NCBI GenBank assembly: GCA_011053145.1
Contig: DRLC01000244.1
Span: 1-40,038 of the forward strand
From: Planctomycetota bacterium
Lineage (GTDB): Bacteria > Planctomycetota > UBA1135 > GCA-002686595
DNA: 40,038 nt
Direction: 5' to 3'
The position numbers were made by a program, and so were the translations under genes. A model generated the notes under the pieces. It worked only from the letters and a program-made list of their open reading frames with translations, was not told the origin of the DNA and searched no databases. Shown here piece after piece: positions 1-40,038 of this stretch; position 1 is the stretch's first letter; each line of letters begins with the position of its first letter.

Positions 1-1706
1 ACCACATGAACGAGGGGCACGCGGCTTTCCTGACGATGGAGCGCGCTCGCCAGCTCACCCACTCGGAGGGACTGACCTTCGAAGAGGCGCGCGAAGCCGT
101 GCGTGCGACCACGCTCTTCACGACGCACACCCCCGTCCCCGCGGGACACGACCGCTTCGACGAGGACCTGATGCGGCGCTACTTCTCGGATGTCAGCTCC
201 TGGGCCGGCGTTCCGTGGGAGACGTTCTGGGAGCTCGGCGGCGCGCGCGGCGAAGCGAAGAGCGACACGTTCAACATGACGTACCTGGCGATGAACTTCG
301 CCTCGTTCCGCAACGGCGTCAGCAAGCTGCACGGAATCGCCAGCCGCAAGCTCTTCCGCTCCTTCTGGCCCGAGCGCATCGAGAGCGAGATCCCGGTCGG
401 ATCGGTCACCAATGGAATCCACCTGCCCACATGGACGGCGCCCGAGCTGGCCTCCGTGTTGGGTGCTTCCTCGCGACCGATCCAACCGGACGACTTCGCC
501 GACCCCCTCACCGGAGAACTGCTCGCTCGCTTCTGGCGCACGAAGCAGGAGCAGAAGGCCAAGCTCCTCGACGAGCTGCGACTGCGCACGCGGCGCTCCT
601 TCGTGCAACGAGGCGATAGCCCGCTGCTGCTCGATCGCACCCTCGCTGGCCTCGAGCAGGACGCCCTCCTGATCGGCTTCGCGCGCCGCTTCGCCCCCTA
701 CAAGCGCGCCGACCTGATGTTCCGGGACAGCGAGCGACTTCTCTCGATCCTCTCCGACGAGGAGCGGCCCGTCCGCATCCTGATCGCGGGCAAGGCACAC
801 CCACGCGATCAGATGGGGAAGGACATCCTGCACCAGATCGCCGACCGCACGCGGCAGGACGGGTTCGTGGGACGGGTCCTGTTCCTCGAGGACTACGACA
901 TCGAACTCGCCCGCCTGCTGATGAGCGGTGTCGACGTCTGGCTCAACACGCCCACGCGGATGCTCGAAGCCTCCGGAACCTCGGGCATGAAGGCCGCCGC
1001 CAACGGCGCCCTCAACCTCTCGATCGGAGACGGCTGGTGGCCCGAGGGTTTCGATGGGAAGAACGGCTGGTTGATCGAACAGTCGCGGGCCTACGAATCG
1101 CAGGAACTCCAGGACCAGCTCGATGCCTCGATCCTCTACCGCCTACTCGAGGAGGAAGTCGTCCCCGCCTTCTTCGAACGCGCGGAGGACGGCCTCCCCC
1201 ACGAGTGGTTGTCCCGGGTCGCCCATTCGCTCGCCACGGTGCCCACGGTCTTCAACACCGACCGCATGGTCCTCGAATACACCGAGCGCGCGTACACCCC
1301 GCTCTCCCTTTCCTACGCGGACCTCTCCAAGGACCACATGGCCGAGGCCAAGCGCACGGTCTCCGAACTCAACCGCCTGCGCCGCGGGTTCGAGAAGATC
1401 GAGATCCTCTCGGCTTCGGTGGGCGACCTCACCGGCCTCGAAGTGGGAGATCCGGTGGACTTGCGCCTCGAGGCACGCATCGGTGAGCTTCGCCCCGAGG
1501 ATGTCCTCGCCGAATTGGTCATCGGACACGCGAACGGCGGTGAGAATCTCGATCTACCACACGCGGTCGAACTCTCCCACACCGAGGCGCATCCGGACGG
1601 CCGGCATGTCTTCGAGGGCCGGTATGCCCCCACACGCTCCGGGCGCTTCCGCTATGGGCTGCGCATCCGCGACCGCCGCCGCGGCGATTTCGTGCTCTGG
1701 GCCTGA
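1..1706 (+). CDS. glgP: alpha-glucan (glycogen/maltodextrin) phosphorylase, 5'-truncated
   Basis: Phosphorolysis of alpha-1,4-glucan to glucose-1-phosphate (GT35, PLP-dependent). The frame is open at the left edge: the first codons read H-MNEGHAAF, an internal motif of the family, so the ATG at 6 is not the true start and the N-terminal part lies outside the window. Counting from that Met, the pyridoxal-phosphate motif EASGTSGMK is present with the PLP lysine at about residue 329, followed by NGALNLSIGDGWWPEG. RFAPYKRADL near residue 230 and NGIHLPTW near 138 are also typical. The variant motifs fit the bacterial short-type (DUF3417-bearing) alpha-glucan phosphorylases rather than E. coli GlgP. 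It ends in a beta-rich tail of about 110 residues. The next gene is on the other strand and its stop lies 10 bases away, so the genes converge. Family assignment is firm; preference for glycogen or maltodextrin is unknown. Confidence 0.93.
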   Translation, partial: HMNEGHAAFLTMERARQLTHSEGLTFEEAREAVRATTLFTTHTPVPAGHDRFDEDLMRRYFSDVSSWAGVPWETFWELGGARGEAKSDTFNMTYLAMNFASFRNGVSKLHGIASRKLFRSFWPERIESEIPVGSVTNGIHLPTWTAPELASVLGASSRPIQPDDFADPLTGELLARFWRTKQEQKAKLLDELRLRTRRSFVQRGDSPLLLDRTLAGLEQDALLIGFARRFAPYKRADLMFRDSERLLSILSDEERPVRILIAGKAHPRDQMGKDILHQIADRTRQDGFVGRVLFLEDYDIELARLLMSGVDVWLNTPTRMLEASGTSGMKAAANGALNLSIGDGWWPEGFDGKNGWLIEQSRAYESQELQDQLDASILYRLLEEEVVPAFFERAEDGLPHEWLSRVAHSLATVPTVFNTDRMVLEYTERAYTPLSLSYADLSKDHMAEAKRTVSELNRLRRGFEKIEILSASVGDLTGLEVGDPVDLRLEARIGELRPEDVLAELVIGHANGGENLDLPHAVELSHTEAHPDGRHVFEGRYAPTRSGRFRYGLRIRDRRRGDFVLWA

Positions 1707-1716
1707 GGGGCTCCGC

Positions 1717-1917
1717 CTATCCCATCCAGAAGCCCTTGCGGTGGGACACACCCAAGGACTTGCGGCAGATGCTGCAGAAATAGACGAAGCGGCAACCGAG
1801 AAGGCCCCTGAGCTTGCGGTACCAGATCCGCTCCAAGGGCTCGGAGCAGTGTGGACAGAGGGGCTGGACGTCTTCCTTCTCTTCGAGCTCGATCATGTGG
1901 TGTTCCATGGCCAGCAT
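1717..1917 (-). CDS. small zinc-ribbon protein, 66 aa
   Basis: Short basic protein with two CxxC pairs, CPHC near residue 21 and CSIC near residue 49, separated by about 24 residues: the layout of a zinc ribbon. Between them lie a Tyr/Arg-rich stretch and an FVYFC strand. The function is not recognised; such small proteins may bind nucleic acid or assemble with partners. The start at 1917 is favoured because GGGGAG lies about 10 bases upstream; a second Met three codons later is possible. It lies between the converging phosphorylase gene and a small membrane-protein gene on the same strand, with 59 bases between them. Coding status is supported by the paired cysteines and the tight fit between neighbours. 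Confidence 0.6.
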   Translation of the reverse strand: MLAMEHHMIELEEKEDVQPLCPHCSEPLERIWYRKLRGLLGCRFVYFCSICRKSLGVSHRKGFWMG

Positions 1918-1976
1918 TGCGGCGGGCTCCCCGACGCGGAGAGCGAGAGGTCATTCCATGCCGATCCCACGCATCC

Positions 1977-2228
1977 CTAGAGGTGGGCCAGGACGCGCTT
2001 GTTGTGGTTGTACGCGGCCAGAGCCGCCCACAGGATCGCGATCGGCCAGAGGACGAAGAGCCCGAGCCCGAAGGTGATGAGCCAGGCCAGGCAGAACAGG
2101 ATCCCCATCACGATCGCACCGAGGATCGTGGAGTAGAGCATCCCCAGCGGGCCGAGGAGGAAGGTCAGGAGGATCGCGACCCCCACGCTCTTCGTGGTGA
2201 GGACGACGGTCACGTTCTTGGACGCCAT
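1977..2228 (-). CDS. small conserved-type membrane protein, 83 aa
   Basis: Two strongly hydrophobic segments (about residues 12-35 and 38-68) are joined by a short Gly/Pro turn and followed by a basic tail, YNHNKRVLAHL. The pattern LLGPLGMLYSTILGAIVMG followed by WPIAILWAALAA resembles a widespread family of small bacterial inner-membrane proteins of unknown function, sometimes annotated as superinfection-immunity-like; that similarity is from memory. The frame is open further upstream, but the start at 2228 is chosen because the preceding 24 codons (rich in Pro and Arg) do not look coding and because a TATACT hexamer lies exactly 7 bases before this ATG. No Shine-Dalgarno sequence is visible, so the mRNA may be leaderless. 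Confidence 0.65.
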   Translation of the reverse strand: MASKNVTVVLTTKSVGVAILLTFLLGPLGMLYSTILGAIVMGILFCLAWLITFGLGLFVLWPIAILWAALAAYNHNKRVLAHL

Positions 2229-2235
2229 GGCTGGA

Positions 2236-2241
2236 AGTATA
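2236..2241 (-). promoter_or_regulatory. -10 element TATACT, possible leaderless start
   Basis: TATACT on the minus strand lies 7 bases from the ATG at 2228, which puts transcription initiation at or next to the start codon. A run of C residues precedes it. No convincing -35 element is seen at 17 bases. Confidence 0.4.
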
Positions 2242-2330
2242 GGGGGGGAAGGGACGGGCCGTGCGGCACCTTCGTGGGAACCGAGCCGCGCGGCTTGCAC
2301 GAAGTTCGCGGCGGTGCCCCGCGCGACCCC

Positions 2331-2822
2331 CTACTCGACCACCCAGATCGCGAGTCCCTCGCCCTTCTTGACGAGACGGTCGGCCAGGTGGCTGTGGAAC
2401 AGCTCCCGATGCCAGGGCAGAGCGGAACGGGAAACGACGACCGTCCCGTAGCCCTGCTCATGGGCGAGTTCGAGAACCTCCGTCGGAAGCGAGTCTTCCC
2501 GGGCCGCCGTGAACCAGGAGGTCTCCAGGCGGTCCGGATCGAATCCGGCTTCGAGCAGCACTCCGGCCATCTTGTCCAGGGTCGGGCGCGAGCGGCGCTG
2601 CGCCTCCTCGATCAGGCGAGCCTCCGGCCCCTCGGCCGATCCCGAATCCTCCTCGAGGTCTCCGTGCATCGCGATCCAGGGCGGGCCGAACGGCTCGACG
2701 ACGTGGAAGAGCCGCACCCGTGCCGAGTCGTTCCCCGCCAGCATTCGGCCGACGTAGTTCACGGCTCGTTCGGAGCCCGGAGAGTCATCCACCGCGATGA
2801 GAATGCGTTCCGCTGTCTTCAT
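2331..2822 (-). CDS. universal stress protein (UspA family), 163 aa
   Basis: Single Usp domain. The first strand and acidic pair, ILIAVDDSPGSERAV (residues 7-21), and the second core strand VRLFHVVEPF match UspA. The C-terminal strand GTVVVSRSALPWHRELF then aligns with the family's ATP-binding loop. In ATP-binding members this loop reads GxxG followed by G-S/T; here it is S-R-S-A-L-P-W-H with no glycines, so this copy probably belongs to the non-ATP-binding type. Length is normal. A clear GGGAGG lies 6 bases before the ATG at 2822. The gene is downstream of the hemerythrin gene on the same strand, separated by 192 bases that hold three hairpins. A general stress or hypoxia role is plausible but not shown. 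Confidence 0.85.
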   Translation of the reverse strand: MKTAERILIAVDDSPGSERAVNYVGRMLAGNDSARVRLFHVVEPFGPPWIAMHGDLEEDSGSAEGPEARLIEEAQRRSRPTLDKMAGVLLEAGFDPDRLETSWFTAAREDSLPTEVLELAHEQGYGTVVVSRSALPWHRELFHSHLADRLVKKGEGLAIWVVE

Positions 2823-2906
2823 CCCACACCTCCCTGGGTCGGGTCCATCTCGGGTCGAAACCGCGAGCGCGCATGGGTCTGTACGACGAGGAGGTGAGCT
2901 TTTCGA

Positions 2907-3011
2907 GAGCGGGGGAAGCCCCGCTCGCGCCCGTTGCCGGGGAAGAATGCCGGGGCGCCGCAGCCCTGCAACGCGACGCCCCGGACGATGAGGTCGGAAG
3001 AATCCGACCTC
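2907..3011. other. three consecutive inverted repeats between hemerythrin and Usp genes
   Basis: Three perfect 8-bp inverted repeats occur in about 105 bases. GAGCGGGG (2907-2914) pairs with 2919-2926 across a 4-base loop. CCGGGGCG (2950-2957) pairs with 2977-2984 across 19 bases. GAGGTCGG (2990-2997) pairs with 3004-3011 across 6 bases, starting 4 bases after the hemerythrin stop codon on the minus strand. None is followed by a T-run, so ordinary intrinsic termination is not evident; they may act as attenuator, mRNA 3'-end stabiliser or protein-binding sites. Confidence 0.5.
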
Positions 3012-3014
3012 GGT

Positions 3015-3773
3015 TCAGTTCGACCTCGCGGGTAGCCCCCCGGAGCGAGGGGAGGGCGAGCAAAGCGCAAGCCGCTCCCATTCGGTCGGGGTCGCCGCCG
3101 CGAGGGCGTGTGGGTAGAGCACCCCGGTCTCCTTGCCGAGGTGCATTCGCTGGAGGGTGAGCAGCGCCGACGCTTCGTCGCGGAGCCGGTCCCAGTCCTC
3201 CCGGGTGTCCTTTCCCTCGAACAGGATCGCATGGGCATACGCCCGGCTCGATCCGATGAGTTCCGCGAGCAATGCGTGCTCGCCTCGCAGGACCTCCGCG
3301 GTCGCTCCGAAACCGGACTGCTCGAGGATCGGGAAGAGCAGCTCCTCTTCTCGCTCGTGGTGCGCCTGGAGGTCGCGCAGGGATGCGAGGGCGTCGATGG
3401 CGGACACGACCCGACTCGCGCTCGCTTTCTCGTGGCCGATCGCCTCGGTCAGGCGATCGAGGACGTCCAGGATCTCCCCGTGCTCGGTCAGAAAGTCGCA
3501 GAGCGCGTGACCGTGCCCCACGACGCCGGCGAGACAGTCCGCCGACCAGCTCCTTCCCCCAGGGGAGGAAGGTTGGGCGGAGCAGGCCCAGCGCATGCCT
3601 TCCGTCGGAGGGCACTGCTCCGCCCCGGAGTCCTCGGGTCCGAGGACGACGCGTCGCCGCGCCGCGACGTCGCCGGGGCCGGCGACGTCACTCCCCAAGG
3701 ATCCCGAGCCACCACGAAGGACAGCGGCATCGGTGACCATGGGCTCAGTCTTGGATCGGTTCTCTTTGCCCAT
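3015..3773 (-). CDS. hemerythrin (HHE) domain protein
   Basis: Residues about 86-225 form a hemerythrin-like four-helix domain. Candidate di-iron ligands are H98 (LTEHGEIL), H138/H139 with E142/E143 (AHHEREEELLFP), H166 (RGEHALL) and H211/E215 (MHLGKETGVLYPH). Such proteins bind O2 or NO or repair iron-sulfur/nitrosative damage, often under Crp/Fnr control. The first 60-80 residues are low-complexity and unlike the family, so the true start may be downstream (for example Met60 at 3596). The start at 3773 is kept because GGAAGG lies 13 bases upstream and because a transcript predicted from the box at 3852-3865 would give a leader of about 44 bases. It follows the Crp/Fnr gene on the same strand with an 88-base gap. 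The domain call is good; the exact role is unknown. Confidence 0.75.
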   Translation of the reverse strand: MGKENRSKTEPMVTDAAVLRGGSGSLGSDVAGPGDVAARRRVVLGPEDSGAEQCPPTEGMRWACSAQPSSPGGRSWSADCLAGVVGHGHALCDFLTEHGEILDVLDRLTEAIGHEKASASRVVSAIDALASLRDLQAHHEREEELLFPILEQSGFGATAEVLRGEHALLAELIGSSRAYAHAILFEGKDTREDWDRLRDEASALLTLQRMHLGKETGVLYPHALAAATPTEWERLALCSPSPRSGGLPARSN

Positions 3774-3823
3774 CTGGTACGGCGCGCCTTCCTACAGAAC
3801 GCCGACTCCCCGGGGAGCAAGAG

Positions 3824-3829
3824 ATCCTC
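3824..3829 (-). promoter_or_regulatory. possible -10 (GAGGAT) placed for Fnr-type class II activation
   Basis: The minus-strand hexamer GAGGAT begins 22 bases after the palindromic box, the distance expected if the box is centred at -41.5. It matches TATAAT at only three positions. The predicted start near 3817 lies 44 bases before the hemerythrin ATG. Confidence 0.3.
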
Positions 3830-3851
3830 GCACAAGGGCGCGCCTGCGGCC

Positions 3852-3865
3852 TTGACGGCAGTCAA
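3852..3865. promoter_or_regulatory. Fnr/Dnr-type operator TTGAC-N4-GTCAA
   Basis: The sequence TTGACGGCAGTCAA is a perfect inverted repeat (5-bp arms, 4-bp spacer) matching the binding-site form of Fnr/Dnr/Anr regulators. It overlaps the stop codon of the Crp/Fnr gene (3862-3864) and lies 79 bases upstream of the hemerythrin start. The adjacent regulator has a recognition helix with the E-x-x-S-R pattern (E192, S195, R196) that in Fnr contacts TTGA half-sites. Autonomous control of the hemerythrin gene by this regulator is the simplest inference. Confidence 0.65.
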
Positions 3866-4587
3866 GCACCGGCTCGAAAGCTCTTCACCGCAGGGCCTTC
3901 GGCCCCATCCGAGATCGCTCCAAGAGCGGGCGCATCGTGGATGTCGAGCCTCGAACCGCGTACCGAGATCCACCCGAGGTCGCTCCAACGGCGCAGGAGA
4001 CGAGAGAGCGTCTCGGGCGTCACCGAGAGGTAGCTCGCGATGTCCTTCTTCGAGGAGGGCAGCTCGACGAAGGTGCCCGATTCATCTTCGCGGCCGGGGA
4101 GCCCGAGGATGTAGTGGGCGAGCCTCGCGCCCGCGCCCAGCGCGATCAGCTCCTCCATGTGTCCGATCGCTCCGTGCAGGCGCCTGCACATCCCGGCCAC
4201 CATCGCTTCGGCGAGCGCCGCCTCGCTGCGGAAGAGTTCGAGGAACGGAGCGCCAGCGATCTCCACGAGTTCGGTGCCCTCATCGACAGCCGTGCAGAAG
4301 ACCGGGTAGTGCCCGGACTGGAAGAGAGCCGCCTCCGCGAAGGCGGAGTTCGGCGAGACGATCCGCAAGACTCGCTCGCGACCGTCGGGCGCCACGCGAT
4401 AGAGGCGCGCCCCGCCCCGCCGCACGACGAAGAAGCCACGACACGGGTCGTCCTGGCGGAAGACGAACTCTCCCTTGCGATACACGCGGAGCCTCGACAT
4501 TCCGACGACCCGGTCGAACAGCTCGCGTCTCAGGGACTGGAAATGGGGGACTCCCTGGAGGACTTGACGGATGGCATGGTGGCTCAT
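3862..4587 (-). CDS. Crp/Fnr-family transcription regulator, 241 aa
   Basis: An N-terminal cyclic-nucleotide-binding-like beta-roll (about residues 15-120: FVFRQDDPCRGFFVVRRGGARLY) and dimer helix (about 122-152) lead to a C-terminal winged helix (about 175-225: SSKKDIASYLSVTPETLSRLLRRW). The recognition helix has E192, S195 and R196, the Fnr/Dnr pattern. It lacks the N-terminal cysteine cluster of 4Fe-4S Fnr; only three scattered Cys occur (C49, C98, C134), so a Dnr-like (heme/NO) or ligand-free mode is more likely than O2 sensing by a cluster. The effector is not deducible. It is divergent from the HEAT-repeat gene and directly upstream of the hemerythrin gene. A TAGATT hexamer lies 9 bases before the ATG and there is no clear Shine-Dalgarno. 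Confidence 0.88.
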   Translation of the reverse strand: MSHHAIRQVLQGVPHFQSLRRELFDRVVGMSRLRVYRKGEFVFRQDDPCRGFFVVRRGGARLYRVAPDGRERVLRIVSPNSAFAEAALFQSGHYPVFCTAVDEGTELVEIAGAPFLELFRSEAALAEAMVAGMCRRLHGAIGHMEELIALGAGARLAHYILGLPGREDESGTFVELPSSKKDIASYLSVTPETLSRLLRRWSDLGWISVRGSRLDIHDAPALGAISDGAEGPAVKSFRAGA

Positions 4588-4596
4588 GATGGCCCG

Positions 4597-4602
4597 AATC
4601 TA
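4597..4602 (-). promoter_or_regulatory. -10-like TAGATT before the Crp/Fnr gene
   Basis: TAGATT on the minus strand lies 9 bases from the ATG at 4587. If used, the leader would be only 2-3 bases. No -35 match is seen. Confidence 0.3.
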
Positions 4603-4680
4603 GGCCGTGGATCCGGTTTCGGCTCTACGGAATAGAACGCACGTTCCACCTCACGCCGGCGGTAAGGATGGGTCGAGGGT

Positions 4681-4709
4681 GTGACCCAAGAGTCCCCACC
4701 CCCTAACCT
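4681..4709 (+). promoter_or_regulatory. candidate sigma70-type promoter for the HEAT-repeat gene
   Basis: GTGACC (4681-4686) and TAACCT (4704-4709) are separated by 17 bases with C-rich sequence before the -10. The predicted start, near 4716, lies about 26 bases before the ATG at 4742. The same layout is seen at 39891-39919. Confidence 0.45.
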
Positions 4710-4741
4710 TGTTTCTTGGACCCCCCCGTGCGGTCCCGGCC

Positions 4742-6841
4742 ATGCTCTCCTCCACACTCCTCGTCTGCTCGCTCCTCCTGCCCCAGGGCGGTGATGCCGG
4801 CGTCCAGGGCTGGGAACTCCTGCCCCCGCCCCCCTTCGGGGGCCTGCAGCCCCCCTCGATCTCGGAGGACGACGGCGGCGAAGTGGACCCGGGCGCGGGG
4901 CCGGGCGCCTCGGGAGGAGGATCGGGAGGTGACGGCACCGACGCGAATCCCGGGGGATCGACCGGAAGCGAAGGGGCGGGCGGATCCTTCCCGGGTGAAG
5001 CGGGGCCGGTCGGGGCGGAGAACGGACGCCCCCCTTCCCCCTTCGCGCCCTCGGCCGCGGTCTCTTCCGCGCCGACGAGCGGCACCTCCGGGTATGCGCT
5101 CGAATTGGACCTGTGGCCGATCTGGTGGCGACTGCAACGCGAGGTCTACCTGACCCCCTCCCCCTGGCCGCTCTCCCCCACCACGGGTCGCGGTTTCGCG
5201 CTCGCGGGCGACGACGCGCCGGGGCCGAGCGTCACGACAGCCCTCGCACAGGGGCGTCTCGTTCCCGCGCTCCTCGAGGCCCTGGAGAACGACCCGTCCT
5301 CGGTCGAACGCGCGGCGATCCTGCTCGCACTCGCTCGCATCGGCGAGGAACATCCCTTCGAACTCGGCCCGTCGAAGCTCCAAGATCTCCTCCTCACCGC
5401 CCTCGCCGACGGGAACCGGAACGTGGCCGAGACGGCCTGCATCTCGCTCGGTGTGCTCGGCCGACCCGCGGCACTGTCACCGCTTTCCGCACTCCTCGCC
5501 GACGATGAAGCGGGGCGCAAGCTCGTGCACGGCCGCCACGTTTCGGTACGCATGCGCTCCTTTGCCGCGCTCTCGATCGGACTCATCGCGGCACGCACCT
5601 CCAACCTCGATGTCGCGCGCTTCGCCGCCTCGGCCCTGCGCGAGAACTTGGAACGCGATCCCGGTCCGAGCCCCGACCTCCATGTCGCCTCCCTCGTCGC
5701 CCTCGGAGCCATCGGACCGATCGAGGATGCTCGCCTCTGCGACTCGGTCGCGCTCCTTCTCCTGCGGCTGATGTCGAGCCGCCGAGAGAGCGTCGAAGCC
5801 CGCGCCCAGGTGCCCCCCGCCCTCGGCTCGCTGTGGCCCGGCCTCGGAGCGGAAACCCGCGAGAAGGTGCTGCGCACGCTCCTCGACGGCTCCCTGCGCC
5901 GCTCCGAGCGCGACCTCATCCGCCAGGGCTGTGCGCTCGCCCTCGGACGCATCGGCGATCGCGGTGAGAGCGATGCGAGCCGAGCCGTCCGCAGGCGCCT
6001 GACCGAGCTCGCCTCCGGCGGCGATCAGCGGCTCCGCGCCATCGCGCTCCTCGGCCTGGCGCGGGTGGTAACCCGCCCCGTGCCCCCCGGAGCGAAGGCC
6101 CAGGCGGGTCCGCAGGGGCACGCGCTGAAGGATGCCCTACGTTTCCTCGAACGCCGGCTGGGCCACGCGCGCTTCGATGACGAGGCGTGGATCGCGCTCG
6201 CCCTCGGACTTCTCCAGCACGGCCAGAACGCCCTCGGCGAGCGGGTGGGCTCGGACATCCCATTCATCCTGCGGGAGGGCATGCGACGCGCCCCCTCCCC
6301 GACGATCCGAACGGCCTACGCGATCGCGCTCGGATTCACCGGGGATGCGAAATCCGTCAGCGCGCTCGAACGCGTCCTCGAAGAGGTGGACCCCGACCGG
6401 CGTGCGCTGGCCGCCGAAGCGCTCGGGATGAGCGGATCCCCGGGGGCGATCGAACCCCTTCGCAAACTGCTCGAAGCCTCCGAACACCGGCCGCGGACCC
6501 TCGCGTCCGCGGCGCGGGCGCTCACGCTCCTGCACGATCCTGAACTCGTCGAACGCCTCGGCCGCATCCGCGAACGCGCCCCCGGGAGCTTCGCCGGACA
6601 GGGAGTCACGCGCGCCCTCGGTCTCTCCCGGCACCCCGACGCCGCTGACACCCTGCTGCAACAGCTCGTCGACCCGCGCGCCACCGCTCTCGATCGCGCA
6701 CACGCGGCGGTGGGCATTGGGCTCCTCGCACAAAAGGAACGGACGGATTGGAGCGCGCTCCTCTCCTTCGACCTGCACTACCGCGCCGCACCGTCGATCC
6801 TCCTCGGGTCGGACCGCGGTGGGATCCTGGATCTGCCGTAG
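4742..6841 (+). CDS. exported HEAT-repeat protein, 699 aa
   Basis: Starts with a short signal-peptide-like segment (MLSSTLLVCSLLL, then PQGGDAG). A Gly/Pro/Ser/Asp-rich linker follows to about residue 115. From about residue 175 to the end it consists of HEAT-like helical repeats, recognisable by recurring blocks such as ERAAILLALARIGEEHP, VAETACISLGVLGRPAAL, RALAAEALGMSGSPGAI and ALDRAHAAVGIGLLAQKER. Such scaffolds mediate protein-protein contacts at the envelope; no catalytic motif is seen. An in-frame TTG at 4709 is rejected as start because it would overlap the -10 element. The gene is divergent from crp/fnr and convergent with the phosphopantetheinyl transferase, whose stop lies 9 bases away. 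Exported HEAT proteins are common in Planctomycetota. Confidence 0.85.
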   Translation: MLSSTLLVCSLLLPQGGDAGVQGWELLPPPPFGGLQPPSISEDDGGEVDPGAGPGASGGGSGGDGTDANPGGSTGSEGAGGSFPGEAGPVGAENGRPPSPFAPSAAVSSAPTSGTSGYALELDLWPIWWRLQREVYLTPSPWPLSPTTGRGFALAGDDAPGPSVTTALAQGRLVPALLEALENDPSSVERAAILLALARIGEEHPFELGPSKLQDLLLTALADGNRNVAETACISLGVLGRPAALSPLSALLADDEAGRKLVHGRHVSVRMRSFAALSIGLIAARTSNLDVARFAASALRENLERDPGPSPDLHVASLVALGAIGPIEDARLCDSVALLLLRLMSSRRESVEARAQVPPALGSLWPGLGAETREKVLRTLLDGSLRRSERDLIRQGCALALGRIGDRGESDASRAVRRRLTELASGGDQRLRAIALLGLARVVTRPVPPGAKAQAGPQGHALKDALRFLERRLGHARFDDEAWIALALGLLQHGQNALGERVGSDIPFILREGMRRAPSPTIRTAYAIALGFTGDAKSVSALERVLEEVDPDRRALAAEALGMSGSPGAIEPLRKLLEASEHRPRTLASAARALTLLHDPELVERLGRIRERAPGSFAGQGVTRALGLSRHPDAADTLLQQLVDPRATALDRAHAAVGIGLLAQKERTDWSALLSFDLHYRAAPSILLGSDRGGILDLP

Positions 6842-6850
6842 GCGACCCAG

Positions 6851-7585
6851 CTATCCGAGTTCGACGCGGGTGACGACGCGCGCGCTCCAATCGGTCCCCG
6901 GAGCCGAGATGCAGGCGGCGCACGCCCTCGGGTCTTCCGTCTCCAGGTCGAGGAGACCGAGCTCGCCGATCGGTGGTGGAGAATCGGGCGCCCACACCTC
7001 TCCCCACCCGTGCTCCTCGAACCCGACCTCGAAACTGCGGGGATCCCGGGAGAGGCCGTCGCCGAGCACCTTGAGGACCGCCTCCTTGCGCGTCCAGATC
7101 CGAAAGAACGCCGCGAGGCGCCGGTCCGCGGCGAGCTCGAGGAACCCTGCGAGCTCCCCGGGGGAGAGGACCTGCTCGGCGAGGCGCTCCAGGGAAGTCT
7201 TCAGGCGGAAGCGCTCCACGTCGACCCCGACGACGCGACGGCCGACGCCGACGAGGACCAGGTCCGAGGTGTGGGAGAGGTTGAACTCGATCCCGGCGTC
7301 CGGATCGAGTGCGGGCTTGCCGTGCTCGCCGGTCCGGAACGCGAGTTCGGCGGGAGAAGCGCCGAGGTAGGCAGCGAGGATCCGGCGCAGGAAAGTTCTT
7401 CTCGCCCGGAAGCGCCGGGCGTGGACCTCGCGGTGGAATCGCGCCGCTCGTGCCTCCTCGTCGGAGGACAGGCACCGGGCGAATCGGGCGGAATCCCGCG
7501 GTCCCTGGGGCACGACACGCCCCCACCACAAATGGAACTCCTCTGCCCGGAGTTCCGGGGGTTCGCGCCAGCCCTGGACAGCCAT
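6851..7585 (-). CDS. 4'-phosphopantetheinyl transferase, Sfp type, 244 aa
   Basis: Transfers phosphopantetheine from CoA to the conserved Ser of carrier domains, converting the NRPS carriers at this locus to holo form. Motifs in order: FNLSHTSDL (about 101-109, substrate pocket), GVDVE (120-124; D122 and E124 are Mg2+ ligands), and FRIWTRKEAVLKVLGDGL (161-178; E168 and K172 catalytic). The length of about 244 residues matches Sfp/Gsp rather than AcpS. The ATG at 7585 is chosen although the frame is open far upstream, because the homology begins there and a TAGGAT hexamer lies 7 bases before it. It is transcribed divergently from the NRPS genes across 180 bases. Such a dedicated neighbour supports the idea that the peptide locus is complete in itself. 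Confidence 0.93.
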   Translation of the reverse strand: MAVQGWREPPELRAEEFHLWWGRVVPQGPRDSARFARCLSSDEEARAARFHREVHARRFRARRTFLRRILAAYLGASPAELAFRTGEHGKPALDPDAGIEFNLSHTSDLVLVGVGRRVVGVDVERFRLKTSLERLAEQVLSPGELAGFLELAADRRLAAFFRIWTRKEAVLKVLGDGLSRDPRSFEVGFEEHGWGEVWAPDSPPPIGELGLLDLETEDPRACAACISAPGTDWSARVVTRVELG

Positions 7586-7592
7586 GCTGGGT

Positions 7593-7598
7593 ATCCTA
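7593..7598 (-). promoter_or_regulatory. -10-like TAGGAT before the phosphopantetheinyl transferase gene
   Basis: TAGGAT on the minus strand ends 7 bases before the ATG at 7585, implying an almost leaderless mRNA. The remainder of the 180-base divergent interval to 7765 shows no clear operator; no plus-strand promoter for the NRPS genes could be recognised. Confidence 0.35.
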
Positions 7599-7765
7599 AG
7601 GGGTCCGCTCCCGCGAAACCCGGGGCTCCGGGACCGTTCCCTGGAGAATCGCGCTCGTAGCCTCCGGCGGCGAGCCGATAGCTCTTCCATCCTCACTTCC
7701 CACCTTCGAGGCGCCCCCCCGCGTACTCCACGCACCGGGGACCGCCGTCCACGCCGCTTTCCACC

Positions 7766-10700
7766 ATGAGCCGGGCATCCGCTCCCCGTTCCACGTCCCC
7801 CGACGGGGACCCCCTTCGACGCGCGATCGACGAACTCTCCACGCGCCCGCCCGCGGTCGAACTCCCCGCCACCCACGCGCGCACGGCCGATCGCATCCCG
7901 ATGCGGACGCGGGCCCCGTTCCCGTCCCCCCTCTTCGAAGACACCGAGCGCAACCTCGCCGCGCTGCTCGTGTGGCTGCGTCGCACCACGCGCCAAACCG
8001 ACCTCGTGGTCGGCGTTTCGATCGAGACCACCGAGGACACGCGGATCGTCCCGATGCGCTTCGACCTCTCCGGCTCCCCGAGCTTCCGTGAGGTCGCCGA
8101 AGCGGTCCGCGACCGGATCGCGCTCGCGCATTCCGAACCCGTCTCGACCGGCGACATCCTCACCGGGCTCGGGCTGCGCGGACTGGGCGAGCTCTTCCAG
8201 ATCGCGCTCCTCACGAACGGCTCGAACCTCGATGGGATGGACTTCGTCCTGCGTACCGGGGAAGGGATCGTGGAATACGACGGTGCACTCTTCGACGCGG
8301 CGGACATGGAACGCATGCTCGCGCATTTCGCGACGCTGCTCGGCGGGATCGAAGAGGACCCCGAACTCCCGATCACCAAACTCCCCTTCCTCACCGACGC
8401 CGAGCGCACGAAGATCCTCTTCACCTGGAACGCGAAGGAGGTCGACTTCCCGCGCGATGCGACGCTGCACTCCCTCTTCGAAGCCAAGGTCGATGAGACG
8501 CCGGACGCGATCGCAGTCCGCCAAGACGGCAGGACCCTCACCTACCGCGAACTCGACGAACAGGCGAACCAGCTCGCGCACCACCTGATCGGGCTCGGGA
8601 TCGGCCCCGAATCGATGGTCGGCGTGTGCATCGAACGTTCCTTCGAGATGGTCATCGCCCTGATGGGCCTCGCGAAGGCCGGCGGCGCTTACCTGCCCCT
8701 CGATCCCGCCTACCCGAAGGAACGGCTCGCGCTGATGGTCGAGGACTCGGGGATCGAGACGCTGCTGACCCAGCGGCACCTCGTCGACTCCCTGCCCGAT
8801 TCGAAGGCCGCCCCGGTCCTCGTCGATGCGGAGAAGAAGCTGTGGAGCGGCGCACCGGTGACACGCCCGGCGGTCGCGATGGACCCGACGAACCTCGCCT
8901 ACGTGATCTACACCTCGGGCTCGACCGGAGCCCCGAAGGGCGTTCTGCTCGATCACCGCGGGCGCGTGAACAACTTCCTCGACTTCAATCGCCGTTTTTC
9001 GATCGGAGCCGGTGACGCACTGATCGCACTCGCCTCGTTGTCCTTCGACATGTGCGCCTACGACGTGTTCGGCACCCTCGCCGCGGGCGCCACGATCGCG
9101 CTCCCGAAGCCCGACGAGATGCAGGACCCCGCCGCATGGACGCGGGTGCTGAACGAATCGAAGGTCACCGTCTGGCACACCGCCCCCGCCTTCCTCGTGA
9201 TGCTCGTCGAGTATCTCGAGGCCAACCCCGAGCACGCCCCCGCGTCGCTGCGACTGGTGCTCCTCGGCGGCGACTGGATCCCGGTCACGCTCCCCGATCG
9301 CCTCCGCAAGCTCGTCCCCGGCGCGACCGTGGTCAGCATGGGGGGCGCGACCGAGTGTTCGATGGACTCGACGATCTACGTCATCGATGAAGTCGACCCG
9401 ACCTGGACCTCGATCCCCTACGGCGAGCCGATGGCGAACCAACGCGCCTATGTGCTCGACGACGAACTCGAGCCGCTGCCGGTCGGCGTGGCGGGCGAGC
9501 TCTACCTCGGAGGCATCGGCGTCGGGCGGGGGTACTTCGAGCGCCCCGAGCTGACCGCCGAGCGCTTCCTGCCCGATCCCTTCCAGCGGGCCGCGGGGGT
9601 CGAAGGCGCGCGCATGTACCGCACCGGCGATCTCGCGCGCTGGATGGAAGACGGAAACCTCGAGCTGCTCGGTCGGCTCGACAACCAGGTCAAGATCCGC
9701 GGCTACCGCATCGAGCTCGGCGAGGTCGAGGCGCGGCTCACCGCGCACCCCGCGGTCAAGGAAGGGGTCGTCGTCGCGCGCGCCGACGCTTCGGGCGAGA
9801 AGCGACTCGCGGCCTACATCGTCCAAGACCCTTCCTGGGAGGGCCCGGAGGAGGAAGGCGACGTGCAGGCCGAGCGCGTCGAGGACTGGCAGGCCGTCTA
9901 CGACCACGCCTACAGCCAAAACACCGAGGACACCGAGGACCCGACCTTCAACATCGTGAGCTGGGACTCCAGCTACACGAACAGCCCGCTCCCCGAGGAC
10001 GAGATGCGCCTGTGGGTCGACCAGACGGTCGCGCGGATCGGGCGCAACCCGCGCGATCGAGTGCTCGAGATCGGATGCGGCATGGGGCTCCTGCTCTTCC
10101 GCCTCGCCCCCGAGGCCAGCCGCTACGTCGGCAGCGATTTCTCCAAGGTGGCCCTCGAGTACGTCGATCGTCACGCGAAGCGCATGGGGCTCTCCCAGGT
10201 GGAACTCGAGAGCCGCTGGGCCGACGACTTCGACGGGATCGAAGACGCCTCGCTCGACCAGATCGTGCTGAACTCGATCATCCTCGACTTCCCGAGCATG
10301 GACTACCTGATGACCGTGCTCGACGGCGCGGCCAAGGCCGTGCGGCCCGGCGGGACGATCTTCGTCGGGGACGTGCGTCACGGCCCGCTCCTCAAGACCT
10401 ACCAGACGTCGGTGCAGCTCTTCCAGTCCTCCGACGAGACTCCGCTCGATGACGTGCGCGCGCGCACCCAACGCCTCCTGCGCCAGGAAGAGGAACTGGT
10501 CATCGATCCGCGCTTCTTCCAGTGGCTCGCGAACCGCCACCCGGCGCTCAGCGGCGCGCGCATCCAACTCAAGCGCGGTTCCTTCACGAACGAGCTGAAC
10601 GCCTACCGTTACGACGTGACCCTGTTCGTGGGCGAGGCGCCCGCGAAACCCGACACCACGCCCGAAGTGCTCGATTGGGCGAGCGGAGTCCAGACCTTCG

Positions 10701-11605
10701 AAGCCCTGCGCATGCGACTCACGAGCGAGAGGCCGAAGCACCTGCGCATCGACGCGATCCCGAACGGGCGCGTGCTGCGCGACGCGCGCAGTGCCGCGAT
10801 CCTGGACGCGGTCGATGCTCCGGAGACCGCAGGCGAGCTGCGCGCTCTGCTCGACGACCTCGATGCCCGCCACGGACGCGGGCTTTCCCCCGAGGCCTTT
10901 TGGAAACTCGCCGAGGAACTCGGCTACGCCTGCGACATCCGCTGGTCGGTCAACGGGGAGAACGGGGCTTTCGATGCATGCTTCGTGCTCGGCGCACCCG
11001 CCGAACGCGGGGAGGCCCTGGGGCAGATCTTCCTCGATGGGCACCCCGTGGAGCCCACCCTCGCCGCGTCCGACTTCGCGAACAACCCGACGATGGCCAA
11101 GCTCTCGCGCCAGGTCGGGCCCGAACTCAAGCGCCACCTCGCGGCCCAGCTCCCCGAGTACATGGTGCCCAGCGTCTTCGTGCCGCTCGACTCGTTGCCG
11201 CTGTCGCCGAACGGGAAGGTCGATCGCAAGCGTCTTCCCGAGCCGGACACCTCGCGGCCCGACATGGCCTCCCCCTACGTCGCGCCGGTCGGCGCCGTCC
11301 AGGAAGTGCTTTGCATGATCTGGGCCGACGTCCTCGGCCTCGACCGTGTCGGCGTCGAAGACGCCTTCCTCGACCTCGGCGGCCACTCCATCCTCGCGGT
11401 CCAGATCCAGGCCCGCCTGAACGAGATCCTTCCCTTCGACATCACCCTTCCGGACATCTTCCAGTCCAGGACCGTCGCCCGTCTGGCCGACCTGATCCGT
11501 AGCCGTGGCCGCGAGAGCGGACTCGACGCGGAGGAGGTCTGCGCGATGCTGCTCGAGATCGAGGAGCTCGACGACGACGAAATCGAGGCCCAAATCGGGT
11601 CGTAA
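7766..11605 (+). CDS. NRPS: half condensation lobe - adenylation with embedded methyltransferase - carrier, 1279 aa
   Basis: Residues about 60-210 match only the C-terminal half of a condensation domain ([19 protein letters not shown], then [20 protein letters not shown]); the N-terminal half with HHxxxDG is absent. The adenylation domain runs from about 225: A3 at 379 ([15 protein letters not shown]), A4 at 427 ([10 protein letters not shown]), A5 at 525 ([11 protein letters not shown]), A7 [11 protein letters not shown]8 [19 protein letters not shown], and A10 lysine K1151 in NGKVDRKRL. Between A8 and A10 sits a SAM-dependent methyltransferase (about 710-960; motif I VLEIGCG at 766-772, then [11 protein letters not shown]), the position used by NRPS N-methyltransferases. 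The carrier serine is S1208 (LGGHSIL). No thioesterase or epimerase is present. A4/A5 resemble the Cys/Ser-type subgroup seen in PchE/PchF, a weak hint about substrate. The next gene starts 2 bases after the stop. Confidence 0.92.
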
Positions 11606-11607
11606 CC

Positions 11608-12966
11608 ATGCAAGAGCTCGAGACCACCACCGACCTCACCCGTTTCGCGCAGAACGCGATCCAGCGCCTGCGCGAAGTCGACCCCGAACTCCATGCGATC
11701 CTCGAGGACGAGTACCGCCGTCAGGCGAACGTGCTGACGATGGTCGCCTCGTCCTCGATCGCCGATCCGGCCGCCCTGATCTGCGAAGCGATGCCGACGA
11801 TGAACGTGACGGCCGAGGGTTACCCCGGGAACCGCTTCCACGCCGGCTGCAAACACATCGACCGCATCGAGCAGCTCGCGATCGACCGTGCCAAGGCGTG
11901 TTTCGGGGCGCAGTATGCGAACGTGCAGCCCATGTCGGCGACATCCGCGAACGAAGTCGTGATGTTCAGCGTGATGAAACCGGGCGACACACTGCTCGGG
12001 CTCGAGCTGGACTCGGGCGGGCACCTGACGCACGGCTCCAAGGCGTCGATCTCCGGGCAGGTGTTCGATGCGGTCGGCTACGGACTGACCAAGGATGAGG
12101 TCATCGACTACGACCAGATGCGCGAACGCGCGCTCGAGCATCGCCCCAAGCTCATCATCTGCGGCACGACCGCGTACAGTCGCACGATCGACTGGGCGCG
12201 CTTCCGCGCGGTGGCCGACGAAGTGGGGGCGTTCCTGCTCGCCGATATCACGCACATCGCCGGGCTCGTCGCCGCCGGGCTCCACCCGAGCCCCGTGGAT
12301 CACGCGCACTTCACGACGATGTGCACCCACAAGCAGATGTACGGCGGTCGCGGCGGCCTGATCCTGATCGGCAAGGACTATGAAATGACCGCGCCGGGCT
12401 CGAAGCTGACCCTCGCGCAGATGGTTCAAAAGCGCGTCTTCCCGTACTTCCAGGGCGCGCCGAACCAGAGCCAGATCGCCGCCAAGGCGCGCGGGCTCGC
12501 CTATGTGGCGAGTCCCGAGTTCAAACAGGTCGCCCAGCGGGTCGTCGAACTCGCTCGCGCGCTCTCCGATGCCTTCCTCGCCAAGGGCTACCGAGTCGTC
12601 TTCGGTGGGACCGACAACCACATCGTGGTCGTCGACGTGGCCGCGAAGGGGGTCAGCGGCGTGAACGCCGAGAAGGCCCTCGAGGACTGTGGGATCGTCG
12701 TGAACAAGAACCGCATCCCCTACGACCAACGTCCGCCCACGGTCACGAGCGGGATCCGACTCGGGACGAACGGACTCGCGATCCGCGAGATGGAACCCGC
12801 CGACATGGCCGAGTGCGTGGATCTGATCCACGAGGTGCTCCAGAACGTCTCCCAGGTTTCGGACAAGGAGTACGAGCTCGAGGAGGGATTCCGTTCCTCG
12901 ATCGAGGAGCGCGTGCGCGCCATCGCACGCCGCCGCCCGATCCGCACCTACCCGGCCCCCCTGTGA
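11608..12966 (+). CDS. SHMT-family PLP enzyme, alpha-methylserine hydroxymethyltransferase-like, 452 aa
   Basis: Fold and core motifs are those of serine hydroxymethyltransferase: AEGYPG (69-74), EQLAIDRAKACFGAQYANVQP, D213 and H216 in ADITHIAG (PLP contacts), K242 in MCTHKQ (PLP Schiff base) and R384 in GIRLGT (carboxylate). Several active-site residues differ from GlyA. The Tyr before AEGYPG (E. coli Y55) is T68, the second Tyr of RYYGG (Y65) is H78, IASEN is changed to VASSS, and THKTLxGPRGG is THKQMYGGRGG. E70 (E. coli E57) is kept. The Tyr-to-Thr and Tyr-to-His pair is, to my knowledge, a mark of alpha-methylserine hydroxymethyltransferases/aldolases. It sits 2 bases after the NRPS gene. 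This placement recalls FmoH, the SHMT homologue that makes alpha-methyl-L-serine for the peptides JBIR-34/35. It may therefore supply a building block; housekeeping GlyA is unlikely. Confidence 0.88.
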   Translation: MQELETTTDLTRFAQNAIQRLREVDPELHAILEDEYRRQANVLTMVASSSIADPAALICEAMPTMNVTAEGYPGNRFHAGCKHIDRIEQLAIDRAKACFGAQYANVQPMSATSANEVVMFSVMKPGDTLLGLELDSGGHLTHGSKASISGQVFDAVGYGLTKDEVIDYDQMRERALEHRPKLIICGTTAYSRTIDWARFRAVADEVGAFLLADITHIAGLVAAGLHPSPVDHAHFTTMCTHKQMYGGRGGLILIGKDYEMTAPGSKLTLAQMVQKRVFPYFQGAPNQSQIAAKARGLAYVASPEFKQVAQRVVELARALSDAFLAKGYRVVFGGTDNHIVVVDVAAKGVSGVNAEKALEDCGIVVNKNRIPYDQRPPTVTSGIRLGTNGLAIREMEPADMAECVDLIHEVLQNVSQVSDKEYELEEGFRSSIEERVRAIARRRPIRTYPAPL

Positions 12967-13012
12967 TCCGACGGGGAGTCTTCCCGACTCCCCGCGACCG
13001 CAACGATTCGTC

Positions 13013-14572
13013 ATGGCACGGCTGACCCCCGAGAAACTCGCCCTCCTTCGCAAGCGTATGGCCGCGAAGGGCATCGAGAAGAAGCGCAGCGCGGTGATCC
13101 CGCGACGTGAGGGGGCCTCGGACGAGGCCCCGCTCTCGAACGGGCAATCTCGCCTGTGGTTCCTTGACCAGTTCGACCCCGGTTCGTCGCTCTACAACGA
13201 TTCCCTCGCTCTCACGATCCGCGCGGCCGAGCCCGGTTTCGAACTCGACGTCGACGCCTTCCGGCGCGCGTTCGCCGAGGTCCTGCGCCGCCACGAGGTC
13301 CTGCGCACGAGCTTCCACAACGGGCCGACCGGCCCGGTCCAGCACATCCATCCGGTCGAGGAGGCACGCCTCGGAGAGGAGATCCCCTTCGTGGTGCGCG
13401 ACCTGCGCGAACTGGGCGAGACGAACGCTCGGGCGGAGCTCGAACGATTGCTCCTCGCCGACGTCCAGGAGCCCTTCCAGCTCGATCGCCTCCCACTCCT
13501 TCGGGTTCTGCTCGCTCGCGTCACGGACGACGAGTGGGTCTTCGGACTCCCGATCCACCACATCGTTTCGGACGGCGTTTCCTACAGCATCATCTACGCT
13601 GAACTCGCCGCGCTCTACCGGGCCTACACCGCGGGCCGCCCTTCCCCCCTCGAGGAACTTCCGATCCAGTTCGCGGACTTCGCTGCCTGGGAGCACGGGA
13701 AGCTCGACGAAGCTTGGATCGAGGAGAAGCTCGGGTTCTGGAAGCGCTACCTCGGTGGCGATCTCCCGCGCATCGCCTGGCCGGCCAAGGATGCCCAACC
13801 GAAGAATCGCGGCGCGTACCATCGCCTGAGGTTCTCCGACGCGCTCTACAGCGCGCTGCAACGCTTCTGCCGCGAGAACGAGGTCACCTCGAACTGGGTC
13901 CTGATGGCGGCCTACTTCGTGATGCTCCACACCCTCGGCGGCCAAGAAGACATCCGGATCGGGACCCCGAGCTCGACGCGCAAGCACGCGGAGCTCGAGG
14001 GGCTCGTGGGCTTCTTCGTCCAGACGGTGCTCCTGCGAGTCGACCTCTCCGGAAACCCCAGCTTCCGAGAGGTTCTCGCTCGCACGCGCGCGACCGCGCT
14101 CGAGGTCTCCAAGGTCGAAGACGTGCCGTTCGACCGCGTGGTCCGAGCGATCCGACCCCAGCGCAGAAACGACCAGGTGCCCCTGATCCAGGCCTGGATC
14201 GCGCCGATGAAGGATCTCATGGATCCCCCGCGCATCCCGGGAGCCGAGACGTCCTACGAGATCGTCGACGGCAAGATCGCCCGCTTCGACTTCGCGATCA
14301 TCCTCGATGAGGCGCGCGGGGGCGTGACGGGATTCTGTGAGTACGACACCGACCTCTTCGAACCCGAGGTGGCGGCTGAACTCTCCGATCGCTACCAGGC
14401 CATCCTGCGCCAGGCCGTGGATCATCCCGACACCACGCTGAAACTCTTCCGAGGCACGTTCCCCGCTCCCGCGAAACCGGGTCTATCCTCCGGTCCCACG
14501 CCCCTGCCCAGGACCCAGCGTCGGCGGGCGCCGAAGAGCATGCAGCGCGTCAAGAGACGTCCGACGACCTGA
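13013..14572 (+). CDS. stand-alone NRPS condensation enzyme, 519 aa
   Basis: One full condensation domain from about residue 40 to 490, with an intact catalytic motif HHIVSDG at 182-188. Supporting motifs are LSNGQSRLWFLDQFDPGSSLYN (C1), RHEVLRTSF (C2) and GFFVQTVLLRVDLSGNPSFRE (C5 region). The N-terminal segment LTPEKLALLRKRMAAKG is a helix often found ahead of C domains. The C-terminal 35 residues are basic and disordered (QRRRAPKSMQRVKRRPTT) and could be a docking tail. It is probably the only active bond-forming C domain at this locus, because the other two C regions are partial or have lost the motif. It would join the aminoacyl groups held on the two carrier domains. It begins 46 bases after the SHMT-like gene without a clear ribosome-binding site. 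Confidence 0.9.
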   Translation: MARLTPEKLALLRKRMAAKGIEKKRSAVIPRREGASDEAPLSNGQSRLWFLDQFDPGSSLYNDSLALTIRAAEPGFELDVDAFRRAFAEVLRRHEVLRTSFHNGPTGPVQHIHPVEEARLGEEIPFVVRDLRELGETNARAELERLLLADVQEPFQLDRLPLLRVLLARVTDDEWVFGLPIHHIVSDGVSYSIIYAELAALYRAYTAGRPSPLEELPIQFADFAAWEHGKLDEAWIEEKLGFWKRYLGGDLPRIAWPAKDAQPKNRGAYHRLRFSDALYSALQRFCRENEVTSNWVLMAAYFVMLHTLGGQEDIRIGTPSSTRKHAELEGLVGFFVQTVLLRVDLSGNPSFREVLARTRATALEVSKVEDVPFDRVVRAIRPQRRNDQVPLIQAWIAPMKDLMDPPRIPGAETSYEIVDGKIARFDFAIILDEARGGVTGFCEYDTDLFEPEVAAELSDRYQAILRQAVDHPDTTLKLFRGTFPAPAKPGLSSGPTPLPRTQRRRAPKSMQRVKRRPTT

Positions 14573-14586
14573 CCCGGTACACGACC

Positions 14587-15651
14587 ATGAAAAAGCTCCC
14601 GAAGATCGCGCGCCGCCGCGTCGGTGGATCCGGTGAGGACCTCGTGCGCGTCCGCCCCCTCCTGGAGGGTCGCGCGCATCCGACCGTGATCGAACCGAAG
14701 GTCGATGGCCTCGACCTGGTCTCGTGGGCATCGAACAACCGGGAGAGGATCGCCTCCCTCCTCACCCGAAACCACGCGCTTCTCTTTCGCGGCTTCGAGG
14801 CCGACGGATCGAACCGCCAGTCGTTGATCGATCGCTTCGAGCGATTCGTCGAAACGGCGTCCACCGGCGAGCGCCTCTTCTACAAGGATCGCTCGACCCC
14901 GCGGAACAGCTACGGCGACCGGATCTACAACGCCACGGTCTATCCGCCCGACCAGACGATTCGTCTACACAATGAGGGCACCTATTGGGTGACCTGGGCA
15001 CGCAAGATCTTTTTCGCCTGCGTTACGAACGCCGAGACCGGCGGGGAGACGCCGATCGGCGACGTGCATGCCGTCTACGAGCGCATCGACCCCGAAGTCC
15101 GCAAGGAGTTCGAGGCCAAGGGCGTGCTCTACGTGCGCAACTACAACGACGGCTTCGGACTCACCTGGCAGAACGTCTACCAGACCGAGGACCCGAACGA
15201 GGTCGAGGCCTACTGCAACGCAAACGACATCCAATTCGAGTGGAAGGACGGTGGGCGACTGCGCACCCGCCAGCTCCGCCCCGCGGTGCGCGTCCACCCA
15301 GACGGCGGCGAGAAGCTCTGGTTCAACCACGCGGCCTTCTTCCATGTGAGCTCCCTCGACCCGACGACCCGCGACGCGTTCCTCTCGGAGCTCGGCGAGG
15401 ACGGGCTCCCGTACAACACCTACTACGGGGACGGTTCGTCGATCGACCCCGACACCATCGCGCACATCCACTCCGCCTACGAAGCGGAGAAGGTCGTCTT
15501 CCGCTGGCAGACCGGGGACGTCGCGCTCTACGACAACATGAGAATCGCCCACGCTCGCCAGCCGTTCACCGGAGAGCGGCTGACGCTCGTGGCGATGACC
15601 GAACCCTACCGCGGTCCCGAGACCGTGGGTGACGGACCAGACATCCGATGA
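14587..15651 (+). CDS. SyrP-like TauD/TfdA-family Fe(II)/2-oxoglutarate oxygenase, 354 aa
   Basis: Contains the 2-His-1-carboxylate triad as H128-x-E130 (RLHNEGTYW) and H322 (RIAHARQPF), with a following Arg (about R330, FTGERLT) for 2-oxoglutarate. The HxE variant, the NEGTYW context and the segment GGETPIGD are typical of SyrP-type enzymes that beta-hydroxylate carrier-bound aspartate and related residues. Length fits the family. Substrate is inferred from context: it lies between the condensation enzyme and the second NRPS and overlaps the latter by four bases (ATGA at 15648-15651), so it most likely modifies the aminoacyl group on that NRPS. Free amino-acid hydroxylation is the alternative. 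Confidence 0.88.
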   Translation: MKKLPKIARRRVGGSGEDLVRVRPLLEGRAHPTVIEPKVDGLDLVSWASNNRERIASLLTRNHALLFRGFEADGSNRQSLIDRFERFVETASTGERLFYKDRSTPRNSYGDRIYNATVYPPDQTIRLHNEGTYWVTWARKIFFACVTNAETGGETPIGDVHAVYERIDPEVRKEFEAKGVLYVRNYNDGFGLTWQNVYQTEDPNEVEAYCNANDIQFEWKDGGRLRTRQLRPAVRVHPDGGEKLWFNHAAFFHVSSLDPTTRDAFLSELGEDGLPYNTYYGDGSSIDPDTIAHIHSAYEAEKVVFRWQTGDVALYDNMRIAHARQPFTGERLTLVAMTEPYRGPETVGDGPDIR

Positions 15652-18600
15652 CGAACGAAACGATCCAGGGCTTCAGCATCTCGCCCCTTCAGCATCACCT
15701 CTGGCGGACCCAGGGCCCCGAGTCCGTCGGCTCACGTATCGCCCTGCTACGCGCTCGCGTTCAAGGGGACCTCGACGCGGACCGACTGCGCGATGCCCTG
15801 CTCGAACTCGCGCGTTCGAACGAGATCCTGCGCACGGTCTATCCGCTGCTCCCAGGCACCCACGTTCCGGTGCAGTCGATCCTCGATGAGGTCCGGGTCG
15901 CGTTCGAGGAGAGCACGTCCCCGGTCGAAGAGGTCGAGCGTCGCTTCGCGAGCGACCCCTTCGATGTCAAGGACGGCCCGCTCCTGCGGGCGGCGCTCGT
16001 GCGCTCGGGAGCCGATACCTATTTCGTCCTCGCACAGCCGACGATCTCCGCCGACGCGGTCTCGCTCTGGAACCTCGTCGAGAAGACCTGCGCGGTACTG
16101 CGCGGCGAGGCACCGGCCGCCCCCACCGAAGAGGACGAGGGGCCGATGCAGTTCGCCGACATCGCACAGTGGCTGCACGATCACCTCGAGAGCGAAGACG
16201 CCGAGGAGGGCATCGCCCACTGGCACGCGATCGGTTACGGGATGGGCGAGATTCAGCTTCCCCTGGCTTTCGATCGCGGGGAAGCGGTGACCGGTGTCGG
16301 CCGGCACGCCGAGCCCTTCGATGCCGGGGCGCGTGCGGCCCTGTCCGCCGCCGCGGAGCAGTTGGGCGTTGCCCAAAGTTCCGTCCTGTTCGCCGCCTGG
16401 AGCGCGTTCCTCGCTCGCAGCTCGGAGCAACACGATCTCATCGTCGGTGACCTCTCTCTCGGTCGCGGATTCGAGGGGCTCGACGAGGCCCTCGGACCCT
16501 ACGGACGCTTCCTTCCGATCGCGGTCCACGTGGACATGGGGGAAGACGGAACGACTCTCGCCTCGCTGGCGAAGGAGCTGGATGAGGCCCGCGGTCTCGC
16601 CGGCGAACACCATGAAGCCTTCGACTTCGAGCGGGCGGGCGCCGGAGGGAAGACGCTCCTGCCGGTCACGTTCGCGATGCACGCCGAGGTCGAGCCCACG
16701 AAGGCCGGGAACGCGACGTTGACGCTCGAAGCGCGAAGCTGCGACGCCGAGCCGCCCCGCATCGGGCTCGAACTCGATCTCGGATGCGCCGATCCCAAGC
16801 TGGTGTTCGCCTACGCGAAACGCCACCTCACCGAAGAAGACGTCGCCGCGATGGCGGACTCCTTCGTGACATTCCTCGCCGCGGCCCTCGCCCGTCCCGA
16901 GGCCTCGCTGGCGGAGCACTCGATGGTCTCTCCGGCGATGCGAGCGACCCTCTTGGAACGATTCGCTCTCGGACCGGACACCCCTGCGCCCGGAGAGCCT
17001 GTCCACGCCGCGATCTTCCGCATCGCCGCCGAAACGCCCGACGCGCCCGCCGTGGGTGCTCCCGACGGCAGCCTGAGCTATGGCGAGCTCGCGGAGCGCG
17101 CCCACCGCATCGCGAATCATCTGATCGCCCTAGGGCAGGGCCCGGGCAAGTTCGTCGGCCTGCACCAGGGCCGCTCCACGGACCTCGTCGCGTCGATCCT
17201 CGGGACCCTCGAGGCCGGCGCCGCCTACCTACCGCTCCCGCCGGAGTATCCCGCCGAGCGCATCGCGTTCATGCTCGAAGACACGGGCGCCGAGGTCGTC
17301 CTGTCGAACCGCGCCCACCGATCCGAACTCCCCGATTCGGTGAGGGCCCAGGTCATCTGCCTCGACGATTGCGAAGAGCTCTCGGCACAGCCCGCCGAGG
17401 CACCCGAGCCGCGCGGTTCGCTCGACGATCCCGCCTACGTGATCTTCACTTCGGGCTCGACCGGCAAGCCGAAGGGCGTGCCGATCCCCCACCGCAACCT
17501 TGCCCACTCGACCGCGGCGCGCTCGGACGTCTATCGCCACCGCGTCGAGAGCTTCCTGCTCGTCTCGAGCTTCGCCTTCGACAGCTCGGTGGCCGGAATC
17601 TTCTGGACACTCAGCCAGGGGGGCAAACTCATGCTGCCCGAGGACGGTTTCGAGCAGGAGATCGGCCAACTCGCAGCGCTCTTCGCCGAGCACGGTGTCA
17701 CGCACACTCTCGGTCTGCCTTCCCTGCACAAGCTCGTACTCGAAAGCGCGGAGAATGGCCAGCTCGATTCGCTTCGCACGGTCATCGTCGCGGGGGAGAG
17801 CTGCCCCGCTGAGTTGATCCGCCTCCACCGCGAGCGACTCCCCGACACCGAGCTCTACAACGAATACGGCCCGACCGAGTGCACGGTCTGGAGCACCTGC
17901 TTCGACTGCCTCGAGCCCTTCGAGCGCCGCAGCGTTCCGATCGGCCGTCCGATTCCGCGCGCGCAGGCCTACGTGGTCGACGCCCAGGGCGAACTCGCCG
18001 CGATCGGCTGTTCGGGCGAACTCCTGATCGCCGGCGCGGGCGTCGCACCGGGCTACCTCGGTCGCCCCGAACTGACCGCCGAGCGCTTCACGACCCTGGA
18101 CCTCGGCGATGGAACCTCCCCGCGCGTTTACCGCACGGGCGACCGCGTGCGCTGGCTCCCCAGCGGGAACCTCGAATTCCTGGGTCGCACGGACCACCAG
18201 GTGAAGATCCGCGGCTACCGGATCGAGCTCGAGGAGATCGACGCCGTCCTCGCTTCCCATCCCGATGTCCGCGAAGCGGTGGTGATGGCACGTGAGGACA
18301 CGCCCGGTGACCTGCGCCTGGTGGCCTACGCCCAGCCCCGCGCCGGGGCCGAGCTCGACCCGGCCGGTCTGCGCGACCACCTCGCGGGCCCGCTGCCGGA
18401 CTACATGGTCCCCGCCCACTTCGTGATCCTCCCGGACCTGCCCTTGCTCCCGAACGGCAAGGTCAACCGCAAAGAACTGCCCGCCCCGGACCAAGCCACC
18501 TCCCTCGTACGCGCGGCCTATGTCGAACCCAAGACCTCGCTGGAAAAGGCTCTCTCCTTGATCTGGAGCGATGTCCTCGGCGCCGATCGCGTCGGACTCG

Positions 18601-18809
18601 ACGACGACTTCTTCGACCTCGGCGGGCACTCGATCCTCGCGACCCAGCTCTTCGCGCGCATCGTCGACCTCCTCCAGGTCCGCATCCAGCTCCGCGCCAT
18701 TTTCGACGTACGCACCCTAGGCGGCCTCGCGAACCACATGCGTGAAGAAGCGGACGACCCCGCGCTGCTCGAGGAAACAGCGAGCGTGATCCTCTCCGCG
18801 CTGGATTGA
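15648..18809 (+). CDS. NRPS: degenerate condensation-like domain - adenylation - carrier, 1053 aa
   Basis: Residues about 1-445 have the condensation fold (ISPLQHHLWRTQ; LRTVYPLLPG; EDVAAMADSFVTFL), but the catalytic HHxxxDG site reads QPTISAD at 130-136, so peptide-bond catalysis is not expected. The adenylation domain (about 455-945) is complete: [67 protein letters not shown] and NGKVNRKELP. The carrier domain has S995 in [10 protein letters not shown]. It ends there with no thioesterase, reductase or terminal C domain. The C-like region could be an interface domain of the kind that recruits stand-alone beta-hydroxylases (the oxygenase overlaps its start), or a decayed C domain. Substrate not predicted. 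Confidence 0.92.
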   Translation: MTNETIQGFSISPLQHHLWRTQGPESVGSRIALLRARVQGDLDADRLRDALLELARSNEILRTVYPLLPGTHVPVQSILDEVRVAFEESTSPVEEVERRFASDPFDVKDGPLLRAALVRSGADTYFVLAQPTISADAVSLWNLVEKTCAVLRGEAPAAPTEEDEGPMQFADIAQWLHDHLESEDAEEGIAHWHAIGYGMGEIQLPLAFDRGEAVTGVGRHAEPFDAGARAALSAAAEQLGVAQSSVLFAAWSAFLARSSEQHDLIVGDLSLGRGFEGLDEALGPYGRFLPIAVHVDMGEDGTTLASLAKELDEARGLAGEHHEAFDFERAGAGGKTLLPVTFAMHAEVEPTKAGNATLTLEARSCDAEPPRIGLELDLGCADPKLVFAYAKRHLTEEDVAAMADSFVTFLAAALARPEASLAEHSMVSPAMRATLLERFALGPDTPAPGEPVHAAIFRIAAETPDAPAVGAPDGSLSYGELAERAHRIANHLIALGQGPGKFVGLHQGRSTDLVASILGTLEAGAAYLPLPPEYPAERIAFMLEDTGAEVVLSNRAHRSELPDSVRAQVICLDDCEELSAQPAEAPEPRGSLDDPAYVIFTSGSTGKPKGVPIPHRNLAHSTAARSDVYRHRVESFLLVSSFAFDSSVAGIFWTLSQGGKLMLPEDGFEQEIGQLAALFAEHGVTHTLGLPSLHKLVLESAENGQLDSLRTVIVAGESCPAELIRLHRERLPDTELYNEYGPTECTVWSTCFDCLEPFERRSVPIGRPIPRAQAYVVDAQGELAAIGCSGELLIAGAGVAPGYLGRPELTAERFTTLDLGDGTSPRVYRTGDRVRWLPSGNLEFLGRTDHQVKIRGYRIELEEIDAVLASHPDVREAVVMAREDTPGDLRLVAYAQPRAGAELDPAGLRDHLAGPLPDYMVPAHFVILPDLPLLPNGKVNRKELPAPDQATSLVRAAYVEPKTSLEKALSLIWSDVLGADRVGLDDDFFDLGGHSILATQLFARIVDLLQVRIQLRAIFDVRTLGGLANHMREEADDPALLEETASVILSALD

Positions 18810-18850
18810 GTACGGAGTCGGAGTACGGAGTCAGCGGGGAGTACGGAGTC
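18808..18850. repeat. three copies of GAGTACGGAGTC
   Basis: The 12-mer GAGTACGGAGTC occurs at 18808-18819, 18821-18832 and 18839-18850. It fills the whole gap between the stop of the second NRPS gene and the stop of the convergent sugar transferase gene. Spacing is 13 then 18 bases. Not strongly self-complementary; no T-run. Confidence 0.9.
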
Positions 18851-19562
18851 AATCCCGTCCCCGCCGGGCCACGCGTCGCCAGCACTTGCGGAGCATGAAG
18901 ACGACCGTCATCAGGATCAGGATCAGGTCGTAGGAGATCGACTTGTGTTGGATGTAGTGCTCCTCGCCCTCGAAGCGCAGCTTCCAATCCTCGATCGTCT
19001 TGTCGCCGATCGCGTTTTCTAGGACGGAGACCTGGCTGATGTTCGTGAGCCCGGGTTTGACGAGGTAGCGGCGGTTGAAGCCCGGGATGTGCTCGGCGAG
19101 GAGTTCGTTGAGCTTCGGGGCGATCGGGCGCGGGCCGACGAACTCCATGTCGCCGCGCACGACGTTCCAGAGCTGGGGCAGCTCGTCGATCTTCGAGTCG
19201 CGCAGGAAACGGCCGATGCGTGTCACCTCGGGGTTGTCCACGGTGACTCCCTTCTGGAGGTCCTCGTTGCGGTCGGCCCCCACACGCATGCTGCGCACCT
19301 TCACGATCCGGAACGTGCGGCCGAGGAAGCCGGGGCGCTCCTGGGTGTAGAGGAACGAGCCCTTCGAACTGACCCGCACCGGGATGTAGAGGATCAGGAG
19401 CAGGGGGAGCGCGAGGAGGAGGAGCACGAGTGCGACGAGGCGCTGCAGGAGCGCCCAGACCGTGTTCGTGAGCTGCCACTCGCGGTGGACGTGCCGCAGG
19501 TCCACCCCCTCGAGGGAAAGGTAGCCCCGGCGGCCGCGGTCGTTCGACCCCCCCGCGGTCAT
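18849..19562 (-). CDS. bacterial sugar transferase (WcaJ/EpsE-like, PF02397), 237 aa
   Basis: Polyprenyl-phosphate phosphosugar transferase domain that would start lipid-linked glycan assembly. A hydrophobic hairpin at about residues 40-65 (LVALVLLLLALPLLLILYIPV) is followed by GSFLYTQERPGFLGRTFRIVKVRSM, the core motif KIDELPQLWNVVRGDMEFVGPRP, and KPGLTNISQV; a second hydrophobic stretch lies at the end. It is the short monotopic form without the large multi-spanning N-terminal half. The start at 19562 overlaps the stop of the upstream gene as ATGA, so the two are probably translationally coupled. No glycan gene cluster is present in the window, so the pathway served is unknown. Confidence 0.88.
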   Translation of the reverse strand: MTAGGSNDRGRRGYLSLEGVDLRHVHREWQLTNTVWALLQRLVALVLLLLALPLLLILYIPVRVSSKGSFLYTQERPGFLGRTFRIVKVRSMRVGADRNEDLQKGVTVDNPEVTRIGRFLRDSKIDELPQLWNVVRGDMEFVGPRPIAPKLNELLAEHIPGFNRRYLVKPGLTNISQVSVLENAIGDKTIEDWKLRFEGEEHYIQHKSISYDLILILMTVVFMLRKCWRRVARRGRD

Positions 19563-20899
19563 CGCGCGTCCTCTCCGTTCGAACCGACCGCCGCTCCCTC
19601 GCGCTCGTTCCACTCGCGCAGCAGGCGATGGATCGAATAGGCCGAGTGTCGCACGCCGCCGAAAGCGTGGCGTCCGAGACGATGGCGCTCCACCATCGAC
19701 TGGAGCTTGGCCTCCATCATGTCGAGGATCGGGCGCCAGCTCGCGGGGTCGGACTTGTCGCACATCCCGTCACAGCCCAGGTTGATGAGCTGCTTCAGCG
19801 TGTCGACGTCGAGCACGCCCGAAAAGGCGATGATCGTCGCGGTCGGATGCTCGGCCCGCACCGAACCCGCGAGGCGGGCCGCGAGGTGGTCCCCGTGGAA
19901 GTCGTTGTCCAGGAAGTAGAAGTCGAAGCGGCCGCCGGCGTCGGGTTCCGTGCGCTTCTCGATCTCGAGGTCGGGGAAACGGCTCGAGAGCAGGAGTTCG
20001 AGATGATCGAGGGCGAAGGGGTCGTCGTCGACGAGCAGAGCGCGCGGGGCCCGCGGGCCATACCGCCCCTCATCCTTGCCCTTCGGGAGTGCACCCTCCA
20101 AGGCACACTTGGCGAGCAGCCACGCCCCCCAGGGAAGACCGCGAAGGATGTACTTCCCGAAGTAGCGCTTCGGTTCGTGGAAGAGCGCGTGAGCCGCCTC
20201 GAGCCCGGTGCGCTGCATCCAGCGCGGTGCGGGACGGCGTTCGCCCGCGAGGATTCGCAGTGCTCCATTCACGCCGAGCCACCAGGCCTCTGGTCGGTCG
20301 TGGCGCAGGAAGGAGATCAGCTCCTCCTGCACCTGCGATTCGATGCCCACGAAGACGAGGTCGGGACGCGCCTCGTCGATCGCGCGGCTGAGGCGCGCCA
20401 TCTCGATCGGGTCTCCTTGAACACTCCCGGGCGCGGGAGAGCAGCCGACGATCCGGAGCTCGGGGTGCCGCTCCTGGAAGCTCTTGGCGGCCGCGGTCAG
20501 GGTCCCGGAGTCCTCGGCGATCAGGAAGACCGAGCGCCGGCACGCCGCCGCCTCCTCGACGAGGAGCTCGACGAGTTCGAAGAGCTGCACGCGCTCGGGA
20601 AGTGGCGTGCGCTGGAGGCGACAGGCCCAGAGGAGAAGGGTCCCGACCGGGACGCGCAGGCTCGCCGATTCGAAGGTGTCGCGCTGCTCCGGATCGCGCG
20701 CGCAGCGCAGAAGAACGTCGAGGTCCGCCCCGAACAGCCAACCGCCACGCCCGCGGTCGAGTTCGTCCAGGATCAGGTCGGTGCATTCGGAGGTGCTGAG
20801 CGGATGCAGCCCCGTCCCGAAGAGCCCCACCTCGGGAAGTTCGGACATGCCGCGCTCGGGGCGCCAGGGAAAGCGCTGTCCGGTTCCGGATGCGGTCAT
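19559..20899 (-). CDS. WecG/TagA-like glycosyltransferase domain fused to a receiver-like domain, 446 aa
   Basis: Residues about 20-265 align with GT26 (WecG/TagA/CpsF): RTPLPERVQLFEL, RVFL-like strand SVFLIAED, and a well kept APRWMQRTGLEAAHALFHEPKRY. However, the DG motif holding the proposed catalytic Asp of TagA is PVG (V85-G86), and GAPKQE is IESQVQE, so activity may be lost or altered. Residues about 286-405 are a receiver-like domain: LLVDDDP (acid cluster D291-D293), candidate phospho-Asp D331 in FYFLDND, and CDK with K382. The start at 20899 is set by GGGAG 8 bases upstream. The receiver is a paralogue of the neighbouring stand-alone receiver. I know of no common family with this fusion. 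Confidence 0.8.
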   Translation of the reverse strand: MTASGTGQRFPWRPERGMSELPEVGLFGTGLHPLSTSECTDLILDELDRGRGGWLFGADLDVLLRCARDPEQRDTFESASLRVPVGTLLLWACRLQRTPLPERVQLFELVELLVEEAAACRRSVFLIAEDSGTLTAAAKSFQERHPELRIVGCSPAPGSVQGDPIEMARLSRAIDEARPDLVFVGIESQVQEELISFLRHDRPEAWWLGVNGALRILAGERRPAPRWMQRTGLEAAHALFHEPKRYFGKYILRGLPWGAWLLAKCALEGALPKGKDEGRYGPRAPRALLVDDDPFALDHLELLLSSRFPDLEIEKRTEPDAGGRFDFYFLDNDFHGDHLAARLAGSVRAEHPTATIIAFSGVLDVDTLKQLINLGCDGMCDKSDPASWRPILDMMEAKLQSMVERHRLGRHAFGGVRHSAYSIHRLLREWNEREGAAVGSNGEDAR

Positions 20900-21065
20900 C
20901 GCTCGATCTCCCACATGCGGACAGCCATCGACAAGAGATCGATCGGGGCTGGAAAAAACTTCAAGGGATTCGATCGGGGTGTGGCGGCGAGCCTTCGGAT
21001 CCGGGTGCTCCCCACAGTCTATCCGTCACGCTTCGCCCGCGCGGATGAACCCCGATTTGATGCCG

Positions 21066-21545
21066 CTACTCCTGCGCTTCGAGACGCCGGTTCCACTCCT
21101 GGAAAAGATCCTTGAAGGTGCGCACGAGGTAGCTCCCCGAGAGGGTGTCGGGAGGGCGGCTACGCTCCTCTTCCAGGGTTTCCACCGCGCGGTCCAGGGA
21201 CTCGAGCATGCGGGGCATGTCCGTGGGCACCTTCTTGTCGCAGACGCCGCTGCAGCCTGCGTTCAGGAGCTCCTTCAGCGTGCCTCGATCGAGCGAAGCC
21301 GAGAACGCGATGATCACCGCGCGGGGACGCTGGGCGCGGATCCGGCGGGCCAGGCGGCCGGCCAGTCGGATGCCCTCGAAGTCGTCGTCCAGGAAGTAGA
21401 GGTCGAATTCACCGGTCGGGTCGGGCTCCAGCCGCCGCTCGATCTCGAGCCCGGGATAGCGGTCCAGGAGGATCGCCTGGAGAAACTCGATCGCGTACTC
21501 GTCGTCGTCGAGCAGGAGCGCTTTCAGTCCGGTTCCGTGGGGCAT
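21066..21545 (-). CDS. stand-alone receiver-domain protein, 159 aa
   Basis: Receiver (REC) fold: ALLLDDDE (acid cluster D13-D15), FDLYFLDDD with candidate phospho-Asp D53, S82 in AFSAS at the Thr/Ser position, and CDKK with K104 in place of the usual KP. It shares FYFLD/LYFLD, IIAFS, the G-C-x-G-x-C-D-K block and a C-terminal L-x-x-E-W-N-x-R helix with the receiver part of the protein at 19559-20899, so the two are paralogues. No DNA-binding or enzymatic output is attached. It lies 66 bases downstream of the hybrid kinase on the same strand and is a natural acceptor for its HPt domain. A TAGGAT hexamer lies 9 bases before its ATG, so it may also have its own promoter. Confidence 0.82.
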   Translation of the reverse strand: MPHGTGLKALLLDDDEYAIEFLQAILLDRYPGLEIERRLEPDPTGEFDLYFLDDDFEGIRLAGRLARRIRAQRPRAVIIAFSASLDRGTLKELLNAGCSGVCDKKVPTDMPRMLESLDRAVETLEEERSRPPDTLSGSYLVRTFKDLFQEWNRRLEAQE

Positions 21546-21554
21546 GGCGGGGAG

Positions 21555-21560
21555 ATCCTA
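21555..21560 (-). promoter_or_regulatory. -10-like TAGGAT before the stand-alone receiver gene
   Basis: TAGGAT on the minus strand, 9 bases from the ATG at 21545. It would give a leader of only two or three bases. The same hexamer is found before the phosphopantetheinyl transferase gene. Confidence 0.3.
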
Positions 21561-21611
21561 CCCCGATTCCCCCTGGGGAAGGATCGCCTCGGCCCGTGGT
21601 CGAGGAGGAAT

Positions 21612-24521
21612 TCACCCCGGCGGAATCCGCGCCGCGGCCAGGAGCGCACCCAACTCGGCCAGGGCCTCGGAGAGCTCCGTCTCCCCGCCGCCGGCGCGGA
21701 TCAGGTCTTCGCACCGGCCGGCCGCGGCTGAGATCGCCGGGAAGCCGTAGTTCGAGGCCGTGCCCCGGAGGCGGTGCACGCGGGTGCGCAGGCTCTCCAA
21801 CTCCCCGTCCCGGTGCAAACCCTCGATTTCGGGCCAGAGGGCCTCGAACGACGCGAGGTAGCGTTCGACCAGCGGCCGAAAGCGCGGATTGTCGGAAAGC
21901 GAGAAGACGTCTTCCCCTCCGCCAGCCGCGGGAACGGTGGCCGGCTCCTCGCCTCCGGCCTTCTCCCCCGGACGGGCCAGGTGGCGGGAGATCGTTTCGA
22001 AGAAGAGCGAGGGCACGACCGGCTTCGAGATGTACCCCGAGCACCCCGCCTCCCGACAACGCTCCTCGTCCCCCGAGAGGGCCAGGGCGGTCAGCGCGAT
22101 CACGGGTTCCTCGATCCCCGCCGCGACCAGACGGCGCGTCGCCTCATAGCCGTCGAGGACGGGCATGTTCATGTCCATCAGGATCGCATCGAAGGCACGC
22201 CCGTTGCGCTTCGCGGCGAGCACCGTTTCGACGCCCGACTGGCCGTCGTCCGCGGTCTCCACCTCGGCCCCGGACTCCTCGAGGAGGAAACGCAGGACCT
22301 CCTGATTCTCCGGACTGTCATCGACGATCAGGAGGCGCCGGCCGGCGAAGGTGCGTTCCGGCGGGGACGCGACGCCGAATCCCTCCCGGCTCAGGGCCTT
22401 GCAGGTCTCCCGCGCTTCCTCACCCGCGGGCACGAGCGGGAGTCGGACGGCGAAGCAACTGCCCTGCCCCACCTCGCTCTCCACCGTGACCATGCCGCCG
22501 AGAAGGCGCGCCAGGTGGCGGCAGATGTCCAGCCCGAGTCCCGCGCCCCCGAATCGTGTATCCCGGGACGGATTCACCTGGGAGAACGGACGGAAGAGGT
22601 CTCGCAGCGCTTCGGGCGCGATACCGATGCCGGTGTCGACCACCTCGAAGAGAAGCGCGTCCCGCTCCTCCCCGGCGAGAGCGAGACGAACCTCGACACG
22701 GCCCTCGTTCGTGAACTTGATCGCGTTCCCGACGAGGTTCACGAGGATCTGCTTCAGCCGCATCGGGTCGGTCAAGACGCAGTCCGGCACCTCCTCGGCA
22801 ACGCTCATGCTGAGTTCGAGCATCTTCTCGCGCGCCTGCCGAGCGAGGAGCTCCAGGACCTCCGCGATGAGATCACGGACGCAGCAGGGTTCATGGGAGA
22901 CCTGCATCTCGCCCGCTTCGATCTTCGAAAGGTCGAGCACATCGTTGATCAGACTCAACAGGTACCCCGTGCTGCGCCGGATGTTCCGCGCCCAGGTCTC
23001 CTGCTTCTTGCGATCCACGTTCGAGCGCGAAAGGAGCTCGGCGTATCCAACGATCGCGTTCATCGGAGTGCGCAGCTCGTGGCTCATGTTCGCGAGGAAC
23101 TCCGACTTGTAGCGGTTCGCGGCGCGCTCGCGCTCCACCGACTTGGCGAGGTCCTCGGAGATGACCTCGCGCTCGCGCTCCGCGATCCGGCGCTCGATCG
23201 CTCGAGCGTAGGAATCGACGATGATGCCCAGCAGTGCCAGCTCCTCGTCCTCCCAGTCGCGCGTGGCGGAGGTGTCGACGAATCCGAAGAAGCTCTCGAG
23301 GCGGCCGTGGATGATCACCGGCAGGACGAGCAGCGCGCGGACGTCCGGACGCAGGACCCCCGACCCCTCCTTCGGGACGATCCCCGATTCGGCGACGTTC
23401 GGAATGCGGATCGGCTTGCCCTTCGCGAGCAGGTCCGTCGCCCAGGTGTAGCCCTCGCTCGGTTCGGGGTGCGGCTCGATCAAGTGGATGTCTCCCTCCT
23501 CCTCCGTCCACTGGTGCGTGCGGAAGACCCAGCGGCGGTCCTCGCGGTAACGGCATAGGTAGGATCGGGAAACACCGAGGATGCGTCCCACGCCCGACAG
23601 GACGATTCCGATCGCGCGGTTCAGATCGTCGTGTTCGAGCAGACTCGTCGCGACCTTGCGGGAGACTTCGTTCAGGGCGAGCAGCTTTTCCCTTTGGCGC
23701 TCGGCGGCCTTGCGCTCGGTGATGTCGTGCGCGATCACGGCGAGCCCGATCACCTCGCGCGTCTGGGAATGCTGGATCGAAAAGGCGTTGACCCAGGCGG
23801 GAGTCGCGTCCGTCCCGCCGAAACCGCGCAATGGAAGCTCGCCGCGCCATCGGCCCGAGCGAATCGTGGGCAGGACCTCGGCATCGAGTCGGTTCCGCTC
23901 GCTGTCCGGGAAGAGCTCTCGCAAGCCGTGACCCGTCATCTCGGAGGCATCGACGAGTCCGAGCAATTCCGCCCCCGCCGGGTTCATGTAGGTGATCGAA
24001 CCTTCCGGGTCCGCGACGCAGATCATCTCCGCACTGTTCTCGATCAGGCTGATGAGCTGATCGCGTTCCTCGATCAGCCCCTGACTTCCGCTCGAGTCTC
24101 GGATCAGCGCGAAGATGTGGGGCTCGCCCCCCCACACTCCGGACCAGAGCCGTGCCTCGACGGCATAGGTGGAACCATCCTTGCGTCGATTGTGGCCGAA
24201 GAGGAACTGCGGTCCCTCGGCATCGAGGGCCTCCAGGACCTTCTGGAACCCCTCACGGGTCTGGCGCGTGCCTATCTCCCAGATCGCCCGCCCGATGAGT
24301 TCCTCGGCGCGGTAGCCGAGCTGGCGCAGCGCGCAGTCGTTCGCGTCGACGATCCGGCCCTCGCGATCGATCACGAGGCATTCGTCGGGAGCGCTGCGAA
24401 GTGGGTCCGCCTCCACGGCCCCATCCCCCGCACTCCCCGCCGGACTCCCCGATGCGTCGAGCCCACCGGTTCGTACCAGCCGCTCGATCGCTCCCTCTCC
24501 GTGGGTCTCGTCTCTTGCCAT
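21612..24521 (-). CDS. hybrid sensor histidine kinase: PAS-PAS-GAF-HisKA-HATPase-REC-HPt, 969 aa
   Basis: Two PAS domains (about 35-150 and 155-275, the second ending in HDITERK) and a GAF domain (about 290-455) act as input. The dimerisation/phosphoacceptor helix has H481 in MSHELRTPMNA; the ATPase domain shows N-, G1- and G2-box motifs (NLVGNAIKF, DTGIGI, GAGLGLDI). A receiver follows with D783 in ILMDMNMPVLDG, and a C-terminal HPt domain with H916 in VHRLRGTASNYGF. No membrane segment is seen, so sensing is probably cytoplasmic. The start at 24521 is preferred: the upstream ATG at 24557 overlaps a TAGAAT -10 element. The HPt would pass phosphate to separate receivers, and two receiver proteins follow on the same strand. 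Confidence 0.92.
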   Translation of the reverse strand: MARDETHGEGAIERLVRTGGLDASGSPAGSAGDGAVEADPLRSAPDECLVIDREGRIVDANDCALRQLGYRAEELIGRAIWEIGTRQTREGFQKVLEALDAEGPQFLFGHNRRKDGSTYAVEARLWSGVWGGEPHIFALIRDSSGSQGLIEERDQLISLIENSAEMICVADPEGSITYMNPAGAELLGLVDASEMTGHGLRELFPDSERNRLDAEVLPTIRSGRWRGELPLRGFGGTDATPAWVNAFSIQHSQTREVIGLAVIAHDITERKAAERQREKLLALNEVSRKVATSLLEHDDLNRAIGIVLSGVGRILGVSRSYLCRYREDRRWVFRTHQWTEEEGDIHLIEPHPEPSEGYTWATDLLAKGKPIRIPNVAESGIVPKEGSGVLRPDVRALLVLPVIIHGRLESFFGFVDTSATRDWEDEELALLGIIVDSYARAIERRIAEREREVISEDLAKSVERERAANRYKSEFLANMSHELRTPMNAIVGYAELLSRSNVDRKKQETWARNIRRSTGYLLSLINDVLDLSKIEAGEMQVSHEPCCVRDLIAEVLELLARQAREKMLELSMSVAEEVPDCVLTDPMRLKQILVNLVGNAIKFTNEGRVEVRLALAGEERDALLFEVVDTGIGIAPEALRDLFRPFSQVNPSRDTRFGGAGLGLDICRHLARLLGGMVTVESEVGQGSCFAVRLPLVPAGEEARETCKALSREGFGVASPPERTFAGRRLLIVDDSPENQEVLRFLLEESGAEVETADDGQSGVETVLAAKRNGRAFDAILMDMNMPVLDGYEATRRLVAAGIEEPVIALTALALSGDEERCREAGCSGYISKPVVPSLFFETISRHLARPGEKAGGEEPATVPAAGGGEDVFSLSDNPRFRPLVERYLASFEALWPEIEGLHRDGELESLRTRVHRLRGTASNYGFPAISAAAGRCEDLIRAGGGETELSEALAELGALLAAARIPPG

Positions 24522-24555
24522 GCCGTGTCCGCCGCACCCGGCGTTCGCCGCCCGC

Positions 24556-24561
24556 ATTCTA
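24556..24561 (-). promoter_or_regulatory. -10-like TAGAAT before the hybrid kinase gene
   Basis: TAGAAT on the minus strand, with the predicted start near 24550 and a leader of about 29 bases to the ATG at 24521. It overlaps the alternative ATG at 24557, arguing against that start. Confidence 0.35.
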
Positions 24562-24598
24562 CCCCGCGGGCTGGCTCGTCGCCGAGAAGCCCGGATAG

Positions 24599-30417
<5,819 letters not shown>

Positions 30418-30424
30418 GCCGACC

Positions 30425-31717
30425 TCACCCCCGGATCGCGACCGAGAGCGCGTAGCCGGGCTCCTTCGACGCGCAGAAGACGCTGTGCATCGCGGTACGG
30501 TCGAGACCGTGGTTGGGCAAGAGGAGGGCATCCCCGGGGCGCAGGAGGAGGGCGTGACCGGCGTCGACGAGGAAGGCGGTGAACTCCGGGCCGTCGAGAA
30601 AGGGGGCGAAGAGGCCGCAGTTCGGCTCGGCGAGTGCGGCCAGGGTCGGGGCGCGGCGCTCGGTCGCACGGTGGATCGCGCCCCAGGCCTCTCCGAGCTG
30701 CTCGCGGAGCCAGGGCATCTCGCCCTCCCGGATCCAGCCGACGAACTCCCGGACCCGCGCGGCGAGTTCCTCGATCGAGAGGGCGAGCCAGAGGGTACGG
30801 CCGGTGAGCTGGGCGTAGAGGACGCCGAGCTGGCGCGTCGGGCCGGACTCCTCGGGGAAGGCGTCGTGATGGAAACGCGCACCGCCGTTCGGAGCGTTCC
30901 AATAGGCGATGTGCGCGGCGGGCTGGACGGGGCGGCCGGCGAGACGCTCGATGCGCTGCCAGAGTTCGGTCGCGCCGGCGAGGGAACGCGCGCCGGGGAG
31001 GATGCGTTCGGCGAACTCGCGCACCGCGGCGTGGCGGAGGGGGTCCGCGCTCGCGTCGTCGTCGCCCTCGATGCCGAAGAAGACGCGCACGCGCAGGGAA
31101 CGATCGTCCTTCGCGAGCGAGAGGCGGCCCGTCTTCACCCAGACCTCGACCCTCTCCCCGTCGGCCTCCTCGCGGGCGACGCGGATGCGCGCGAGGTCGC
31201 GCTCGGGATCGAAGAGGACCGCCTCATCGGAGGGCTCGATCGACCACGCGGGACCGAGCCGGGACGCGCGCTGTTCGAGCAGGGCACGCAGGCCGCTCGG
31301 TTCGAGGAGCGCGGCGTGCAGGGCCGGCAGGTCTTCGGACACGAGCGCGCCGCGCACGCGGCTCGCCCCCTCCGGCACGAAGATCGGGCGCGCGGAGACC
31401 CAGCGTTCGAGTTCGATCACCTCCCGCCGACTGCGGCGTGGGCGCTTCGGGAGCAGACCCTCGGGTTCGAGTTCCGCGACGCGCCCGAGTTCGAGCCCGC
31501 GCCGACGGAGGCGCAGCTCTTCCCGGATGCGCTTGCGAACTTCACGCTCGAACTCGCGATCCTCTCCCCCGCCGAGCGAGATGACGGGGCGCGCCTCGGG
31601 GATCCGCTCACGGTCGGGAGCCAGAACGATGTCCCGGAAGAGCCCGGGCCCGGGCTCGCGCGAAACGGACCGACCCCCACGCCCGCGCGGTCGGCGGCGA
31701 GCGTGGGGGTCGGTCAC
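30425..31717 (-). CDS. hypothetical protein with cupin/oxygenase-like C-terminal half, 430 aa
   Basis: No family was recognised with certainty. The N-terminal 120 residues are highly basic and Arg-rich. The middle (about 140-250) is mixed. The C-terminal part contains RFHHDAFPEE (H283-H284-D285) and RPGDALLLPNHGLDRTAMHSVF (H403, H411) with a final strand GYALSVAIR. This arrangement of HxD, a PGDxLLLP turn and a distal His is what a cupin-fold Fe(II)-dependent oxygenase would show, but the spacing was judged by eye only. The GTG at 31717 is the only reasonable start because no Met codon occurs in the first 330 residues. It lies 28 bases downstream of korB on the same strand and could be cotranscribed; the C-terminus converges with the TPR glycosyltransferase gene 7 bases away. 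Confidence 0.6.
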   Translation of the reverse strand: MTDPHARRRPRGRGGRSVSREPGPGLFRDIVLAPDRERIPEARPVISLGGGEDREFEREVRKRIREELRLRRRGLELGRVAELEPEGLLPKRPRRSRREVIELERWVSARPIFVPEGASRVRGALVSEDLPALHAALLEPSGLRALLEQRASRLGPAWSIEPSDEAVLFDPERDLARIRVAREEADGERVEVWVKTGRLSLAKDDRSLRVRVFFGIEGDDDASADPLRHAAVREFAERILPGARSLAGATELWQRIERLAGRPVQPAAHIAYWNAPNGGARFHHDAFPEESGPTRQLGVLYAQLTGRTLWLALSIEELAARVREFVGWIREGEMPWLREQLGEAWGAIHRATERRAPTLAALAEPNCGLFAPFLDGPEFTAFLVDAGHALLLRPGDALLLPNHGLDRTAMHSVFCASKEPGYALSVAIRG

Positions 31718-31745
31718 GGTGCTTCGAAGGGTGGGGCGGCCCTTC

Positions 31746-32744
<999 letters not shown>

Positions 32745-32746
32745 GG

Positions 32747-34606
32747 CTACTTCTCCAGGATGCTCTTGATGCGCTCGACCAGCTCGGAAGCCATGAACGG
32801 CTTGCCCTGAACCTTCGGGTAGGAAAGGAAGTTGTGCTCGGGGTACTCACTGCGCAGGACGCGCCAGAGCTGCCCCATGTTGATCTCGGGGATCAGCACG
32901 GCCTTGTAGCGGCCGAAGATCGCATCGAGTCCGTTGGGAAGCGGCCAGAGGTGGCGAAGGTGCATGTTCGCCACCGAGAGCCCCGCCTCGCGGCAGGTGT
33001 TCGTGGCACTCGTGATCGAGCCCTTCGTGCCGCCCCATCCGAGGACGAGGAGGTCGCCGGACTCGGGGCCTTCGACTCCGGGCGTCTCGATCGAGTCCCG
33101 GATGCTGAGCACCTTGTCCTGGCGGTACTGGGTCATCTTCTGGTGGTTCTGCGGGTCGTAGCAGACGTTGCCGGACCCGTCCTCCTTCTCGAGGCCGCCG
33201 ATGCGGTGCTCGAGACCGGGCGTCCCGGGCAGAGCCCAGGGCCGGCGGAGCTTCTCGTCCCGGAGGAACGGCTGGAATCCCTCCGGGTCCGTGCGGAACT
33301 TGACCTCGATCTTCGGGAGCTCCTCCATCCGGGGCAGCTTCCAGGGCTCCGAGCCGTTCGCGATGTAGTTGTCGGAGAGCAGGAACACCGGGGTCATGTA
33401 CTCGAGCGCGATCCGACAGGCCTCCAGGGCGCAATCGAACGCGTCCGCGGGCGACGACGCGGCGACGACCGGGATCGGCGCTTCCCCGTTTCGCCCGAAG
33501 ATGGACTGGTAGAGGTCCGCCTGCTCGACCTTCGTGGGCATGCCGGTGGACGGGCCGGCGCGCTGCACGTTCACGATGACCATCGGGAGTTCGACGGAGA
33601 CGGCGAGTCCAAGGGCCTCGGTCTTGAGCGCGATCCCCGGTCCCGAGGAAGAGGTCACCGCGAGCTTCCCGCAGAAAGCCGCGCCGATCGTCGCGCACAC
33701 GGCGGCGATCTCGTCCTCCGCCTGGAAGGTCATCACGTTGTGGTTCTTGTACGCGGCGAGCTGCTGGAGGATGTCCGTTGCCGGAGTGATCGGATACGCC
33801 CCCAGGAAGAGGTCGAGTCCGGACTGCGCGGCGCCGGCGACGAGTCCGAGGCCGATGGCCTGGTTGCCGAGGATGTTGCGGTAGGTTCCCGCGGGAAGGT
33901 CGTTGCAGGCCGGCACCTGGTACTGGCCCTGGAACATCTCGTGGATGTCTCCGGCGTTGTAACCCGCCTGCAGCGCCTTCTGGTTCGCCTCGACGAGTTC
34001 GGGGCGCTTCGCGAACTTCTTCGCGAGCCAGTTCATCGTGGGCTCGAGCGGCCGGCTGTAGAGCCAGTACATGAGCCCGAGCGTGTAGAAGTTCTTGCAG
34101 CGCTGGACCTCCTTCGAGGAGAGCGGGGAGTCGGCGAGCGCCTCGGCCACGCGCTTGTTGATGTCGACGACGATCACGCGATAGCCCTCGAGGGTTCCGT
34201 CCTCGATCGGGTTCGTCTCGAGCTTCGCCTTCTTCAGATCGTTCGCACCGAAGTTGCCCTCGTTGACGACGACGATCCCTCCCGGCTTGAGGTCCTTGAT
34301 GTTGACGACCAGCGCGGCGGGGTTCATCGCCACCAGCGCGTCGGGTCGGTCCCCCGGGGTGTGGATGTCCTTCGAGCTGAAGTGGAGCTGGAAACCCGAG
34401 ACACCGGGCCGCGTGCCGGCGGGCGCGCGAATCTCCGCCGGGAAGTCCGGGAAGGTCGCGAGGTCGTTGCCGACCACCGCGCTCGTGCTCGTGAACTGGT
34501 TTCCCGTGATCTGCATGCCGTCGCCGGAGTCACCCGCAAAACGGATCGTGACGTCCTCCTGCACCTGCAGGGGCAACTCGGCGCCCGGCTCTTTCGTCTG
34601 GGTCAT
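32747..34606 (-). CDS. korA: 2-oxoacid:ferredoxin oxidoreductase subunit alpha (gamma-alpha fusion), 619 aa
   Basis: The N-terminal gamma-like domain (about 20-210) has RFAGDSGDGMQITGNQF and FPAEIRAPAGTRPGVSGFQ. The alpha domain (about 235-600) includes GAYPITPATDILQQLA, QAEDEIAAVCATIGAA, KLAVTSSSGPGIALKTE and VNVQRAGPSTGMPTK. This fused form partners with KorB in the two-subunit 2-oxoglutarate:ferredoxin oxidoreductases. The start at 34606 (MTQTKEPG) is chosen over an upstream in-frame ATG at 34729 because the extra 41 residues have no similarity to the family. It is divergent from the CysQ-like gene across 310 bases. Confidence 0.93.
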   Translation of the reverse strand: MTQTKEPGAELPLQVQEDVTIRFAGDSGDGMQITGNQFTSTSAVVGNDLATFPDFPAEIRAPAGTRPGVSGFQLHFSSKDIHTPGDRPDALVAMNPAALVVNIKDLKPGGIVVVNEGNFGANDLKKAKLETNPIEDGTLEGYRVIVVDINKRVAEALADSPLSSKEVQRCKNFYTLGLMYWLYSRPLEPTMNWLAKKFAKRPELVEANQKALQAGYNAGDIHEMFQGQYQVPACNDLPAGTYRNILGNQAIGLGLVAGAAQSGLDLFLGAYPITPATDILQQLAAYKNHNVMTFQAEDEIAAVCATIGAAFCGKLAVTSSSGPGIALKTEALGLAVSVELPMVIVNVQRAGPSTGMPTKVEQADLYQSIFGRNGEAPIPVVAASSPADAFDCALEACRIALEYMTPVFLLSDNYIANGSEPWKLPRMEELPKIEVKFRTDPEGFQPFLRDEKLRRPWALPGTPGLEHRIGGLEKEDGSGNVCYDPQNHQKMTQYRQDKVLSIRDSIETPGVEGPESGDLLVLGWGGTKGSITSATNTCREAGLSVANMHLRHLWPLPNGLDAIFGRYKAVLIPEINMGQLWRVLRSEYPEHNFLSYPKVQGKPFMASELVERIKSILEK

Positions 34607-34916
34607 GGTGGGGGTCTTGGGAGGCTGGAGGGCTTCGATCGGGGATCCGAAGGGGCTCCCTCCAGGAATTTGGCGAAGGATTGTGCCACTCCCCCGGGAT
34701 GGAAGCATCCCATTCCCGACACTTCTCACGGGGTCTGGCCATCGAGGCTATCGACCTTCCGTGCGGGGAACTCCAGTCCGCGCGGGCCCTCGCTCCGGAC
34801 CGTCTCGACCGCGACCCCGCCCGGCGTCCCCCGCGCCCCCGGCCGGCCCGGGGGCGCTCGATTTCTCACCGATTCCCTGTGGCCGGAATCGGCCCCGCGT
34901 GGTTCCCTCGGCGCCC
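34607..34916. other. 310-base divergent intergenic region (korA / CysQ-like gene)
   Basis: No convincing gene was seen; a 79-codon plus-strand frame inside it is Arg/Pro-rich shadow. It contains one perfect inverted repeat, GGGATG-gaag-CATCCC (34696-34711), which could be a small hairpin or an operator for either gene. It also holds a GC-rich tract of roughly 50 bases near 34805-34858. No clear -35/-10 pair was recognised for either direction. Confidence 0.4.
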
Positions 34917-35735
34917 ATGAGCACCCAAGTGACCGGAAACGAGCTGGAGCGCGACCTCGCGGCCGCGATCGACGTCGCCCGACGGACCGCGGATCGCGTG
35001 CACGGCCTGCGCGGCCTGGAACGCTGGGAGGGCAGGACCCTCGCCGATGTGGGCGACCAGGCCGGTGACGGCTACCTGCAGGGGTTCTTCCTCGGCCGCT
35101 ACCCCGAGGACGGCATCCTCTCCGAGGAAACGGCCGACAGCCCCGATCGCCTCGCGAAGGATCGCGTCTGGATCCTGGACCCCCTCGACGGCACGAAGGA
35201 GTACAGCCAGCTCCGGGTCGACTGGGCGATCCACGTCGCCCTCACGTTCGGGGGAGCGTGCGGGCTCGCCGCGGTCGCCCTCCCCTCCGACGAGGACGTC
35301 CTGTGGGGCGTGGCGCTCCCCGGCCGCGAGCGCGCCGGCTCGACGAAGGGTCGCACCCTCCTGCGCGGCGACAGCGAACCCCCGTCCAAGCTCCGCCTGG
35401 TCGTCAGCCGCAGCCACACGCCGCCCTGGGTCGAGAAGGTCGCCGAGATCCTCGACGCCGAACTCGTCCCCTGCGGTAGCGCCGGCTACAAGGTCTCACG
35501 CCTCCTCCTCGGCGAGGCCGACATCTACGTCCACAAGGTCGGCCTCAAGGAATGGGACACCTGCGCCCCCGAGACGATCGCCCGCGCCCTCGGCTGGCAC
35601 GTCTCGAAACTCGCGGGCGACGAGCACACCTACAACCGCCCCGACCCGAAGAACCACGAACTCCTCATCTGCCGCCCCGCGATGCGCGAGCGCGTGCTCG
35701 AAGCCGTGGCGAAGTCCGGCGCGCTCGAATCCTAG
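34917..35735 (+). CDS. CysQ-like 3'(2'),5'-bisphosphate nucleotidase (inositol monophosphatase superfamily), 272 aa
   Basis: Metal-dependent phosphatase with the superfamily ligands E70-E71 (LSEETAD), D88-P-L-D91-G-T (ILDPLDGTKEY) and the distal WDTCAPE motif near residue 215. TKEY after DPLDG favours the CysQ (PAP phosphatase) branch over inositol monophosphatase or fructose bisphosphatase. The likely role is hydrolysis of 3'-phosphoadenosine 5'-phosphate in sulfur metabolism. The frame is open from 34254, but that part is antisense to korA; the ATG at 34917 is where similarity starts. No clear ribosome-binding site is seen. It is followed by about 220 non-coding bases before the Fic gene. 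Confidence 0.88.
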   Translation: MSTQVTGNELERDLAAAIDVARRTADRVHGLRGLERWEGRTLADVGDQAGDGYLQGFFLGRYPEDGILSEETADSPDRLAKDRVWILDPLDGTKEYSQLRVDWAIHVALTFGGACGLAAVALPSDEDVLWGVALPGRERAGSTKGRTLLRGDSEPPSKLRLVVSRSHTPPWVEKVAEILDAELVPCGSAGYKVSRLLLGEADIYVHKVGLKEWDTCAPETIARALGWHVSKLAGDEHTYNRPDPKNHELLICRPAMRERVLEAVAKSGALES

Positions 35736-35875
35736 CCCGGGTTCTATAGGGGGCCCCTCTGCGTCCGAGTCTGGACGTAGGGCTGGATCCCCCCTCCGAT
35801 GGAGCGGAGCAATGCCCCGGCCCACTGTCGAGCATCCGCCCTCCCCCTGCCTCCGTCCTGGAGGGCCCGGCGGCG

Positions 35876-35946
35876 CCTCGCTATTAAGCGAAGAGCCTTT
35901 GCGCTGAATAACCGGCCGGGTTATACAGCTCTGTTGAATAGCGAGG
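35876..35946 (+). promoter_or_regulatory. long nested hairpin ending at the ribosome-binding site of the Fic gene
   Basis: An outer perfect 10-bp inverted repeat, CCTCGCTATT (35876-35885) with AATAGCGAGG (35937-35946), encloses AGAGC (35892-35896) with GCTCT (35928-35932) and an inner ATAACC (35908-35913) with GGTTAT (35919-35924). The three stems are nested, so one extended imperfect hairpin of about 71 bases can form. Its 3' arm runs into GGAGG at 35946-35950, the Shine-Dalgarno of the Fic gene (ATG 35954). It may control translation or be a palindromic operator; the local sequence is more AT-rich than its surroundings. Confidence 0.6.
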
Positions 35947-35953
35947 GAGGTCG

Positions 35954-37153
35954 ATGAAACGCGACAAGACTGGGCGCTACGAGGCAACCGTGACCGGCGA
36001 TGAGCCGGTCCGGGCTTTCGTGCCGGCTCCACTGCCCCCCGCTCCCCCGATAGACCTGTCCCCCTTGCAGGGCCGGCTGGAGACGGCGCTTCTGGCGCTC
36101 GGACGGCTGGACGCGCTCTCGACGCTGCTGCCGGACACGACCTTCATCCTGTACTCATATGTGCGAAAGGAGGCCGTACTCAGCTCCCAGATCGAGGGGA
36201 CACAGTCCTCACTCTCGGACCTTCTGCTGTTCGAAACGGAGGCGGCTCCGGGGGCACCGTTCGATGACGTGGTGGAGGTCTCCAACTACGTCGCGGCCAT
36301 GGAACACGGGCTCGCCCGGCTTCGGGGGGGATTCCCCCTCTCGAACCGGTTGCTGAAGGAGATCCACGCCAAGCTGCTCAAACGCGGTCGTGGGAGCGAG
36401 AAGTCGCCTGGAGAGTTCCGAAAGTCGCAGAACTGGATCGGAGGCTCGCGCCCCGGCAACGCGCACTTCGTGCCCCCCCCGGCCCATCTCGTTCTTGACT
36501 GCATGTCCGAGCTGGAGACGTTTCTGCACGAATCGCGGCAGGAACTCCCCGTTCTCGTCCGCGCAGCGCTAGCGCACCTTCAGTTCGAGTCGATCCACCC
36601 CTTCCTGGACGGGAACGGACGAGTCGGCCGCCTCCTCATCACCTTCCTCCTCTGCCACGATGGCGTGATTCGGGAACCGCTGCTCTACCTGAGCTTGTTC
36701 TTCAAGCAGCACCGTTCGAGGTACTACGCGCTCCTGGACCGCGTTCGAAATGAGGGGGACTGGGAGGAGTGGCTGGCCTTCTTCCTGGAAGGGGTCGCCC
36801 AGACAGCGGAAGGAGCCGTGGCCACAGCTCGCCGCCTCGTGGAACTCTTTCACGAAGATCGGGAGAGGATCCAGGGGGAAGGCAAGAAGGCCGGTTCGGC
36901 TCTGCGCGTTCATCAAGCTCTCCAGGAGCGGCCGGTCGCCTCCCTTCCGGCCATAGCCGGGCGCACCGGCCTCTCCTATCCTGCCACACAGGCGGGGATG
37001 GAGGTCCTCGAACGACTAGGCCTCGTACGGGAGTTGACCGGTCGCCGCCGCAATCGCCTGTTCGGGTACGACCGCTACATCGCGATCCTGAGCGAGGGAA
37101 CGGAGACCCCTCCTCGGGGCGACGGAGTCCAAGCGCAGTCCTCCGGCAGCTGA
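35954..37153 (+). CDS. Fic-family AMP-transferase with C-terminal winged helix, 399 aa
   Basis: Fic proteins usually transfer AMP from ATP onto Tyr/Ser/Thr of targets. The catalytic motif is complete: HPFLDGNGRVGR with H215. An inhibitory-helix motif, SSQIEGT (S77-G82, inhibitory glutamate E81), lies in the N-terminal part, making it a class II (intramolecularly inhibited) Fic with a Fic_N-type start (PLPPAPPIDL). The last 80 residues look like a winged helix (LPAIAGRTGLSYPATQAGMEVLERLGLVRELTGRRRNRLFGYDRY), typical of the SoFic-like group. Length is normal. A strong GGGAGG precedes the ATG by 3-8 bases, right after the long hairpin. No antitoxin gene is adjacent, as expected for class II. Possibly autoregulated through the winged helix. 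Confidence 0.92.
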   Translation: MKRDKTGRYEATVTGDEPVRAFVPAPLPPAPPIDLSPLQGRLETALLALGRLDALSTLLPDTTFILYSYVRKEAVLSSQIEGTQSSLSDLLLFETEAAPGAPFDDVVEVSNYVAAMEHGLARLRGGFPLSNRLLKEIHAKLLKRGRGSEKSPGEFRKSQNWIGGSRPGNAHFVPPPAHLVLDCMSELETFLHESRQELPVLVRAALAHLQFESIHPFLDGNGRVGRLLITFLLCHDGVIREPLLYLSLFFKQHRSRYYALLDRVRNEGDWEEWLAFFLEGVAQTAEGAVATARRLVELFHEDRERIQGEGKKAGSALRVHQALQERPVASLPAIAGRTGLSYPATQAGMEVLERLGLVRELTGRRRNRLFGYDRYIAILSEGTETPPRGDGVQAQSSGS

Positions 37154-37313
37154 AGACTGGGGGGTCGTCAATCTTCATGTCCCCCGAGCAACGTGGTTGT
37201 GCGGGGTAAGTGTCCGGTCGTCCCATCCCCCGGTGCGTGAAAACCTCTCGAAGGGGTGGCCAAGTCCAGTGCACTGCAAAATGAGTCCGGATGGGAACAG
37301 CGAACCTCGCATC
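37154..37313 (+). other. non-coding stretch after the Fic gene, possible small RNA
   Basis: 160 bases without a convincing gene precede a strong intrinsic terminator. It includes the 10-base palindrome CAGTGCACTG (37267-37276) followed by GCAAAATGAG, a possible weak promoter region. It may be the 3' untranslated part of the Fic mRNA or a separate short RNA; sequence alone cannot decide. The stretch from the terminator to 37474 likewise holds nothing recognised. Confidence 0.3.
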
Positions 37314-37351
37314 GGCGTGGAGGCCTCGAACCTCCACGCCATTTTTTTTTT
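37314..37351 (+). terminator. strong intrinsic terminator
   Basis: A perfect 10-bp stem, GGCGTGGAGG (37314-37323) with CCTCCACGCC (37331-37340), and a 7-base loop are followed by A and ten T residues (37342-37351). It is a textbook rho-independent terminator for the plus strand, 160 bases after the Fic stop codon. Confidence 0.92.
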
Positions 37352-37474
37352 GCACTTGCGAGAACCGCGCGCGAGCGGTGACGGACGAACGGAGCGTACC
37401 CGGAGGGGAGAGCAAGACCCCCCTCCCGATTCGTTCCTGAAACCGTGGCGCTGCCACTCGCTTTCCGCTTTCCC

Positions 37475-37879
37475 ATGAAACTCAAAATCCTCGCGGTTCT
37501 CCTCCTCGCCTTCGCATCCACGGCCAAAGCCGGGCCTGGCACCAACCCCGGTAGCACGGCCGGCATCAGGATCTGCACCAATGCTTCCGGTGACGGAGTG
37601 CCCGTTTGCAACTGCACCAAGGACCCCCTCCAAGTCCAACTCTGCCACTCGGTCAGCGTCGAGGTCACCATCGGCTCCAAAGACATCGGGTCTTTCTCGA
37701 CCGGATTCTCGGACACGTTGTGCGCGACTCAGACCGTGTCCCCGGGCCAGTGCATCCGATGGCACTACGACTTCAATTGCTGCTACAACGGCTGGTGGTC
37801 CGGATGGAGCTGCGACCTGGTGCAGAGTTCGGTCGTCAGTTCGCGGGCGACGTGCTCGGCGCCTCCGTCAACCAAGTGA
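37475..37879 (+). CDS. small secreted cysteine-rich protein, 134 aa
   Basis: A typical signal peptide, MKLKILAVLLLAFASTAKA, leads to a mature part of about 115 residues with ten cysteines, all after the signal peptide, including an NCC pair and a CNC pair. The even count suggests five disulfides. The mature part is rich in Ser, Thr, Val, Trp and Gly (CCYNGWWSGWSC), has no charged clusters, and no family was recognised. The start at 37475 is chosen because the ten codons before it do not fit a signal peptide. It stands alone between two strong hairpins. An envelope or extracellular role is likely; an antimicrobial or adhesin-like role is only a guess. Confidence 0.75.
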   Translation: MKLKILAVLLLAFASTAKAGPGTNPGSTAGIRICTNASGDGVPVCNCTKDPLQVQLCHSVSVEVTIGSKDIGSFSTGFSDTLCATQTVSPGQCIRWHYDFNCCYNGWWSGWSCDLVQSSVVSSRATCSAPPSTK

Positions 37880-37892
37880 GCCGTCTTCTCCC

Positions 37893-37934
37893 CTCCGCGG
37901 TCTCGCCCTAGCTCGCTAGGGCCGGACCGCGGAG
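37893..37934 (+). terminator. hairpin terminator after the cysteine-rich protein gene
   Basis: An outer 10-bp stem, CTCCGCGGTC (37893-37902) with GACCGCGGAG (37925-37934), and an inner 7-bp stem, CCCTAGC (37906-37912) with GCTAGGG (37915-37921), form a long hairpin 13 bases after the stop codon, followed by TTCGTTCT. The T-run is imperfect, but the stem is very stable. Confidence 0.75.
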
Positions 37935-37962
37935 TTCGTTCTCCAGCCCCTCCAGGTCCGCC

Positions 37963-39834
37963 ATGAAGCCCACACACGCCCTATTCCTCATCCTCGCCCT
38001 CGTCCCCGTCCTCTATTCGGTGTCCAGGTCCTCGGGCACTGCTGCCGCACGCGAGGAGCGCCACGCTCCAGGATCCCGGGCGCAATCTCAATCCTCCAAC
38101 GATCTGGAGCCTGCCTTGGAACATCCCCAGCCCACGGCCCGAGAGGCCATCTCCTCCGAAGCGAGCATCGAAGTGGATGCGCAGTCCGACTACGCTCCGG
38201 TCGCCCCGTTTCGCGTGGAGCTCCGCCCGTCGGGCGGCGAAGCCGATCCGATCGTCGCAGAGACGAAGGACTCGGTGCTCTTCCACGCCGTTCCCGCCGG
38301 CACCTTCGAGATCGCCGTGGCCGGCGAGGGCTGGGAAGTCGCCCACGCAACGGCCGATGTGTCGCACGGGACGCGCGTGACGAAGACGATCCACATGACC
38401 CCCAGCCGATGGCTCGCCGGATTCGTCACGGATGCCCGGACGGGGGAGCCGGTATCGCAATTTCGGGCAGGGCTCGAGCACCGGCGCGTACTCTCCGGCG
38501 GCGTACGCGAACAGGGCTTCCACGATCCGATCGACTTCAACTCGCCGGAAGGACGGTTCTCCTTCGGAGGAATCCCCGCGATCGGAGAAGAGATCCGCGT
38601 CCACGTCTATGCCGACGGATATGAGGATGCACGCTCGGACTGGTATCCGCTCGCTTCCTGGGAGGACGGCATCGAGTTCCGTCTCCAGCGCGAGTCCGAA
38701 GGGCTTGCGGTCGTGCAAGGCCGGATCCTCAGCGCGGAGACGGGGCTGCCGGTCGCCGGCGCGAACCTCCTGATGGTCGACGAACGCCTCACCCTCGATG
38801 CCGTGGTCGTCCTCGGTGGTGCCCCGCAGGTCCAGTCCGACTTCCTGATTCCGGAGAACCGGGAAACGGGGCGCGGTCGAGCCGTCAGCGCCGCCGACGG
38901 CACGTTCCAATTGCCGTCTCGACACTCGGGCCGTGCCAAGATCGTCGCGTACCACCCCGACTTCCGGACCCTGCTCTCCGAACCCGTCGAATGGACAGCG
39001 GGGACGGACCGGGACATCGGATCGATATCCCTCGCCGGGGGAAGCCTCCTCACCGGCACGATTTGGACGAATCCCGACCCGAGGGAGAGAACGGACATCG
39101 AACTCGTCTCGATCGAGGGCCGTGGCGCCGGGCTCCACGTCGACGTCACGCCCGACGGCACGTTCCGGGCGGGCGGCCTCGAGGAGGGCACCTACACCGT
39201 GTCCCTGCAGGCCCGATTCGCGGTCGCCGGTGGCTCCCGCCTCCAGGTCGTCAAAGCGCAACGAGTCCATGTGGACGGAATCCATCCGGTCTCGATCGAC
39301 GTCCACTACGGCTCAGGCCTCGAAGGCGTGAACCTCGCGGGGCGCGTCCTGCTGCCCGAGGTCGAACTCCAGCAGGCCTCGGTGGCCCTCGTCGACGCGG
39401 GACTCGAGCCCGTGTGCATCTCGCCGCTCGATGAGCGGGGAGAGTATCGGCTCCCCGACGTCCCCCCCGGTTCCTACCTCTTCATCGCCTTCTGGAACTC
39501 CCCGACCCACGACCGCATCGGCCTGACCGGCACGCGCGTCGAGGTCGGCACCACGCCCGAACCGCTCCCGGAACTCGACACGAGGACGGCCCGCCTCGAG
39601 GTCTTCGGCCCGGCGAAACCCGGAGAGGAAATCCGGTTCAGCGCGGAGAGCGGAGACCCGGTCTTCGATGCCCTCGTCGCGCGTTTCCTCAGCGCCGAAA
39701 CCGACTCGAACGGTCGAGCGAGGGTCTTCGGGCTCCCGCCGGGGAACTATCGAGCAGCAGCCCGCGGCGAAGGCCAGGATTTCATCGTCGCCGCGAACTC
39801 CAACGAGCCCAGCCGCTTCGCCTTCGGGGAGTGA
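37963..39834 (+). CDS. exported carboxypeptidase-regulatory-like repeat protein, 623 aa
   Basis: An N-terminal signal anchor (MKPTHALFLILALVPVLYSVS) is followed by a low-complexity Ser/Glu-rich linker to about residue 75. Five or more beta-sandwich repeats of CarboxypepD_reg/transthyretin-like type follow, each built on the pattern G-x-V/I-x-D/A-x-x-T-G-x-P-V-x-G/Q and ending in a G-x-Y/F turn: LAGFVTDARTGEPVSQF, VQGRILSAETGLPVAGANL, LTGTIWTNPDPRERTDIEL, LAGRVLLPEVELQQASV. Recurrent phrases such as DGTFRAGGLEEGTYTVSL and RGEYRLPDVPPGSYLFIA are characteristic. No peptidase domain is present. Likely a cell-surface structural or binding protein. It lies downstream of the strong hairpin at 37893-37934, so it is probably transcribed separately. 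Confidence 0.85.
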   Translation: MKPTHALFLILALVPVLYSVSRSSGTAAAREERHAPGSRAQSQSSNDLEPALEHPQPTAREAISSEASIEVDAQSDYAPVAPFRVELRPSGGEADPIVAETKDSVLFHAVPAGTFEIAVAGEGWEVAHATADVSHGTRVTKTIHMTPSRWLAGFVTDARTGEPVSQFRAGLEHRRVLSGGVREQGFHDPIDFNSPEGRFSFGGIPAIGEEIRVHVYADGYEDARSDWYPLASWEDGIEFRLQRESEGLAVVQGRILSAETGLPVAGANLLMVDERLTLDAVVVLGGAPQVQSDFLIPENRETGRGRAVSAADGTFQLPSRHSGRAKIVAYHPDFRTLLSEPVEWTAGTDRDIGSISLAGGSLLTGTIWTNPDPRERTDIELVSIEGRGAGLHVDVTPDGTFRAGGLEEGTYTVSLQARFAVAGGSRLQVVKAQRVHVDGIHPVSIDVHYGSGLEGVNLAGRVLLPEVELQQASVALVDAGLEPVCISPLDERGEYRLPDVPPGSYLFIAFWNSPTHDRIGLTGTRVEVGTTPEPLPELDTRTARLEVFGPAKPGEEIRFSAESGDPVFDALVARFLSAETDSNGRARVFGLPPGNYRAAARGEGQDFIVAANSNEPSRFAFGE

Positions 39835-39890
39835 GATGGAAGATCCCCCGCCTCGCCACCGGAACCCCGCCCGCACCCGAGCTGGTCCTG

Positions 39891-39919
39891 TTGACGGGTT
39901 TCTCCCCTCCCCCTACCCT
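39891..39919 (+). promoter_or_regulatory. candidate sigma70-type promoter
   Basis: TTGACG (39891-39896) and TACCCT (39914-39919) have a 17-base, C-rich spacer. This is the best -35 match in the window. It predicts a transcript from about 39926 into the reading frame that begins at 39949. Confidence 0.55.
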
Positions 39920-39948
39920 CGGGAAATCCCGGGAGAGGAGAGACGCAC

Positions 39949-40038
39949 TTGGCCCCACAGCACCCGAGAGACCGGACCGCTGAGACCCCGCCGCCCAGGC
40001 CCGTCGAAACCGAGGGCGACCCCGGATTGGTCGTGCCG
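39949..40038 (+). CDS. probable start of a gene leaving the window
   Basis: A TTG start codon preceded at 8 bases by GGGAGAGGAG (39931-39940), a strong purine-rich ribosome-binding site, opens a frame of 30 codons with no stop before the window ends. The short Pro/Arg/Glu-rich N-terminus gives no family information. Support comes from the promoter and ribosome-binding site, not from protein similarity; a start beyond the window edge remains possible. Confidence 0.4.
   Translation, partial: MAPQHPRDRTAETPPPRPVETEGDPGLVVP

Follow-up and report, generated by a model that had tools for sequence, protein, structure and literature searches.

Can a glycosyltransferase fold that appears to have lost its catalytic residues still serve a phosphorelay? 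The question is raised by a protein encoded in a 40,038-nucleotide stretch of a Planctomycetota genome (DRLC01000244.1, positions 1 to 40,038; hereafter the window), in which a domain of the WecG/TagA/CpsF family (GT26) is joined to a receiver domain (REC). Descriptions of how exopolysaccharide synthesis is controlled mostly concern transcription or c-di-GMP; a receiver built into a glycosyltransferase that acts after initiation would, if the proposal is true, connect a kinase to glycan assembly directly and fast. A sequence-only reading of this DNA had proposed that the GT26 domain lacks its catalytic Asp and is a glycosyltransferase scaffold that is either under direct phosphorelay control or repurposed to sense or regulate the sugar transferase encoded next to it. 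The features of the locus are listed in Table 1.

Table 1. Features of the locus, in window coordinates
Feature	Position	Strand	Remarks
GT26-REC fusion protein, 446 aa	19559..20899	-	ATG at 20899-20897
GT26 (WecG/TagA/CpsF) domain	20150..20665	-	residues 79-250 by Pfam PF03808; fold ~23-270
Val85 codon, at the position of TagA catalytic Asp65	20645..20647	-	Asp in five intact fusions, Thr in G009
Degenerate GSPKQE motif, residues 187-192	20324..20341	-	ESQVQE; Gln191 and Glu192 kept
Atypical receiver domain (REC), residues 283-400	19700..20053	-	D291-D293, D331, S360, K382
Bacterial sugar transferase PHPT (initiating Und-P sugar-phosphate transferase)	18849..19562	-	PF02397, 1.2e-47
Stand-alone REC, same atypical subfamily	21066..21545	-	43% identical to the fused REC
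Hybrid histidine kinase PAS-PAS-GAF-HisKA-HATPase-REC-HPt	21612..24557	-	motifs SHELRTP, LMDMNMP and HRLRG intact
NRPS (C-A-PCP)	15648..18809	+	converges on the PHPT gene with a 39-base gap; neighbours the module in G009 too; context only
TauD-family dioxygenase of the neighbouring NRPS cluster	14587..15651	+	context

The N-terminal part of the protein belongs to the GT26 fold family, matching the full PF03808 profile at 128.9 bits (cut-off, 27.4; E = 2.3e-37), and it is the only match to this profile in its genome. When an AlphaFold2 model computed from 27 related sequences (mean pLDDT, 87.9) was searched with Foldseek, this part returned TagA structures with TMt of 0.90 to 0.93 and rmsd of ~1.9 Å (TMt 0.92 for 7mpk), and the C-terminal part returned receiver structures with TMt of ~0.78, reaching at most ~0.8. 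The predicted structure confirms both folds. An alternative start at Met18 lies closer to the start of the homologues.

The active site was mapped by phmmer against the PDB, with alignment to TagA of T. italicus (7mpk). The pocket of that enzyme contains Thr37, Asn39, Asp65, Arg83, Gln167 and Glu168, with Asp65 as the proposed general base, and Arg214, Arg221 and Arg224 of its C-terminal appendage sit in the active site (PMC6493773). No gap occurs near this site in the alignment: LNVPDG of TagA stands opposite LRVPVG of the window protein, placing Val85 at the position of Asp65 and bearing out the PVG-for-DG substitution noted from the letters. Thr37 is replaced by Gly57, Asn39 by Asp59 and Arg214 by Ala238; the equivalent of Lys166 is also gone; and the GSPKQE loop, listed as a missing GAPKQE in the sequence-only reading, retains only S, Q and E, with Gly, Pro and Lys lost. 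Common to the window protein and the enzymes TagA/TarA, WecG and CpsF (GT-E fold; 7mpk, 5wb4; PMC6493773) are the fold, the full-length profile, R103 (TagA R83), Q191, E192, R245 (TagA R221; like Arg214, placed by the same phmmer alignment) and the C-terminal APxW..GLE helix, which here carries the APRWMQRxGLE motif reported earlier (residues 224-234); unlike these enzymes, it has a receiver domain at its C terminus. TagA chemistry would hardly be possible for this domain, which has lost at once the base, Thr37, the Asn on the acceptor side, the lysine of PKQE and one Arg of the appendage.

Neither of two trivial explanations accounts for these losses. An alignment slip is ruled out, since the alignment is free of gaps around the site against both TagA and five related fusions with an intact active site. 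An intact DG at the aligned position in homologues, which the sequence-only reading had named as a sign of such a slip, was indeed found in those five, but there it reveals what was lost. A sequencing or assembly error is ruled out by a second, independently assembled MAG (G009, JAJDEV010000253.1), in which the fusion is degenerate at the same positions, with T85 and A57 where the window protein has V85 and G57.

The phospho-acceptor assigned to the receiver on first reading, D331, holds up. The domain has an acidic cluster (D291-D293), and S360 and K382 are kept; the DD, D, S and K are near-invariant across 16 relatives, and these residues together with the CheY fold are those of a receiver. 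Its PF00072 match (11.9 bits; cut-off, 30.2) falls below threshold because the subfamily is divergent, with NDFxG or DDFEG after the phospho-Asp in place of the usual xMPxxDG. Members of this subfamily carry a conserved C-terminal WNxR tail, as seen in the stand-alone REC (window 21066-21545) and aligned relatives, and further families of the phylum have copies that are not fused to GT26 (G485, G334).

A search for further GT26-receiver fusions found seven genomes with this arrangement, all in the window's own planctomycete family; outside it, neither the search of the class (154 genomes) nor that of a phylum-wide sample of 392 genomes turned up any. One scan of genome contigs recovered four of the same loci. 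A fusion unique to the window is thereby ruled out. Five fusions (G052, G007, G034, G008 and G024) keep TPNLDH, (V/A)DG, RVAGS(D/N)LI, LLGG, GSPKQE and GISFSF, all of which are lost in the window and G009, the only degenerate members. The latter two are 57% identical and come from two genera, each with the 446-aa frame free of stops and frameshifts; their pocket positions read (window/G009) G/A57, V/T85, V/A190, R/C103 and E/D187, and D59 is identical in both. That five of the seven fusions are intact points to an ancestral GT26-REC that was probably active in an exopolysaccharide locus, and to later loss of the active site on the branch leading to the window and G009. In a tree built from REC, PHPT and free REC, these two group with 79% support; they probably share one loss, but with support no higher than this and a very distant outgroup the tree falls short of proof.

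The start of the PHPT gene overlaps the stop of the fusion gene by a 4-base ATGA (19562-19559), and a 4-base overlap (ATGA, GTGA or TTGA) with PHPT as the next gene was seen in all seven fusions, which substantiates the translational coupling read from the window. Every fusion genome also has a free REC of the same subfamily, and all six related genomes have an orthologue of the hybrid kinase (52 to 60% identity). In G009 it is adjacent; G007, G034 and G024 have it on the contig that carries GT26-REC, ~12 kb upstream of the fusion; in G008 it shares a contig with the free REC; and G052 has it on a different contig. This co-occurrence, together with the fusion and the coupling, suggests that the ancestral phosphorelay reached both receivers.

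Intact loci combine the hybrid kinase/HPt, exopolysaccharide genes (Wza, Wzc, Wzx and GT2), the second REC and PHPT. In G008, for example, Poly_export, Wzz/AAA, flippase and GT2 genes lie between the kinase and the free REC, and a sulfotransferase gene follows PHPT. Orthologues of the flippase (Wzx) and GT2 were detected in all five intact genomes and were not found at E 1e-10 in the window's genome (G000) or G009; since these MAGs are ~91% complete, the absence could partly be missing sequence, but the two genomes agree in it and the genes on either side are contiguous. In both, the kinase, REC, GT26-REC and PHPT genes are adjacent and convergent with the TauD/NRPS cluster. Besides this PHPT, the window's genome encodes three more, along with three Poly_export genes. 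In relatives at the order level (G091 and G082), one ORF encodes PHPT-GT26 with an intact active site (ADG, GCP(K/R)QE) and lies after a related REC; these loci have the same partners as the window but differ in that PHPT and GT26 are fused and the REC is free. REC, PHPT and GT26 have thus been joined repeatedly.

Individual loci add some detail. In one relative at the order level (L043:9303-11181), the ORF joining PHPT and GT26 directly follows a REC of the atypical subfamily, and L044 (G082) has the order REC, PHPT, GT26, the latter two in one frame. At an intact fusion locus (L038:7270-8967), a 565-aa protein with no Pfam match at E 0.01 is encoded between the free REC and GT26-REC.

To compare constraint on the two domains, positions invariant in the five intact fusions were scored (126 in GT26, 37 in REC). 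The window protein has changed at 46 of the 126 GT26 positions versus 2 of the 37 REC positions (Fisher p = 1.5e-4), and that of G009 at 47 versus 4 (p = 2e-3), i.e., ~37% of GT26 invariants versus 5 to 11% of those in REC. As a control, each intact member was compared with the other four, giving 2 to 9% for GT26 and 3 to 24% for REC. Identity between the window and G009 is 0.53 in GT26 versus 0.69 in REC; intact pairs show the reverse, with GT26 the more conserved domain. Between the same two genomes PHPT is 77% and the free REC 80% identical; therefore, the module is not simply dying. The accelerated change is limited to the GT26 domain.

Of the invariant GT26 positions, 31 have changed in both genomes (17 expected if independent), to the same residue at only 7. 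Replacements that mostly differ between the two genomes are what relaxed constraint would produce, and together with the faster GT26 branches and the loss of Wzx and GT2 orthologues this favours plain decay, in which the domain lost its function after the exopolysaccharide genes disappeared and has been drifting since; the protein would then be kept, if at all, for its receiver (e.g., as a phosphate sink in competition with its free counterpart) or for translational coupling of PHPT. We consider this unlikely, although it is the most serious of the alternatives: the open frame has persisted in two genera, the fold is predicted with high confidence, 64 of the 126 invariants are kept in both genomes, including Q191, E192 and R245, and dN (0.43) versus dS (0.84) for the GT26 domain gives a ratio of ~0.5 rather than 1. 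Less probable still is a new enzyme with another catalytic arrangement and substrate, perhaps linked to the product of the neighbouring NRPS. The alignment offers two candidate acids for its pocket, D59 at the Asn39 position and E187 (D187 in G009) at the first Gly of GSPKQE; the retained Q191, E192 and R245 and the NRPS/TauD neighbours shared by both loci fit as well. However, the differences at positions 57, 85, 190 and 103 make a conserved new active site improbable, and the NRPS genes are convergent with the module, not co-transcribed. The least probable reading is that GT26 remains active through another base or substrate-assisted catalysis. A D65A variant of TagA does retain some activity (0.052 versus 1.5 µM/min; PMC6493773), and the window protein keeps R103, Q191, E192 and R245, but five pocket or appendage residues (the equivalents of Thr37, Asn39, Asp65, Lys166 and Arg214) were lost together, the set of replacements in G009 is different, and the downstream polymer genes are absent.

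Ranked above these is the reading that an ancestral GT26 enzyme under phosphorelay control has become a non-catalytic, receiver-controlled partner of PHPT, a regulator or scaffold, as the sequence-only reading had suggested in one of its variants. We give it roughly even chances, and favour it because the fused REC, the free REC and PHPT show strong conservation and GT26 retains its fold; the receiver has stayed under constraint as the GT26 active site decayed. Further observations count against it: the two pocket acids that the window protein and that of G009 share would permit other chemistry; change of GT26 that is faster than in intact members, with dN below dS, also fits passive decay alongside a useful REC; and 4-base overlaps are common in operons and do not prove physical contact.

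According to the partner reading, what remains in the window is a pared-down exopolysaccharide module linked to a phosphorelay. In the ancestral module, the hybrid kinase with its HPt would have phosphorylated two related atypical receivers, one free and the other fused to a GT26 enzyme. This enzyme would have extended the lipid-linked sugar supplied by PHPT, its translationally coupled neighbour, so that the fused receiver would gate the second step in building the glycan. Later, the branch leading to the window and G009 would have lost the polymer-assembly genes, and its GT26 the general base, Thr37, the acceptor-side Asn and the GSPKQE loop, with the fold, Q191, E192, R245 and a fully conserved receiver retained. 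Today, GT26-REC may bind PHPT, the lipid-linked product of PHPT or a nucleotide sugar, and may alter PHPT activity or access depending on whether D331 is phosphorylated. More tentative, and in our view somewhat short of an even chance, is the general form of this proposal, namely that a catalytically dead GT26 serves as a phosphorelay output domain and controls lipid-carrier-linked glycan synthesis without transferring a sugar. If true, the intact relatives would be its matched counterparts, the same fusion in an active form gated by phosphorylation. With five intact and two apparently dead versions, the family offers a natural comparison for a GT26 fold without catalysis.

The claim that the arrangement is new stands in part. 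We found no paper describing a GT26-receiver fusion in a literature search that was thin on subscription journals; however, the arrangement occurs in seven genomes, and a REC-glycosyltransferase fusion is not new in kind because REC-GT2 (BcsA-like) response regulators, e.g., MTH_548, are present in Methanobacteriaceae (PMC5847659). Like the window fusion, these join a receiver and a glycosyltransferase in one polypeptide and are confined to one family; unlike these archaeal GT2 proteins, the fusion described here contains GT26, is linked to a kinase/HPt and to PHPT, and has two members without an active site. Control at the protein level has a counterpart in Caulobacter, where HfsJ, a GT26 enzyme of the adhesive holdfast polysaccharide, is controlled by HfiA (PMC3900383), although this is a separate 68-residue inhibitor that binds HfsJ rather than a fused receiver.

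Elsewhere in the window, positions 7766-18809 (+) hold a small NRPS cluster encoding A-MT-PCP, an SHMT-like enzyme, a stand-alone condensation protein, TauD and C-A-PCP, whose orthologues adjoin the same module in G009, again convergent with PHPT. A Fic-domain protein (Fic_N and Fic) is encoded at 35954-37153 (+).
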